Source: Corallococcus macrosporus
Lineage (GTDB): Bacteria; Myxococcota; Myxococcia; Myxococcales; Myxococcaceae
Direction of reading: 5' to 3'
DNA: 64,000 nucleotides
NCBI RefSeq assembly: GCF_017302985.1
Contig: NZ_JAFIMU010000007.1
Span: 1 to 64,000 of the forward strand
The translations under genes and the position numbers were made by a program. Below the pieces are notes generated by a model. It was given only the letters and a program-made list of their open reading frames with translations. It was not told where the DNA came from and ran no database searches. Positions 1 to 64,000 of this stretch are shown here, one piece after another. The stretch's first letter is position 1. Each line of letters starts with the position of its first letter.

Positions 1-56
1 TGTCCGCCGAGCGGGCCCTGGCCCGGCCCCCCGTCCCCTTCGAGCAGAGCATCTGA
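1..56 (+). CDS. 3' end of an unidentified gene
   Basis: An open frame enters from the left edge and ends at a TGA at 54-56, giving 17 visible residues (end ...VPFEQSI). Nothing in so short a tail identifies the protein. The 130 bases between this stop and the protease start are relatively AT-rich and show no other gene, which suits a promoter region for the protease. The frame could be a chance opening. Confidence 0.4.
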   Translation, partial: SAERALARPPVPFEQSI

Positions 57-186
57 GCGTCCTCGCACGCCCAACGCGTTCAACGAGGGCCGAATAAATC
101 AACAGGACAGAAATAAAGGGATAGCCTGATTTAAATGACAGACCGGCGTGGCATGGTGGAGATGCTGTCCATCCCGGAGGAAGTCC

Positions 187-1788
187 ATGCTGAAGTCGAC
201 GCTGTCCCTGCGCCCCCTGCGTGGCGCGGCCCTGGCTGTGTCCCTGCTGGCGTTGGCCCCCGCTGCTGGCGCCGCGCCGAAGCTGGCGCCGCGCGCGCTC
301 CTCGCGAAGCCCACGGGGCGAGAGCTGCCCGCGGGCACGTTCGTGGAGCGGCTGGTGGTGAAGTTCCACGAGGGCAGCCACGTGCGCCTGCGCGGCGACG
401 CACTGCGCGCCCTCGCTTCCGAGCGCAGCGCCGGCGAGCGGGAGCTCCTGTCCGGCCTGCGCCTGGACGACGCGCGCGTGGAGGCGGACATCGCGGAGGT
501 GGGAGCGCTGCTGGATCGCGCGCCGCGCATCGGTTCGCTCACCCGCGTCTTCCAGGCCGAGGAGGCCGCGCTGGACGCGAGCAAGGCGTCCGGTGAGGCG
601 AAGGGCGGCGAGCAGCTGGCGGACCTGAACCTGTACTTCGAAGTACCGCTCTTGCCCGGCACCACCGCGGACACCGTGGCGGACCTGGTGGCGGCGCTCA
701 ACCGCGTGGGCAGCGTGGAGACGGCCTACGCGGCGCCGCCCGCGGAGCCGGCGATGGTGAACTTCGCCATGGAGGCCGGGCTGCGCGCGCTGCTGTCCGC
801 CGCGGACCTGCCGCCCACCACGCCGCTGTACCAGGCCAACCAGGGCTACCTGAACGCGGCGCCCTCCGGCGTCAACGCGACGTACGCGTGGACGCAGACG
901 GGCGGCCGGGGCACCAACGTGAAGTTCGTGGACATCGAGGGTGGCTGGCGCACCACGCACGAGGACTTCCCCTCGTTCTTCCGCGTGGGCGGCACGCAGT
1001 ACAACGACCTGGGCTGGCGCAACCACGGCACCGCGGTGCTGGGTGAGATTGTGGGCGCGTCCAACGGCTACGGCGTGACGGGCATCGCCAACGCGGCGCA
1101 GCCGGGCGTGGAGGCCATTGGCGCGCAGAGCGCCGCCAGCGCCATCACCAACGCGGCGGCGGCGGTGGGCGCGGGCGGCGTCATCCTCATCGAGCTGCAC
1201 GCGGGCGGCCCCGCGGACGGCACGGCCTGCACGTGCAACACGTCCCAGTGCAACTACATCGCGATGGAGTACTGGCAGGACAACTACGACGCCATCCGCA
1301 ACGCCACCGCCAACGGCGTCATCGTGGTGGAGGCCGCGGGCAACGGCAGCGCGAACCTGGACGCGGCGGCCTACGGCGGCCGGTTCAACCCGGCCACGCG
1401 TGACTCGGGCGCCATCCTCGTGGGTGCCAGCACCGCCACCACGCGCGTGCCCATGTGCTGGACGAACTTCGGCCAGCGCGTGAACGTGCACGGCTGGGGC
1501 GAGTCCGTCGTCACCACCGGCTACGGCGACCGCTTCGGCAGCGGCTACGGCGAGGACCAGTACTACACGTCCACCTTCAGCGGCACGTCCAGCGCGTCGC
1601 CCATCATCGTGGGCACCGCGGTCAGCGCCCAGGGCGTGGCGAAGGCCAACGGCCGGCTGCTGAACTCCGTGCAGATGCGCGGCCTGCTGCGCAACAACGG
1701 CACCGCCCAGGCCGCGGACTCGCGCCAGATTGGCCCGCTGCCGGACCTGGCGAAGGCCCTGCCCAAGGTCATCTCCGGCAACTACTGA
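187..1788 (+). CDS. Secreted subtilisin-like (S8) serine protease
   Basis: A 533-residue exported protease. The ATG at 187 follows a GGAGGA ribosome site at about 6 bases; the upstream in-frame start at 148 would place extra residues before the signal peptide and lacks such a site. Residues 1-28 form a signal peptide (basic start, Leu/Ala core, AGA-type cleavage). Residues 29-225 look like an inhibitor-type propeptide. The catalytic triad is visible as Asp249 (VDIEGG), His280 (NHGTAV) and Ser468 (GTSSASP), with the oxyanion Asn in AAGNGS. A Cys cluster (CTCNTSQC) may form a disulfide knot. It is a single gene followed by its own terminator. It probably serves in nutrient release or envelope protein turnover; the substrate is unknown. 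Confidence 0.9.
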   Translation: MLKSTLSLRPLRGAALAVSLLALAPAAGAAPKLAPRALLAKPTGRELPAGTFVERLVVKFHEGSHVRLRGDALRALASERSAGERELLSGLRLDDARVEADIAEVGALLDRAPRIGSLTRVFQAEEAALDASKASGEAKGGEQLADLNLYFEVPLLPGTTADTVADLVAALNRVGSVETAYAAPPAEPAMVNFAMEAGLRALLSAADLPPTTPLYQANQGYLNAAPSGVNATYAWTQTGGRGTNVKFVDIEGGWRTTHEDFPSFFRVGGTQYNDLGWRNHGTAVLGEIVGASNGYGVTGIANAAQPGVEAIGAQSAASAITNAAAAVGAGGVILIELHAGGPADGTACTCNTSQCNYIAMEYWQDNYDAIRNATANGVIVVEAAGNGSANLDAAAYGGRFNPATRDSGAILVGASTATTRVPMCWTNFGQRVNVHGWGESVVTTGYGDRFGSGYGEDQYYTSTFSGTSSASPIIVGTAVSAQGVAKANGRLLNSVQMRGLLRNNGTAQAADSRQIGPLPDLAKALPKVISGNY

Positions 1789-1829
1789 AGCGTCACTCCA
1801 GGGCCGGCGACCTCCACGCGCGGCCCCGC

Positions 1830-1867
1830 GGCCCTCCGTGCCTTCGGGCGCGGAGGGCCGTTGTTTT
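1830..1867 (+). terminator. Intrinsic terminator of the S8 protease gene
   Basis: A 9-bp GC stem (1830-1838 with 1851-1859) with a 12-base loop is followed by a T-rich tract (TTGTTTTTT). It lies 41 bases after the protease stop and immediately before the end of the opposing CoA-binding gene. Confidence 0.85.
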
Positions 1868-1868
1868 T

Positions 1869-2312
1869 TCAGCGCCCGCTGTAGCGGCGGTGGTCCACCA
1901 TCAGGCAGCGGTCCTGCACCACGCGGATGCCGGCGGCGGCCAGCTTCCGGGCCGCGTCGTCGTTGCGGATGCCGGACTGGAACCACACCGCCTTGGGCTT
2001 CTTCGCGATGATGTCGTCCACGTGCTGGTCGATGTCGCCGGGCCTGCGGAACACGTCCACCAGGTCGATGTCGCCCGGGATGTCCACGAGCCTGCGGTAC
2101 ACGGGCTTGCCGAGAATCACCTTCGCGTCCGGGTAGTAGACGGGCACCGGAACCACGTCCACGCCCGCCTTCGCCAGGTACTCCGGCACGTAGTACGCGG
2201 GCTGGGCGGAGTGGTCCTCCGTCTTGATGCCCAGCACCGCCACGCGCCTGGCTTCCTGCACCACGCGCTTCACACCCGCGTCGTCCTCGATGAGGTACTC
2301 GTCGTGGCTCAT
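1869..2312 (-). CDS. CoA-binding domain protein (YccU-like)
   Basis: A 147-residue single-domain protein of the CoA_binding_2 family: a Rossmann-like fold starting at about residue 22 (RRVAVLGIK) and ending with the CLMVDHRR signature usual near the C-terminus of this family. Members bind CoA or act as small ligand-binding modules; no reaction is known. Its ATG overlaps the stop of the upstream lipoprotein gene by 4 bases (ATGA), so the two are translationally coupled, although their functions show no evident link. Confidence 0.85.
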   Translation of the reverse strand: MSHDEYLIEDDAGVKRVVQEARRVAVLGIKTEDHSAQPAYYVPEYLAKAGVDVVPVPVYYPDAKVILGKPVYRRLVDIPGDIDLVDVFRRPGDIDQHVDDIIAKKPKAVWFQSGIRNDDAARKLAAAGIRVVQDRCLMVDHRRYSGR

Positions 2313-3211
2313 GGCCCTTCCTCCTGGAGCATTTCCGCCTGGGACTCGGTGGTGAGCGTCAGCGTGGCGCCCTTCTCCACCGCCTTCACCTTCAGCAGGC
2401 GGCGCACCGGGATGAACCGGCCGTACGCCACCACCTGCTCGCCTTCACACGTCACGCCCTTCGCAAGCTCCGGCGAACCGGCCTCCGTCCACGCGGCCCG
2501 CAGCTCCGCGGGCGCCTTGGCGGGCAGCGCGTCCAGGCACTTGAGCGACAGCACCACCGCGTCGCCGAACGTCGTGGGCCGCGTGCCCTCCACCGTGCGC
2601 TCCAGCAGGTAGGCGCGCTCCTCGCCGTCCACGGCCACGAAGTCCACCGCCCACGTGCGCTGGCCCTCCACCAGGTTGCGCTGCAGGAGGCCCGCGTACT
2701 TCGCCTCCCACTCGCGGCGCGCGCGCGTCTCCAGCGCCTCCGGGGTGAAGAAGCGCTCCACCTCCGGCAGGCCGGTGCCCTCGGGTGCTACCTGCCGCAG
2801 CGCCTCCTGCGCGGCCTCCGGGCCCACCAGCTTCACGAAGGTGCCGTCCGCCGCCAGTTGCATGCGCAGCGTGAAGCGCTCCAGCACGGCGCCGGACAGC
2901 GACGGCACGTCCTGTCCGTCATGCACCTGGCGCGGGGTGCGCACGGACTGGGCCACGCGCCAGCCGCCGTCGGACGGGGAGAAGCGCGTCTCGGTGGTGA
3001 ACGCGGCCTCGTCGCGCACTTCCGGCTGGCCCTCGCGCTGGAGGGTGCGGGTGGCGCGCACGGATTCGGTGAGGAGGCGGTCCACGGGGGGCTTGAAGTC
3101 CAGACGCACCGGCGGAGGCAGCCCCGGCGCGGGGTTGAGCGGCGGATACCGGGACGTGCACCCGGCAGCCAGCGACAGCACGAGACAGCACCACGGGAGA
3201 CCAGGACGCAT
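2309..3211 (-). CDS. Hypothetical lipoprotein
   Basis: A 300-residue protein with a clear type II signal peptide (lipobox LAAGC, Cys at about residue 18), hence probably anchored in the outer membrane facing the periplasm. The mature part is mixed alpha/beta, with no Cys and no recognised enzyme motif. The N-terminal Pro-rich stretch is a typical lipoprotein tether. It forms an operon with the CoA-binding gene (4-base overlap). I do not recognise the family. Confidence 0.75.
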   Translation of the reverse strand: MRPGLPWCCLVLSLAAGCTSRYPPLNPAPGLPPPVRLDFKPPVDRLLTESVRATRTLQREGQPEVRDEAAFTTETRFSPSDGGWRVAQSVRTPRQVHDGQDVPSLSGAVLERFTLRMQLAADGTFVKLVGPEAAQEALRQVAPEGTGLPEVERFFTPEALETRARREWEAKYAGLLQRNLVEGQRTWAVDFVAVDGEERAYLLERTVEGTRPTTFGDAVVLSLKCLDALPAKAPAELRAAWTEAGSPELAKGVTCEGEQVVAYGRFIPVRRLLKVKAVEKGATLTLTTESQAEMLQEEGP

Positions 3212-3294
3212 GCGCTCGCGAACGCTGGCAGAAAGCCAGGGCGCCCGCGAGCGTCTTGCACCGTTCCGCTGAAGGAGTCACCGCGCGGGCGACA

Positions 3295-3612
3295 CTACGG
3301 GTGGCGCGTCTCCCCGTTGGAGGCACCCTCGATGCGGTCGCGCCCGATGTTGCGGCGGTCGCGGTCCACGCCGTCGTCGTCCTTCAGGCCGTTCATCGCG
3401 AAGCGGCGCTCGGCCTCCGCCAGGTCGCGCAGCACGTGCTCGCGCAACATGTACTCCGTCTGCGGCAGGGACTTGAGGATGTTGATGATGTCGACCGGGG
3501 CCTCGCTGTCCGCGGCGGCCTCGACGAGTTCCTCACGCGTCGCCGGGTACTCCACCCCATCCAGATGCGGGGTGATGGAGCGCGCCGGATCCTCCGCCTT
3601 TCCGTAAGCCAT
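3295..3612 (-). CDS. DUF2795 domain protein
   Basis: A 105-residue soluble protein. The core, about residues 20-75, matches the DUF2795 pattern: an N-terminal strand, PATREELVEAA, and a C-terminal arginine/glutamate-rich helix with LREHVLRDLAEAERR. The family has no known reaction; size and charge suggest a small regulatory or nucleic-acid-associated protein. The ATG at 3612 has a GGTGGAAGG ribosome site. The start at 3612 and the opposing start at 3817 share a 204-base divergent promoter region in which I see no other gene. Confidence 0.7.
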   Translation of the reverse strand: MAYGKAEDPARSITPHLDGVEYPATREELVEAAADSEAPVDIINILKSLPQTEYMLREHVLRDLAEAERRFAMNGLKDDDGVDRDRRNIGRDRIEGASNGETRHP

Positions 3613-3816
3613 CGTGCCTTCCACCTTTCTTGCGCCCGGGCGTCCATGCCCGAGCGTCCATCCACGGAACAACGTGGGGATGACGCCCGCCCCGGGCCAC
3701 CCTGCCTCCCGGCTCCTCCTACGACGCCGGGCAGGCGAGGGACCGACCGCCTTGCCCGCGCGCGCTTCGGGGTAGAGTCTTCCGCCGCGCCTACGCCCGC
3801 CGGAGTCCTCACCCCG

Positions 3817-5418
3817 ATGTCCGCCGCCTCCCTGCTCGCCGCCTGGCTCACGCTCGCCAGCCCCCCCGCCGGCCCGCCGTCCGCCGCCCCTCCGCCGCCC
3901 GCCGCCCAGGCCCCGCGCGACGTCTACGCGCTGGACGACGCGGCCTTCGTCGCCCAGGCCCGCCGCGACCTGGAGATGCTGCGCCAGGGCACCGAGGGCC
4001 TGCGCCGCCTGCGCGATGAGGCCTTCCGCGCCAGGGCGCTGTACCGGCGCGGCGAGGACGTGCCGTACACCCCGGACGAGAAGCAGCTCCTGGTGTCCAC
4101 CTGGGCCGCCTTCTTCGACTGCTTCGTCTCCACGGAGGTGGTGCGCCAGCGCTACTGGGACTTCCTCACGGTGCCCGCCGTCACCCAGCCGAAGAAGCAC
4201 GCCTGGGGCTTCCTCCTCACCCACGCGGCGCTCGCGGCGGAGCTGGCGCAGGGGATGGCCTTCGCGGACCTGGCCGGGGGACAGGCGCAACTGGAGGTGC
4301 TGCTGGACGAGCCCGGCCCCGAGTACGGCCTGCCCGCGCGCGCCTTCAGCCGCTTCAAGAAGAAGGTCGTCCACGTGGGCACCACCACGCAGCTCTTCAC
4401 CGGCGACGGCTACCGCGCGACGCTGCACCCGGTGCTGGCGAGGTCCGGCGTGCTGAACGAGCCCGGCGTCCCCGCGCTCTTCCAGGCCATGCGCCAGGAC
4501 AGCAGGACGGCCCGCACGCGCCTGCTGAAGCGCGGCCCGGTGCTCTTCGCCAAGGCCGCCGCGGACCTCACCCAGGACACGACGGCGCGCGCGGTGTTCC
4601 CGGTGCAGAAGACGGTGGCCGAGTGGATGGGCGACACGCGCGTGCACCGCTCGGGAAGGCCGCTCATCTCCCGCGAGCAGACGCTGGCGCTGCTGCCGCG
4701 CATGGCCCCGGGCGACGTGATGGTCGCGCGGCAGAACTGGTTCTTGTCCAACATCGGCCTGCCGGGCTTCTGGCCGCACGCGGAGCTGTACGTGGGCACC
4801 GCCCGGGAGCTGGCCCTGACCTTCGACGCGGACCCGGAGGTGAAGGCCTGGGTGGCCACGCTGCCCGGCCACCCGGAGACGTTCACCGGCCACCTGGCGA
4901 AGGCATTCCCCGCCAAGTGGGCGGAGTACACCGGCAAGGACTCCCATGGGGACCCCTTGCGCATCATCGAATCCATCAGCGAGGGCGTGAGCTTCACCGG
5001 CGTGGAGCACGGCATGCACGTGGACTACCTGGGCGTGCTGAGGCCCCGGGTGTCGCAGGTGGACAAGGCCCGCGCCATCCTGCGCGCCTTCACCTTCCAG
5101 GGCCGGCCGTACGACTTCAACTTCGACTTCTTCTCCGACCAGTCCCTGGTGTGCACGGAGCTGGTGTGGAAGTCCTACGCCCCGTCGAAGGACATGAAGG
5201 GCCTGGACATCCCCCTGGTGAGCGTGGCGGGGCGCAGGACGCTGCCGGCGAACGAAATCGTGCGCGTGTTCGACGCCGAGTATGGCCAGCCCGGCCGGCA
5301 GTTCGACTTCGTCGCCTTCCTGGACGGGCGGGAGGCCACGGGTGACGCCGTCGAAGCGAACGCCGAGGCCTTCCGTTACACCTACCGACGCATGAAATGG
5401 GACATCGCCCAGGAGTGA
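3817..5418 (+). CDS. YiiX/YebB-like (permuted NlpC/P60) cysteine hydrolase
   Basis: A 533-residue protein. Residues 1-35 include a hydrophobic start and a Pro/Ala-rich stretch, probably a signal peptide and linker. The N-terminal 300 residues are helical and unfamiliar. The C-terminal part has the layout of the permuted NlpC/P60 family: PGDVMVAR at the domain start, His321 in WPHAELYVG and Cys446 in SLVCTELVW, with the order His-before-Cys typical of YiiX. Such enzymes are thought to act on amide or thioester bonds in murein or lipids. The start is the ATG at 3817; a longer in-frame reading upstream lacks coding character. A gene for a 91-residue protein follows after 8 bases. Confidence 0.8.
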   Translation: MSAASLLAAWLTLASPPAGPPSAAPPPPAAQAPRDVYALDDAAFVAQARRDLEMLRQGTEGLRRLRDEAFRARALYRRGEDVPYTPDEKQLLVSTWAAFFDCFVSTEVVRQRYWDFLTVPAVTQPKKHAWGFLLTHAALAAELAQGMAFADLAGGQAQLEVLLDEPGPEYGLPARAFSRFKKKVVHVGTTTQLFTGDGYRATLHPVLARSGVLNEPGVPALFQAMRQDSRTARTRLLKRGPVLFAKAAADLTQDTTARAVFPVQKTVAEWMGDTRVHRSGRPLISREQTLALLPRMAPGDVMVARQNWFLSNIGLPGFWPHAELYVGTARELALTFDADPEVKAWVATLPGHPETFTGHLAKAFPAKWAEYTGKDSHGDPLRIIESISEGVSFTGVEHGMHVDYLGVLRPRVSQVDKARAILRAFTFQGRPYDFNFDFFSDQSLVCTELVWKSYAPSKDMKGLDIPLVSVAGRRTLPANEIVRVFDAEYGQPGRQFDFVAFLDGREATGDAVEANAEAFRYTYRRMKWDIAQE

Positions 5419-5426
5419 GGCAGCGC

Positions 5427-5702
5427 ATGACGGAAGAGACAGCGAACGAGTTCCTGGCCCTGGCCTCTCCCCTCTACGAGCGGATGATTGCCCAGCAGCA
5501 GGCGAAGGTGCTGCGGCTGGCGCGCGAGGCGGTGCCCAACATCGGGCCGGAGGAACTGCGCAACCCGCACGACTTCCCCCAGCTCAAGGAGCACCCGTCC
5601 TTCGAGTTCGAGGACGGCATCCTGGCCGGGCTGATTTCCGCGCACATGGCCATCCGGGCGGAAATCAAGAGCCGCCTGCCCGCGTCGCCGCCGGGCGCAT
5701 GA
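5427..5702 (+). CDS. Conserved hypothetical protein
   Basis: A 91-residue, soluble, mostly helical protein without signal peptide or Cys. The start is set at the ATG at 5427 (MTEETANEF), 8 bases after the preceding hydrolase stop. No motif is recognised. The close spacing suggests cotranscription with the YiiX-like gene. Confidence 0.6.
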   Translation: MTEETANEFLALASPLYERMIAQQQAKVLRLAREAVPNIGPEELRNPHDFPQLKEHPSFEFEDGILAGLISAHMAIRAEIKSRLPASPPGA

Positions 5703-5757
5703 CGCTCGGCTGCCTGCCTTTGCCGTGAGGAGCTTCCGTGGGTTACAGGTGCGCACC

Positions 5758-6612
5758 GTGAGTTTTCCCTCTGGATTCGGCCCGCCCCTGGCGCGCGAGC
5801 GGCTGGTGTCTTCCCTGGCCGCGGACCCGCCCCGGCTGGACCTGGCGGCCCTGGCCATCGCCACGCTGGGCCGTGAGGACCTGGACGCCCCGGCGTGTCT
5901 GCACACGCTGGACGCGCTCGCAGCCCGGGTGCAGGTGGAGGCGGAGCGCCTGCGCGAGAAGGGCGAGGCCCTGGCCCCCTTGCGCGCCCTGCGCCACGTG
6001 CTGGCGGACATCGAGGGCTTCCGGGGCAACGAGGACGACTACCACTCGCCGGACAACAGCTTCCTGGACCGGGTGCTGGAGCGGAAGGTGGGGCTGCCGA
6101 TAACGCTGTCGGTGCTCTACCTGGAGGTGGCTCGCCGCGCGGGCATCCCGCTGTACGGCGTCCCCTTCCCCGGCCACTTCCTGGTGGCGTGCGACGCGGG
6201 CGACCACAAGCTGGTGATGGACCCCTTCCACCACGGCGACATCCTCACGGAGCACGGCTGCGAGGAGCTGCTCAAGCGCGTGGCGCCGCAGCTCAAGTTC
6301 GACCGGGCCATGCTCGCGCCCGCGCCGGTGGAGCTCATCGCGTACCGCATGCTGTCCAACCTGCGCCGCGTGTACCTGGGACGCGACGACAGCCAGCAGG
6401 GGCTGGCGGTGGTGGACCTGCTGTTGCTCCTGGCCCCGGACCACCCGGGTGAATTGCGCACGCGCGCGTCGCTGCTCACCACGATGGGCGCCTTCCGCGC
6501 CGCGCTGAAGGACGTGGAGCGGTGCCTGGAGCTGTCGCCGGACGCGCCGGACCGCGAGCGCCTGGAGCTGTCCGCGCGCGAGCTGCGCGAGCGGGCCGAG
6601 CTGCTCAACTGA
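5758..6612 (+). CDS. SirB1-type transglutaminase-like/TPR protein
   Basis: A protein of about 284 residues. The central segment (EDDYHSPDNSFLDRVLERKVGLPITLSVLYLEVARR, quoted in parts: DNSFLDRVL, GLPITLSVLY) and GHFLVA form the transglutaminase-like core of the SirB1 family (DUF1978 region), and the C-terminal 90 residues form TPR-like helices (LLTTMGAFRAALKDVE). The family is linked loosely to post-translational regulation; no substrate is known. The GTG at 5758 has a plausible ribosome site (CAGGT); an in-frame GTG at 5725 would add 11 residues but has none. The Nudix gene begins 14 bases downstream. Confidence 0.75.
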   Translation: MSFPSGFGPPLARERLVSSLAADPPRLDLAALAIATLGREDLDAPACLHTLDALAARVQVEAERLREKGEALAPLRALRHVLADIEGFRGNEDDYHSPDNSFLDRVLERKVGLPITLSVLYLEVARRAGIPLYGVPFPGHFLVACDAGDHKLVMDPFHHGDILTEHGCEELLKRVAPQLKFDRAMLAPAPVELIAYRMLSNLRRVYLGRDDSQQGLAVVDLLLLLAPDHPGELRTRASLLTTMGAFRAALKDVERCLELSPDAPDRERLELSARELRERAELLN

Positions 6613-6626
6613 AAGGGAACCCCCGC

Positions 6627-7199
6627 ATGGCGTCCGAGTCACCCAAGTCCACAGTGAAGCCCTGGCCGCGCCTGCGCCGGGGGCTGGAGCACGACTTCAC
6701 GGTGGTGAAGGTGCGCGAGGACGTGGTGGCGGACCCGCGCACGAACCTGGAGCACGGGCGCGTGCGGCTGGAGTGCGCGGACTGGGTGAACGTCATCGCG
6801 GTGACGAAGCAGGACGAGCTGGTGATGGTGCGCCAGTTCCGCTTCGGCATCGACGCGCCGACGCTGGAGGTCCCGGGCGGCGTCATCGACCCGGGAGAGG
6901 ACCCGGCCACGGCCGCCGCGCGCGAGCTGGAGGAGGAGACGGGCTACCGCGCCGGACGCCTGGAGCCGCTGGGCGAGGTGCACCCCAACCCGGCCTTCCA
7001 GTCCAACCGGTGCTTCAGCTACCTGGCGCTCGACTGCGAGCGCGTGAGCGACGGGGACCCGGACGACGGCGAGGACATCGCGGTGGAGCTGTACCCGCGC
7101 GCGGCCCTGCCCCGGCTCATTTTGGAAGGCCACATCACGCACTCGCTGGTGGTGGTGGCCTTCTTCCTGGAGCGGCTGCGCGCGGAAGCGAAGCGCTGA
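6627..7199 (+). CDS. Nudix hydrolase (ADP-ribose pyrophosphatase type)
   Basis: A 190-residue enzyme with a complete Nudix box: GGVIDPGE, then RELEEETGY with the metal-binding REXXEE core at about residues 107-112. The residues before it (MVRQFRFGIDAPTLEVPGG) and the overall length fit ADP-ribose/nucleoside-diphosphate-sugar hydrolases (NudF-like), which cleave ADP-ribose to AMP and ribose-5-phosphate. The ATG at 6627 has an AAGGGAA ribosome site. It is probably cotranscribed with the SirB1-like gene. It ends directly against moaC, which is on the other strand. Confidence 0.88.
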   Translation: MASESPKSTVKPWPRLRRGLEHDFTVVKVREDVVADPRTNLEHGRVRLECADWVNVIAVTKQDELVMVRQFRFGIDAPTLEVPGGVIDPGEDPATAAARELEEETGYRAGRLEPLGEVHPNPAFQSNRCFSYLALDCERVSDGDPDDGEDIAVELYPRAALPRLILEGHITHSLVVVAFFLERLRAEAKR

Positions 7200-7640
7200 C
7201 TACGCCGGCTCGCGGTCCCAGGTGCCGGAGCGGCCGCCGGACTTGTGGTCCAGCTGCACCGCTTCGATGACCATGCCCCGGTCCACGCTCTTGCACATGT
7301 CATAGACGGTGAGCGCCGCCGCGCACGCGGCCGTGAGCGCCTCCATCTCCACGCCCGTGCGGTCCACCGTCTTCACGCGCGCGCGGATCTCCAGCCCCTC
7401 GTCCACCGGCTCCAGCGTCACGTCCACGCCCGCGAGCGCGATGGGGTGGCACAGGGGCACGAAGTCCGGGGTGCGCTTGGCGGCCATGATGCCGGCGAGG
7501 CGCGCCGCCGCGAGCACGTCGCCCTTCTCCACCTTGCCCGCCAGGATGCGCTCGCGCGTCTCCGGCAGCATCCGGAGGCGCGCGGTGGCCACCGCCACGC
7601 GGTCCGTCTTCGGCTTGTCGCCGACGTCCACCATCTTCAC
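7200..7640 (-). CDS. moaC: Cyclic pyranopterin monophosphate synthase
   Basis: A 146-residue protein that turns the 8-oxo-GTP-derived intermediate made by MoaA into cyclic pyranopterin monophosphate in molybdenum cofactor synthesis. Family signatures are clear: start [32 protein letters not shown] and [11 protein letters not shown] with the catalytic Lys. The C-terminus is slightly short but complete ([10 protein letters not shown]). Its ATG overlaps the stop of the upstream PLP enzyme by 4 bases. No other moa gene is in the window, so the partners must lie elsewhere. Confidence 0.95.
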
Positions 7641-8824
7641 CGGCCGGCCCCCTTCGCCACCGCGGCGAGCAGGTCGTCCGCCACGTCGTCCGGGTCCTCC
7701 AGCCCCACGGACACGCGGATGAGGCTGTCGCGGATGCCCGCCTGGGCGCGCTCCTGGGGCGTCATCCGGCGGGCGCTGGCGCTGGCCGCGTGCATCACCA
7801 ACGTGCCCACGTCCCCCAGCGACGGCCCGGGCTTGGCCACCCGCAGCGCCTCCAGGAACCGGTCGCCCTCCTTCTGCCCCGCGCCCTTGATTTCAAACGC
7901 CACCATGGGCCCGAAGCCGCCCTCCAGCACCCGCCCCGCCACCGCGTGGTCCGGATGGGAGGAGAGGCCCGGGTAGATGACCCGCTCCAGCAGCGGCGAG
8001 TCCGACAGCCGCTTCGCCACGTGGGCGGCGTGCTCGTTGTGGGCCTTCATGCGGACGGGCAGCGTGCGCAGGCCGCGCAGCGTGAGCCACGCCTCGAAGG
8101 GGCCCAGCACGTCGCCGGACAGGATGCGTGCGGACCGCAGCGGGTCGATGCGCGCCCTGGAGCCGCTCACCGTGCCGCCCAGCGCGTCGCTGTGGCCGTT
8201 GAGCCACTTGCTGGTGGACTGCACCGCGTAGTCCGCGCCCAGCTCCAGCGCGCGCTGGCCGTAGGGCGACGGGAAGGTCGCGTCCACCGCGAACACCGCC
8301 CCCGCGTCCTTGCAGGCCTGCGCGAGCGCGCGGATGTCCGGCACGCGCAACAGCGGGTTGGAGATGCTCTCCGCCAGCACCAGGCGCGGGCGCCACTCCC
8401 GGATGCGCGCGGGGGCGTCCGGGTCCGTCTGGTCCAGGGGACGCAGCTCCACGCCCCAGCGGGCGCACAGGTTCTTGTAGAGCGCCCGGGTGACGCCGTA
8501 GCCGTCCGTGGGCATCACCAGCACGTCCCCGGCCTTCCACGGCTGCGCGTCGAACAGCGAGCGCAGCGCCGCCATGCCGCTGGCGTACGCGACGCACGCC
8601 TCCGCACCCTCCAGCGCCGCCACGGCCTCCTCCAGCAGCGCGGCGTTGGGCGCGCTGATGCGGGCGTAGGCGTAGTCCTTGCCGTCCAGCGCGTCCGACA
8701 GGTCGTCGCTGCTGTCGAACCAGTTCACCGCCGCCGGGAAGATGGGCGGGATGACGGGCACGGCCTTGCTCCCGGTGAGCCGGGAGCCCGCGTGCACCGC
8801 CACCGTCTTCTGCTTCGTCTTCAT
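7637..8824 (-). CDS. Cys/Met metabolism PLP-dependent enzyme
   Basis: A 395-residue member of the fold-type I trans-sulfuration family (cystathionine gamma-synthase, cystathionine lyases, methionine gamma-lyase). Visible features: YARISAPN near the N-terminus (substrate loop), [10 protein letters not shown], and the PLP lysine in [15 protein letters not shown]. The sequence alone does not decide between synthase and lyase. It is translationally coupled to moaC by a 4-base overlap, although MoaC itself needs no sulfur transfer. It starts 42 bases upstream of trxB's stop region in the same direction, so trxB may lead this operon. Confidence 0.85.
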
Positions 8825-8866
8825 GCGCGTGTCGTCTCGCTGGGGACGGAAGGAAATGGGGACTGA

Positions 8867-9850
8867 CTACTCGCCGTGCTCGATGAGCCAGCGCTCCGCG
8901 TCGATGGCGGCCATGCAGCCGGTGCCCGCCGCGGTGATGGCCTGGCGGTAGTAGCTGTCCTGCACGTCGCCGCAGGCGAAGACGCCTTCGATGTTGGTGC
9001 GCGTGCTGCCCGGAATCGTCTTCAGGTAGCCGCCCTGGTGCGTCTCCAGGATGCCCTGGAACAGCTCCGTGTTCGGCGTGTGGCCGATGGCGACGAACAG
9101 GCCCTGCGCGTTGACGAGCTGGCTGTCACCCGTCTTGAGGTTGCGCACCACGGCGCCCGTCATGCCCTTCGCGTTGCCCACCACCTCCTCCACGGCGGAG
9201 TTCCACATGAAGGAGATCTTCGGGTTGTTGAGCGCGCGCTCCTGCATCACCTTGGACGCGCGCAGCGTGTCGCGGCGGTGGATGAGCGTGACGTGGTTGA
9301 CGATCTTCGCCAGGTACGTGGCCTCTTCCATGGCCGTGTCGCCGCCGCCCACCACCAGCACGTCCTGCTTCTTGTAGAAGGCGCCGTCGCAGGTGGCGCA
9401 CGCGGACACGCCGCGGTTCTTGTAGGTGTCCTCGCCCTTGACGCCCAGCCACTTGGCCGTGGCGCCCGTGGAGATGATGACCGTCTCCGAGCGCACCTGG
9501 ATGCCGCTCTCGCTCTCCAGCAGGAAGGGCCGCTTGGAGAAGTCCACCTTGGTGATGTTCTCCATGTGGATGACGGTGTTGAAGCGCTCCGCCTGCTTCT
9601 GGAAGCGCTCCATCAGCTCCGGACCGGTGATGCCCTCCGGGAAGCCGGGGTAGTTCTCCACGTCGGTGGTGACCATGAGCTGGCCGCCCGGGACGCGCTG
9701 GGGGTGCTCCAGGGTGGGGCCGCCGGCGAACACCACGGGCTCCAGGTTGGCGCGCGCCGCGTAGATGGCGGCCGTGTAGCCCGCCGGGCCGGAACCGATG
9801 ATGGTGACCTTCTGGATCTTGTCCTGCGACACGGCGCCTCCTGCGCTCAT
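8867..9850 (-). CDS. trxB: Thioredoxin reductase
   Basis: A 327-residue NADPH-dependent flavoprotein that reduces thioredoxin. FAD-binding GSGPAGYTAAIYAAR lies near the N-terminus, the redox centre is Cys151-Ala-Thr-Cys154 (ACATCDGAF), and the NADPH site is GGGDTAMEEATYLA. FACGDVQD marks the second FAD motif. Length and order are normal for bacterial TrxB. The start is the ATG at 9850, since residues further upstream in frame do not fit the family. A 63-base divergent region separates it from the cNMP-binding gene. It probably heads the minus-strand run towards moaC. Confidence 0.95.
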   Translation of the reverse strand: MSAGGAVSQDKIQKVTIIGSGPAGYTAAIYAARANLEPVVFAGGPTLEHPQRVPGGQLMVTTDVENYPGFPEGITGPELMERFQKQAERFNTVIHMENITKVDFSKRPFLLESESGIQVRSETVIISTGATAKWLGVKGEDTYKNRGVSACATCDGAFYKKQDVLVVGGGDTAMEEATYLAKIVNHVTLIHRRDTLRASKVMQERALNNPKISFMWNSAVEEVVGNAKGMTGAVVRNLKTGDSQLVNAQGLFVAIGHTPNTELFQGILETHQGGYLKTIPGSTRTNIEGVFACGDVQDSYYRQAITAAGTGCMAAIDAERWLIEHGE

Positions 9851-9913
9851 ACGTTGACGGGCCCGGACGGTAACAGACGCCGCCGTCCTGGCCATGATAC
9901 GAACCTGGACCCC

Positions 9914-10372
9914 ATGGATGCCGCTGTCCTCAAGAAGGTTGCGCTCTTCGAGGGGTTGACCCAGGGCCAGCTCGCCAAGGTCGCCCGGATTGCCCAGCCG
10001 CGCACCCACGTGGCCGGTGATTACCTATTCCGGGAGGGTGACGCCGGCCAGGACATGTTCATCCTCGCCGACGGCAAGGTGCGCATTTCCAAATCCGTGC
10101 CGGGCATCGGGGAGGAGGCGCTCGCCATCCTCGAACCCGGCCAGTATTTCGGGGAGATGGCGGTCATCGAGGATTCACCCCGCTCCGCGGACGCCATCGC
10201 CCACACCTCGTGCACGGTGTGGGTCATCGAGCGCGCGAAGCTGGACCAACTGATGTTCACGGACAAGGACCTGGCCTACGTCCTCCTGTGGACGTTCGTC
10301 CGCACGCTGAGCGAGCGGCTTCGAGAGACGAACGACAAGATCAAGGCCTTCTTCGCCATCTCCCGCTTCTAG
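9914..10372 (+). CDS. Single-domain cyclic-nucleotide-binding protein
   Basis: A 152-residue protein made up of one cNMP-binding beta-roll: FREGDAGQDMFILADGKVRI, then the phosphate-binding cassette FGEMAVIEDSPRSADA, which keeps the Glu and Arg needed for cAMP/cGMP contacts. No DNA-binding or kinase domain follows, so it must act by binding another protein or as a nucleotide buffer. A second protein of the same layout is at 56581-57027. The ATG at 9914 lies 63 bases from the divergent trxB start. Confidence 0.85.
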   Translation: MDAAVLKKVALFEGLTQGQLAKVARIAQPRTHVAGDYLFREGDAGQDMFILADGKVRISKSVPGIGEEALAILEPGQYFGEMAVIEDSPRSADAIAHTSCTVWVIERAKLDQLMFTDKDLAYVLLWTFVRTLSERLRETNDKIKAFFAISRF

Positions 10373-10549
10373 CCGCCCGCCGCGAGCTTCCTGCTTCCTC
10401 GCACGCCAGGAGTGCGGGTGGAGCATCGCTGTCCGTCCCGCCAAAGGGCCGCTTCGCGCGGGTCTGGACGGGCGCAAGCGCGGTGTCCGGGAGTGAACCC
10501 CGAAGGCACGTGCCTTGCTCAAGCCCGCCGTCGCGTGGACGGAGGCGGG

Positions 10550-11320
10550 ATGGAACAAGGTGGAGAGGCGTGGGCGGAGCCGGGCGAAGGGGAAGCCACA
10601 GGTGGCAGGTCGGTGAGGGCGCGCGGTCCGGCGTTGCCGGGGTTGGGAGCCGCGCGCGAGCGCCTCTTCCGGCTGGGCGCGGAGGCCCTCACCGACCTGG
10701 AGCTCCTGGGGCTCTTGTGGACGGAGGGGCTGGGGGACGCGGCGGACGGCGTGGTCAGGGGCGGGCTCAAGGCGCTGGTGCAGGAGGATCCGCGCGTCCT
10801 GTGCGCGCGGCGGGGCGTGGGGCCGGCCCGCACGTCCCGGCTGCTGGCGGCGCTGGAGCTGGGACGGCGCGTGCAGCGCTCTCCGGAGAAGCGGCCCCGG
10901 CTGCGGAACCCGAAGGAGGTGCACGCGTACCTGGCGCCCACGCTGGCCGCCTTGCGGCGCGAGGTGTTCCACGTGCTGTGCTTCAACCCGCGCAACGTGC
11001 TGGTGCACGACGCGCGGGTGGCGGAAGGGACGCTGAGCGCGTGCCCGGTGGATCCGCGCGAGGTGTTCGCCGCGGTGCTCTCCGCGCGGGCCACGGCCAT
11101 CGTGCTCGCGCACAACCATCCGTCGGGGGACCCGGAGCCCAGCGTCCAGGACGTGGGGCTCACGGAGCACCTGGCACGGGCGGCGGGGCTGCTGGGCGTG
11201 AAGCTGCTGGACCACGTCGTCGTGGGCGACAGCGCGTTCGTGTCGATGCTGGAGCGGGGCATCCTGCCGGACAGCGAGCGGGAGGGCCGGCGCAGGTGCG
11301 TCACGGGCGGGGGCTGGTGA
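10550..11320 (+). CDS. radC: RadC family JAB/MPN-domain protein
   Basis: A 256-residue protein. Residues about 35-110 form a helix-hairpin-helix region (LTDLELLGLLW, ARRGVGPARTSRL); the C-terminal half is the RadC JAB domain with the metal motif HNHPSGDPEPS...D. RadC was once thought to act in recombination repair; the biochemical role is still uncertain, and a metallo-hydrolase activity is only inferred from JAMM homology. The start is the ATG at 10550 after GGAGGCGGG. Its stop overlaps the start of the DUF3006 gene (TGATG), and recQ follows, so a DNA-repair operon is plausible. Confidence 0.88.
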   Translation: MEQGGEAWAEPGEGEATGGRSVRARGPALPGLGAARERLFRLGAEALTDLELLGLLWTEGLGDAADGVVRGGLKALVQEDPRVLCARRGVGPARTSRLLAALELGRRVQRSPEKRPRLRNPKEVHAYLAPTLAALRREVFHVLCFNPRNVLVHDARVAEGTLSACPVDPREVFAAVLSARATAIVLAHNHPSGDPEPSVQDVGLTEHLARAAGLLGVKLLDHVVVGDSAFVSMLERGILPDSEREGRRRCVTGGGW

Positions 11321-11580
11321 TGGGGGCGGGCGTGCTGCTGGCGCTGGGGGCAAGCCCCGTGCGCGTGGAGGTGCTGGAGGACACGCGGGCCCAGGTGGTG
11401 CGGACCGACGGAGGGCAGGCGTGCACGGTGGAGCGCTGGCGGCTGCCGCAGGGCGCGCGCGAGGGGGACGTCGTCGTGGACGGCCGCCTGGACCCGGAGC
11501 GGACGGAGGCGCTGCGGCGGGAGGTGGCGCGGAAACGGGCCGCGCTGGCGGTTCCCCTTCCTCCGGGCCTTGAGCTGTGA
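11320..11580 (+). CDS. DUF3006 domain protein
   Basis: An 86-residue protein read from the ATG that shares its A with the radC stop. VRVEVLEDTRAQVVRTDGG, a later WRLPQGAREGDVV and a final arginine-rich helix match the DUF3006 layout, a small beta-barrel-like domain of unknown function in many bacteria. It lacks a signal peptide. The one-base overlap with radC makes coupled translation very likely. Confidence 0.7.
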   Translation: MGAGVLLALGASPVRVEVLEDTRAQVVRTDGGQACTVERWRLPQGAREGDVVVDGRLDPERTEALRREVARKRAALAVPLPPGLEL

Positions 11581-11641
11581 GGTGGGGGCACCGGTGCCCA
11601 CGGAGGGGATTGGCGTTGACGGCCGATCCAGGATGGTGAAC

Positions 11642-13687
11642 ATGCGCGCGATGACGGAGTCCCTGCCCTTCCTTGAAGATGCCCAGCAGGGACTGGTGCG
11701 GCACTTCGGCCTGTCGGAGTTCCGCCCCGGCCAGGCGCCCGTCATCAACTCCGTCCTCAGCGGCCGCAACACCGTGGTGGTGATGCCCACGGGCGCCGGC
11801 AAGAGCCTGTGCTACCAGCTCCCGGCGCTGCTCTTGCCGGGCATCACGCTGGTGGTGTCACCGCTCATCGCGCTGATGAAGGACCAGGTGGAGCAGCTCA
11901 CCGCGAAGGGCATTCCGGCCACGTACATCAACTCGTCGCTGTCGGACGTGGAGCGGGCGGACCGCCTGCGCAAGCTGCGCGCCCGCGAGTACAAGCTGCT
12001 CTACGTGGCGCCGGAGCGCTTCCGCAGTGGAAGCTTCCTGGAGCTGGTGTCCGGGCTGGGCGTCGAGCTGTTCGCCGTGGACGAGGCGCACTGCATCTCC
12101 CAGTGGGGCCATGACTTCCGGCCGGACTACGCGCTGCTGGGCCAGGTGCGGAAGCGGCTGCGGCCCCCGCGCACGGTGGCCCTCACCGCCACCGCGACGC
12201 CGGAGGTGCGCGAGGACATCGTCCGCGTGCTGCTGATGAAGGACCCGGCGGTCTTCGCCCAGGGGTTCGACCGGCCCAACCTCTTCCTGGACGTGGTGAA
12301 CGTCAGCGGGGACGAGGAGCGCCGGGACGCGTGCGCCAGTCTGGCGGCGAAGGGCGGCAGCGGCATCATCTACTGCTCCACGCGCAAGGCGGCGGAAGGG
12401 ATGCACTCCGCGCTGGTCACGCGCAAGGTGAACGCGGTGCTGTACCACGCGGGCATGGAGGACGACGCCCGCCGCCGCGCGCAGGACGACTTCATGTCCG
12501 CGAAGGAGGCGGTGGCGGTGGCCACCAACGCCTTCGGCATGGGCATCGACAAGCCGGACATCCGCTTCGTCGCGCACGCCAACATTCCCCGGGCGGTGGA
12601 GGCGTACTACCAGGAGATTGGCCGCGCGGGCCGCGACGGCAACCCCGCCACCGCGGTGCTCCTGTTCAACCACGCGGACGTGTACACGCAGGAGCGCCTC
12701 ATCGAGAGCAGCCACCCGTCCGAGGCCGTGCTGTCGGACATCTGGGCGCAGCTGCAGGCCGTGGAGGAGTTCGACCGGGGCGTGCATGCGCTCGCGGGCA
12801 TGGTGGGCGCCAGCGAGTTCGAGGTCTCCGCCGCGCTCAAGATTTTCGAGCGCGAGGGCAAGCTGGAGCGCGGTGGCCGGGGTGAGGGCGAGTACGGCAT
12901 CACGCTGACGGACAAGGCCGCCAGCGCCCAGCCGCACGCGGCGGAATCGCAGCGGCTGTTGCGCTCGCTGCTGGAGACCTTCCCCGTGGGACGGCAGGCC
13001 ACCACGGAGCTGCCCATCCTCGCGCGGCGCACGGGGCTCACGGAGGACGACGTCCGGCATGCGCTGGGCCTGCTGGAGAAGTCCGGCGTGGTGCGGGTGC
13101 GCAGGCCGTTCGCGGGGCGCTCCATCCGCGCGCTGGAGCGCGTGCCGTTCCGCGAGCTGACGGTGGACCTGTCCCGCGTGCGCGAGCAGGAGCGGCTCAA
13201 CCGGCTGATGCTCAAGCGGATGGCGGACTACGCGTACACGCCGACGTGCCGGCGCGCGTTCATCCTGCGCTACTTCGGGCAGGCGGACGCGGCGGCGGTG
13301 TGCGGAAAGTGCGACCGGTGCGCGGGCAGCATGATGCCCAAGCCCTCCGGTTCCTCCTCGCGCTCCGCGCCGGCCGCGTCCGGGGCGCCGGTGATGGTGT
13401 ACAGCGAGCTTGCGTCCACGGAGCTGCGCCGCTGGCGCAAGGACCTGGCGAAGGACCTGGGCATCGCGCCCTTCATCATCTTCAACGACGCGACGCTGCT
13501 GGGGCTGGCCGCCGCGCTGCCGGTGGACCGGGAGTCGTTCCTCGCGGTGAAGGGCACCGGGGAGAGCCGCTGGGAGCGCTTCGGCCCCAAGGTGGTGGAC
13601 ATCTGCCTGATGGCGCGCGCGGCGGGCCACGAGCCGCAGGCGGCGCCCGTGGCCCCTCGCATCCGCAAGGCGAAGTCGCGCCGCTAG
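11642..13687 (+). CDS. recQ: ATP-dependent DNA helicase RecQ
   Basis: A protein of about 681 residues; a 3'-5' DNA helicase for recombination and replication-fork repair. Order: helicase domain with Walker A MPTGAGKS (residues 48-55), DEAH box (147-150), SAT-like TATATPEVR and motif VI QEIGRAGRDG; then the RQC zinc site (CRRAFILRYF...CGKCDRC); then an HRDC domain at about residues 590-665 (LRRWRKDLAK, FLAVKGTGE). Three ATGs are possible (11633, 11642, 11651); 11642 has the best-spaced AGGATGG site. Lies in line with radC and DUF3006 and overlaps the opposing membrane-protein gene by 4 bases at its stop. Confidence 0.95.
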   Translation: MRAMTESLPFLEDAQQGLVRHFGLSEFRPGQAPVINSVLSGRNTVVVMPTGAGKSLCYQLPALLLPGITLVVSPLIALMKDQVEQLTAKGIPATYINSSLSDVERADRLRKLRAREYKLLYVAPERFRSGSFLELVSGLGVELFAVDEAHCISQWGHDFRPDYALLGQVRKRLRPPRTVALTATATPEVREDIVRVLLMKDPAVFAQGFDRPNLFLDVVNVSGDEERRDACASLAAKGGSGIIYCSTRKAAEGMHSALVTRKVNAVLYHAGMEDDARRRAQDDFMSAKEAVAVATNAFGMGIDKPDIRFVAHANIPRAVEAYYQEIGRAGRDGNPATAVLLFNHADVYTQERLIESSHPSEAVLSDIWAQLQAVEEFDRGVHALAGMVGASEFEVSAALKIFEREGKLERGGRGEGEYGITLTDKAASAQPHAAESQRLLRSLLETFPVGRQATTELPILARRTGLTEDDVRHALGLLEKSGVVRVRRPFAGRSIRALERVPFRELTVDLSRVREQERLNRLMLKRMADYAYTPTCRRAFILRYFGQADAAAVCGKCDRCAGSMMPKPSGSSSRSAPAASGAPVMVYSELASTELRRWRKDLAKDLGIAPFIIFNDATLLGLAAALPVDRESFLAVKGTGESRWERFGPKVVDICLMARAAGHEPQAAPVAPRIRKAKSRR

Positions 13688-14091
13688 GCGTCCCGGCCTG
13701 GGCCCGGCGGCGGGCCGTCACCACCTCCGCGGGTGGCGCGCATGAGCGTCCACCGCAGCACGCCCATGATGGCGCCCACCACCAGGGCGAGCAGGAAGAT
13801 GACCGCCACGGTGACGACGCCGAAGACGACGCGCACCCCCAGGTCGGTGATGCGGCCGGTGAAGTACGCCGCGCGCAGCGGCTCCATCGTGTGCGTCAGC
13901 TCCAGCGCCCGCGCCGGCAGCGAGTCGAGCGCCATGGAGAGCCGCTCGAAGAAGGGCGCGTGGTACCGCCGCCGGATGGACTCCACGACGATGCCCGTCA
14001 GCAGGTAGAGCACGGACAGCAGGAAGGCATTGCCCCACATGACCTTCAGCAGGGGGGAGGACGGGGGCCGCTGCTCGCTCACGTCCACCAC
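13684..14091 (-). CDS. Small two-helix membrane protein
   Basis: A 135-residue protein with two membrane segments, about residues 18-38 (VMWGNAFLLSVLYLLTGIVV) and 84-110 (VVFGVVTVAVIFLLALVV). The loop between them is amphipathic with an Arg/Leu-rich stretch, and the C-terminus is Gly/Pro-rich and probably cytoplasmic. No family is recognised. Only one base separates its start from the stop of the large TPR protein, so they are likely cotranscribed and it may be a partner in the same membrane complex. Confidence 0.65.
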   Translation of the reverse strand: MVDVSEQRPPSSPLLKVMWGNAFLLSVLYLLTGIVVESIRRRYHAPFFERLSMALDSLPARALELTHTMEPLRAAYFTGRITDLGVRVVFGVVTVAVIFLLALVVGAIMGVLRWTLMRATRGGGDGPPPGPGRDA

Positions 14092-14092
14092 G

Positions 14093-17000
14093 CTAGCGCG
14101 ACGCCCGGCGCTTGAGGAGCGGAAGGGCCTTCTTCACCCGGTTCGCCTCCGGAGCCCCCCCGGCGAGCTTCAGGAAGGCCTCGTAGGCCTCCACCGCCCG
14201 GGGCAGCTCCGAGGACTCGCGCACCAGCACGTCCGCCAGCGCCAGGTGGGCCAGGCCGTCCGTGGGCTCCAGCTCCACGGCCTTGGCCAGCGCCTCGCGG
14301 GCGGGGGCCTCCTGCCGCTGCTTGAAGGCCACCAGTCCCAGGGCCAGGTACGCACGCCCGTTGTAGGGGGCAAGCCGCACGGCCTCGTCCGCCGCCGCGC
14401 GGGCCTCCTTCACGGCTCCGGCGCCCAGGAGCACCCGTGCCAGCGTCACCTGGGCGAAGGCCTTGTCCCAGACGGTGGGCGCCTTGTCGGCCAGGTCCTG
14501 CAGCGTGCGCGCCGCGCCGCGTCCACCGCCCGGCAGCTGCGTGTACAGCTCGCCCACGCGGCCGCACGTCGCGTCCGGCCCCTCGCGCCGCGCCGCCGCG
14601 AAGGCCGCGTCCGCGCTCTCCACCTGCCCCTGGCGCAGGAACGCCTGGGCGATTTCGCAGAAGGTGTCCGGGTCCTTGGAGTCCAGCTTGTTGGCGCGCT
14701 CCAGCGCCGCGAAGCCGCCCTTCGCGTCGCCGTTGGCGAACAGGAGCGCCGCGCGCAGCCGCTGCCCTTCCGCGTCGTCCGGCGCCAGCTTCACCGCGCG
14801 GCCCGACGCGCCCTCCGCCTCCTTGCGGCGGCCGGACTGGTACAGCGCCAGCGCGAAGCCCTTGTGCGCGGCCGCGTTGCCCGGGTTGTCCAGCTGCCAG
14901 GCCTCGAACTGCTTCAGCGCATCCGGAGTCCGGCCCAGCGCCAGCAGCGTGCGGCCCAGGGCGTCGCGCGCCTCGCCGTGCGCGCCGTTGCGCTCCACCG
15001 CCTGCGTCAGCGGCTTGAGCGCCATGTCCGGCAGGCCGCGCGACAGGAGCAGCCGCCCCAGCGAGCACGCGCCCTCGTAGTCGCGCGGGTCCTTCAGCGC
15101 CTCGTCGAACTGCGCCTGCGCCTTGTCGAGCGCGCGCTCGCGCCAGTACACCTGTCCCAGCGCCACGCGCAGGTCCGTGCGGGGCTTCTTGGCCACCGCC
15201 TTCTCCAGCACGTCGCGCGCCTGGGCGGCGTTGCCCTCGTTCGCGTCCGCCAGCGCCAGCCACGCGACGGCCTCCGGCGGGTAGCGGTCGTTCACGCGCG
15301 TCTTGCCCAGCTCCACGCGGGCGCGCTTCCAGTCCCCGAGCCGCGCGTAGGCAGCACCGCGAACCAGCGACACCTTGCGGCCGCCGTCCGCCTCCAGCCG
15401 CTGGAGCGCTTCCTTCTCGCGGTCGCGGTCCAGCAGCGTGCGCCCCAGGCCCTCCTTCGCGGCCTCGCTCTTGGGCTGCAGCTTCAGCGCGGCCTCGTAG
15501 GCCTGCTGCGCGGCCTCCAGCTTGCCCGCCGCGCGGCCCGCGGCCCCGAGCGCCAGCTGGAAGTCCATGGCCAGCGGCCCCTGCGTGCCCTTGGAGAGCA
15601 TCGCGCGCGCTTCCTCGTACTTGCCCAGCGCGGACAACAGCTCGCCGTGCACCAGCTGCTGGCGGGGCTGGAGCGCGGGCGGCAGCTTCGGGTCCTGCGC
15701 GAGCGGCGCCACGTCCGCCAGCGCCGCGTCCAGGTCCTGCTCCAGCGCGAGCCGGCTCTCGGCCATCCCGATGCGGGCGGCCGGGTGCTCCTTGGAGACC
15801 TCGCGCGCGCGCTTGAACATCTCCAGCGCCTGCGGGAAGTCCTCGGAGGCGAGGTAGTAGTCGCCCAGCGACACCAGCGCGCGGACGTTGCCCGGGGACG
15901 CCTTGAGCGCACGGTCGAAGCGGTCCAGGGCCTTCTTCTCGTCCTTGGCGGCGATGAGCAGGCTGCCCGCGAGCGCGTGCACCTCCGTCACGTCGTCCTG
16001 CGACGCGAGCAGCGCGCGGCGCGAGGCCTCGCGGCCCCGGTCGTCGGCGACGAGCGCATTGGTGGCCAGCACCAGGCCGTTGAAGCCCTCCTTCACGCCC
16101 GGCTTCTCCAGCGCCTCCAGCGCGAGCCGGCGGTCGTCGGCGTTGGCGCCGTGGTCCAGGTAGCGCAGCGCGTGCGCGTAGCCCGCGAGCGCCCACGCGG
16201 CGGGGCTCGCTTCGTCCATGTCACGCGCGCGGTCGAGCTGGCGGAGCGCCTCGTCCAGCGACGCCCCCGTGTCCTGCGCGATGGCGCGCTTCGAGAGTTC
16301 CAGCGTCTCCGACAGCGTCTGGCCGCCCTGGCGGGAGCGGTAGAGGATGAAGAAGCCGGCGCTCGCGCCCAGGAAGATGAGGGCCACGAAGAGGGCCACG
16401 GTCTTCGCGCCGTATCGCTCGAGGAGGGACTGCTTCGCCCGCTCCTTGGCGATCTTCTCGTGCATCTCGCGCTCGTACTTCGCCGCGAGCGCCTCCGTGT
16501 CCTTCGCGTTCGCCGCCGCCTTGTTGCGCGCCGCGGCCGCCGCCAGCTCCGTCGCATCCGGGATGTCGTCCAGCAGCGAGCGCTTGCCGCCCGCCCCCGA
16601 CGACGCCACCGGAGCCGGCCTCATCGGCACGGTCGCGCGGGCCCGAGCTGCCTCGGGAGGAGGAAGGTCCCCGAGCAGTCCCCCACTCTGCGACGCGGGT
16701 TCTTCCGCCGGGGCGTCCGGCAGGTCCGCCAGCATCCCGGACTTGCGCCCACGACCAGAGGCACCCTGCGCGGACTCGGAAGCGGCACCCGCGCCCGGAT
16801 CCGTCGGAGCACCGTCCGTCGCGTCGCCCGCGGAGGCCTCCGAGCCCGCGCCCGAAGCGTCACCGCGAGCCTCAAGGCCGCGTCCCGAACCGGGCTCCTG
16901 GCCCGCGTCCGAGGAGCCATCACCGGGTTCCTGGCCCGGATCCGAAGGTCCACCACGGGCCGCGCGACCGCGTCCCGCACCGGATCCATTACCCGAATCC

Positions 17001-17857
17001 GCTCCGGCCTCCGACGCCACGCGCTGCCGCCCCGAACCCGGCTCCTGCCCCGGATCCGACGGGCCACCGCTGGCCACACGACCGGATCCGTCGCCCGGAT
17101 CCGCGCCAGCGTCCGGCGCGCTCTCGCGCTGATCATCCGCCGCGGACGGACCACCCGCATCCACCGAACCATCGCGCCGAGCATCCTCCGGCACCGGCGT
17201 TCCGGAAGGCGCGGTCGGCCCTCCGTGCGCCTCCACGGATCCGACGCGAGCAGCCGCGTGCGCATCCACTCCACCCGCTGGGGTCTCCGTCCTCGCGGAA
17301 CGGCGCGGCTCCAGGCCCGCCGCAGCGGCGGCACGCGCCTCGAACGCGGACGGGGCTGCTTCCGCACCCGGCGCTTCCGGCGTCTCTTCCTCCGGCGCCG
17401 CCGCCGGGGTCCCCAGGATGCCCAGGTCCTCGAAGATGGGCGCAGGGCCGCCGGACAGCGCCTGCTGGGCCTGATCCAACCACTGCTTCACGCGCCCGTT
17501 GTTGGGCTGCAGCGCCACGGCCTTGCGCAGAATCGGCAGCGCGGAGCGGTACAGCCCGCGCTGCAGGAGCACGTCGCCAATGAGGTTGTAGGCGTACGGG
17601 TTGTCCCGCTCGATGGCGATGGCTTGGTCGAACTGCTCCATCGCCTCCGCGGGCCGCCCCAGCTGGATGAGGGCCTTGCCCCACAGCACCCGCCCCACGG
17701 TGGACGTGGGGTGGTGGGAGATGCCCTGCGTACACACCTCGATGGTGCGCGCCGCGTCTCCCTTCTCCAGCAGCGCCTTCGCCAGCTCCACGAAGACGGA
17801 AGAGGTCGGGTCCTGCCGGAGGAGCTGCTCGTAACGCTCCACCATCGACTTGGCCAT
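14093..17857 (-). CDS. Large TPR protein with central membrane helix
   Basis: A protein of about 1254 residues. Residues 1-150 hold TPR-like helices (YEQLLRQDPTSSVFVELAKALLEKGD); 155-440 are a Pro/Gly/Ser/Asp-rich, repeat-containing linker; 440-480 a charged helix (LAAKYEREMHEKIAKERAKQ, in part); one membrane helix lies at about 483-503 (VALFVALIFLGASAGFFILY); and 520-1250 are many TPR units. The positive residues before the helix suggest that the N-terminal TPRs are cytoplasmic and the long TPR array periplasmic. The ATG at 17857 (MAKSMVERYE) fits the TPR start; an upstream in-frame start adds residues without coding character. It is a scaffold-type protein of the kind common in myxobacterial envelope machines; function unknown. 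Confidence 0.75.
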   Translation of the reverse strand: MAKSMVERYEQLLRQDPTSSVFVELAKALLEKGDAARTIEVCTQGISHHPTSTVGRVLWGKALIQLGRPAEAMEQFDQAIAIERDNPYAYNLIGDVLLQRGLYRSALPILRKAVALQPNNGRVKQWLDQAQQALSGGPAPIFEDLGILGTPAAAPEEETPEAPGAEAAPSAFEARAAAAAGLEPRRSARTETPAGGVDAHAAARVGSVEAHGGPTAPSGTPVPEDARRDGSVDAGGPSAADDQRESAPDAGADPGDGSGRVASGGPSDPGQEPGSGRQRVASEAGADSGNGSGAGRGRAARGGPSDPGQEPGDGSSDAGQEPGSGRGLEARGDASGAGSEASAGDATDGAPTDPGAGAASESAQGASGRGRKSGMLADLPDAPAEEPASQSGGLLGDLPPPEAARARATVPMRPAPVASSGAGGKRSLLDDIPDATELAAAAARNKAAANAKDTEALAAKYEREMHEKIAKERAKQSLLERYGAKTVALFVALIFLGASAGFFILYRSRQGGQTLSETLELSKRAIAQDTGASLDEALRQLDRARDMDEASPAAWALAGYAHALRYLDHGANADDRRLALEALEKPGVKEGFNGLVLATNALVADDRGREASRRALLASQDDVTEVHALAGSLLIAAKDEKKALDRFDRALKASPGNVRALVSLGDYYLASEDFPQALEMFKRAREVSKEHPAARIGMAESRLALEQDLDAALADVAPLAQDPKLPPALQPRQQLVHGELLSALGKYEEARAMLSKGTQGPLAMDFQLALGAAGRAAGKLEAAQQAYEAALKLQPKSEAAKEGLGRTLLDRDREKEALQRLEADGGRKVSLVRGAAYARLGDWKRARVELGKTRVNDRYPPEAVAWLALADANEGNAAQARDVLEKAVAKKPRTDLRVALGQVYWRERALDKAQAQFDEALKDPRDYEGACSLGRLLLSRGLPDMALKPLTQAVERNGAHGEARDALGRTLLALGRTPDALKQFEAWQLDNPGNAAAHKGFALALYQSGRRKEAEGASGRAVKLAPDDAEGQRLRAALLFANGDAKGGFAALERANKLDSKDPDTFCEIAQAFLRQGQVESADAAFAAARREGPDATCGRVGELYTQLPGGGRGAARTLQDLADKAPTVWDKAFAQVTLARVLLGAGAVKEARAAADEAVRLAPYNGRAYLALGLVAFKQRQEAPAREALAKAVELEPTDGLAHLALADVLVRESSELPRAVEAYEAFLKLAGGAPEANRVKKALPLLKRRASR
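16830..17130 (-). repeat. Degenerate Gly/Ser/Asp/Pro repeats in the TPR protein linker
   Basis: Within the linker, GGPSDPGQEPG occurs twice with a shortened copy (SDAGQEPGSG), amid further Gly/Asp/Ser-rich variants of DAGADPGDGSG and ADSGNGSG. At DNA level CGGATCCG-like blocks recur. This looks like internal duplication of a flexible spacer between the cytoplasmic TPRs and the membrane helix. Confidence 0.6.
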
Positions 17858-17949
17858 GTTGAGTCGCGACTCCGGTGCGCTAAGCGGGGGAGCGCGGACC
17901 ATACCACTGCCCTCGTCCGTTCCGCCCAGCGGCTGCTAGCGTCGCGCGC

Positions 17950-18369
17950 ATGAAACGCCTGCCTGCCCTGATGGTCGCCCTGGTCCTCGGTGGGGCGTGT
18001 GCCCACACGCCGCCCAAGTCGGACCTGGAAGAGCTCCGCCCCGTCGTGGAGGGCTTCCACAAGAACCTGCGCTGGAGGAACTACCGCGCCCTGTCCGGCT
18101 TCCTCGTCCCCGAGGAGCGCAAGGACTTCGAGCGCCAGCGCCGCGAACTCCACGACGAGCGCGACCTCACCGTCACCGACTTCGAAATCGAGGACGTGAA
18201 GCTCGCCGAGGACGGCCGCCGCGCCACCGTCCACAGCCGCATCCAGTGGATGCGCCTGCCCTCCGTCTCCGAGCAGACCGACACCGTCACCTCGGAGTTC
18301 GTCTTCCGGGACGGCGTCTGGCTGCTGGAGAAGCAGCACGACGGTCCCTTCGCAGGCGAGCTGGAGTAG
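17950..18369 (+). CDS. Small exported or lipoprotein-like hypothetical protein
   Basis: A 139-residue protein with an N-terminal export signal (basic start, ALMVALVLGG, then a Cys at about residue 17). The lipobox (GGAC after Leu-Gly) is imperfect, so lipidation is uncertain. The mature part resembles small alpha+beta domains of the NTF2-like type (VEGFHKNLRWRNYRALSGFL, GRRATVHSRIQWMRL, VWLLEKQ). It is divergent from the TPR gene (92-base gap). It converges on the minus-strand RNA gene, whose terminator lies 15-60 bases past its stop. Confidence 0.65.
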   Translation: MKRLPALMVALVLGGACAHTPPKSDLEELRPVVEGFHKNLRWRNYRALSGFLVPEERKDFERQRRELHDERDLTVTDFEIEDVKLAEDGRRATVHSRIQWMRLPSVSEQTDTVTSEFVFRDGVWLLEKQHDGPFAGELE

Positions 18370-18383
18370 GCGCCCCTACCCCG

Positions 18384-18513
18384 CAAAAAAATCGCCCACC
18401 GTCTCGGGGCCGGCCGAGACGATGGGCGTCGAGGGTTCCCCAATGGAACCCCCTACCAGGGTGACGATGTCGCGCGGTACTTCCGGCCCGCTGCGACTTC
18501 GCCGTGTTGCCTG
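18384..18513 (-). ncRNA. Sigma-54-driven structured small RNA (candidate Pxr homologue)
   Basis: About 130 nt, read from near 18513 down to the T-run at 18391-18385. From 5' to 3': ACCAGG (18515-18510) pairs with CCTGGT (18460-18455), enclosing a branched hairpin (GTCGC with GCGAC, then GCGG with CCGC); a second hairpin pairs GGGTTCC-type arms (18451-18445 with 18439-18433); the third is the 15-bp terminator stem. No open frame fits. It has its own promoter (18522-18537) and lies between two convergent genes. M. xanthus has a sigma-54-controlled small RNA, Pxr, that blocks fruiting-body development; folded shape and promoter type fit, and I recall it lying in an intergenic region of this kind, but I could not compare sequences. 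Confidence 0.75.
18385..18428 (-). terminator. Strong intrinsic terminator of the small RNA
   Basis: On the minus strand a 15-bp stem (18428-18414 with 18407-18393, one G-T pair) with a short GC loop is followed by GAT7. A-run at 18385-18391 on the plus strand is the complement of the T-run. It faces the minus strand only, so it does not serve the plus-strand lipoprotein gene. Confidence 0.9.
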
Positions 18514-18521
18514 GTCTCTAG

Positions 18522-18537
18522 AGCAATGCTGGTGCCA
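18522..18537 (-). promoter_or_regulatory. Sigma-54 (-24/-12) promoter
   Basis: Minus strand reads TGGCAC-CAGCA-TTGCT. The GG (18536-18535) and GC (18524-18523) are exactly 12 bases apart, as in the consensus TGGCAC-N5-TTGCW. The predicted start, 12 bases after the GC, falls at 18511-18513, at the foot of the first RNA stem. Confidence 0.85.
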
Positions 18538-18623
18538 ACCTTCGAGCCCCCCTGCCCCACCCCGGGTTCCCACGGGAAATCAGGCACTTAACCCACCTCA
18601 CTCCCCGGCTCCGCCGTCCCATG

Positions 18624-18686
18624 CCTGACAGTCCTGTCAGGCCCTCCCTGCCATGGCGCCACGTTCCCCCTGACATGGCTGTCAGG
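18624..18686. promoter_or_regulatory. Two tandem 18-bp palindromes, probable enhancer (bEBP) sites
   Basis: CCTGACA-N4-TGTCAGG occurs at 18624-18641 (spacer GTCC) and 18669-18686 (spacer TGGC), with perfect 7-base arms and 45 bases between centres. They lie about 110-175 bases upstream of the predicted RNA start, the usual place for dimeric NtrC-type activators of sigma-54 polymerase. A loose extra half-site (CTGAC) is at 18690-18694. They sit in the 3' region after the epimerase stop, where no other use is apparent. Confidence 0.75.
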
Positions 18687-18715
18687 GAACTGACGGCGGG
18701 CCCCATGAAAAGCCG

Positions 18716-19678
18716 CTACTCGCCGATGACGGAGCGGATGGTGTCCCGCATGGAGTGCTGGGCCTTCCAGCCCACGTCCTGGACCCAGCGGTTGCCGTCC
18801 ACGGCGCAGAGGAACTGGATGTGGTCCAGCTCCGGCGGCGGGAAGTTGGCCAGCCGGTAGCGGAACATCAGGCCCAACAGCGGCCGGGCCACCGGGTGCG
18901 GCACGGGGATGGGGGTGTGGCCCAGCTCGCGCAGCACCGCGGACAGGGGCACCTGGCCGGGGCCGACGACGTTGTAGACGCCCTTGGGCTCCGGGCGCAG
19001 GGCCTCCATCATGGCGCGGGCCACGTCCTCCACGTGGATGAGCTGCACCATGGGGTCGAAGCCCGCCATGGTCCACGGGTAGCGCAGGCGCAGGTAGTGG
19101 GACGGCGCGTTCTTGATGGTGGGCCCGACGATGTGGACGGGCCGCAGGATGACCGTCTCGATGTCGGGGTGCTTCCAGAAGAAGCTGTGCGCCAGCATGT
19201 CCACTTCGATGAGGTCGCGCACGCCGGAGAAGCGGCTGGCGGCCATCAGCGGCGCGTCCTCCGTGAGGAAGTTGGAGTTGTCCGGGCTGGGGCCGTAGAC
19301 GTTGGCCGAGGACAGCACCACCACCTTCTTCACGCCGTACTTCGCGCAGTACTCCAGCAGGCGCGTGGTCCCCACGACGTTGAACGAGTGGTGCTCCTCC
19401 TCGCTCATGCGCGGGTCATGCATGATGCCCATGTGGATGACGGCGCGGATCTCGTTCTTGCGGAAGACGTCCTCCGCCTTCTTCTTGCGCAGGTCCAGCT
19501 GGTGCATCTCGACGTCCTTCGGCTTGCCCACGAAGGGGCGCCGGTCGATGCCGATGATGCGCTCGCGCTTGTGCAGCTGCTTCGCCAGCGTGCGGCCCAG
19601 GTTGCCGCTGATGCCGGTGACGACCACCGCCGGGCGCTTGTCCGCGACGGTGTCCTTCTCCTCGGTGGAAGCGCTCAC
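18716..19678 (-). CDS. NAD-dependent epimerase/dehydratase (extended SDR)
   Basis: A 320-residue protein: nucleotide-binding GISGNLGRTLA near residue 23, IGIDRRPF with the acidic residue for NAD, a central SSANVYGPS and PVHIVGPT, all typical of extended short-chain dehydrogenases acting on nucleotide sugars or related substrates. A classical YxxxK was not placed with certainty, so activity on sugars is an inference. It starts with a GTG at 19678 that overlaps the acyltransferase stop (GTGA). The pair may modify a lipid-linked or sterol-like substrate. Confidence 0.82.
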   Translation of the reverse strand: MSASTEEKDTVADKRPAVVVTGISGNLGRTLAKQLHKRERIIGIDRRPFVGKPKDVEMHQLDLRKKKAEDVFRKNEIRAVIHMGIMHDPRMSEEEHHSFNVVGTTRLLEYCAKYGVKKVVVLSSANVYGPSPDNSNFLTEDAPLMAASRFSGVRDLIEVDMLAHSFFWKHPDIETVILRPVHIVGPTIKNAPSHYLRLRYPWTMAGFDPMVQLIHVEDVARAMMEALRPEPKGVYNVVGPGQVPLSAVLRELGHTPIPVPHPVARPLLGLMFRYRLANFPPPELDHIQFLCAVDGNRWVQDVGWKAQHSMRDTIRSVIGE

Positions 19679-20529
19679 CAGAACACCCCCCGGCGTTCCT
19701 TGAGGCCCTGGTGCAGCATCGCCTGGATGGAGGCCTTCACGGTGCGCACCTTCTTGTCCAGCTCGCTGTCCTCGTCGTCCGCGCGGCCGGTGAAGTGGAG
19801 CGCGTCTCCGAAGTAGATGCGGTACTTCGTGGGCAGCGGGAAGGGCGTGCCCGTGGGGGTGATGGGGAAGGACGGGAAGCCCAGGAGCTTCGCCACCGGC
19901 TTGAGGTTCATCAGCGCGGGGGCCTGCTCCTCCGCGCCCACCACGGCGATGGGCACGATGGGCGTGTTCGTCTCCAGCGCCAGCCGCATGAAGCCCAGGC
20001 CGAACTCCTGGAGCTGGTAGCGCTGGGGCCAGAGCTTGTTGAGCCCGCGCGTCCCTTCCGGGAACACGAGGATGGCCTCCTCCGCCTCCAGCAGCCGCCG
20101 GCAGTTCTCCGGCGTGCCGACAATCTGCCCCACGCGCGCCATGAACGTGGAGACGTACGGCAGGGACGGCACCCACTTCTCCACCATGCTGCGGATGGCG
20201 CGCGGCGGGTTGCCCTCCACCATCAGGGCAATGCCAATCATCGCGCCGTCCAGGGGCAATTGGCCGGAGTGGTTGGACACCAGCAGCACCCGTCCCGCGG
20301 GGATGCGGTCCGCGCCGTAGGCCTCCACCCTGAAGTAGTGGCGGTAGAGCCACATGAACGGGGCGATGGCGGCCAGGCTGTAGTCCAGGTTGAACCCGAA
20401 CGGGTCCACCCCGTACTCGTTCTCCGTCCGGGCCAGGGCCTGGAGTTGGTCGGACTGCTGCTCGCCGGCCATGCGCTCGGTCCAGCCGCGCAGGCCCTTC
20501 TTCACCTTGTCGCTGAAACGCTCCAGCAT
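19675..20529 (-). CDS. PlsC-family 1-acyl-glycerol-phosphate acyltransferase
   Basis: A 284-residue acyltransferase. The catalytic HX4D motif is NHSGQLPLD and the phosphate-binding motif is FPEGTRG, in the usual order and spacing. The N-terminal 65 residues carry an amphipathic, charged region (KKGLRGWTERM) before the domain; no strong membrane helix is seen besides DYSLAAIAPFMWLYR. It transfers an acyl chain to a glycerolipid or similar acceptor at the inner membrane. The start at 20529 (MLERFSDK) is chosen because the longer frame upstream reads through non-coding sequence. Coupled to the SDR gene. Confidence 0.85.
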   Translation of the reverse strand: MLERFSDKVKKGLRGWTERMAGEQQSDQLQALARTENEYGVDPFGFNLDYSLAAIAPFMWLYRHYFRVEAYGADRIPAGRVLLVSNHSGQLPLDGAMIGIALMVEGNPPRAIRSMVEKWVPSLPYVSTFMARVGQIVGTPENCRRLLEAEEAILVFPEGTRGLNKLWPQRYQLQEFGLGFMRLALETNTPIVPIAVVGAEEQAPALMNLKPVAKLLGFPSFPITPTGTPFPLPTKYRIYFGDALHFTGRADDEDSELDKKVRTVKASIQAMLHQGLKERRGVFW

Positions 20530-20620
20530 GGGCTGGCTCCTTAGCACCCCGGCATGCACGCCGGGAGTGCGCCGACAACCCGCGAACGCCTTCTGACGAT
20601 AATCCGCCGGAAGGTCCCCC

Positions 20621-22051
20621 ATGCGCATCCCGCCCAAGCCCTCGCCCTCCTCCCGGACGTCCGTCCCCGGCTCCACCGTGGCCGCCACCGTGCTGACGCT
20701 CGCCTCCGGGGCCTCGGCGGGGCGGCTGCCGTCCCACGTCAGCGACTTCCAGCCCCAGGCCACCACGTCACGGACGGGCAACGCCGTGGCGCTGAACGCG
20801 CCAGCGCCCAAGGGGGCCCGGGCGTCCGGACTGGACCGCGAGCCCGCCCAGGCGGTGGCCTTCGTGCGCGACTTCAACGCGCGCCTGGACCTGCCGCCCG
20901 CGCGCCTGAAGGAGAAGCTGGCGCAGATGCGTGAGAGCCCCTCCGCCATGTTCCGCGCCATGCCCGCCCTGTTCCACGCGGACCTGCGCGGTCCGTACGC
21001 GCAGGAGGCTCGGCTGACGGACCGGACGCCGCCGGACATCCGGGTGGTGGGCGACGCGCACGTGGGCAACCTGGGCACGTTCCGGGGCCCGGACGGCAAG
21101 GCGGTGTGGGGGCTCAACGACTTCGACCAGACGGGCACGGCGTCGCCGGAGGCGGACCTCACGCGCCTGGCCACCAGCGCCGTCCTCACCGCGCGCGAGG
21201 CGGGCCTGTCCTCCAGCGAGCAGGCCAAGGTGGTGGAGGCGCTCGCGAAGAACTACTTCGAGACGCTGGAGCTGCTGGCGGACGGCGACGCGAACCCCGG
21301 GGCCTTCCTGGACAAGAAGGAGTCCTCCGGCGCGGTGAAGGACCTCATCGGGAAGGCGCGCGACACGTCCGCGAAGGACCTGCTGTCCAAGTACGTGAAG
21401 CTGGATGGCGCGAAGGGCCCCCACTTCCTCAAGTCGGACACGCTCAAGCCGCTGGACGCGGAGCAGAAGACGGCGGTGCGCACGGCGCTGGCCTCCTACG
21501 AGAAGACGCTGGACGGCACGGAGGGCGTGGCCGTGCCCCTCAAGATCTTGGACCTGGCCGCGCGGCTGGACGCGGGCGGCAGCAGCTACGGCCTGGAGCG
21601 CGACTACGTGCTCGTGGGCGCGGCGGATCCGAAGGCGCCGCCCGTGCTGCTGGAGCTGAAGGAGCTGCTCGCCTCCGGGGTGACGTCGCCGCCGGTGCCC
21701 GCGAACGGCGCGGACGTGGTGAAGGCGCAAGAGGAGCTGGGCGGCGCGGTGAACCCGCTCACGGGCGCGGTGGACATGGGCGGCCGGGCCTTCCTCGTGC
21801 GCGAGGTGGAGCCGGAGAAGGACAAGCTGGACGACGCGGTGCTCGGGAAGAAGAAGGCGCTGCGCTCCACCTTCGAGCAGGCCGGCGTCGTGCTGGCCCG
21901 GGCCCACGGCAACACGCAGGCGCAGGCCGCGCGCCTGGAGGACTGGGTGGGCGGCGACGCGAAGGGCGCCACGAAGCGGCTGGTCACCTTCGCGCAGGCC
22001 TACGCGGATCAGGCGGAAGCGGACTGGAAGGCGCTGAAGGCCGCGCGCTGA
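20621..22051 (+). CDS. DUF2252 family protein
   Basis: A 476-residue protein. Residues 1-65 are disordered. From about 80 onwards it follows the DUF2252 pattern, a family distantly kinase-like: RVVGDAHVGNLGTF with the D-x-H-x3-N loop at about residues 144-150, and LNDFDQTG (166-173) with a DFD resembling the Mg-binding motif. The C-terminus has VLARAHGNTQAQ. Substrate unknown. The ATG at 20621 follows GGAAGG. Divergent from the acyltransferase (91-base gap) and abutting the opposing deacetylase at 22051/22052. Confidence 0.85.
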   Translation: MRIPPKPSPSSRTSVPGSTVAATVLTLASGASAGRLPSHVSDFQPQATTSRTGNAVALNAPAPKGARASGLDREPAQAVAFVRDFNARLDLPPARLKEKLAQMRESPSAMFRAMPALFHADLRGPYAQEARLTDRTPPDIRVVGDAHVGNLGTFRGPDGKAVWGLNDFDQTGTASPEADLTRLATSAVLTAREAGLSSSEQAKVVEALAKNYFETLELLADGDANPGAFLDKKESSGAVKDLIGKARDTSAKDLLSKYVKLDGAKGPHFLKSDTLKPLDAEQKTAVRTALASYEKTLDGTEGVAVPLKILDLAARLDAGGSSYGLERDYVLVGAADPKAPPVLLELKELLASGVTSPPVPANGADVVKAQEELGGAVNPLTGAVDMGGRAFLVREVEPEKDKLDDAVLGKKKALRSTFEQAGVVLARAHGNTQAQAARLEDWVGGDAKGATKRLVTFAQAYADQAEADWKALKAAR

Positions 22052-22999
22052 TCAGAGCGCCGCGGAGAGCTGTCCCGCCGCGTCGCGCAGGGTGACGACG
22101 TCGAAGTCATCCTTGAGCCACTGGAAGATGCTGCGCAGCCGCTCCTGCTTCTTCGAGGCGCTCACGCGCAGGTCGCGCTGCTGGCGCACGAGCTCCGGCG
22201 GGATGCCGTCCGTGGCGTCCAGCACGTCGACGCCGTGCAGCTCGAAGTTGAAGAAGGCGTCCGCCCGGCACGTGCGGTACGCGGCGCGCATCGTCCCGCG
22301 AGGCAGCGTCGTCGCGAACGTGCCGATGAACGGGAAGCGCACCACCGGCGTCACCGTCATGGGCAGCTCCAGCACCGCCCCCGAGCCACGACGGTAGGGC
22401 TGCGCGGGATCCGGTCGGTACGGAACCCGTGGCGCCAGCAGCACGCGCGGGGTGTCCAGCACGGAGCGAGACGGCCGCCCCAGCGCCGCGAGCGCCCCCA
22501 TCACCGCCGCCTTCGCCGCGTAGTACGGCGCCGCCGGGAACGCGGAGGACCCGTACTGGTACCCCTGCGCCACGGTGGCCGCGTACAGGTCCGCGTTCAG
22601 CGTGTAGCCCGGAGCGCGAAAGCCCACGGGCCGCACGCCCACGGCCTTCTCAATGGCCGCGTCCGCGCGCCCCAGGTCCTCCGCGATGGCGGCGGGCCCG
22701 CGCCGGGTCAGCGCGTAGTCATGCGCGTGGCTGTGGCTGGCAATCTCCACGCCCGCGGCGTGGGCGCGCCGCATGCCGTCCGCCGCGCCGGGGTCCGACT
22801 CCAGGTCCTCGCCGATGACGAAGAACGTCCCCGGCACGCCGACCTGCGCGAACAGCTCCAGGAAGCGCGGCACCGCCACGCGGTGGATGAGCGTCCGCGC
22901 GCGCTCGTCGAGCAGCGACTCCGGGAGCCCGTGGATCCGGCAGTAGTGCGGCAGCGAATCCAGGTCGACGGAGATGGACGCCAGTCGCGCTGCCGTCAT
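22052..22999 (-). CDS. Polysaccharide deacetylase (NodB homology) family protein
   Basis: A 315-residue protein. SVDLDSL carries the metal/catalytic Asp pair, SHSHAHDYALT is the His-containing motif (HxxxH), and GFRAPGYTLN is motif 3, in the right order. It would remove N-acetyl or similar groups from an amino-sugar polymer; with no signal peptide visible it may act in the cytoplasm on a lipid-linked precursor. C-terminal FELHGVDVLD is the usual motif 5. It lies 15 bases after the GT2 gene, so the two are probably cotranscribed. Confidence 0.87.
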   Translation of the reverse strand: MTAARLASISVDLDSLPHYCRIHGLPESLLDERARTLIHRVAVPRFLELFAQVGVPGTFFVIGEDLESDPGAADGMRRAHAAGVEIASHSHAHDYALTRRGPAAIAEDLGRADAAIEKAVGVRPVGFRAPGYTLNADLYAATVAQGYQYGSSAFPAAPYYAAKAAVMGALAALGRPSRSVLDTPRVLLAPRVPYRPDPAQPYRRGSGAVLELPMTVTPVVRFPFIGTFATTLPRGTMRAAYRTCRADAFFNFELHGVDVLDATDGIPPELVRQQRDLRVSASKKQERLRSIFQWLKDDFDVVTLRDAAGQLSAAL

Positions 23000-23014
23000 G
23001 GGGCAACCCTCCGC

Positions 23015-23725
23015 TCAGGTCCCGCGCACGCGGATGACGTAGAACAGCTTGCCCACGTTCTTGAGCACGTTGGGCACGCGCTTGAAGAGGTGGATGGACG
23101 GCTGGCGCTTCTCATGGAGCTGGATGGGGATCTCCATGACGTTGAGCCCCTCGCGCCACGCGCGGATGACGAACTCGCTGGCGAACACGTCCATGTCCAC
23201 CACGCACTTCTGGATGACGGGCAGCAGCGCTTCCCGGCGGAACGCCTTCAGGCCGTGCGTGTCCGTGCCCTGGAAGCCCAGCGCCACGCGCAGGAGCTTG
23301 TTGTGCACCCGCGTGGCCGCGCGGCGGATGAGGGGGCGCTGGTCGCTCGCGCCCTTGGCCGCCTTGGAGCCCACGACCATGTCCGCCTCGCCGCGCTCCA
23401 GCCGGGGCAGCGCCGCGTCGTAGAAGGTCAGGTCGCAGAGGTCGATTTCATCGCACACCACGTAGGTGCCCCGGGCCTTGAGGATGCCGGCCTTGAGCGC
23501 CACGCCGTAGTTGGGCGTCTCCGAGTGGAACCAGCGCAGGCGCGGGTTCTTCGCGCAGAGCTCTTCCAGGATGCGGGGGGTCGCGTCGCGCGAGCCGTTC
23601 TCCGCGAAGATGATTTCGTAGTCGAGCCCGCGAGCATCCAGCCCCTGGCGCAGCTCTTCGGCTGCCTGGGCGATGATGGACTCCTCGTTGTAGACGGGGA
23701 TGACGACGGAGAGGTGCAGGGCCAT
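23015..23725 (-). CDS. Family 2 glycosyltransferase (DPM1-like)
   Basis: A 236-residue GT-A enzyme: SVVIPVYNEESII at the start, IIFAENGSRDATPRI as the sugar-nucleotide site, CDEIDLCD with the DxD-type metal motif. Size and the lack of membrane helices resemble soluble polyprenyl-phosphate sugar transferases. It probably charges a lipid carrier or extends a glycan made by this gene set. The ATG at 23725 is 78 bases from the FAD-oxidoreductase stop (same strand), and the deacetylase gene follows after 15 bases. Confidence 0.88.
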   Translation of the reverse strand: MALHLSVVIPVYNEESIIAQAAEELRQGLDARGLDYEIIFAENGSRDATPRILEELCAKNPRLRWFHSETPNYGVALKAGILKARGTYVVCDEIDLCDLTFYDAALPRLERGEADMVVGSKAAKGASDQRPLIRRAATRVHNKLLRVALGFQGTDTHGLKAFRREALLPVIQKCVVDMDVFASEFVIRAWREGLNVMEIPIQLHEKRQPSIHLFKRVPNVLKNVGKLFYVIRVRGT

Positions 23726-23803
23726 GGGTCCGGAGATGCGAAGGGAAGGCCTCGGGGCCTAGCACGGCCCCGGACCACCGTCGACAGGAGACGACTCCGT
23801 GCG

Positions 23804-25117
23804 TCAGCCGTTCAGCGTCCGGGCGCAGGCCCGCCCGCCCAGGATGGCGTCCTCCATGGAGGAGTACTCCCACTTCCCGTAGCGCCCCGCCGTGAGGATG
23901 CCGGCGTGCTCCAGGAAGCGGTTGATCTCCGCCATCGCGGGGCCATAGGCGTCGTCGTAGAGGACGTACGCGTTGGGAATCTCCCGGCCCTTCGTGAAGA
24001 GGATGTCGTCCGCCGAGTGGATCATCCGCGAGCGCAGCAGGTCCTCCACCGCGTACTTCTCCGCGTCCGCCACGGACAGCTCGCCGTGGTGGCTGAACTC
24101 CACGGAGAAGCTGGCCGTGTCCGGCGGGGCCAGGGGCGCGTACACCGCCGACGGCGCCCCGATGCGGTACGAGTGGAACTCCGGCTCCGGCAGGTAGATC
24201 CAGTGCCACGGCTGGCGGTTGGCGCCCCGGGCCCCCACGCACACGTACGTGACGATGAAGGCGCGCAGGCGCTTCGCCGCGGCGCGCACCTCGTCCGGCA
24301 CGCCGGAGGCGCCCTTCCCGATGAGGTCCACCAGCAGGGGCAGCGCGATGGAGGACACCAGCCCGGAGTACGGCAGGGTGCGGCCGTCGGACAGCGTGAC
24401 CTGCTTCGCCTTCCAGTCGATGGAGACGGGCTCGGTGCGCACGCTCAGCTCGCCGCCCGTCAGGTGCTGCTTCATCGCGCGCGCCAGGCTCTCGATGCCG
24501 CCCTCGCGCGGGTAGAGGAACGACGCGTTGTAGCCCAGCTGATCACTGCCCGCGCCCAGCGCCCCGTCCACGACCTCCTTGAGGGTGGGGCGCGGCACGA
24601 ACCGGCCGACCCACGCGGCGGACATCTCGCGCGGGTGCACGGTCCAGAGCTTCTGGTTGTAGGGCAGCATGAAGTTCTTCGCGAAGCCCTCGCCCATGTA
24701 GCGGAGGATGAACTCCTCGAAGTTCACGGGGTCGCGCTCGCGCAGGGCGCGGCCCTTCTCCCCGTAGATGGCCTCCACGTAGCCGACGAGGTTCTCCGCG
24801 ACGACCTCCGGCGGCAGCCCGTGGGTGTTCACCTGGTAGGGGAAGCGGGTGAAGGTGTCGCGGGAGAACACGGCGGCGCGGCGCTGGATGCGCACCAGCT
24901 GGTCCGGGAGCCAGAGCGTGTTGACCAGTTCCTGGATCTCCGGGTCGCGCAGGTGGAGCCAGTGGCCGGTGGGGTCGAAGTAACACCCGTCGATGACCTC
25001 GGTCTTGATGAGGCCGCCGACCCGGTCGGACTTCTCGATGAGGCGCCAGGGGCGCTTGAGGAAGTGCGCGGTGGACAGGCCCGCCAGGCCCGCTCCGAGG
25101 ATGACGATGGGATCCAT
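23804..25117 (-). CDS. FAD-dependent amine-oxidase-like protein (protoporphyrinogen oxidase/UDP-Gal mutase type)
   Basis: A 437-residue flavoprotein with a Rossmann start (VILGAGLAGLSTAHFL) and a glutamate at the end of strand 2 (IEKSDRVGGLI). FDPTGHWLHLR and later WGRF/AAW-type positions resemble the UDP-galactopyranose mutase and protoporphyrinogen-oxidase superfamily; GRYGKWEYSSMEDAILGGRAC near the end binds the flavin. With a GT2 and a deacetylase downstream, a role in sugar-nucleotide or glycan-lipid modification is likely. It heads the three-gene minus-strand set; a 230-base divergent region separates it from the next gene and shows no further gene. Confidence 0.8.
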   Translation of the reverse strand: MDPIVILGAGLAGLSTAHFLKRPWRLIEKSDRVGGLIKTEVIDGCYFDPTGHWLHLRDPEIQELVNTLWLPDQLVRIQRRAAVFSRDTFTRFPYQVNTHGLPPEVVAENLVGYVEAIYGEKGRALRERDPVNFEEFILRYMGEGFAKNFMLPYNQKLWTVHPREMSAAWVGRFVPRPTLKEVVDGALGAGSDQLGYNASFLYPREGGIESLARAMKQHLTGGELSVRTEPVSIDWKAKQVTLSDGRTLPYSGLVSSIALPLLVDLIGKGASGVPDEVRAAAKRLRAFIVTYVCVGARGANRQPWHWIYLPEPEFHSYRIGAPSAVYAPLAPPDTASFSVEFSHHGELSVADAEKYAVEDLLRSRMIHSADDILFTKGREIPNAYVLYDDAYGPAMAEINRFLEHAGILTAGRYGKWEYSSMEDAILGGRACARTLNG

Positions 25118-25347
25118 GACCCGCCGGGTCTACCACCTCGGGAGGGCCCCTGGAAAAGGGACGCACACTGTTGGTGTTGCCGGGCGCCCGCCCTCCTGCC
25201 CGCCCGGGTGACGGCGGTGCGCCCCAGGGACGCGTTCTTTCCGGGCTTGAAACGGCTCTGCTAGCCTGCACGCGCCGCGCGGACCATCGCACCGCCCCCG
25301 TCATTCCAGCGCGTGCGCGCGCCAGCCGGTCTCGTCGAAGGAAAACA

Positions 25348-31820
<6,473 letters not shown>

Positions 31821-31865
31821 TCAGGTGCGCCGGGCCCCGGACGTGAAAAGGGGCCAACATCCTGC

Positions 31866-31893
31866 TTGCCACAGGGAAGAAATGATGTAGAAG
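31866..31893 (+). promoter_or_regulatory. Candidate sigma-70 promoter for the tRNA cluster
   Basis: TTGCCA (31866-31871) and TAGAAG (31888-31893) are spaced by 16 bases, with a start expected near 31900, 45 bases before tRNA-Ser(UGA). The sequence that follows is GC-rich. The -10 match is only 4 of 6 positions, so this is tentative. Confidence 0.4.
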
Positions 31894-31944
31894 GGCGGCC
31901 CCACGGGCGCGGTTGGCCCGCCGGGAACCGACGGCACCTGCTGT

Positions 31945-32031
31945 GGAGGCGTGGCCGAGCGGTTGAAGGCAGCGGTCTTGAAAACCGCAGAAGGTGAAAG
32001 CCTTCCGTAGGTTCGAATCCTACCGCCTCCG
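31945..32031 (+). tRNA. tRNA-Ser(UGA)
   Basis: An 87-nt class II tRNA with long variable arm. Acceptor GGAGGCG pairs with CGCCTCC; the anticodon loop CTTGAAA gives TGA; the T arm has GTTCGAATC. The 3' CCA is not encoded (next bases ATTTT). It reads UCA/UCG/UCU-family serine codons. Confidence 0.95.
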
Positions 32032-32073
32032 ATTTTGAGCTTGAGTTTCGCGGTTCTTTGACAGAGAAGAGTT

Positions 32074-32163
32074 GGAGAGATGGCCGAGAGGCTGAAGGCA
32101 CAGGTTTGCTAAACCTGCATACTCGAAAGGGTATCGAGGGTTCGAATCCCTCTCTCTCCGCCA
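32074..32163 (+). tRNA. tRNA-Ser(GCU)
   Basis: A class II tRNA with acceptor GGAGAGA/TCTCTCC, anticodon loop TTGCTAA giving GCT (reads AGC/AGU) and a long variable arm. Here the 3' CCA (32161-32163) is encoded. Forty-two bases follow tRNA-Ser(UGA). Confidence 0.95.
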
Positions 32164-32192
32164 CTTGATGTAAAGCAGCAGCCGGAAGAAAT

Positions 32193-32269
32193 GCTCCCTT
32201 AGCTCAGCTGGATAGAGCGTCGGACTACGAATCCGAAGGCCGGAGGTTCGAATCCTCCAGGGAGCGCCA
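32193..32269 (+). tRNA. tRNA-Arg(ACG)
   Basis: A 77-nt class I tRNA including encoded CCA: acceptor GCTCCCT/AGGGAGC, anticodon loop CTACGAA giving ACG. A34 must be deaminated to inosine to read CGU/CGC/CGA. The gene for the enzyme that does this, tadA, starts 24 bases downstream. Confidence 0.95.
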
Positions 32270-32292
32270 CTTCTTCTTCAGGCGCGCACATC

Positions 32293-32760
32293 ATGAGTGA
32301 CGACATCGCTTTCATGCAGCAGGCTCTTGAGCTCGCGCGGGAAGCAGCTTCACTCGGGGAAGTTCCGGTAGGTGCGGTGGCGGTGCTGGACGGAAACGTC
32401 GTGGGCACGGGCTACAACCGCCGCGAATGCGACCGGAACCCCTTTGCCCACGCCGAGATGATTGCCCTGGCAGCTGCTGCCAAAGCGCGTGATGCGTGGC
32501 GACTCTCCGGGGTGACCCTCTACGTGACGTTGGAGCCGTGCGCGATGTGCGCCGGTGCGCTGGTCCAGTCTCGTGTCACCCGACTCGTCTTTGGTACGAT
32601 GGACCCGAAAGCGGGCGCGGTCGGCTCGCTGTACAACCTGGTGGAAGAGCCCCGGCACAACCACCGGCTTCAAGTGACAAGCGGCATCCTGGCGGAAGAG
32701 AGTCGCCAGCTTCTCAAGACGTTCTTCGAGCGCTTGCGCGCGAAGCGACGTGAAAACTGA
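32293..32760 (+). CDS. tadA: tRNA adenosine(34) deaminase TadA
   Basis: A 155-residue zinc deaminase that converts A34 to inosine in tRNA-Arg(ACG). Zinc ligands and catalytic Glu are His53-Ala-Glu55 and Pro82-Cys83-x-x-Cys86 (HAEM, PCAMC), with GALVQSR following. The start at 32293 (ATG) is directly after the tRNA-Arg gene. Length and motifs are normal for the family. Lies in a conserved neighbourhood with tRNA-Ser, SRP RNA and dnaX. Confidence 0.95.
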   Translation: MSDDIAFMQQALELAREAASLGEVPVGAVAVLDGNVVGTGYNRRECDRNPFAHAEMIALAAAAKARDAWRLSGVTLYVTLEPCAMCAGALVQSRVTRLVFGTMDPKAGAVGSLYNLVEEPRHNHRLQVTSGILAEESRQLLKTFFERLRAKRREN

Positions 32761-32766
32761 ATATCT

Positions 32767-32853
32767 GGAGAGCTGGCCGAGTGGTCGAAGGCACCTGACT
32801 CGAAATCAGGCGTACCGGCAACGGTACCGTAGGTTCGAATCCTACGCTCTCCG
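32767..32853 (+). tRNA. tRNA-Ser(CGA)
   Basis: A class II tRNA: acceptor GGAGAGC/GCTCTCC, anticodon loop CTCGAAA giving CGA (reads UCG), long variable arm. No 3' CCA is encoded. It starts 6 bases after the tadA stop. Confidence 0.95.
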
Positions 32854-32866
32854 CTCCAAAGTCTCT

Positions 32867-32953
32867 GGAGAGGTGGCCGAGCGGTTGAAGGCGCACGCCT
32901 GGAACGCGTGTATATCTGAAAGGGTATCGTGGGTTCGAATCCCACCCTCTCCG
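32867..32953 (+). tRNA. tRNA-Ser(GGA)
   Basis: A class II tRNA: acceptor GGAGAGG/CCTCTCC, anticodon loop CTGGAAC giving GGA (reads UCC/UCU), long variable arm. No 3' CCA is encoded. With the other three genes in this cluster it completes the serine set (UGA, GCU, CGA, GGA). Confidence 0.95.
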
Positions 32954-32986
32954 TTGTTATTTTCGAAGTCGCAGCACGGATTTTGT

Positions 32987-33066
32987 GGTCGGGACAACGT
33001 GGGGGCGCGAACCCCGCCAGGTCCGGAAGGAAGCAACGGTAGCGTACTTCCGCGTGTGTCCCGGCC
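32987..33066 (+). ncRNA. ffs: Signal recognition particle RNA (4.5S type)
   Basis: About 80 nt. The closing stem pairs GGTCGGGACA with TGTCCCGGCC; the apical domain holds the conserved CAGGTCCGGAAGGAAGCA that binds Ffh. It is the RNA core of the SRP, which targets membrane and exported proteins. It lies between tRNA-Ser(GGA) and the dnaX neighbourhood, as in many bacteria. Confidence 0.92.
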
Positions 33067-33081
33067 GTTCTGTTTCACCGC

Positions 33082-33125
33082 AAGCGCCGACATCCCTCCG
33101 GGGATGCCGGCGCTTCGGCTTTGCG
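33082..33125 (+). terminator. Hairpin terminator after the SRP RNA
   Basis: A 15-bp stem with one mismatch (33082-33096 with 33100-33116 approximately) with a small CTCC loop, followed by CGGCTTTG. The T-run is weak. It sits 15 bases after the SRP RNA and separates it from the convergent mannosyltransferase gene. Confidence 0.6.
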
Positions 33126-33157
33126 GGCCTGCCCTCCCCTGCCCGGCCGCTCCTCCT

Positions 33158-34627
33158 TCAGTCCCGGGCGAGAATCGTTTCCCGCCCCACCTGGCGGACG
33201 ACCCGGAAGCCGGCGGCCTGGAGCTCTTCCAGGGCCCGGCCCTCGAAGGTGACGGCGCGGTTGAAGGTGCGGTCGCGGATGGAGGCCTGGAAGGCCGCGT
33301 CCTGGGGCCAGTCGCAGGTGCGCCAGGGGATGTTCCGGCCGATGTAGAAGAAGCCCCCGGAGCCCCACAACCCCTCGTTGACGATGAGCAGCCCCGTCGC
33401 GTCGTCCCGCGTGGCCCGGACGATGGCGCGGAACTGGTCCGCGCGGAGGTCGTTGGACGGGAAGCCCTGGCCGTGCACGAAGCCCAGGCACAGCGCGAGC
33501 ACCGCCGCCCCGTTCCGCAGGCCCGGCCGGGAGAGCGTGGTGATGGACGCAGCCAGCTGGGACGCGGCCGCGAGCAGCGCCACCACGAGCCCCGGGTAGA
33601 GGAAGCGCTCCTCCTTGTGCGGCGTCGTCAGCAGGACGGCCGTGTAGACGGCCGCGCAGGTGAGCGGCAGGGACAGCGCGCGGAAGCGGACCAGGGGGAT
33701 GAGCGACAGCGGCACGGCGGCCCAGGCCCAGAGGGGCACGGCCTGGAGCAGCGGCTCCCAGTAGAAGCCCGGCGGTGAGGCGCCGAAGGCCTGGGCGGCC
33801 TTCCCGGACAGGACGTTGTAGTCCACGTAGGCCCGGAACGAGTGGAAGGGCGTGCCCCAGGTGCCCCAGTCGAGCAGCCCCAGGCCCACCGCCACGACGG
33901 AGCCGCCCACGCAGGTGAAGGCGAGGAGGCGCCACCGCCGGGCGGCCACCAGCCACGCGAGCGCGGCCACCACGAAGAGGGCGGACGGGTAGCGCGTCAC
34001 CACGGCGAGCCCCAGGGCCCCGCCGCCCAGCAGCCCCGCCCGGCGCACCCGTGAAGCGGGCCCGGTGTCCGGGCGGTCCAGGGCCTCCATGGCCACGAGG
34101 AGGAAGGACGCGGAGAAGGACTCCGACAGGGTGCGCCCGGCGAAGAGGAGCACCGGCGCGCTCAGCCCCACGAGCACCACCGCGAGCGCCGCGCCCCACG
34201 GGCCGGCGCGGCGTTGCGCGAAGCGGTGGACGGCCCACAGGCTCCAGGCGTGCAGGGCCAGCTGGGGCAGCGCCACCACGCCCCGGTAGACGCGCGGGTC
34301 GGTGATGCCGAAGCCGTGCGCCACCTTGAGGAAGGCGGCCAGCACGCCGGGGGCGAACCAGTTGCGCAGGCCCTCGCGCCACTCCCAGGCCAGCACGCCG
34401 TAGCCGTGCACGCGCCAGTACGCGGGCTCCAGCGCCTGGAAGACCTCGTCCGGGTGGATGCGCCCCAGCTGACGCACCGCGAGGACGGTGGGCACCAGCG
34501 CCACGGCGAGGAGCCCCAGCGCGAGGAGGCGTCCGGACGGCTCCGGCTGGACGGCGGGCACCGGGAGCTCCGCCGGAGCGGGGGGGATGGCGGGGGCTTC
34601 GGGCGCGTCGGGGGTGGAGGCGTTCAC
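33158..34627 (-). CDS. Family 22 glycosyltransferase-like membrane protein (ALG9/PIG-B type)
   Basis: A 489-residue protein with about ten hydrophobic segments. It keeps the hallmarks of GT22 lipid-sugar mannosyltransferases: an acidic motif in the first luminal/periplasmic loop (RIHPDEVFQALEP) with YGVLAWEW, and PHKEERFLYP at about residue 335. These enzymes use a polyprenyl-phosphate sugar donor on the outer face of the membrane. The GTG at 34627 gives a sensible N-terminus. It is divergent from the PYROXD2-like gene (111-base gap) and interrupts an otherwise conserved SRP-RNA/dnaX neighbourhood. Confidence 0.82.
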   Translation of the reverse strand: MNASTPDAPEAPAIPPAPAELPVPAVQPEPSGRLLALGLLAVALVPTVLAVRQLGRIHPDEVFQALEPAYWRVHGYGVLAWEWREGLRNWFAPGVLAAFLKVAHGFGITDPRVYRGVVALPQLALHAWSLWAVHRFAQRRAGPWGAALAVVLVGLSAPVLLFAGRTLSESFSASFLLVAMEALDRPDTGPASRVRRAGLLGGGALGLAVVTRYPSALFVVAALAWLVAARRWRLLAFTCVGGSVVAVGLGLLDWGTWGTPFHSFRAYVDYNVLSGKAAQAFGASPPGFYWEPLLQAVPLWAWAAVPLSLIPLVRFRALSLPLTCAAVYTAVLLTTPHKEERFLYPGLVVALLAAASQLAASITTLSRPGLRNGAAVLALCLGFVHGQGFPSNDLRADQFRAIVRATRDDATGLLIVNEGLWGSGGFFYIGRNIPWRTCDWPQDAAFQASIRDRTFNRAVTFEGRALEELQAAGFRVVRQVGRETILARD

Positions 34628-34738
34628 GGGGCGAAAGCCGACTCTTTCTGGACCCGACGTCCTGCGCAAGACGCGCGGTGTTTGTCGGGGAGGCCGCGGC
34701 TCGGGTAGGAACGGCCTTTTCCCCCAAGGAGGAAGACC

Positions 34739-36277
34739 ATGCCAGACGTCATCGTGGTGGGCGCGGGCCACAACGGACTTGTCGCGGCGGCGATGCTCGC
34801 GCGCCGGGGCCTGTCGGTCACCGTGCTGGAGGAGAAGGACCAGGTGGGCGGCGCGTGCAAGACGGAGTACCCGTTCCGCACCGCGCCGAGGCTGGGGGTC
34901 TCCACGGGCGCGTACCTCCTGGGGCTGATGCCGCCGGAGCTGCTCCAGGAGCTCCAGTTGGAGCTGCCCCTCAAGCGCCGCGACCCGCACTACTTCCTGC
35001 CCACGATGGACAAGCGCTACCTGCTCTTCGGCTCGGATGAGCGGGAGCTGGAGCGGCAGTTCCGCGAGTTCTTCTCCGAGGCGGACTGGAACGCCCACGT
35101 CGCGATGAACGCGGAGCTGGGGGCGCTGCGCGAGGACCTGGCGCCCGCGTGGCTCCTGCCGCCCCGGCCGCTGGAGGAGACGGCGGAGCGGTACGTGCGC
35201 CCTGCCCTGCGCCAGCACTTCATCCATCTGTGTCGCGGCACGGCGCGCGAGTACCTGGAGCGCTTCGGCTACAAGTCCGACTTCGTGAAGGCGATGTACG
35301 CCGTCACCGACGCGTTCTCCGGCCTGGACGGCGGCTACGACACGCCGGGCACGGGCATGAACCTGCTGGTGCACAACCTCTGCCGGCTGCCGGGCAGCGG
35401 CGGCACGTGGATGATTGTCGAAGGCGGCATGGGCACCGTCACCCAGCGCATCGCGGCGCTCGCGCGCAAGCACGGCGCCCAGCTGCGCACGAACGCGAAG
35501 GTGGCGTCGGTGCGCGTGGACAGCGGCGTGGTGAAGGGCGTGGTGCTGGAGAGCGGCGAGGAGCTGTCCGCGAAGGTCGTGGTCTCCAACGCGGACCCCT
35601 TCCGCACGCTGAAGCTGGTGGACTCGGAGGCGCTGAACGCGGACTACCGGAGCATGGTGGACGGGCTGTCCGCGCCGGGCACCACGCTGAAGGTGAACCT
35701 GTGCCTCAAGTCCCTGCCCACCTTCACCTGCCTGCCGGAGGACCGGGGCCAGTTCGGGCCCACCATCCACCTGCTGCCCCAGGAGGACGACGTGCTGGGC
35801 GCGCTGGCGCACGGCTACAAGGAGGCGAAGGCGGGACGGCTGGCGGAGTTCCCCTCCATCGAGTGGTACGTGCACACCACGGTGGACCCGTCCCTGAAGG
35901 ACGCGGAAGGCCACCACAACTCCGCCCTCTTCGTGGAGTGGGTGCCGGAGAAGCTGGAGGGCACCACCTGGGAGAAGGAGGAGGCGCGGTACGTGAAGCA
36001 CCTCTTGTCCATCTGCGACCGCTTCGCTCCCGGCACCAGCGACCTGGTGCAGGAGTACTTCGCGCTCACGCCGCCGAAGATTGAGTCCCACTTCGGCATC
36101 ACCCGCGGCCACATCCATCATGTGGACAACAAGCGCGGGTTCACCGACCGGCTGCCCTATGAGACGCCGGTGCAGGGGCTCTACTTCTGCAGCGCGGGCT
36201 GCCACCCGGCGGGCAGCGTCATCGGGGCGGCGGGGCACAACGCGGCCAACGTGGTGCTACAGGCGCTCGGACGCTGA
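34739..36277 (+). CDS. FAD-dependent oxidoreductase (PYROXD2/phytoene desaturase-like)
   Basis: A 512-residue flavoprotein: IVVGAGHNGLVAAAMLARRG (dinucleotide fold), VLEEKDQVGGACKTE, and a C-terminal GLYFCSAGCHPAGSVIGAAG for the flavin, as in the PYROXD2/phytoene-desaturase-like family. A strong AAGGAGGA ribosome site precedes the ATG. The carotenoid desaturases of myxobacteria belong to the same wide family, but nothing here links this copy to carotenoids; a lipid or quinone substrate is equally possible. It ends before a hairpin that precedes dnaX. Confidence 0.78.
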   Translation: MPDVIVVGAGHNGLVAAAMLARRGLSVTVLEEKDQVGGACKTEYPFRTAPRLGVSTGAYLLGLMPPELLQELQLELPLKRRDPHYFLPTMDKRYLLFGSDERELERQFREFFSEADWNAHVAMNAELGALREDLAPAWLLPPRPLEETAERYVRPALRQHFIHLCRGTAREYLERFGYKSDFVKAMYAVTDAFSGLDGGYDTPGTGMNLLVHNLCRLPGSGGTWMIVEGGMGTVTQRIAALARKHGAQLRTNAKVASVRVDSGVVKGVVLESGEELSAKVVVSNADPFRTLKLVDSEALNADYRSMVDGLSAPGTTLKVNLCLKSLPTFTCLPEDRGQFGPTIHLLPQEDDVLGALAHGYKEAKAGRLAEFPSIEWYVHTTVDPSLKDAEGHHNSALFVEWVPEKLEGTTWEKEEARYVKHLLSICDRFAPGTSDLVQEYFALTPPKIESHFGITRGHIHHVDNKRGFTDRLPYETPVQGLYFCSAGCHPAGSVIGAAGHNAANVVLQALGR

Positions 36278-36291
36278 CAGGGAGTGCGGTT

Positions 36292-36340
36292 CACGGCGGG
36301 CGGAATGGACGTTCCATGGATCATTCGGCCCGCCGTGTTT
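36292..36340 (+). terminator. Hairpin terminator between the oxidoreductase gene and dnaX
   Basis: A 16-bp stem with one mismatch (36292-36307 with 36322-36337) and 14-base loop is followed by TTT. It ends 14 bases before the dnaX ATG, so it may terminate the upstream transcript and also cover the dnaX translation start. Confidence 0.6.
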
Positions 36341-36354
36341 AGATGACTGTCCCC

Positions 36355-37566
36355 ATGAGCTACCTCGTCCTCGCCCGTAAATGGCGCCCGCAGAAGTTCG
36401 ATGACATGACCGGCCAGGAGCACGTGGTCCGGACCATCGGGAATGCCATCAAGATGGACCGGGTCGCGCATGCGTACCTGTTCTGTGGCCCTCGAGGGGT
36501 GGGCAAGACGACGGCCGCCCGCCTGCTCGCCAAGGCCCTCAACTGTGAGCAGGGGCCCACGGCGACCCCGTGCGGCACCTGCCGGGCGTGCACCGAAATC
36601 ACGGCTGGCACCAGCGTGGACGTGGCGGAGATCGACGGCGCGTCCAACAACGGCGTCGAGAACGTGCGCGAGATTCGCGAGAACGCGAAGTACCTGCCGC
36701 AGCGCGACCGCCACAAGATCTACATCATCGACGAAGTCCACATGCTCTCCGGCGCGGCGTTCAACGCGCTCCTGAAGACGCTGGAGGAGCCGCCCGGTCA
36801 CGTGAAGTTCATCTTCGCGACGACGGAGGCGCACAAGCTCCCGGACACCATCCTGTCGCGCTGCCAGCGCCACAACTTCCGGCGCATCTCCGCGGCGCGG
36901 ATGCTCCAGCGCCTGAAGGAGATCTGCCAGGCGGAGGGCGCGGGCATCTCCGAGCAGTCGCTGTCGCTGGTGGTGCGCCAGTCCGAAGGCGGCATGCGCG
37001 ACGCGCTGAGCCTCCTGGACCAGATTCTGGCGTCGTGCGGTCCCAACCCCACGGACGAGGCGGTCGCGGAGGCGATGGGCGCCATCGACCGCACGGTGGT
37101 GCAGGACTTCGCGGAGGCGCTGGTCCGCAAGGACGCGAAGCGCGTGCTGGGCCGGGTGGACGAGGTCTTCAACCGGGGCCTGGACCTGAAGCGGTTGGCG
37201 GAGGAGCTGGCGCTGCAGCTGCGGCACCTCTTCGTGACGAAGTCGCTGGGCGAGGCTCCCGCGGAGCTGGCGGAGTCCGAGCAGAAGGCGCTGCTGGCGC
37301 TGGCGAAGGAGGCGGACACCGCGCAGCTGTCGAGGCTGTTCGACATCGTGCACGGCAGCATCTGGGACGTGTCGCGAGCGGCGCAGCCCCGGCTGGCGCT
37401 GGAGATGGCGCTGCTCAAGGCCATCCAGCTGTCCCCGGCCGGTTCGATTCCCGACCTGCTGGCCCGAGTGGAGCGGCTGTCGGCGGGACTTGGCGCGGAA
37501 GGCGCCGCGAAGAGCACGTCCGGAGCGCCGGGAGGTCGCTCCGGTCCCGCGAACTTTCGCGTCTGA
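36355..37566 (+). CDS. dnaX: DNA polymerase III gamma/tau subunit, clamp-loader part (first frame)
   Basis: A 403-residue frame starting at MSYLVLARKWRP, the canonical DnaX start (ATG 36355). It holds the AAA+ clamp-loader domains: Walker A GPRGVGKTTAA, the four-Cys zinc module (C-GTCRAC region), DEVHMLSGAAFNALLKTLEEPP (in part) and SRC arginine-finger region LSRCQRHNFRR, then domain III. It ends at a TGA (37564-37566). The rest of DnaX continues in the +1 frame. The stop codon is followed by C, a weak termination context. Alone this frame would be a gamma-like, ATP-hydrolysing product; full tau needs a frame change or the break is an error in the sequence. Confidence 0.9.
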   Translation: MSYLVLARKWRPQKFDDMTGQEHVVRTIGNAIKMDRVAHAYLFCGPRGVGKTTAARLLAKALNCEQGPTATPCGTCRACTEITAGTSVDVAEIDGASNNGVENVREIRENAKYLPQRDRHKIYIIDEVHMLSGAAFNALLKTLEEPPGHVKFIFATTEAHKLPDTILSRCQRHNFRRISAARMLQRLKEICQAEGAGISEQSLSLVVRQSEGGMRDALSLLDQILASCGPNPTDEAVAEAMGAIDRTVVQDFAEALVRKDAKRVLGRVDEVFNRGLDLKRLAEELALQLRHLFVTKSLGEAPAELAESEQKALLALAKEADTAQLSRLFDIVHGSIWDVSRAAQPRLALEMALLKAIQLSPAGSIPDLLARVERLSAGLGAEGAAKSTSGAPGGRSGPANFRV

Positions 37567-39073
37567 CGCCCAGACCGAAGTCCGAGCCCCGGCCGCGTCC
37601 GTAGCGCCGGCGCCGCGCCCTGTCGAAGCACAGGGTGCGCCCGCGCAAACGGGCGCCATGCCGCGTCCGTTCGATGCGCAGGGTACGTCCGCGCATGCGG
37701 AAGCGACGTCACGTCCGTTCGATGCCCGCGCAGCGGCTGGGGCCATGGGCCCCACGTCGCGCATGACGGATGCGCAGGGTCCGTCTACTCACGCCGGGGC
37801 CACTGTCCGCCCCTTCGACGCGGCGGCGCACCCCGCATCCAACGGGCACTCCCGTGAGGCCCAGGGTCCCGCGGCCTACGCGGGCGCCAGTCCTCGGCCC
37901 TTCGGGGTTCAGGACGCGTCCGCGCGCACGGGCTCCGCGCCCCAGTCCTTCGAGGCTCGCGGTGCTCCCACGGCGCACGACGGCGCACCGCCCACGGTCG
38001 TCACGCGCGCACCCGAGCCGCCCCAGGCCGGAGCGTCCGCCGTGGCCACGCGGACGCCTCCCGCCGCACTGATGGAGGGCCTGTCCCCCGCCGCGGCCCG
38101 TCCCCTCTCCTTCCTTCGCAATGGCGGCGCCGCGGGCGCACCCGTGCCGACTCCCGCCGCCGTGCCTCCCGCGCCGGTGGTGATGGACGACCTGTCACCC
38201 TCCGCCGCGCGCCCGCTGTCCTTCCTGCGCAATGGCGGCGGCGCGGCCCCCGCGATGGAGGCCCCTCCGGCCCCGGCCGTCGTCATGGACGACCTGCCCC
38301 CGTCCGCGGCGCGTCCCCTTTCCTTCCTCCGCAACGGCGGCGCCCAGCCCCCACCGCCCGAAGCCGGGCCCACCGTGCGCATCACCAACATGCGCAAGCC
38401 GGAGCCCGTGGCTCCGCCGGAACCGCCGCCCATCGATGACGCGGACGAGCGCATGTTCCCCGAAGAGGGCTCCGCCGAGGGCTGTGCCTCCGGCGAGTGC
38501 ATCCCCGTCGCGGAACCCGCCGCCCCTGTTGAACCGGAGCCTCCGGAGCCCGAACCGCCGCCCGCGATGGCGCCCGTCGCCACCAGCCGCGACAACCCCA
38601 ACCGCCCCCTGCCCGAGCGCTGGCGCGCCGCCGTGGAGACCGTGAAGTCCGCGTCCGTGCGCCACGGCACGGCGCTCGCCAACGGCCGCCTCCAGTCCAT
38701 GAAGGCCGGCGAAATCGTCCTGGGCTATCCGCCCTCCGCCGCCTTCCACAAGGCCGCCGTGACGGCCCCCGCGGGCAAGGCCGCCGTGGACGCGGCGCTG
38801 GCCTCGCACTTCGGCCGGGCCGTGAAGCTCACCATCACGGACGTGCCCCAGGTCCAGGACATGCTCCCGGGCGGCATGGGGCAGAGCCTCTCCGAGCAGG
38901 ACACCCAGAGCCGCGCCACCCACGAGAAGACCACCGAGGGCAAGGTGCGCTCGCACGCGTCCGTGCGGGCCATCCTCAAGATGCTGGGCGGTGAAATCGA
39001 GCACATCCAGGTCTACGAGCCCGAGCGGCCACCGGCCAACCTCCCGGACGTCCCGGCCGCTCCTGAGGACTGA
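37559..39073 (+). CDS. dnaX: DnaX tau-specific part, out of frame with its start
   Basis: A 504-residue continuation in the +1 frame relative to the clamp-loader part. It consists of a Pro/Ala/Gly-rich linker (repeats RPFDAQG), three copies of an LSFLRNGG motif, an acidic segment, and a folded end from about 38600 (PLPERWRAAVETVKSASVRHG, in part; then GEIVLGYPPSAAFHKAAV and LTITDVPQVQDML) that resembles the tau C-terminal domain that contacts the polymerase core. No good start codon or ribosome site precedes it; a TTG at 37490 is only nominal. Joined at the TTT codon 37555-37557 it would make a tau of about 905 residues. Confidence 0.8.
   Translation, partial: ASDAQTEVRAPAASVAPAPRPVEAQGAPAQTGAMPRPFDAQGTSAHAEATSRPFDARAAAGAMGPTSRMTDAQGPSTHAGATVRPFDAAAHPASNGHSREAQGPAAYAGASPRPFGVQDASARTGSAPQSFEARGAPTAHDGAPPTVVTRAPEPPQAGASAVATRTPPAALMEGLSPAAARPLSFLRNGGAAGAPVPTPAAVPPAPVVMDDLSPSAARPLSFLRNGGGAAPAMEAPPAPAVVMDDLPPSAARPLSFLRNGGAQPPPPEAGPTVRITNMRKPEPVAPPEPPPIDDADERMFPEEGSAEGCASGECIPVAEPAAPVEPEPPEPEPPPAMAPVATSRDNPNRPLPERWRAAVETVKSASVRHGTALANGRLQSMKAGEIVLGYPPSAAFHKAAVTAPAGKAAVDAALASHFGRAVKLTITDVPQVQDMLPGGMGQSLSEQDTQSRATHEKTTEGKVRSHASVRAILKMLGGEIEHIQVYEPERPPANLPDVPAAPED
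38072..38342 (+). repeat. Three LSP-AARPLSFLRNGG repeats in the tau linker
   Basis: Copies at about 38072-38129, 38180-38237 and 38284-38342 share M(E/D)(G/D)L(S/P)P(A/S)AARPLSFLRNGG, separated by Pro/Ala spacers. The conserved core with varied spacers suggests a short binding peptide in multiple copies rather than plain low complexity. Confidence 0.8.
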
Positions 39074-39170
39074 CAACGCCGCCGCGCCCCGCTAGGGTGC
39101 GCGGCAACGTCCCTGCACCGAGCGGCGCCATGCCGGCCCGCGCTCCCACGTCCGGGGACCGAGGAAGCAC

Positions 39171-39488
39171 ATGCCCGGCATCGACCTGAACTACTTCATC
39201 CGGCAGGCGAACAAGCTCACCGAGAAGATCGAGGAGCGGAAGAAGCAGCTGGCGGAAGAGACCGTCGAGGCGAAGTCAGGCGAGGGCCGCGTGACGGTCG
39301 TCGCCAACTGCGTGCAGGAGATCCGCAGCATCAAGATCGACAAGAGCGCCATCGACCCCAACGACCCCGGGATGCTCGAGGACCTCATCACCGCCGCCGT
39401 GAACGCTGCCCTGGCGAACAGCCGTCAGCACATGAACGCCGAGCTGGCGAAGATCTCCGGCGGCGTGAAGATCCCCGGCATTAATTAA
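39171..39488 (+). CDS. ybaB: YbaB/EbfC nucleoid-associated protein
   Basis: A 105-residue protein; start helix with LTEKIEERKKQLAEETVEAKSGEGRVTV (in parts) then RSIKIDKSAIDPND and LEDLITAAVNAAL, the standard YbaB fold. Dimers bind DNA and form part of the nucleoid. It lies between dnaX and recR as in most bacteria. The ATG at 39171 is 97 bases after the dnaX stop, and recR follows after 6 bases. Confidence 0.93.
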   Translation: MPGIDLNYFIRQANKLTEKIEERKKQLAEETVEAKSGEGRVTVVANCVQEIRSIKIDKSAIDPNDPGMLEDLITAAVNAALANSRQHMNAELAKISGGVKIPGIN

Positions 39489-39494
39489 AGACGG

Positions 39495-40088
39495 ATGACC
39501 CCCGATCCGCTGAATCGCCTGGTCGCCCAGCTCGCGAAGCTGCCGGGCATTGGTGAGAAGACCGCCCAGCGCCTCGCGTTCCACATCCTGCGAGCGCCGG
39601 GCGAGTTCGCCGTGGACCTCTCGCAGGCCATCCGCGAGGTGAAGGAGAAGGTGCACCTGTGCGTGCGCTGTTTCTCCCTCACCGACTCGGAGCTGTGCGG
39701 CTTCTGCCGCGACAACCGCCGCGACGAGCGCGCCCTGTGCGTCGTGGAGACCTACTCCGACCTGATGGCGCTGGAGCGCACCCGCGAGTTCAAGGGCCGC
39801 TACCACGTGCTGCACGGTGTCCTGTCCCCGCTGGAAGGCGTGGGCCCGGAGCAGCTGCGCATCAAGGAGCTGCTGGAGCGCCTCAACGACAGCCGGGTGG
39901 AGGAGATCATCCTCGCCACCAACCCGGACATCGAGGGCGAGGCCACCGCGCTCTACCTCACGCGCCTGCTCAAGCCGCTGGGCCTGCGGGTGACGCGCAT
40001 CGCGCAGGGCCTGCCCATGGGCGGCGACCTGGAGTTCGCGGACCAGGCCACGCTCGCCAAGGCGCTGTCCGCCCGTCGCGACCTGTGA
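39495..40088 (+). CDS. recR: Recombination mediator RecR
   Basis: A 197-residue protein of the RecFOR pathway, which loads RecA on gapped DNA. N-terminal helix-hairpin-helix (AQLAKLPGIGEKTAQRLAFHIL, in part), a four-Cys zinc site (CVRCFSLTDSELCGFC), then a TOPRIM domain (VVETYSDLMALE ... ATNPDIEGEATALYL) and GLPMGGDLEFAD. The ATG at 39495 is 6 bases after the ybaB stop. The gene ends 3 bases from the opposing kinase gene. Confidence 0.96.
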   Translation: MTPDPLNRLVAQLAKLPGIGEKTAQRLAFHILRAPGEFAVDLSQAIREVKEKVHLCVRCFSLTDSELCGFCRDNRRDERALCVVETYSDLMALERTREFKGRYHVLHGVLSPLEGVGPEQLRIKELLERLNDSRVEEIILATNPDIEGEATALYLTRLLKPLGLRVTRIAQGLPMGGDLEFADQATLAKALSARRDL

Positions 40089-40091
40089 CGG

Positions 40092-41948
40092 CTACTGCGT
40101 CACCTTCCACGAGAACGGCATCAGCACGGTGACTTCCTGGTCGCGGTGCGCCGGGAAGCGCAGGCTCTGCGCCTGCGTCTCCAGGCAGCGGCCCACCGCC
40201 GTGGACGCCAGCGGCCCGCGCGTGCCCGCGCGCACCTTGCCGGAGGACACGATGGTGAGCTGCACCTGCACCTCGCCCGCGGCGGACGGCAGGTCGGACT
40301 TGTAGCGCTCGAAGCAGCCGGTGATTTTCGAGCGGCCGTTGGACACCACGCGCTGGATGTCCTCGATGCCCAGCGACACGCGCTCCTTCACCGCCGGCTT
40401 CGTCCCCGTCTTGCGAGGCGCCGTGTCCTCCGTCCCCTCATCGACATGGGGCGAATCCGTCACGGACGCAGCCACCGTCTCACCGCCCGGCACGGTGCCA
40501 GGTGAAGTCCCTTCAGGACCCTGCGCCTGCGTCCCCACGGGCGCCCGCGGGGGCGGAGGCTGCTGCACCGCCGCCGGAGGAGGCGCCGCGTTGGTGACGG
40601 GAGCGGCGGCCTGCTGCACCGGTGCCGGAGGCGTGGAACCCGTGGCCGAACCACCGGGCCGCGCGACGACGAACGCCGCGCCCGCGAGCACCAGCCCCAC
40701 CCCGCCCACCACGCCCGCGAGCCACCGCCGGGACGCGGGCTTCGCGGGAGGCGCGCTCGCGACGACTTCCGGCGCGGGAGCCTGCGCGGGGGCGGACTTG
40801 TTCTGAGAGGTCAGCGCCCGCATGCCTGTGGCGCTGGGACGGGACACCTGCTGCCCGTACGTGTTCGTGCCCGGGCTGGCGACCGGAGGGGCAATCGCCG
40901 CGAACTCGGGGTCCGTCGGGCGCGCGGCGGTGAGCGTGGCCAGCGTGGGGATGCGCGTCTTCTCCGTGACGCGCTCCTCGCCGAAGTGCTGGCGCAGGAA
41001 CGTGCCCAGCGCCGGAGCGCCCGCGGCCCCGCCCTGGAAATCCGAGGCGAAGGTCTCCAGCGCGAGCGCGAAGTCCTCCGCGGTCGCGTACCGGTCCTCC
41101 GGCTTGAAGGCCATGGCCTTGAGGATGATGGCCTCCAGGCCCTCCGGCAGGTCCGCCCGCAACGCGCGCGGCTTCTCGAACTCGCCCTGCAACAGCGCGT
41201 TGAGCACCGCCAGGTCGTTCTCGCGGGAGAAGGGCCGCACGTGCGTGACGGCCTCGTAGAGGCTGACCCCCAGCGAGAACACGTCCGCGCGGTGGTCGAC
41301 CTCCTTCCCCTGCGCCTGCTCCGGCGCCATGTAGATGTACTTGCCCTTCACCACGCCGGTGCGCGTCTGCACCAGGCGCGACTCGGCCTTGGCGATGCCG
41401 AAGTCCAGCACCTTCACCTGGCCCTGGTACGTCACGTACAGGTTGGACGGCGACACGTCCCGGTGCACCACGTGCAGCGGCTGGCCCTGCTCGTTGGTGA
41501 AGGTGTGCGCGAAGTGCAGGCCCCGCGCCGCGTCGATGAGCACCCGCAGCACCACCGGCAGCGGCACGTACTGGCGCCGGCGGCCCGCGAGCCGCAGCGT
41601 CGTGGAGAAGTCCTCGCCCGCGAGGTACTCCATGCAGATGTAGTAGCAGCCATCCGTGAAGCCCAGCTCGTGGATCTGCACGATGTGCGGATGCGACAGC
41701 TTCGCCGCGAGCCGCGCCTCGTCGCGGAACATCTCCACGAAGTCCGGGATGGCCGACAGCGTCGGCAGCATGCGCTTGAGCACCACGTTGCGCTCGAAGC
41801 CATCCGCGCCCAGCAGCTTGGCGAGGAAGATCTCCGCCATGCCGCCTTCCGCCAGCTTGCGCACGAGGACGTACTGTCCGTAAGGCTGGAGGATGGGCGC
41901 GGTGGAAGCACCGGCGGGATCCGGAATGGGAACGTTGGGCTGTGCCAT
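40092..41948 (-). CDS. Membrane Ser/Thr kinase with AgmX/PglI-type periplasmic tail
   Basis: A 618-residue receptor-like kinase. Residues 28-300 form the kinase domain: glycine loop LAEGGMAEIFLAK, Lys in VVLKRM, catalytic HRDVSPSN and DFGIAK, APEQ. Then a disordered linker (305-405) and one membrane helix (about 407-429). Beyond it are a Pro/Gln-rich stretch and a folded end (520-618) with Cys545 in ITGCFERY and Cys588 in GRCLE, the same pattern as the C-terminal domain of the envelope protein at 55187-56533. So the kinase probably senses an envelope state with a TonB-like domain. It is cotranscribed with the FecR lipoprotein (3-base gap). Confidence 0.9.
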   Translation of the reverse strand: MAQPNVPIPDPAGASTAPILQPYGQYVLVRKLAEGGMAEIFLAKLLGADGFERNVVLKRMLPTLSAIPDFVEMFRDEARLAAKLSHPHIVQIHELGFTDGCYYICMEYLAGEDFSTTLRLAGRRRQYVPLPVVLRVLIDAARGLHFAHTFTNEQGQPLHVVHRDVSPSNLYVTYQGQVKVLDFGIAKAESRLVQTRTGVVKGKYIYMAPEQAQGKEVDHRADVFSLGVSLYEAVTHVRPFSRENDLAVLNALLQGEFEKPRALRADLPEGLEAIILKAMAFKPEDRYATAEDFALALETFASDFQGGAAGAPALGTFLRQHFGEERVTEKTRIPTLATLTAARPTDPEFAAIAPPVASPGTNTYGQQVSRPSATGMRALTSQNKSAPAQAPAPEVVASAPPAKPASRRWLAGVVGGVGLVLAGAAFVVARPGGSATGSTPPAPVQQAAAPVTNAAPPPAAVQQPPPPRAPVGTQAQGPEGTSPGTVPGGETVAASVTDSPHVDEGTEDTAPRKTGTKPAVKERVSLGIEDIQRVVSNGRSKITGCFERYKSDLPSAAGEVQVQLTIVSSGKVRAGTRGPLASTAVGRCLETQAQSLRFPAHRDQEVTVLMPFSWKVTQ

Positions 41949-41951
41949 CCC

Positions 41952-43922
41952 TCAAGGTCCTCGCGGCTTCAGGGTGCGCACCGTCAGTACGTCCGGGGCA
42001 CCGGGTCGCGTCATCTTAAACACCAGCAGGGGGGGCATTCCCATGGGGGGGACCCACGTATCGAAGCGGTGCTTGGCGTCCAGGGGCACGTCCCGTCCGT
42101 TGATGGACAGGCGGGCGTTCACGGGCGCCACGCCTGAAGCCCGCACCTTCTCCGCCGCCGACGCACCCTGCCGCGGGCTGTCCACCACCAGCCCCACCAC
42201 CGAGTTGTCATAGACGAGCTCCAGCTTGTTCATCCGCCCGCCCTTGAGGGCCGCGCCTGCCTGCGACAGCGGCGTGACGGACCACAGGTAGCTGCCCTCG
42301 CCCAGCGCCCCCGCCTCCAGCGCCGCGCGCGGCTCCGACACCGTGCGCTGCACCACCGGCGTCGCCAGCGAGCCCGCCTTGTACACCGCCACGCGATAGC
42401 TATGGGCCTGCGGTTCCTCGCCGTAGGTGAACGTCACCGCCGGGGGCTTGTCCTGGTAGAAGATGGTCGTCTTCTCCGGCCCCTCTGGCACCACGTTGCG
42501 CACGCGCGCCAGCGAGCTGGTGGGGGATTCGGGAGCGAAGTGGACGCTGCCCGCCGCCACCTGCGTGCCGTCCTCCTTGCGCGCGCGCCAGTACAGCGTG
42601 CCCCGGGCCAGCGCGGACACGTTGACGGAAGCGCGGTGCACCCGGCCCCAGAGCACCGGGCGCTTGAAGGCCGCATCCTGCGCCGCCTCCACCACCGCGT
42701 CGCCCTCGCCCTCCCAGGTGAGCGCCACCTCCGACAGGCCCCGGTGGAACACCTCCGTGCCGTCGCCCGGGCCCACCGCCACCACCGCCGCCTCCAGCGG
42801 CTCCACCTTCGCGGTGCCGTCCGTGGCCACGGTGGCGCGCTCACCGGCGCGCAGCTCCTGCCGCGCTTCTCCGCGTCGCAGCGTCACGTCGCCCGTGTGC
42901 GCGGCCACCTGCATGCCGGAGCCGGTGCGGCGGATCTCCAGCCGCGCCCCGCTCCCGGACTCCACCGTCATCTCCGGCAGCACCACGCGGCTCTGCCGTC
43001 CCATGGCGAGCTGCACGGCCAGCAGGCCCTGGAGCAGGTTGACGCGGGCTTCATCAATGGTGCCCTGCTGCCCCGCGCTCTCCAGCACCGCCTCCGCGCC
43101 CGGAGCGAGCGTCAGCACCGAGCCGCTGTCCTTGAAGGACAGCACCGCCTCGCCGCCCTTCGTCCGCACGCCGTCGCCGAAGGCCAGCACCTCGCCCTCG
43201 CGGCGCACCTTGCGCCAGCGGCCTGAGTCCTTCGCCTTCACCTCCGTGACGCCCGAGGACGCGCGCACCGTCACCGGGATGGGCGCCAGCTCCACGATGC
43301 GCGGGGCCGCGGGCACCACCTCCGCGCGCTCGCGCGACAGGTCCACCGCGTCACCCTGCGCCGCGCGCAGCGTCTTGCCGTCCTTGGAGACCAGCTCGAT
43401 GGCGCCCAGCTTCACCTCCACCCGCGCCGAGTCCTCCGCCACCGCGACCTTCACCTCCGACGGATCCGGTCCCACGCGCGTGAGGCCGAACGGGGTGAGG
43501 ATGTTCAACGTCACCTTGGAGCCCGCGACCTCGGCCCTGCCGCCCGCGGGCACGCGCGACAGCACGATGCCGCGCTCCACCTTCATCACGATGCCCGTCG
43601 CGTCCGAGCCCACCGCGAACCGGCCCTCGCTGCCCACCTCCACCGTCCGGTCGCCCGGGAAGCGCACCGTCGCGGATCCACTCTCACCCGTCTCGACCGC
43701 GTCGCCCGCGAGCAGCGGTCCCTCCACCGCCGGCCCCACCTTGCCGCCGCGCTCCAGGCGCACGTCGCCGGAAAGCCCTTCCAGTCGGCCAATGGGGACG
43801 ACGGCCCCCGCGTCCACCTCCACCACCGCCGGTGGAGGTTTCGGCGCCTCCTCGCGTTCACACCCCGAGCAGCCGGAGAGGAGGACGAGCAGCGACAGCG
43901 CCAGGATGCGGACAGGACTCAC
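41952..43922 (-). CDS. FecR-domain lipoprotein
   Basis: A 656-residue lipoprotein (lipobox LLSGC). The start is the GTG at 43922 after GAGG. FecR-like beta segments recur: RLEGLSGDVRLERGG...LLAGDAVETGESGSATVRFPGDRTVEVGSEG (in parts) near the N-terminus and a second copy around residue 230-330 (LAFGDGVRTKGGEAVLSFKDSGSVL). The remaining half is beta-rich, with fibronectin-like repeats. FecR proteins usually relay a signal from an outer-membrane protein across the envelope; here a Ser/Thr kinase is next to it, in place of the usual sigma factor/anti-sigma pair. Confidence 0.83.
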   Translation of the reverse strand: MSPVRILALSLLVLLSGCSGCEREEAPKPPPAVVEVDAGAVVPIGRLEGLSGDVRLERGGKVGPAVEGPLLAGDAVETGESGSATVRFPGDRTVEVGSEGRFAVGSDATGIVMKVERGIVLSRVPAGGRAEVAGSKVTLNILTPFGLTRVGPDPSEVKVAVAEDSARVEVKLGAIELVSKDGKTLRAAQGDAVDLSRERAEVVPAAPRIVELAPIPVTVRASSGVTEVKAKDSGRWRKVRREGEVLAFGDGVRTKGGEAVLSFKDSGSVLTLAPGAEAVLESAGQQGTIDEARVNLLQGLLAVQLAMGRQSRVVLPEMTVESGSGARLEIRRTGSGMQVAAHTGDVTLRRGEARQELRAGERATVATDGTAKVEPLEAAVVAVGPGDGTEVFHRGLSEVALTWEGEGDAVVEAAQDAAFKRPVLWGRVHRASVNVSALARGTLYWRARKEDGTQVAAGSVHFAPESPTSSLARVRNVVPEGPEKTTIFYQDKPPAVTFTYGEEPQAHSYRVAVYKAGSLATPVVQRTVSEPRAALEAGALGEGSYLWSVTPLSQAGAALKGGRMNKLELVYDNSVVGLVVDSPRQGASAAEKVRASGVAPVNARLSINGRDVPLDAKHRFDTWVPPMGMPPLLVFKMTRPGAPDVLTVRTLKPRGP

Positions 43923-43953
43923 TGAGACCTCAATGACGACGGACGGGCGCGGT

Positions 43954-45519
43954 TCACCGGCCCCTCGGGAACAGATCAACGTTGAGAATCGCCTGCTCGC
44001 CCTCGCGCACCGTGACCGTCTTCGTCTGGGCACGGTGCCCGGGGGCGGACAGGGTGATGCGGTACGTGCCGCCACGGACGCGCGCGGTGAAGGCGCCGCT
44101 CTTGTCCGTGCGCGTGCGCACCTTCGCCTGCGGGATGCTCACCGTCGCCACCAGCGGCTGGCCGCTCCGGGCGCTGCGCACCTGGCCCACCAGCGTGGCC
44201 AGCTCGCCCTTGCGCTCCTGCGACAGCACCACCACCAGCTCCGACGTCTGCCCCGCCACCACGACCGCCGCTTCCTCCGAGGAACGGAAGCCCGGCGCGG
44301 ACATCGCCACCGCCACCGGCCCCGGCGCGAGCCCCTCCAGCAGCACCTCGCCCACCAGGTTCGTGCGCAGCCGCGCGGCGCCGGAGACGACCTGCACGTC
44401 GGGCACCGGCTGCCCGCTCTTGCCCTGCACCACCTTCACCTTGAGGGAGCCCGTGGCCGGCGCCTTCTTGCGCAGGCGGAGCTGGACGGGCGCGCTCTCC
44501 GCGTCACCGCTGACAGAGGCCACCGCCGTCGCGTCCTCATAGCCCTCCACGCTCGCCTGCGTGGACTGCGAGCCCTCGGGCAGCAGAACCCGCAGCTGGC
44601 CCTGGGCGTCCGCCACCAGCTCCTCGTCCGTGCCCGGCGTCTTCAAGGAGGGCACGCGCACGTGGGCGCCCGGAAGCGGTGCGCCCGTCTCCGCGTCCAC
44701 GACGCTCAGCGCGACGAAGGCCTGGCGCGGGCCTTCCACGGGCCGCGACGTCCGGCCCCCACCGTCCAACGCCACCTCGAAGCCCAGGCCGATGCGGCGC
44801 ATCCGCTGTTCGGAGCGCAGGCCGCTGTCCTCCAGCTCCATCGTGTCGTGGGCCTGCTGCACGTCCAGGAGCAGCCGCCCCGTCCAGCCGTCCCGGCTCA
44901 CCACCGGATACGAGAGCGCCGCGCCCACGACGTAGCCGGACGACGACGCCTTCAGTCCGTCCGCCGCGTGCGCGGACAACGTCAGCGGCACCTCGCCACG
45001 CGCCTCCAACTGGAGCCGCGCCGGCAGTGCCACCAGCACCCGTCCTGAGAACAGCGCCGCGTGCCGCACGCCCCGCTGCAACACCGGCGCATCGGTGAAC
45101 CCACCGAACAGCGGCAGCTGCGCGAAGCCATAGCCCGCGCCCAGCTCCAGCCGCACCGGCCCCAGGAACAGGCGCCCGCGCGGCCCTACCGAACCGCGCA
45201 CCAGGCTGCCGCCTGTCACGCGCGACGACGCATCCCGCAGCTCGAACGCCTCGCGCTGGAGATCCACCTGGCCACCCAGGGACGTCCCCGCCCAGCCCAT
45301 CAACGTCAGCGCCACGTCGTTCGGCGTCAGACCGGAGTAGGTGAGCCCGGGCCCTACATCCACCTGCTCACCCTGGCGCGACGACAGGCCGTAGCGCAGC
45401 CGCAGCGAGGCGCGCTCGGACTCGGGTCCTTGAGCACGGGCGGCCCCGGAACAGGCGAGCGCCAGGACGAGGACGAGCAGTCGCGGGAGGATGTCGGTGA
45501 GGGGGCTCGGGCGGCGCAA
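43954..45519 (-). CDS. Outer-membrane protein with carboxypeptidase-regulatory-like repeats
   Basis: About 521 residues from a TTG at 45519 (an alternative TTG at 45558 would add 13 residues). A signal peptide with a long hydrophobic core (LPRLLVLVLALACSG) is followed by a beta-rich region with alternating residues (about 40-270) resembling a small outer-membrane barrel, then three carboxypeptidase-regulatory-like domains, in VVDAETGAPLPGAHVRVP, VVQGKSGQPVPDVQVVSG and QVRSARSGQPLVATVSIP. The first gene of a three-gene operon with the FecR lipoprotein and the kinase, it would be the outer-membrane end of a trans-envelope signalling path. Confidence 0.75.
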   Translation of the reverse strand: MRRPSPLTDILPRLLVLVLALACSGAARAQGPESERASLRLRYGLSSRQGEQVDVGPGLTYSGLTPNDVALTLMGWAGTSLGGQVDLQREAFELRDASSRVTGGSLVRGSVGPRGRLFLGPVRLELGAGYGFAQLPLFGGFTDAPVLQRGVRHAALFSGRVLVALPARLQLEARGEVPLTLSAHAADGLKASSSGYVVGAALSYPVVSRDGWTGRLLLDVQQAHDTMELEDSGLRSEQRMRRIGLGFEVALDGGGRTSRPVEGPRQAFVALSVVDAETGAPLPGAHVRVPSLKTPGTDEELVADAQGQLRVLLPEGSQSTQASVEGYEDATAVASVSGDAESAPVQLRLRKKAPATGSLKVKVVQGKSGQPVPDVQVVSGAARLRTNLVGEVLLEGLAPGPVAVAMSAPGFRSSEEAAVVVAGQTSELVVVLSQERKGELATLVGQVRSARSGQPLVATVSIPQAKVRTRTDKSGAFTARVRGGTYRITLSAPGHRAQTKTVTVREGEQAILNVDLFPRGR

Positions 45520-45742
45520 GGCCCGGCAGAGTATAGAGAAGCGGGGCAGGTGTCCCAACCCGCGAAGCCGTCATTCCTTCAAGAAGCGGCGCGGATCACG
45601 GCTGGCTTCTTGCTGGAGTGGAACTGCTTTGCTAAGCATGACGGCGGTCGGTAGCGCCTCGTCTAACCTCCGGGATTCACTCCAGAAACATCGGAGCGCC
45701 GCCGTGCGCGGGGCGAGCGAACGCTGAGGAGCGCATACGCCC

Positions 45743-46222
45743 ATGGGCACGCAACTGGTGATGTACGAAGAGGAGTTCACCAAGATCAACGCCGTTTGCG
45801 ACCGGCTCACCAAGGACGCGAACGCGAAGGTGGTCTTCCTCGTCGACAAGAACGGCCAGCTCATCTCCTCGGCCGGCCAGACGCAGAACATCGACACCAC
45901 GTCGCTCGCGTCGCTGACGGCCGGCAACGTGGCCGCCATGGGCGGGCTCGCGAAGCTGATCGGGGAGAACGAGTTCCCCAACCAGTTCCATGAAGGGGCG
46001 AAGGACAGCCTCTACATGACCATCGTGGGCAGCCGCGTGGTGCTGGTCGTCATCTTCGACAACCGCACGAGCCTGGGCCTGGTGCGCCTGCGCATCAAGA
46101 AGGCCAGCGACGAGCTGACGAAGATCTTCGAAAGCCTCGTGAAGAAGACCGACAGCCCCGGAGCCGGTTCGCCGTTCGCCGAGATCTCCGACGACGATAT
46201 CGACAACCTCTTCAGCGAGTAA
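45743..46222 (+). CDS. mglB: MglB, GTPase-activating protein of MglA
   Basis: A 159-residue roadblock/LC7-domain protein. It dimerises and, at the lagging pole, stimulates GTP hydrolysis by Mgl[29 protein letters not shown] (in parts), [11 protein letters not shown], and [24 protein letters not shown] fit the roadblock beta sheet. The C-terminus is acidic (SDDDIDNLF). The ATG at 45743 follows a GAGGAG region, and mglA follows after 11 bases in a two-gene unit. The 183 bases upstream contain no gene. Confidence 0.95.
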
Positions 46223-46233
46223 CCCGGGAAGCC

Positions 46234-46821
46234 ATGTCCTTCATCAATTACTCATCCCGCGAAATCAACTGCAAGATTGTCTATTACGGGCCGGGCCTCT
46301 GCGGGAAGACGACCAACCTTCAGTACATCTACAACAAGACCGCGGCGGACACGAAGGGCAAGCTCATCTCCCTCTCCACGGAGACGGACCGCACGCTCTT
46401 CTTCGACTTCCTGCCGCTGTCGCTCGGTGAGATCCGCGGCTTCAAGACGCGCTTCCACCTCTACACGGTGCCCGGCCAGGTGTTCTACGACGCCAGCCGC
46501 AAGCTCATCCTCAAGGGCGTGGACGGCGTGGTGTTCGTCGCCGACAGCCAGATCGAGCGCATGGAAGCCAACATGGAGTCGTTGGAGAACCTGCGCATCA
46601 ACCTGGCCGAGCAGGGCTACGACCTGAACAAGATTCCGTACGTCGTGCAGTACAACAAGCGCGACCTGCCCAACGCGGTGACCGTGGAGGAGATGCGCAA
46701 GGCGCTCAACCCGCGGAACATCCCGGAGTACCAGGCCGTGGCCCCCACGGGCGTGGGCGTCTTCGACACGCTCAAGGCCGTGGCCAAGCTGGTCCTCACC
46801 GAGCTGCGCAAGGGCGGCTGA
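46234..46821 (+). CDS. mglA: MglA, Ras-like GTPase of gliding motility and polarity
   Basis: A 195-residue small GTPase that sets the front of the cell and drives both gliding and type IV pilus motility. P-loop GPGLCGKTT (residues 19-27), intrinsic arginine finger Arg53 (STETDRT), Thr78-Val-Pro-Gly-Gln82 (where other Ras proteins have DTAGQ), and NKRD for guanine, all as expected for MglA. The ATG at 46234 is 11 bases after mglB. It is followed by a hairpin, then an eight-gene envelope run on the same strand. Confidence 0.97.
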
Positions 46822-46846
46822 CACGCTGCCTGCTCCCCTGCCCGGC

Positions 46847-46870
46847 GGGCTGCCCCCCAACGGGCAGCCC
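46847..46870 (+). terminator. GC hairpin after mglA, possible attenuator
   Basis: GGGCTGCCC (46847-46855) pairs with GGGCAGCCC (46862-46870), 26 bases after the mglA stop. No T-run follows, so it may weaken rather than stop transcription into the next genes, or it may shield the mglBA mRNA end. Confidence 0.45.
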
Positions 46871-46929
46871 CCGGCAAAGGATGGTATGACCTCGTGCCGT
46901 CGGGCAGAGCCGCCTTCCGAGGTCGTACC

Positions 46930-47709
46930 GTGCGCGTCGCATCCGCCACCTTTCGTCTCCTCGCGCTCCTGAGCGCTGGCCTGTCCGGGCCGGTGTTCGC
47001 GCAAGGTGCTGCATCCCCCACTCCCGCTTCTCCTCCCGCCGCGTCGCCGCAGGCCCCCGCGGCCACGACAGCGCCCGCCGGCGAGCAGACGGCGGATGAA
47101 GCCTTCACGTCGCGCGTGAAGACGCTGGAGGAACAGGTCGTCGACCTGAAGGAGAAGATCTACCGCTCCAAGGCGCGCCTGCTCCTGCTCCAGGAGTCGG
47201 TGATGGGCGGCGAGCTGTCCACCGGCGCCCGCGCGGTGCTCGTGCACAAGAACGAGATGGGCAACGCGTTCCAGTTGGAGTCGGTGGTGTACGCGCTCGA
47301 CGGCGCGCCCATCTTCACCCAGGTGGACACGCAGGGAGACCTGAACCGCCACCAGTCGCTGGAGGTCTTCAACGGCCGCATCGTGCCGGGCCAGCACCAG
47401 TTGGCGGTGCGCCTGGTGTACCGGGGCAGCGGCTACGGCGTGTTCAGCTACCTGGAAGGCTACAAGTTCAAGGTGCAATCCAGTTACACCTTCAACGCGG
47501 AGTCCGGAAAGGTCACCACGGTGAACGTGGTGGGCGTGGAGAAGGGCGGCCTCACCACCGACCTCAAGGACCGGCCCGCGGTGCGCTACGACATCGAGGT
47601 GGCCAAGGACACGCGCGCGAACCGGCCGCCCGGCCCTACCCCTCCGGCGACGGAAGGGGCCGCGGGCACGCCCGCCGCGCCGGCCACCACCTCCAGCGAG
47701 CCGAAGTAG
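46930..47709 (+). CDS. Exported protein, first gene after mglBA
   Basis: A 259-residue periplasmic protein. The GTG at 46930 gives a standard signal peptide (LLALLSAGLSGPVFAQ). Residues 30-65 are Pro/Ala-rich, 65-100 a coiled coil (SRVKTLEEQVVDLKEKIYRSKA, in part), and 100-225 a beta-rich domain (VYALDGAPIFTQVD, VRLVYRGSGYGVFSY). The tail is Pro/Thr/Ala-rich. I do not recognise the family; such N-terminal compositions are sometimes mis-named as acyltransferases. Position and export suggest a component of the envelope machine encoded downstream. Confidence 0.75.
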   Translation: MRVASATFRLLALLSAGLSGPVFAQGAASPTPASPPAASPQAPAATTAPAGEQTADEAFTSRVKTLEEQVVDLKEKIYRSKARLLLLQESVMGGELSTGARAVLVHKNEMGNAFQLESVVYALDGAPIFTQVDTQGDLNRHQSLEVFNGRIVPGQHQLAVRLVYRGSGYGVFSYLEGYKFKVQSSYTFNAESGKVTTVNVVGVEKGGLTTDLKDRPAVRYDIEVAKDTRANRPPGPTPPATEGAAGTPAAPATTSSEPK

Positions 47710-47721
47710 GAGCGGACGGCC

Positions 47722-50127
47722 GTGACCGCGACGCTGCACGCCCTGGCCCTCGCGCTGTCCCTCGGGGCCGCGCCCGCTCCGGCGCCCCAGGCCTCCAAGC
47801 CGGGGACCGCGCTGCCCCCCATGCCCGCCTCGCTCAGCACGCGCGCCGCTTCGGTGGAAGCGGTGGAGGCGCAGCTTCGCGCGGCGGAGCAGTCCCTGCG
47901 CTTCGTGGAGACGCAGTTCACGGAGCGCCCGGAGCCCAGCAGCACCGACTCGCAGCTCAAGCGCTTCTCCGAGGGCGAGGTGTACTCGCTGCTGGGGGAC
48001 TGGGCCGCCGCGTCCGTCCTCTTCTACGACCTGGTGAGCGACCCGGACTTCAAGGCGAACCCGCGCTACCCGGAGGCGGTCTTCTACCTGGCGGACGCGC
48101 TCTACCAGCAGAAGAATGACATCGGCGCGCGGGTGTACCTGCGCGACGTGCTGTCGCTGCCCCTGACGCCGCAGCGCTACAAGGAAGCCGTGAGCCGCTA
48201 CCTCGCGGTGGCCGGCCGGCTCCAGCAGTTCGAGGGCATCGACGCGTACGTGGAGAAGGCGCGGCAGCTGTCGGGCGGCGTGCTGGCGCCGGACATCGCC
48301 TACGTGCACGCGCGCGGCACCTTCAAGCGGCTGGACCTGTCGCCGGAGGAGCACCAGCAGCGCTCGCGCGCGCTGTTCGCCCCGCTGGCGCAGAACCCCG
48401 GCGCCTTCCGCGTGCAGGCCGTCTACCACCTGGGCGTCCTGAGCGTGCAGAGCGGGGACTACCCCGCCGCCATCGCGCAGTTCCAGCGCATCGTGGGCAG
48501 CGGCCCGGACTCCGTCGTGTCCACGGGCCTGGCCGAAGCAGAGGCCCAGCGCTTCCGCGAGCTCGCGTACCTGTCGCTGGGCCGCCTGATGTACGAGACG
48601 GGCCGCTACGACGAGGCGCTGGACCACTACGGCCAGATTCCTCGCGAGAGCGAGCGCTTCCCGGAGTCGCTGCTGGAGGTCGCGTGGACGTACGTGCGCA
48701 AGCAGGACTTCACGCAGGCGAAGAACGCCACGGACATCCTGCTGCTCGTCGCGCCGGACTCGCAGCTCGCGCCCGAGGGTCGCATCCTCCAGGGACACCT
48801 GCTCCAGAAGCTGCGCCAGTACGACGAGGCGCTGGAGACGTATGACGGCGTGGCCAACACGTTCCGGCCCGCGCGCGACAAGGTGGACGCGCTCCTGCGC
48901 GTGAATCAGGACCCCGTCGCGTACTTCGACAACCTGCTGGCGCGCAACGAGCGCTCGCTGGACGTGAGCACCCTCCTGCCCCCGCTGGCGCTGAAGTACG
49001 CGTCCACGCAGAAGGAGGTCGCGGACGCGGTGCGCATGGTGGGCGACCTGGACAGCGGCCGTCAGGGCGCGGGCGAGGCCAAGGCCATCGCGGAGCGCAT
49101 CCTGGAGGCGCTGGACGCGCGCGGGCTGGAGGCCTTCCCGGAGCTTCAGGAAGGCTACGTCCGCGCGGAGGCCGTGGACACCGCGCTCACCGCCGTGGAG
49201 CAGTCGCTGGTGCAGGCGGAGGCCGCGCTGGTGGAGGAGAAGCTGACGCCCGCCGAGCGCGAGAAGCTGCTCGTCGCCCAGGGCGCGCGCGAGGCCCAGC
49301 GGCTGCGCTTCGCGGCGCTGCCCGCCACCACCAAGGAGCTGGAGGCGCGGCGCCAGCGCATGCAGGCGAAGGTGGACGCGGTGGACCGCGAGGCCTTCCG
49401 CGTGGGCTATGAGCTGCAGAGCCTGCACGCCAACGCCGCCGCCATCCGCAAGTGGGTGGAGGACACGCGCGACGAGCGGCAGGCGGACCCCGCCGAGGAG
49501 CGCGAGTTCCTGGTGCAGTTGCAGGCGGAGATCGCCACGCTGAGGGATTTGCAGGCGGAGCTGGACCGCACGCGCGCCCGGCTCGCGACCGAGCGCCAGT
49601 CCACGGACACGTCGCTGGAGGGCGAGGCCGCCATCCGCGCCCGCTACTCCGCCGCGCTCCAGCAGGAGCACGGTCTGCTGCGCGCCGGTGAAGGCCGGCT
49701 GTCCGGCGAGGACACCCGCGTGCTCCTGCGCATGCACCAGGTGCGCTCGCGCATCGACTCGCTGCGTGGCCGGGTGGCGGTGGCCCGCGTGGCGCTGCGC
49801 TCGCGGCTGGAGCACCGCGTGAAGTCCATCCGCGACAAGGTGCGCGTGGAGCAGGCGCTGCTCCAGGGCTACGAGCAGGAGGTGGCCGCCGCGTCCGGCG
49901 ACGCCCGCAACCTGGTGGGCCGCATCGCCTACGAGAGCTTCCGCCGCGTGCGGCAGCAGTTCTACGACCTGGTGCTCAAGGCCGACACCGGCACGGTGGA
50001 CGTGGCCTTCAGCCGCACGCAGGACAACGCGGTGAACATCCAGAAGGTCGCCAAGGAGAAGGCGGACGCGCTGCGCGCGCTCGACACGGAGTTCAAGGAC
50101 GTCCTGTCGTCGGAAGGGGGGGACTGA
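47722..50127 (+). CDS. Exported TPR/coiled-coil protein
   Basis: A protein of about 801 residues from GTG 47722 (AGGAG 10 bases before). It has a signal peptide (LALALSLGAAPAPA), many TPR-like pairs from 50 to 450 (LLGDWAAASVLFYDLVSDPDF, in part; YEVALDHYGQIPRES-type units) and a coiled-coil half (450-800: LRDLQAELDRTRARLATERQ and others). It is probably a periplasmic scaffold. The next gene, also TPR-rich, follows after 6 bases. Confidence 0.8.
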   Translation: MTATLHALALALSLGAAPAPAPQASKPGTALPPMPASLSTRAASVEAVEAQLRAAEQSLRFVETQFTERPEPSSTDSQLKRFSEGEVYSLLGDWAAASVLFYDLVSDPDFKANPRYPEAVFYLADALYQQKNDIGARVYLRDVLSLPLTPQRYKEAVSRYLAVAGRLQQFEGIDAYVEKARQLSGGVLAPDIAYVHARGTFKRLDLSPEEHQQRSRALFAPLAQNPGAFRVQAVYHLGVLSVQSGDYPAAIAQFQRIVGSGPDSVVSTGLAEAEAQRFRELAYLSLGRLMYETGRYDEALDHYGQIPRESERFPESLLEVAWTYVRKQDFTQAKNATDILLLVAPDSQLAPEGRILQGHLLQKLRQYDEALETYDGVANTFRPARDKVDALLRVNQDPVAYFDNLLARNERSLDVSTLLPPLALKYASTQKEVADAVRMVGDLDSGRQGAGEAKAIAERILEALDARGLEAFPELQEGYVRAEAVDTALTAVEQSLVQAEAALVEEKLTPAEREKLLVAQGAREAQRLRFAALPATTKELEARRQRMQAKVDAVDREAFRVGYELQSLHANAAAIRKWVEDTRDERQADPAEEREFLVQLQAEIATLRDLQAELDRTRARLATERQSTDTSLEGEAAIRARYSAALQQEHGLLRAGEGRLSGEDTRVLLRMHQVRSRIDSLRGRVAVARVALRSRLEHRVKSIRDKVRVEQALLQGYEQEVAAASGDARNLVGRIAYESFRRVRQQFYDLVLKADTGTVDVAFSRTQDNAVNIQKVAKEKADALRALDTEFKDVLSSEGGD

Positions 50128-50133
50128 AAAGCC

Positions 50134-53100
50134 ATGCGCCGCCCTGCCCTCGTCCTTCTGTTGGCCCTCGCGCCGCTGGCCTCGCACGCAGCGAAGGCCA
50201 GGGCCGCGAAGAATGCCCCTCCCCCCACCGCGCCCGTGAAGGCCCCACCGGCCCCCCCGGCTCCGCCCGCGCCCAACACCTCGCGCTACCTGGACGGCCT
50301 GGGCCACACGCCGGAACAGGAGAAGCTGCTGCGCGACGTGAGCCGCGCGCTGGAGGCCTACGAGGCGGAGTCGCGCGACTTCCACCGCGAGGTGAAGCAG
50401 CTCATCGAGCGGCGCTACCAGCAGAAGCGCTCGTCGCTCAACAACGCCTACGAGAAGACGCTCACCGCGCTGGAGTCGCAGGAGCGCACGCAGCGGCTGG
50501 ACGCCATCGCCCGCTTCGAGGACTTCCTGCGCCGCTACCCGGACGAGCCTCGCGCCACGCCGGACGTGATGTTCCGCCTGGCGGAGCTCTACTACGAGCG
50601 CTCCGCGGACGAGCACCAGCTGGCGCGCAAGGACTACGCGGAGCGCGTGCGCACGCTGTCCGACGAGCAGATGATGGACCTGCCGCCGGAGCCGGAGGTG
50701 GACTTCACGCCGTCCATCGGCCTGTACCGCACGCTGCTCGCGCGCTTCCCGGACTACAAGCTCAACGACGGCTCGCTGTACCTGCTGGCGTACTGCCTCA
50801 ACGAGCAGCACAAGGACGAGGAGAGCCTCGCCACCTACCAGCAGCTCACCACGCGCTACCCGAAGAGCCGCTTCGCCACCGACGCGTGGACGCGCATCGG
50901 CGAATACTGGTTCGAGGACGAGACCGACCCGGAGGCGCTGCGCAAGGCCGCCGAGGCGTACACCGTCGCGACGCGCGACACCGAGCACCGGTTCTACGAC
51001 AAGGCCCGCTACAAGCTGGCCTGGACGTACTACCGGATGGACTGGTTCGAGGAGTCCGTGGACAGCTTCCTGCTGCTCCTGGACCACTACCAGTCCCACC
51101 AGCAGTCCGGCAGCAAGGCGGACGAAGGCGACCTGCGCGCGGAGGCCATCCAGTACATCGCGCTGTCGCTGGCGGATGAGACGTGGGGCGGCGTGGCCAA
51201 GGCCCGCGACGTCTTCGCGAAGCGCGGCGGCCGGCCCTACGAAGCCGAGGTGTACCGGCGGCTGGGCAACGTCTACTTCGACCAGCTCCGCAACCCGGAG
51301 GCCATCGCCGCGTACCAGCAGGCGCTGGCCATCGACCCGCTCGCCACGGACGCGCCCCGCCTGCAGCAGCGCATCGTCCAGGCCTACGAGCGCGACCGGC
51401 GCATGGACCTGTACGCGCGGGAGTCGGAGAAGCTGGCCAACGACTACCTGCCCGGCGGCGCCTGGTACGAGAAGAACAAGGACGACCCGAACGCGCTGTC
51501 GCACGCGCAGACGCTCGCCGAGCAGAGCCTCTACTCGGCCGCCGCGTATCAGCACCAGCAGGCGCAGGCCTTCCAGAGGGAGGGCAAGGCCGCGGAGGCC
51601 AAGGCCACCTACGCCGCCGCGGCGCGCGCGTACGGCACGTACCTGGAGCGCTTCCCACGCAGCAAGACCGCGTACGCGATGCGCTTCTTCCACGCCGAGT
51701 CGCTCTTCAACTCGGACGCGTACGGCCCGGCGGCGAAGGAGTACGAGGCCGTCCGCGACTCCAACCAGGACAACACCTACCGCGACGTGTCCGCGCACAA
51801 CGCGGTGCTCGCCTGGAAGGCGCAGCTGGACGAGGACGTGAAGGCGGGCCGCGTGCCGGAGCGCAAGCCGCTGCGCGCCAGCGAGCGCCCCAAGGACAGC
51901 GCGCATACGCCCGTGGCCCTGGCCCCGACGGAGGCCGCGCTCGTGAAGGCGTCCGACGCCTACGTGACACTGCTGCCGAAGGAAGAGGCCGCGCCGGGCA
52001 TCGCGTACCAGGCCGCGGAGCTGTTCTACACGCACGACGACTTCGCCCAGGCCCGCCCCCGCTTCGAGCAGGTGGTGAAGACGTACCCGCGCGACCCGGT
52101 GGCCGGCTACGCCACCAACCTCATCATCGAGTCCTTCCTCGTGGACCAGGACTGGAAGAGCGTGGAGGAGGTCAGCGCGCGGCTCGCCAGCAACGCGCAG
52201 GTGGTGGACCCCAACAGCGACCAGTACCGCGAGCTGATGAAGTTCAAGCTCGCCGGCCGCTTCAACCTGGCGGATCAACTGGCGGCGCAGAAGCGCTACG
52301 ACGAGGCGGCGAAGAAGTACCTCCAGTTGGTGGAGGAGGCCCCCCGCCACGAGTTCGCGGACAAGGCGCTCAACAACGCGGCGGTGGCCTACGAGGAGCT
52401 GCGCCGGTTCGACTCCGCGATGAAGCTCTACGAGCGCATCTACCGCGACTATCCGAAGTCGCCGTGGGCGCACACCGCGCTGTTCCGCGTGGCCCTCAAC
52501 GCGCAGAAGTCCTACGACTTCGACAAGGCCGTCACCAGCTACCAGAGGCTGGTGAAGGACTACCCGAAGGCGGAGGAGCGCGAGGCGGCGCTCTACAACG
52601 CGGCGTCGCTGCTCGAAGGCCAGCAGCGCTACGCGGAGGCCGCCGCTGCCTTCCAGCGCTGCGTGGAGCTGTATCCCCACGGGAAGAACGCGCCGGAGAA
52701 CCAGTACCGCGCGGCCCGCATCCTGGAGAAGTCGGGCGACACGAAGGGCGAAGTCCAGGCGCTGGAGGCCTTCGTCCGCAAGTTCGCGAGCAAGGCGGAT
52801 CAGGTGGAGCTGGTGGTGGACGCGAAGCGCCGCCTGGGCGACGCGTGGAAGAAGCGCGGCAACGTGAAGGAGGCCCAGCGCGCGTACACCGCCGCCGCGG
52901 ATGAGTTCGACCGCCGCAAGCTGAAGCCGGACACGCACCTGCGCGCCGCGGAAGCCGCCGCCTACAGCCGCTTCCAGCTGGCCGAGCTGGAGTTCCAGCG
53001 CTTCGACGCGATGAAGGTCAGCGGCGTGGGCAAGGCGCTGGCGAAGAGCTTCACGAAGAAGACCGAGGCCGTGAAGGCAATCGACGCCGTCTACGCGAAG

Positions 53101-53541
53101 GTGCTGCCGTACAAGCAGCTGGAGTGGTCGCTGGCGTCGTTCTACCGGCGTGGCTACGCCAAGGAGCGCTTCGCCGCCACGCTGCTGGAGGCGCCCGTGC
53201 CTCCGGAGGTGAAGCGCATGGGGGACGACGCGGTGCTCGCCTACCAGGACCAGCTCACGCAGAACACCGTGGCCCTGGAGGACAGCGCGGTGGAGAGCTA
53301 CGCCGCCACGCTCAAGGAGGCGCGCAACTACCGCGTCTCCAACGAGTGGACGCGCCGCACGCTGGAGGCCCTCAACCGGTTCCGGCCCAAGGAGTACCCC
53401 GTCCTCAAGGAGGCCCGGGGCGCGCTCGCGTCGGAGACCGTGTACCCGGACGGCCTGCTGGGCAGCCTCGCCGCGCCGGCCGCGCCCGCGCGCGTGGAGC
53501 CCGACAAGGCGACCCGGCTGACGGAAGGGGGCACGCCATGA
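50134..53541 (+). CDS. Large periplasmic TPR protein, GltD/AgmU-like
   Basis: A 1135-residue exported protein with signal peptide and Pro-rich start, then TPRs along its whole length (YYERSADEHQLARKDYAERV, KPYEAEVYRRLGNVYFDQ-type units). GltD (AgmU) of the gliding machinery has the same size class, location and repeat type, and the genes that follow keep the order gltE-gltF-gltG. The assignment as a GltD paralogue is an inference from architecture and gene order. The stop overlaps the next ATG by 4 bases. Confidence 0.8.
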   Translation: MRRPALVLLLALAPLASHAAKARAAKNAPPPTAPVKAPPAPPAPPAPNTSRYLDGLGHTPEQEKLLRDVSRALEAYEAESRDFHREVKQLIERRYQQKRSSLNNAYEKTLTALESQERTQRLDAIARFEDFLRRYPDEPRATPDVMFRLAELYYERSADEHQLARKDYAERVRTLSDEQMMDLPPEPEVDFTPSIGLYRTLLARFPDYKLNDGSLYLLAYCLNEQHKDEESLATYQQLTTRYPKSRFATDAWTRIGEYWFEDETDPEALRKAAEAYTVATRDTEHRFYDKARYKLAWTYYRMDWFEESVDSFLLLLDHYQSHQQSGSKADEGDLRAEAIQYIALSLADETWGGVAKARDVFAKRGGRPYEAEVYRRLGNVYFDQLRNPEAIAAYQQALAIDPLATDAPRLQQRIVQAYERDRRMDLYARESEKLANDYLPGGAWYEKNKDDPNALSHAQTLAEQSLYSAAAYQHQQAQAFQREGKAAEAKATYAAAARAYGTYLERFPRSKTAYAMRFFHAESLFNSDAYGPAAKEYEAVRDSNQDNTYRDVSAHNAVLAWKAQLDEDVKAGRVPERKPLRASERPKDSAHTPVALAPTEAALVKASDAYVTLLPKEEAAPGIAYQAAELFYTHDDFAQARPRFEQVVKTYPRDPVAGYATNLIIESFLVDQDWKSVEEVSARLASNAQVVDPNSDQYRELMKFKLAGRFNLADQLAAQKRYDEAAKKYLQLVEEAPRHEFADKALNNAAVAYEELRRFDSAMKLYERIYRDYPKSPWAHTALFRVALNAQKSYDFDKAVTSYQRLVKDYPKAEEREAALYNAASLLEGQQRYAEAAAAFQRCVELYPHGKNAPENQYRAARILEKSGDTKGEVQALEAFVRKFASKADQVELVVDAKRRLGDAWKKRGNVKEAQRAYTAAADEFDRRKLKPDTHLRAAEAAAYSRFQLAELEFQRFDAMKVSGVGKALAKSFTKKTEAVKAIDAVYAKVLPYKQLEWSLASFYRRGYAKERFAATLLEAPVPPEVKRMGDDAVLAYQDQLTQNTVALEDSAVESYAATLKEARNYRVSNEWTRRTLEALNRFRPKEYPVLKEARGALASETVYPDGLLGSLAAPAAPARVEPDKATRLTEGGTP

Positions 53542-54893
53542 ACGCGGGCCGCAAGTTCGCGCTCACCGGACTGGTGCTCTGGCTGTCCGCCTGCGCCTCC
53601 GGCCCGGAGACGCGCAAGGACTCGAAGCTCACCGGCCCGGAGGCCGGGCCCGCCACGGCCGTGAGCACGTCTCCGAAGACCGGCGACGCGAAGCCGCAGG
53701 CGAAGGAACCGGCGCCTGTCGCGAAGTCACTTGCCGGGCAGGAGCGGGACTTCACCAGCGCGGTGGAGGTCGCCCGGCGTGGCGAGCTGACCATCGCGGA
53801 GACCGCGCTCAAGGCCCTGCTGGAGAAGTCCCCGAAGCTGGGCCCCGCGTGGACGAACCTGGGCATCGTGCAGGAGCGCCAGGGCCGCTTCCCGGACGCG
53901 GAGCGCTCCTACCGGCAGGCGCTGTCGCTGGAGCCGGACCAGGAGGCCGCGTGGGACTGCCTGGTGCGCCTGTCCGCGCGCACGGGCCGCGCGGCGTCGC
54001 TGGAGGCGGAGCTGCGCGAGGCGCTGACGAAGCAGGACTCGGTGGCCCGGCGCACGGCGCTGGCGCTGAACCTCCTCTTGCAGAAGAAGCACTCCGCCGC
54101 CGTCGCGGAGGCCCGCCGCGCGCTCCAGGTCAGCGAGCAGCACGTGCCCGCCATGCAGGTGCTCGCGCAGGTGTACGCCCGCGAGGGCAAGTACGAGCTG
54201 GCATCCATGGTGCTGGGCAACGCGCTCGCCATCGACGCCGAGGACGCGGCCACCCTCAACGCGCTGGGGCTGGTGCACCTGGGCTTGAAGGAGCGTCCCC
54301 AGGCGCTGGAGCGCTTCCGCCAGGCCATCGCGCTGCGGCCGGACTTCGCGGAGGCGCGCAACAACCTGGGCACCCTGCTCAACGAGGGCGAGGACTACGC
54401 CGGCGCCCGCGTGGAGCTGGAGGCCGCGGTGAAGGCCGCGCCGGACTTCGCCGCCGCCCACCTCAACCTGGGCAACGCCTGGCGGGGCGAGGGCGACTTC
54501 CCCCGCGCCCTGGCGGAGTACGAGCGCGTGCTCCAGCTCCAGCCCGACACGAAGGACGCGTTCTTCAACCTGGGCCTGCTCCACCTGGACCTGGAGCCCG
54601 CCGGCATGGACACCCTGGAGCGGCTCCAGAAGGCCGTGGCCTTCCTGGACCAGTACAAGGCGAAGGGCGGCACCGACGAGCGCACCGCGCAGTACCTCAA
54701 GGACGCGCAGAAGGGCATCGACCGGGAGACCCGCCGCCGCGAGCGCGAGCGCAAGGAGGGCCTGAAGAAGGCCGCCGAGGCCGCCGCCGCTCCCGCGAAG
54801 GCCCCCGAGGCAGCTCCGACCCCCGCCCCGCCCCCGGGGCCCCCTGCCACGCGGCCGGGCGCCTCGGGTAAGGTGTCCAAAGACGTCCGGTAG
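53538..54893 (+). CDS. TPR lipoprotein, GltE/AglT-like
   Basis: A 451-residue lipoprotein (lipobox LSAC at about residues 17-20), followed by a charged linker and a chain of at least six TPRs (GPAWTNLGIVQERQGRFPDAERSYRQAL, in part; later NNLGTLLNEGEDYAGARVEL, in part). The C-terminal 45 residues are Lys/Arg- then Ala/Pro-rich. In the gliding apparatus the TPR lipoprotein GltE sits just after GltD; the layout here is the same. ATGA overlap with the preceding gene shows coupled translation. Confidence 0.82.
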   Translation: MNAGRKFALTGLVLWLSACASGPETRKDSKLTGPEAGPATAVSTSPKTGDAKPQAKEPAPVAKSLAGQERDFTSAVEVARRGELTIAETALKALLEKSPKLGPAWTNLGIVQERQGRFPDAERSYRQALSLEPDQEAAWDCLVRLSARTGRAASLEAELREALTKQDSVARRTALALNLLLQKKHSAAVAEARRALQVSEQHVPAMQVLAQVYAREGKYELASMVLGNALAIDAEDAATLNALGLVHLGLKERPQALERFRQAIALRPDFAEARNNLGTLLNEGEDYAGARVELEAAVKAAPDFAAAHLNLGNAWRGEGDFPRALAEYERVLQLQPDTKDAFFNLGLLHLDLEPAGMDTLERLQKAVAFLDQYKAKGGTDERTAQYLKDAQKGIDRETRRRERERKEGLKKAAEAAAAPAKAPEAAPTPAPPPGPPATRPGASGKVSKDVR

Positions 54894-54909
54894 CCACGAC
54901 CTTCCGCCC

Positions 54910-55182
54910 ATGCGCCCCGCCCTCTTCCTGCTGCTGCTTGCCGTCGCCCGTCCGTCCTGGGCGGAGGACCCCGCGTCCACGAAGAAGGCGGCGGACGCCG
55001 CGCCGCCCGCGAAGAAGGCGGTCAAGACCATCCGCCTGGAGGCCATCCAGGTCGAGGGGCGCATCCAGAAGCCGGAAGCCTTCTATTTCCTCGACCGCTC
55101 CAAGCCGAGCTTCGACGACCTGAACCGCACGGAGAGCTTCGTGCCCAAGGTGGTCCAGAGCGTGCAGCAGGACCCGTTCTAG
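54910..55182 (+). CDS. Small exported protein, GltF-like position
   Basis: A 90-residue protein with a signal peptide (LFLLLLAVARPSWA). The mature part is short: Lys/Ala/Pro-rich, then KTIRLEAIQVEGRIQKPEAFYFLDRSK and VPKVVQSVQQDPF (in parts). IQKPEAFYFLDRS is the conserved-looking core. It occupies the slot of gltF between the lipoprotein and the TonB-like protein, with a 4-base gap to the next gene. Confidence 0.72.
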   Translation: MRPALFLLLLAVARPSWAEDPASTKKAADAAPPAKKAVKTIRLEAIQVEGRIQKPEAFYFLDRSKPSFDDLNRTESFVPKVVQSVQQDPF

Positions 55183-55186
55183 TCCC

Positions 55187-56533
55187 ATGGCCCTTCAAAC
55201 CCGCCCCAAGCTGCTGCGCGTCGGCGTCATCCAGGACGGGCGCATCGTCGAAGAGCACCACCTGCTCCACGACTCCGTCACCATTGGTGACGACGCCCGT
55301 AACACCATCGTCCTGCCTCCGTCCGAGGCGCGCCCGCCGCGCTTCAAGGTGCTGGAGAACCGCGGCCAGCAGTTCCACCTCATCATCGACGAGCAGATGC
55401 AGGGCCGCGTCAACCTGGGCTCGTCGGACGTGGACTTCGAAGCGCTGCGCGCCCAGGGCCTGGCCACGCGCCGCGCGGACGACACGTTCGACCTGCCGCT
55501 GCAGGAGAGCGCGCGCGGCAAGGTGGAGCTGCCGGACGCCACCCTCTTCTTCCACTTCATCCCCGCGCCCGCGGAGGGCGCCAGGGCCGAGCTGCCTCCG
55601 GAGCTGAAGGCCAGCCCGTGGCGCACGGTGGACCGCCTCTTCTTCGGCATCCTCCTGTCGATGCTGGTGCTCTACGTGCTGAGCGTCGCGCTCATCGTCG
55701 CCCAGCCGGCGCCGGTGGAGCGGGAGGTGGAGCTGGACCAGCTGGAAGACCGCTTCGTGCGCGCCATCATCCCGGAGCAGCCTCCGAAGAAGGAGGAGCC
55801 GCCGCGGGAGCAGGGCACCACCGAGGAGAAGAAGGCGGACGAGCCGAAGACCCCTTCGAAGAAGCCCTCCGCCGACCCGACGCCCGCTCCCGCCAACAGC
55901 GAGGAGCGCCGGCAGCAGGTCCAGGAGAGGGTCGCGGGCACCGGCCTCCTCAAGCTGCTGGGCGGAAAGGGCCCCGGCGGCGGCAGCGCCATCGCGGACG
56001 TGCTGGGCAGCACCGGCAGCGGCGCCAACGTGGCGGAGGCGCTCGCGGGGGCGACGACGGGCGGCGCGCTCACGGCGGGCTCCGGCGGCAACGGCATCGC
56101 GAACCCGCTGGGCGACACCGGCGGCAAGGTGGCGGCCATCGGCACGACGCAGACGTCCGGCGCGGGCACCGTGGACACCGGCAAGAAGCAGGTCGTCAAG
56201 GTGCCCCAGGTCGTGGACTTGGCGCCGGAAGTGGACAGCTCCGAGGTCAAGCCCAAGGACCTGGCCCGCTTCATCCAGAGCCGCAAGGCCTCCATCCAGC
56301 GCTGCTACGAGAACGGCCTCAAGCGCGACCCCTCCCTCAAGGGCAAGGTGATGGTCCGCTTCGAACTCACGCCGCAGGGCCGCGCCAGCAACGTGGAGGT
56401 GGAGGAGTCCACCCTGCGCTCGGACGAGGTCATCAACTGCATCAAGACCACCATGCGCGCCTGGACGTTCCCTTTCAAACCGAGTGACGACGTCCCCGTC
56501 AGCTACCCGTTCATCTTCTCGCCAGGGGAATAG
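55187..56533 (+). CDS. FHA-like/TM/AgmX-PglI C-terminal domain protein, GltG-like
   Basis: A 448-residue inner-membrane protein. Residues 8-130 form an FHA-like cytoplasmic domain (VTIGDDARNTIVLP), one membrane helix lies at about 148-170 (FFGILLSMLVLYVLSVALIV), then Glu/Pro/Lys- and Gly/Thr-rich periplasmic linkers, and the folded end (345-448) has Cys373 (IQRCYENG) and Cys418 (INCIKT), WTFPF, and YPFIF, as in the AgmX/PglI C-terminal domain. In the gliding motor GltG has the same layout and couples proton-motor movement to the periplasmic parts. It shares its end domain with the kinase at 40092. Confidence 0.87.
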   Translation: MALQTRPKLLRVGVIQDGRIVEEHHLLHDSVTIGDDARNTIVLPPSEARPPRFKVLENRGQQFHLIIDEQMQGRVNLGSSDVDFEALRAQGLATRRADDTFDLPLQESARGKVELPDATLFFHFIPAPAEGARAELPPELKASPWRTVDRLFFGILLSMLVLYVLSVALIVAQPAPVEREVELDQLEDRFVRAIIPEQPPKKEEPPREQGTTEEKKADEPKTPSKKPSADPTPAPANSEERRQQVQERVAGTGLLKLLGGKGPGGGSAIADVLGSTGSGANVAEALAGATTGGALTAGSGGNGIANPLGDTGGKVAAIGTTQTSGAGTVDTGKKQVVKVPQVVDLAPEVDSSEVKPKDLARFIQSRKASIQRCYENGLKRDPSLKGKVMVRFELTPQGRASNVEVEESTLRSDEVINCIKTTMRAWTFPFKPSDDVPVSYPFIFSPGE

Positions 56534-56580
56534 GCTCGACCGTCCGGACCTTCCGGAGGCGCCGGACCTGCGGGGAGCAC

Positions 56581-57027
56581 ATGGAGAAGCTGGCCGTCAT
56601 CGCCACATCCCCCCTCTTCGAGATGCTGGCCCCCGCGGAGCTCGCGCGGCTGGCGGAGCTGGCACGGCTCTACCGGTACTCGCACGGGGAGGTGGTGTTC
56701 GAGGAGGGCGACCTGGGCGACAGCCTCTTCGTCATCGTGCGCGGCCAGGTGGAGGTCGTGCGCCGGGGGACGGACCACGGCGCGAAGCCCCTCACCGTCC
56801 TGGGCCCGCCGGAGTTCTTCGGGGAGATGGGCCTCATCGACAAGGACCACCGCTCCGCCACCGTCCGCGCCCTGGGCGAGGTGGAGCTGCTCCAGCTCAC
56901 CGCGCAGGACTTGCGGACCTTCCGGCTGGCGCACGCGGACGGCTTCACCTTCATCGTCGTGAACATCGCGCGCAGCCTGTCCGCCCGCCTGCGGGAGGCC
57001 AATGCCCGCCTGGTCCCCCAGGACTGA
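56581..57027 (+). CDS. Single-domain cyclic-nucleotide-binding protein
   Basis: A 148-residue beta-roll protein: FEEGDLGDSLFVIVRGQVEV, phosphate cassette FFGEMGLIDKDHRSATVRALG with Glu and Arg in place, and a short helix (SLSARLREAN). Like the one at 9914 it has no output domain. Lying inside the Glt-like run, it may report a second messenger to the envelope complex. ATG at 56581, 47 bases after the TonB-like gene. Confidence 0.85.
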   Translation: MEKLAVIATSPLFEMLAPAELARLAELARLYRYSHGEVVFEEGDLGDSLFVIVRGQVEVVRRGTDHGAKPLTVLGPPEFFGEMGLIDKDHRSATVRALGEVELLQLTAQDLRTFRLAHADGFTFIVVNIARSLSARLREANARLVPQD

Positions 57028-57072
57028 AACCCCGCGTCCGAAAACCGGACTCCCGGTCGATGGGGCATTGCG

Positions 57073-57101
57073 TTGACACCCCACCCCCTCGCTCCTACGC
57101 T
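57073..57101 (+). promoter_or_regulatory. Sigma-70-type promoter inside the run
   Basis: TTGACA (57073-57078) and TACGCT (57096-57101) are 17 bases apart, the optimal spacing, with a perfect -35. The start would be near 57108, 30 bases before the gene at 57138. It suggests that the last three genes (57138-59707) can be expressed independently. Confidence 0.65.
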
Positions 57102-57137
57102 CGACTCACGACGCTGGAAGAGGGGCCGGAAGGACTC

Positions 57138-57713
57138 GTGAAGCACATGCGCATCCTGGGAATGCTCGCCGTGGTCGGAGGACTCGTCACCTCCGGGATG
57201 GCGCACGCGCAGGCGCCCGCGCCGCTGCCGCGCCCCGCCACCCCGCCCGCGCTGGACAAGGCCGGTGACGTGCCAGACAGCCAGAAGCTGGAGCGCAGCA
57301 CGCAGGCCCTGGGCGGCATGCGCGAAGCGCTCCGCCAGGTGCTGGAGAAGGTGGAGGAGGCCCGGCGCACCAAGGACGTCGTGAAGCTCAACTGCGCCAA
57401 TGAGAAGCTGACGCAGATCAAGGGCCTCCTGCGCATCTCCGAGCAGGCCGACGTGGCCCTCCAGGAGGCCGTCAGCAAGAGCGAGGCGGCCCCCGGCGAG
57501 CACGAGTTCACCAAGGTGATGATCGCCCAGCAGAAGGTGGGACAGCTGCGCTCGGAGGCCGAGGAGTGCATCGGCCAGCTCGCCTTCCGCACCGACGAGA
57601 ACCTCTTCGTGGAGGTGGAGGAGCCCGACAACCTGCCCGGCGGAGACCCCACGCGGCCCCCGCCGCCGCCGGACCTCGTCGTGCGCCCGCCGCCCGCGAG
57701 CCCCGTGGACTGA
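57138..57713 (+). CDS. Small periplasmic coiled-coil protein
   Basis: A 191-residue exported protein. The GTG at 57138 has a GGAAGGA site 5 bases before. A signal peptide (MLAVVGGLVTSGMAHAQ) is followed by a helical region with two cysteines: MREALRQVLEKVEEARRTKD and VVKLNCANEKLTQIKGLLRIS, then QLRSEAEECIGQL (quoted in parts). The Pro-rich end (RPPPPPD) may bind partners. No family is recognised. It lies directly upstream of the outer-membrane barrel gene. Confidence 0.72.
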   Translation: MKHMRILGMLAVVGGLVTSGMAHAQAPAPLPRPATPPALDKAGDVPDSQKLERSTQALGGMREALRQVLEKVEEARRTKDVVKLNCANEKLTQIKGLLRISEQADVALQEAVSKSEAAPGEHEFTKVMIAQQKVGQLRSEAEECIGQLAFRTDENLFVEVEEPDNLPGGDPTRPPPPPDLVVRPPPASPVD

Positions 57714-57821
57714 GTGCCTGCTCCCACCACCTTCCCCGGTCCCGGCCCTGGACCGTTTGTTCCGATGGGGGAACCTGCGTGCTATGCCCGCCGTCCCACC
57801 GTCTGGAGCGCCTCTGACACC

Positions 57822-59081
57822 ATGAAGCAGCCTGGGACATTCCGTCTGGCCCTTGGGGCCCTGGCGCTCGCGGCGCTCCTGCCGCTGACGGCGTCGGCGC
57901 AGGCGTTCGCGGGGGGCCGGCCTCCGGGGGGCAACGGCCTCAAGGTGGGCAACGGGCGGCTGCACCCGACGCTGGATTTGGAGACGCGCCTGGACAGCGG
58001 CGTGGGCTACTTCCGCGCCGAGGGCACCGGCCCCCTGTCGCCGGACCTGTCCGGAGAGCTGGCGCTGCACATCCGCCCCGGGCTGCTGCTGGACGTGCCG
58101 TCGCCGAAGCTGGCCATCGCGCTGCGCGCCAACCTGGACTACGTGGCCTACACGGGCCTCATCACCGCGGGCTCCGGGGCGGCGTCGCACCTGGAGGGCG
58201 CGGCGGACCTGGCGCTGCTCTTCAACCAGGAGAGCACGCTGTCCGTGGAGGTCGGCGACCAGCTGACGCGCTCGGACCGCACCCGCACGGTGGCGCTGGG
58301 CGCGGGCATCCTCAGCCTCTTCAACGAGGCGCGCGTCAAGGCGCAGTGGAAGCCCGGTGGCGGCGCGCTGGAGGTGACGCCGTCCGTCGCGTACGCGATG
58401 GAGTTCTTCGAGCCCCTGGGCGGCATGGCCCCCGTGGGCTGCACCGACGCCGCGTGTGATCCGCTCGCCGCCAGCCAGTTCAACTACGGCAACCTGCGGC
58501 TGGGCGCGGAGGGCCGCTGGCGCTTCCTGCCCAAGACGGCCGTCGTCGTGGACACGGGCCTGGAGTACCGGGGCTACTTCAACGACACCACCACGCCCGG
58601 CGCGGCCATCCTGCACGCCATGGCGGGCGTCTCCGGCCTGGTGTCGCCGCGCATCACGCTGACGGCGAAGGCGGGCTGGGCCCAGAACCTGGGCTCGAGC
58701 GGCGGCGGCACGGTGGTGGCGCTGGCGGAGAGCACGTACCTGTGGGGCCCCTCGCTCACCTTGAAGGGCGGCTACCTGCGCGCCTTCGAACCGGTGGCCG
58801 CCTACGGCACCTTCAGCGACAACCGCGTCTACGCGGAGGCGCGCTCCCTGATGGGCAGCCGGCTCGCGCTGCACGCGATGGGCGCGCTGGACTTCCTCTC
58901 CTTCGCGGGCGGCCGGAGCGACACGCTGGTGACGCTGGACCTGGGCCCGGAGTATCAAATCCGCCCGTGGCTCGTGGGCGCGGTGGGCTACATGCTGGGC
59001 ACCCGCTCCTCGTCGCTGGGCGCCGCCGGCCTCAACTACACCCGCCACGAAGGCTACGCGCGGGTGTCCGTCTCGTACTGA
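57822..59081 (+). CDS. Outer-membrane beta-barrel, probable WzpB-type export porin
   Basis: A 419-residue protein with a signal peptide ([18 protein letters not shown]), then continuous amphipathic strands with aromatic ends and turns ([46 protein letters not shown]) and a C-terminal aromatic (VSVSY), typical of an outer-membrane barrel. In M. xanthus, barrel proteins called Wzp pair with short OPX proteins; the pair MXAN_1916/1915 (WzpB/WzaB) for biosurfactant polysaccharide lies nine and ten genes from mglA as here (from memory). Ribosome site weak. Gene for WzaB-like protein follows after 11 bases. Confidence 0.75.
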
Positions 59082-59092
59082 GGCTCGCGGCC

Positions 59093-59707
59093 ATGCGTTC
59101 CTCGCGGCTCACCCTCCTGCTTCCGGCCCTCCTCGCGCTCCTGTGCGCGTGCCACGCGGACACGCGTCCGCTACCGCCGCCGCCCACGCCCGCCGCGACC
59201 ACGGAGGCCGCGGCGACGTCCGGCGGCAACCTGGGCCCGGGGGACGTGGTGGAGGTGCGCGTCTTCCAGGAGCCCGAGCACTCCGGCACCTGGCGCGTGT
59301 CGCCGGAAGGCACCATCGACTATCCGCTGTGCGGCAAGGTGGAGCTGTCCGGCCGCACCGCCAGCGCCGCCGCGGACACGCTGCGCGACTGCCTGGCGCG
59401 CTACCTGAGACACCCCCAGGTGTCCGTGCTGGTGCGGGAGTACAACTCGCAGAAGATCTTCGTCTTCGGCGAGGTGCAGAAGCCCGGCACGTTCCCCGTC
59501 ACCGGTGAGATGTCCATCATCCAGGCCATCACGCTGGCCGGTGGCTTCACCAAGCTGGCGGCGAAGAACAACACGCTCGTCACGCGGGTCATCGACGGGC
59601 AGGAGCGCAAGATTCGCGTGCCCGTGGAGGACATCGGCGTGGGCCGGGAGCGCAACTTCCTGCTCCAGGCCGGCGACATCGTCTTCGTGCCGGAGAGCTT
59701 CTTCTAG
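59093..59707 (+). CDS. Short OPX lipoprotein, probable WzaB
   Basis: A 204-residue lipoprotein (LLCAC lipobox at about residues 15-19), with a polysaccharide-export domain ([36 protein letters not shown]; residues about 45-125) and one SLBB domain ([32 protein letters not shown] region; 130-204). It stops there, with no outer-membrane-spanning C-terminal helix of the Wza type, so export must use a separate barrel, for which the preceding gene is the natural candidate. Its stop overlaps the opposing inositol monophosphatase stop by 4 bases. Confidence 0.82.
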
Positions 59708-60528
59708 TCGCGCGGCGTCCAGCCGATTTCGTCCAGGAAGCGCTTCGCCTGGGTCATGAGCTGGGGCGCCAGGTTCGCGCCGCTCGCCAGCACGTCGCCC
59801 TTGAGCACGTCGAAGGGCCGCCCGTCGATGTGCACGATGACGCCGCCGGCCTCCGCCACCAGCAGGCCGCCCGCGGCGATGTCCCAGGGCTTGAGGCCGA
59901 ACTCGAAGTAGCCGTCGAAGCGGCCCGCCGCGACGTACGCCAGGTCCAGCGCGGCGCTGCCGGTGCGGCGCATGCCCTGCGCCAGCAGGATGAGCTGCGA
60001 GAAGAGGCCCACGGGCAGGTCCGGGCGCTCGCGCACGTCGTAGGGGAAGCCCGTGCACAACAGCGCCCGCTCCAGCGTGGCCGTGGGGCTGGCCTTCAGG
60101 GGCACGCCGTTGAGCGTGGCGCCCTGTCCCTTCGCGGCGGAGAAGAGCTCGTCGCGCATGGGGTCGTAGACGGCGCCCGCCACGGTGCCCTCCGGCCCCT
60201 CCACCGCCACGCTGACGCAGAAGTGCGGCACCTGGTGCGAGTAGTTCGTCGTGCCGTCCAGCGGATCCACGATCCACCGGAACGTGTCGGTGCCCTGAGT
60301 GGCCCCGCTCTCCTCCGCGAGGATGGCGTGGTGCGGGTGACGCTCGCGCAGGAAGTCCAGCAGGGCGGCCTCCGAAGCGCGGTCCGCGTCGGTGACCAGG
60401 TCGATGCCGCCCTTGAACTCGATGGTGCGGTGCTGGGGGAAGCGCTCACGGAGGATGCGGCCGGCCATGCGCGCGCCCTCCTCCGCGGTGCGGCGCAGCG
60501 CGGCGGGCGTTTCCGGGTCGTGGGCCAT
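59704..60528 (-). CDS. Inositol monophosphatase family protein
   Basis: A 274-residue Mg-dependent phosphatase. Both metal motifs are present: [17 protein letters not shown] with the acidic residues and [35 protein letters not shown] and [15 protein letters not shown] complete the site. It acts on myo-inositol-1-phosphate or a similar sugar phosphate; SuhB-like RNA-polymerase roles are also known for this family. It is the last gene of the minus-strand murein operon, 23 bases after the TlpA-like gene. Confidence 0.9.
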
Positions 60529-60551
60529 GGATGCGGTTTCCTCGTGGGAGG

Positions 60552-61136
60552 TCAGGAGGCGGGCTCGGCGAGCAGCTGCTCGATCTCCGTCTGGAACTGC
60601 TGGAGGAACTCCTCGGCGAAGCCCTCGTGCACGTGCCGGATGACGCCCTTGCGGTCAATCAGGAAGGTGGTGGGCATCAGCCGCACCTTCAGCAGGCGCT
60701 CGGCCACCAGCGCGTTGGCGTCCAGGAGGATGGGCACCTCCACCTTCGCCTCCTCCAGGAAGGTCGGGATGGCGCGCACGTCCTCGTCCACGTTGAGGGC
60801 GTAGGCCTTGAAGCCGCGCGTGCCGTATTCCTTCTGCAGCTGCGCGTACATGGGCAGCGCGTCCTTGCAGGGCTCGCACCACGTGGCCCAGACGTCCAGG
60901 AGGACCACCTGTCCCCGGTCGCTCTTCAAGTCGTACGGGGTGTTGTCCGGGTAGCGCTTCACCTGGAAGGACAGCGGCTGGCCCTTGGCCTGCCCTGACG
61001 ACTCCAGCGCGGAGGCGCGGGTGCGGGGACTGTCACCGGTGCGGTCCGTGAGCGGCGGCAGTGGCGCGGGCGATGACGAGGCACAGCCCAGGGCCAGCGA
61101 CAGGGCGCCCAGCGAGAGCAGGAACGGACGGCGCAT
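60552..61136 (-). CDS. TlpA-like thioredoxin-fold lipoprotein
   Basis: A 194-residue lipoprotein (LALGC). Residues about 60-190 are a TlpA/ResA fold: VVLLDVWATWCEPCKDALPMYAQLQ (in part) with the WCEPC redox site, LNVDEDVRAIPTFLEEAKV and LMPTTFLIDRKGVIRHVHEG, with cis-Pro in MPTT. It would reduce disulfides in the periplasm. It follows mpl after 3 bases. Its presence in a murein operon suggests help for cysteine-containing envelope proteins, but the target is unknown. Confidence 0.9.
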   Translation of the reverse strand: MRRPFLLSLGALSLALGCASSSPAPLPPLTDRTGDSPRTRASALESSGQAKGQPLSFQVKRYPDNTPYDLKSDRGQVVLLDVWATWCEPCKDALPMYAQLQKEYGTRGFKAYALNVDEDVRAIPTFLEEAKVEVPILLDANALVAERLLKVRLMPTTFLIDRKGVIRHVHEGFAEEFLQQFQTEIEQLLAEPAS

Positions 61137-61139
61137 GGC

Positions 61140-62609
61140 TCAGGTCCCCTTCCCCGCCCGGGCCTTCAGGGCGCTGAGCAGCTTTTCGATGAAGCCCCCG
61201 AAGGCGCCGTTGCTCATGACGAGCAGCACGTCGCCAGCCTTCGCCTCGGCGGAGACGCGGTCCACCAGCGTCTGCACGTCGGTGGCGCCGTCCGCGGCGA
61301 TGCCCTGACCCTTGAGCGCCTCGATGAGCTTGGGGACGTTGAGCTCCTCGCCCTCGGGCACCTTGTCGTGGCGCTCGGGCACCTTGAGGCTGGCGCGCGC
61401 GGCGCCGGGGAAGGCGTGCGCGTAGTCCTCCTGGTGGATGTTGCGGCGGCTGGTGTTGGAGCGCGGCTCGAAGATGGCCCACAGGCGCCGGTCCGGGTAG
61501 CGGTGGCGGATGGCGGCGATCGTCTCCCGCACGGCCGTGGGGTGGTGCGCGAAGTCGTCCACCACGAGCACGCCTTCAATCTCCGCGCGCACCTCCTGCC
61601 GGCGCTTCACGCCCTGGAAGGTGGACAGGCCCTGCTGGATTTCAGCGAAGGTGAGACCCAGGCCGCGAGCGGCGGCGATGACCGCGAGCGCGTTCTCCAC
61701 GTTGTGCGCGCCGGACATCGGCAGCGTCACGGTGCCCAGGTCCTGGCCCTTCTCCATGACGTTGAAGCGCGCGCCCTCCGGACCGAAGGAGAGGTTCTTC
61801 GGCGTGTAGTCCGCGTCCGCGCCCTCCTTGGCCACGTAGGTGACGACGGGCGCGGTGCCGCCCCGCGCGATGCGCACGGCGTTGGGGTACGCGGCGCAGA
61901 CGACCAGTTGGCCGTCCCTGGGCACCAGGCGCACGAACTTCTCGAACGTGGCCTCGTAGTGGGGCAGGTCGCGGAAGATGTCCGCGTGGTCGAACTCCAC
62001 GCTGGTGACGATGGCGGTGCGCGGGCGGTAGTGGAGGAACTTGGAGCCCTTGTCCCAGTACGCGGTGTCGTACTCGTCGCCTTCGACGACGAAGTGCGGG
62101 CCCTTCCCTACGCGGTAGTTGCCCGCGTAGTTCTGGGTGACACCGCCCACGAGGAAGCTCGGGTCCTTGCCCGCGGCCACCAGCACGTGGGCCATGAGCG
62201 AGGACGTCGTCGTCTTGCCGTGCGTGCCGGCCACGACGACGGAGTGCGAGCGGTCCAGGAAGAGCGAGCCCAGCGCGGCGGGGAAGGACATCTGCTTGAG
62301 GCCCCGCTCGCGCACGGCGGTGGCCTCCGGGTTCACGCGGCGGATGACGTTGCCGATGATGACCAGGTCCGGCTTCGCCGCGTCCAGGTTTGCGGGCGAG
62401 TACGGGCTGCTGGCGGGGATGCCCCACGTCCGGAGCATGTTGCTCATGGGCGGGTAGACGTTCTCGTCGCTGCCGGTGACGTCGTAGCCGGCGGCCTTGA
62501 GCATGCCGGCGAAGGAGCCCATGCCGGTGCCAGCCACGCCCACCAGGTGGATGCGGCGCACGGACTTCGGGTCGAGGGTGTCGAGGACGTTGCCGTTGTC
62601 GTCAGCCAT
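61140..62609 (-). CDS. mpl: UDP-N-acetylmuramate:L-alanyl-gamma-D-glutamyl-meso-diaminopimelate ligase
   Basis: A 489-residue Mur-ligase-family enzyme that ligates recycled tripeptide to UDP-MurNAc. ATP loop GTHGKTTTSS, Mpl-type VEFDHADIFRDLPHY, EPRSNTSRRN and DDFAHHPTAVRET mark it as Mpl and not MurC. It depends on tripeptide made by LdcA from recycled tetrapeptide; ldcA is two genes upstream in the same operon. Twelve bases separate it from the serine hydrolase gene. Confidence 0.93.
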   Translation of the reverse strand: MADDNGNVLDTLDPKSVRRIHLVGVAGTGMGSFAGMLKAAGYDVTGSDENVYPPMSNMLRTWGIPASSPYSPANLDAAKPDLVIIGNVIRRVNPEATAVRERGLKQMSFPAALGSLFLDRSHSVVVAGTHGKTTTSSLMAHVLVAAGKDPSFLVGGVTQNYAGNYRVGKGPHFVVEGDEYDTAYWDKGSKFLHYRPRTAIVTSVEFDHADIFRDLPHYEATFEKFVRLVPRDGQLVVCAAYPNAVRIARGGTAPVVTYVAKEGADADYTPKNLSFGPEGARFNVMEKGQDLGTVTLPMSGAHNVENALAVIAAARGLGLTFAEIQQGLSTFQGVKRRQEVRAEIEGVLVVDDFAHHPTAVRETIAAIRHRYPDRRLWAIFEPRSNTSRRNIHQEDYAHAFPGAARASLKVPERHDKVPEGEELNVPKLIEALKGQGIAADGATDVQTLVDRVSAEAKAGDVLLVMSNGAFGGFIEKLLSALKARAGKGT

Positions 62610-62621
62610 GCTGCGGTTTCC

Positions 62622-63785
62622 TCAGGGGAGGACGTGGAGGTCGAGCGCCTCCACGACGAGCTCGTGGAAGGCGGGGCGGAAGTCGCGGATGCGCAGGTCC
62701 TGTCGGCCCTGGGCCACGCGGTTGGTGATGAGCGCGACGACGAGCGACCGCCTCAGGTCCACCCAGAGGCTGGTGCCGGTGAAGCCCAGGTGGCCCACCG
62801 CGCCCGGAGGCGTGTCGCCAATGAAGCGGCCCGCGCTGGAATGACCCTTCGACGGCGAGTCGAAGCCCATGGAGCGCGTGCTGCCCGCCACCAGCGGATC
62901 CGTGGCGAGCGCGCGGTGCCACAAGGGCCCCGGAGCAATCGCGGCATGCGTGCCCGCGGCGCCTTCCAGCACGGCCTGGCCGAAGCGGGCCACGTCCACG
63001 GCGGTGCCGAAGAGGCCCGCGTGTCCCGCGACGCCGTCCAGCACCCAGGCGTTGTCGTCGTCCACCTCACCGGGCCGGGACGGCTGCGACGGCACGTCCT
63101 TCCACAGCGACTCCTGGCCGGGCGCGGGCTCGCGCGGGCGCATGGCGCCGGTGGGCGCGGTGGCGCCGTCCGCGGGGAAGTCGGTGAGGCGGTGGAAGCG
63201 GGCCTTCAGGTCCAGCGGCTCCGCGATGTGGCGGTGGAAGAGCACGTCCAGCGGGGCGCCGCCAGCCCGGGCGAGGATGTCCCCCAGGAGGATGAAGCCC
63301 ACGTCGCTGTACGCGGTCTTCGTGCGCACGGGCGCATCCAGCGGCGTGGCGGCGGCGGCGTGCAGCACCTCCGCGTGGACCTGCGCGCGAAGGCTCGCGG
63401 GGCACGCCGCGTCGAGCAGCTCCGGATGGGCCTTGAGGGCGTCCGCGAAGAACGGGACGAAGGGGGGCAGGCCGGAGCGGTGGTAGAGCAGGTCCGCGAC
63501 GGTGACGCCCGCGTCGCCCGCGGGTGAGCCGGGGAAGTAGCGGGACACGAGCGTGTCCGGGCCCACCTTGCCCTCGGTCCACAGGCGCAGGAAGAGCGCG
63601 GTGGTGGAGAGGACCTTGGTGAGGGACGCGAGGTCGAAGCGCGTGTCGCCCTTCACGTTGCCGGCGACGCCGCCGAAGACCTGCACGCCCTTGTGGAGCA
63701 CCACGGCCTGTGCGGCGGGGAAGATGCCCAGCTCCACGCCGTCATCCAGCACGGCCTGGAGGTTGGCGATGGGGTGCTGGTTCAT
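62622..63785 (-). CDS. Serine beta-lactamase-like hydrolase
   Basis: A 387-residue class C/DD-peptidase-fold protein: SxxK as SLTK (ASLTKVLSTTALFL), YxN position filled by YSDVGFILLG, and a later HxG-like GHLGFTGTS (GAVGHLGFTG). No signal peptide is evident, so a cytoplasmic role on recycled peptides or on esters is plausible. The ATG overlaps the ldcA stop (ATGA), and mpl follows, supporting a link with murein turnover. Confidence 0.83.
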   Translation of the reverse strand: MNQHPIANLQAVLDDGVELGIFPAAQAVVLHKGVQVFGGVAGNVKGDTRFDLASLTKVLSTTALFLRLWTEGKVGPDTLVSRYFPGSPAGDAGVTVADLLYHRSGLPPFVPFFADALKAHPELLDAACPASLRAQVHAEVLHAAAATPLDAPVRTKTAYSDVGFILLGDILARAGGAPLDVLFHRHIAEPLDLKARFHRLTDFPADGATAPTGAMRPREPAPGQESLWKDVPSQPSRPGEVDDDNAWVLDGVAGHAGLFGTAVDVARFGQAVLEGAAGTHAAIAPGPLWHRALATDPLVAGSTRSMGFDSPSKGHSSAGRFIGDTPPGAVGHLGFTGTSLWVDLRRSLVVALITNRVAQGRQDLRIRDFRPAFHELVVEALDLHVLP

Positions 63786-64000
63786 CCGGGGCTCACCGCG
63801 CCTTCGAGGAACGTGAGGCGCGCGGCGTCCGCGTCCAGGCGCACCTGGGTGCCCAGGGCCACGGGGTAGTTGATGGCGCCATGGCCAATGGGGAAGCCCG
63901 CAGCGCAGGGAAGCTTCGCGTCCCGGGCCAGCTCGCGGAGCACGTCCGCGCTGGAGTAGTTCGCGTCCTTCTCCTCGCAGGCGGTGAAGTCGCCCAGGAC
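63782..64000 (-). CDS. ldcA: L,D-carboxypeptidase (LdcA, S66 family), C-terminal part
   Basis: The last 72 residues are visible; the 5' part lies beyond the right edge. GDFTACEEKD and AGFPIGHGAINYPVALGTQVRLD (in parts: GFPIGHG, NYPVALG) are the conserved end of S66 L,D-carboxypeptidases, including the GH of the catalytic triad (His). LdcA removes the terminal D-Ala from recycled murein tetrapeptide, giving the tripeptide substrate of Mpl. It is probably the first gene, or one of the first, of this operon. Confidence 0.88.
   Translation of the reverse strand, partial: VLGDFTACEEKDANYSSADVLRELARDAKLPCAAGFPIGHGAINYPVALGTQVRLDADAARLTFLEGAVSPG

Follow-up and report, generated by a model that had tools for sequence, protein, structure and literature searches.

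Several small RNAs (sRNAs) of the Gammaproteobacteria, namely GlmY/GlmZ, Qrr and CrcZ, depend on sigma-54. In the classical arrangement of such promoters, an activator site precedes an IHF site (common, though not universal) and then the sigma-54 site. Base pairing is the usual mode of action of bacterial sRNAs. CsrB and RsmZ are instead RNAs that sequester proteins, with repeated hairpins bearing fixed ANGGA loops and a copy number that varies between species.

For myxobacteria, the sole characterised sRNA that we noticed in the open-access literature, among the matches listed, is Pxr, which holds back development while nutrients are plentiful. The accessible portion of PMC5568312 places pxr between nla19/pxrR and an NADH dehydrogenase gene, and that of PMC5684412 describes the myxobacterial hosts as devoid of Hfq. 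PMC9548883, in its accessible part, reports sRNAs among M. xanthus transcripts but leaves them unnamed and excludes them from its comparison, so that a transcript of the locus described here could sit unnamed in such data. The open-access literature yielded no description of this RNA among the matches listed.

The locus lies in a 64-kb window, by which we mean the whole stretch of DNA analysed. A first-pass annotation had proposed a sigma-54-dependent sRNA with its own enhancers, set between two convergent genes and possibly identical to Pxr. The predicted parts of the locus, as we now read them, are the following.

17950..18369, plus strand: 139-aa putative lipoprotein gene (signal recognised by eye), the convergent neighbour, without a Pfam family
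18385..18512, minus strand: predicted small RNA gene, with a sigma-54 site upstream, a terminator and a match to the covariance model R1 (see below)
18512 to 18385, minus strand: predicted transcript, starting near 18512 and ending inside the T-tract, as deduced from promoter and terminator
18385..18391, minus strand: T7 tract of the terminator
18393..18428, minus strand: hairpin B, the terminator, a 15-bp stem with hexaloop CCGGCC at 18408-18413, supported by covariation
18431..18453, minus strand: hairpin A, a 9-bp stem with pentaloop AUUGG at 18440-18444, supported by covariation
18457..18512, minus strand: 5' hairpin domain from the predicted fold, accessory and lineage-variable
18522..18537, minus strand: sigma-54 promoter TGGCACCAGCATTGCT, exact consensus TGGCAC-N5-TTGCW
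18578..18590, minus strand: IHF-like site TAAGTGCCTGATT, one mismatch to the consensus YAANNNNTTGATW
18625..18640, no strand assigned: enhancer palindrome 2, CTGACAGTCCTGTCAG, of the form CTGACA-N4-TGTCAG
18670..18685, no strand assigned: enhancer palindrome 1, CTGACATGGCTGTCAG, of the same form, 45 bp from palindrome 2
18716..19648, minus strand: NAD-dependent epimerase/dehydratase gene, start approximate and stop at 18716, upstream and co-directional

The elements claimed by the first-pass annotation were recovered as described. No other exact TGGCAC-N5-TTGCW match than the promoter exists in the 64 kb (expectation 0.03; a match turned up in 3 of 100 shuffles), and the window has CTGACA-N4-TGTCAG at the two positions given and nowhere else (0.01 expected; none of 100 shuffles has two). 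The 15-pair terminator stem (18428-18393) followed by T7 was also found, where 0.5 terminator-like sites are expected in the 901-base region concerned. The flanking genes are indeed convergent, but the RNA itself is co-directional with the epimerase gene and lies downstream of it. Folding of the 130 nt returned the three claimed stems (-73.8 kcal/mol, z = -6.06; none of 200 shuffles folded as well), of which only the two 3' ones are conserved across the family.

As the annotation had also stated, no reading frame of at least 8 codons lies inside the predicted transcript of the window. Such frames were absent from 11 of the 13 transcripts checked, and those present in the other two (L020 and L133) are unalike. 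We ruled out a coding gene, no frame being common to the transcripts checked; the 71-nt pitch of the tandem units described below, which is not a multiple of 3, likewise speaks for a non-coding sequence. Rfam 15, run on the whole window at the gathering threshold, returned solely tRNAs and the small SRP RNA, and its best sub-threshold match at the sRNA locus scored 19.6 bits against a cut-off of 79. The tRNA genes, five in number (four of them 87 nt long), occupy 31945-33074 together with the SRP RNA that follows them.

For the conserved part of the RNA, we prepared a 3' core alignment (A1) from 30 loci, gathered by whole-gene DNA similarity and giving 21 distinct rows, and built from it a covariance model of the two 3' hairpins (R1). 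The model matches the window at 18384-18466 with 104 bits, the window sequence being among those from which it was built; a weak second match, at 1788-1868, looks like the normal terminator of a preceding gene and was discarded. In A1, the proportion of paired cells is 97.2%, and double changes occur at 10 pairs. The alignment surpassed all 500 shuffles in every covariation measure but one of the five, further pair types (161/500).

A wider MAFFT alignment (A2) comprised 77 distinct units, with several rows per array or genus. Here 93.3% of cells pair, double changes occur in 17 of 24 pairs, and 191 cells carry them, versus 63 ± 12 in shuffles. None of 500 shuffles attained any of the five measures and the signal was lost when partners were slid, but these controls should not be taken as probabilities, because the rows are related and represent units rather than independent events. 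Two pairs of A2, formed by columns 6 with 22 and 37 with 54, are unpaired in 40/77 and 39/77 rows, respectively. The covariation anticipated among relatives was thus found family-wide for the two 3' stems, whereas the 5' stem varies by lineage. The distance from promoter to loop is 70-81 nt in 36 of 71 loci and 117-125 nt in 32, with single loci at 94, 157 and 169 nt; the 36 short ones have no room for the 5' hairpin, which we read as accessory.

The pentaloop AUNGG (letters A, T, G and G) is present in all 77 units. The hairpin B loop string CGGCCGGCCCCG is also present in 77/77, by selection, since the units were found through this string plus a loose A[TA].GG test; its occurrence in 30/30 A1 loci, gathered by DNA similarity, constitutes more independent support. 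Outgroup units close the pentaloop with A-U or G-C instead, the loop itself being unchanged (the fold of L096 included), and the hairpin B loop CCGGCC, closed by CGG/CCG, stays invariant while the stems covary. These alignments show the conserved part of the RNA to be a pair of adjacent hairpins with covarying stems and fixed loops, and the locus specifies a conserved, non-coding RNA structure.

At E ≤ 0.01, R1 matched 95 of the 96 family genomes and all 26 genera. The sole family genome without a match is 79% complete; all 83 with a completeness of 90% or more and a contamination of 5% or less have one. In a phylum set of 195 genomes (these 96 included), 12 of the 99 outside the family matched. 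Six did so strongly, with E from 7e-21 to 2e-12 (G035, G036, G043, G048, G052 and G055), three of these having genomes of 2.9-3.0 Mb; the other six, at E 3e-4 to 0.01, were treated as chance. The search by DNA similarity matched 39 of 59 genomes, including 16/16 of the same genus (the window's genome among them) and 18/19 others of the family. Five marginal matches outside the family were left out, one of which (G043) is strong by R1.

Scanning named genomes with a pattern yielded 57 stretches, and almost every one bears a myxobacterial name. L115 and L148 are exceptions, with no name beyond Delta- and Proteobacteria, as is L144 under its title Comamonas. The carriers include M. xanthus AM003 (L133). 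The L144 record (BNCN01000011.1, titled Comamonas sp. KCTC 72670) holds a myxobacterial locus, with an epimerase 91.5% identical and three sRNA units; the assembly is probably mislabelled or mixed. The RNA also occurs in MAGs with genomes of 2.1-3.0 Mb, one of them from sheep colon, others bearing isolate names that presumably denote a termite-gut series. These carriers probably do not form fruiting bodies, and the developmental role put forward in the first-pass annotation found no support in our data. Diverged second copies are found elsewhere in two genomes: one (G023:C6:375215-375297, L104) comes with a palindrome and a sigma-54 site of its own, and the other (G055:C818, L099) is without a palindrome, its best sigma-54 site having 3 mismatches.

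Judging from these comparisons, the locus is almost certainly a real sRNA gene, and we infer an sRNA family of the Myxococcaceae and a few neighbouring families.

The promoter region is conserved along with the RNA. Of 71 distinct loci, 51 have a best sigma-54 site that fits the consensus exactly, and in 66 it deviates by at most one base. In 72 rows, letters outside the search key are also strongly conserved (94% for the A of TGGCA and for the first T of TTGC, 97% for the T after TTGC); in the 30 bases upstream, conservation in the same rows is at most 60%. The palindrome TGACA-N4-TGTCA (UAS) is present with at most one mismatch in 60/71 loci, with two copies in 32, and missing in 11; shuffles gave 0.15 loci per set. 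Its positions cluster near -157, -147, -112, -102/-100 and -91 from the promoter start, in steps of about one helical turn, with a few at -126, -123, -94 and -93; where a locus has two copies, the usual distance between them is 45 bp. With one mismatch allowed, an IHF-like site occurs in 33 of the 71 loci, versus 0.25 in shuffles, and is absent from 38; it lies 41-42 or 52-54 bp before the promoter start, again phased. Activator site, IHF-like site and sigma-54 site together form the classical arrangement.

The window's genome contains TGACA-N4-TGTCA at 8 sites, of which the sRNA accounts for two (none for the reversed control). The composite of UAS and sigma-54 site was found in 61/96 family genomes and its reversed control in 0/96; the remaining 35 are without an exact composite. 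Control of the sRNA by sigma-54 is, on these sequence features, highly probable. The spread of R1, the covariation and the phased promoter and UAS together favour the proposal of a sigma-54-dependent sRNA with its own enhancers.

The enhancer motif offers a handle on a sigma-54 activator. The window's genome has 53 Sigma54_activat matches, and such matches were also listed in six small genomes; a comparison of 29 frames from 30 loci yielded several shared groups and singled out none. Two M. xanthus motifs, CT(C/G)CG(C/G)AG for Nla28 (PMC9765219) and GCGCA-N5-TGCGC for NmpR (PMC11841059), are likewise sites of NtrC-family activators before sigma-54 promoters, but in the form given in the accessible parts of those papers neither resembles TGACA-N4-TGTCA. 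Neither TGACA nor TGTCA occurs in the accessible main text of a Desulfovibrio sigma-54 survey (PMC4641369).

In three small-genome records (L101, L102 and L148), the sigma-54 site has 3, 1 and 2 mismatches, respectively, and there is no TGACA palindrome: the promoter arrangement has decayed or been replaced. These three and two further small-genome MAGs (L117 and L131) keep the core with no TGACA palindrome seen, and show by eye repeated GTTGCAT..GCA-like motifs upstream, which suggests a changed activator specificity.

In the genus g41 (Myxococcus/Pyxidicoccus, M. xanthus included), the unit is multiplied. All 27 genomes have two to four adjacent same-strand R1 matches among the matches listed, where the other genera have none. 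The 17 array records, which include three same-contig pairs (L090/L116, L091/L160 and L106/L140), contain 2-4 units whose loops follow one another every 71 nt, apart from a single spacing of 70 in one genome; examples are L089, L090, L091, L092, L093, L106 and L133, beside other g41 records. The arrays inspected by eye have one sigma-54 site, before the first unit. In every array record, the tail of the last unit differs from the internal ones: the last unit ends in GTTTCTTTT, a full terminator tail, and internal units have weakened T-tracts, ending in GATTCTTG, GACTCTTG, GCTTCTTG or GTTTCTTG. The exception is the first unit of one genome (L106/L140), which ends in GATTTTTTA and keeps six T; there, transcription may stop after the first unit. 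Predicted folds of three arrays (L133, L090 and L089) show pairing between units. Since internal tails are weakened and loops kept, it seems that what was once a terminator module now serves as an internal domain, repeated with its loop held fixed.

The enhancer also serves other genes. Among the composite sites listed, 22 were read and lead to the sRNA, others adjoin R1 matches by their coordinates, and the remaining 16 were all read. Thirteen of these 16 precede genes for small lipoproteins or exported proteins (lipobox or signal peptide by eye), which form about five groups of related genes and are therefore not 13 independent cases. The other three comprise one before lpxC (L210, G027:C771, in one genome; LpxC was confirmed by Pfam), one before another frame and one unresolved. 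Four small proteins, namely the lipoprotein next to the sRNA and three encoded by other targets of the enhancer, were compared with Pfam and matched no family.

One of the 13 targets is in the window's own genome (G000:C7:3153836, MRRWLLLLLPLLAGC...). There, at G000:C7:3153836-3153909 (L172, L208), the enhancer and a sigma-54 site stand before a small lipoprotein gene, MRRWLLLLLPLLAGCEPG..., an arrangement also seen in L184, L187, L207 and L211. At another own-genome site, C4:1013818, a near-consensus TGGAACGGCCCTTGCT precedes, by eye, an exported protein, and no sigma-54 promoter was seen at the other four TGACA-N4-TGTCA sites of this genome. Since small lipoproteins and exported proteins predominate among its remaining targets, the signal behind the enhancer might be an envelope condition, sensed through an envelope-linked activator, a reading we hold to be evenly balanced.

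Overall, the locus appears to represent a genuine, family-wide, sigma-54-dependent sRNA that is apparently undescribed. As a whole, the reading that we favour and think somewhat probable is that of an undescribed RNA family under an envelope-linked sigma-54 activator, acting through its loops, perhaps by titration. A dimeric NtrC-type activator would bind the two TGACA-N4-TGTCA palindromes, IHF would bend the DNA in many species, and sigma-54 polymerase would start near 18512 and stop at hairpin B. The AUNGG and CCGGCC loops would be the working surface of an RNA that may act stoichiometrically, offering an RNA-binding partner a multivalent decoy. Stoichiometric, multivalent action is suggested by the g41 arrays, where the unit is multiplied behind one promoter with T-tracts weakened and loops kept.

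Taken by itself, loop-based titration rather than mRNA pairing falls a little short of an even chance. The fully specified version, a sigma-54-switched decoy that titrates an RNA-binding protein in an envelope response and is built of 71-nt tandem units in Myxococcus, is tentative and, as it stands, unlikely. If it were true, a Csr-like circuit of separate origin would exist in hosts that lack CsrA and, reportedly, Hfq. A sponge for CsrA itself was rejected, CsrA (PF02599) being found in 0/96 family genomes.

The strongest rival is a trans-acting antisense sRNA that blocks or destabilises mRNAs, such as those of envelope proteins, by pairing with them through its invariant loops or the single strands beside these, the tandem units merely raising the dose. 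Pairing being the general rule for bacterial sRNAs, and the exported-protein regulon resembling that of envelope-stress sRNAs, this explanation has some appeal. However, the RNA offers no conserved unstructured seed, its 5' part varying in length and sequence, and strong stems close its short loops, so we consider antisense action less likely than not.

Far less probable is that the RNA is no independent gene but serves the convergent lipoprotein gene, either as its cis-antisense regulator or as a terminator shared with it. Its end does lie 15 nt after the lipoprotein stop codon, and 99 of the 120 loci fetched have a relative of the lipoprotein in the vicinity of the RNA (the same genome may recur among the 120, and two of them hold no unit recognised by the script). 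Yet synteny is not obligatory: for the outgroup loci L095-L100, the surrounding 1.8-3.0 kb that were fetched contain neither neighbour, the lipoprotein gene is upstream on the same strand in L023/L120 and about 1.4-1.6 kb off in L125, L126, L137, L154 and L155, and the second copy in L104 sits elsewhere with promoter elements of its own. A terminator, moreover, requires no sigma-54 site, palindromes or invariant loops. These observations largely refute the cis-antisense and terminator-only readings, and we judge them very unlikely.

The two remaining rivals involve Pxr. We took the pxr SL1 (AGGCTGAAGGYGGTTCCCCCC) and 3' end (...GGGCCGCCTTCTTTT) from published primers. The SL1 pattern has a single match in the window's genome, with one mismatch, at G000:C7:1104102-1104122, i.e., outside the window, 1.09 Mb away on the same contig. 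This locus has a sigma-54 site, TGGCATGGCACCTGC, a C-rich loop and the 3' end GGGCCGCCTTCTTTT. Directly upstream of it is a gene for a 484-aa NtrC-like response regulator (Response_reg, Sigma54_activat, HTH_8; L047), and on its other side one for a membrane protein that by eye is NuoN-like, in keeping with the published setting of pxr; the sRNA locus, in contrast, is flanked by lipoprotein and epimerase genes. In a 13.2-Mb relative (L051, G022:C1:10862800-10865500), pxr itself is present as four tandem copies about 300 bp apart, each preceded by a TGGCATGG.GAGTGC site (by eye).

One could imagine an anti-Pxr RNA, in which GGGGAAC of the sRNA pairs with the Pxr SL1 loop GUUCCCC and lifts the developmental block. 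In the window's genome, the sRNA and pxr share two perfect 8-nt complementary stretches, but co-folding in 9 genomes gave interaction energies no better than those of shuffled sRNA: in the best case 11/60 shuffles were as good or better, and in the other genomes 22-53/60. The distributions differ as well, the pxr SL1 pattern (at most 2 mismatches) being found in 26 of 35 family genomes searched, versus 95/96 for the sRNA. Anti-Pxr pairing was consequently rejected as highly improbable.

As for the suggestion that the RNA is Pxr or a Pxr paralogue, the likeness of design (a sigma-54 promoter and three predicted stems) and the existence of Pxr paralogues, as the accessible part of PMC5568312 reports, leave it a negligible chance, since the genome has its own pxr elsewhere with the published sequence and neighbours, the two genes share no same-strand match above 7 nt, and R1 recognised no pxr among 17 pxr-pattern loci (best 13.4 bits, E = 0.09). 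A pattern for sRNA-like units with T5 left pxr unmatched.

We return to the favoured reading, a sigma-54-dependent RNA that would act through its loops, and to how it compares with the described systems. It is more widespread than the pxr SL1 pattern, and it is present in M. xanthus, where it can be deleted; its loops and tandem units provide a sharp test of RNA action in bacteria that have no CsrA and reportedly no Hfq. With GlmY/GlmZ, Qrr and CrcZ it has in common the enhancers and the -24/-12 promoter before a small structured RNA; Rfam showed no relation between them and the sRNA. The likeness to CsrB/RsmZ would be one of function, as suggested by analogy: the loop of the sRNA is AUNGG followed by paired bases, not ANGGA, and its hosts are without CsrA, but it shares with those RNAs the repeated hairpins, the fixed GG-containing loop and the variable copy number.

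Pxr of M. xanthus, as far as the accessible parts of PMC5684412, PMC5568312 and PMC11928866 describe it, is alike in its sigma-54 promoter, its length of about 110-130 nt and its three predicted stem-loops, as well as in a spread centred on the same bacteria and in having tandem copies in some genus. It differs in sequence, loops, locus and neighbours. The multiplication also takes another form, for the Cystobacter pxr paralogues have, according to the portion of PMC5568312 at hand, a sigma-54 promoter each, whereas the tandem units of the sRNA, spaced by about 71 nt, stand behind a single one.
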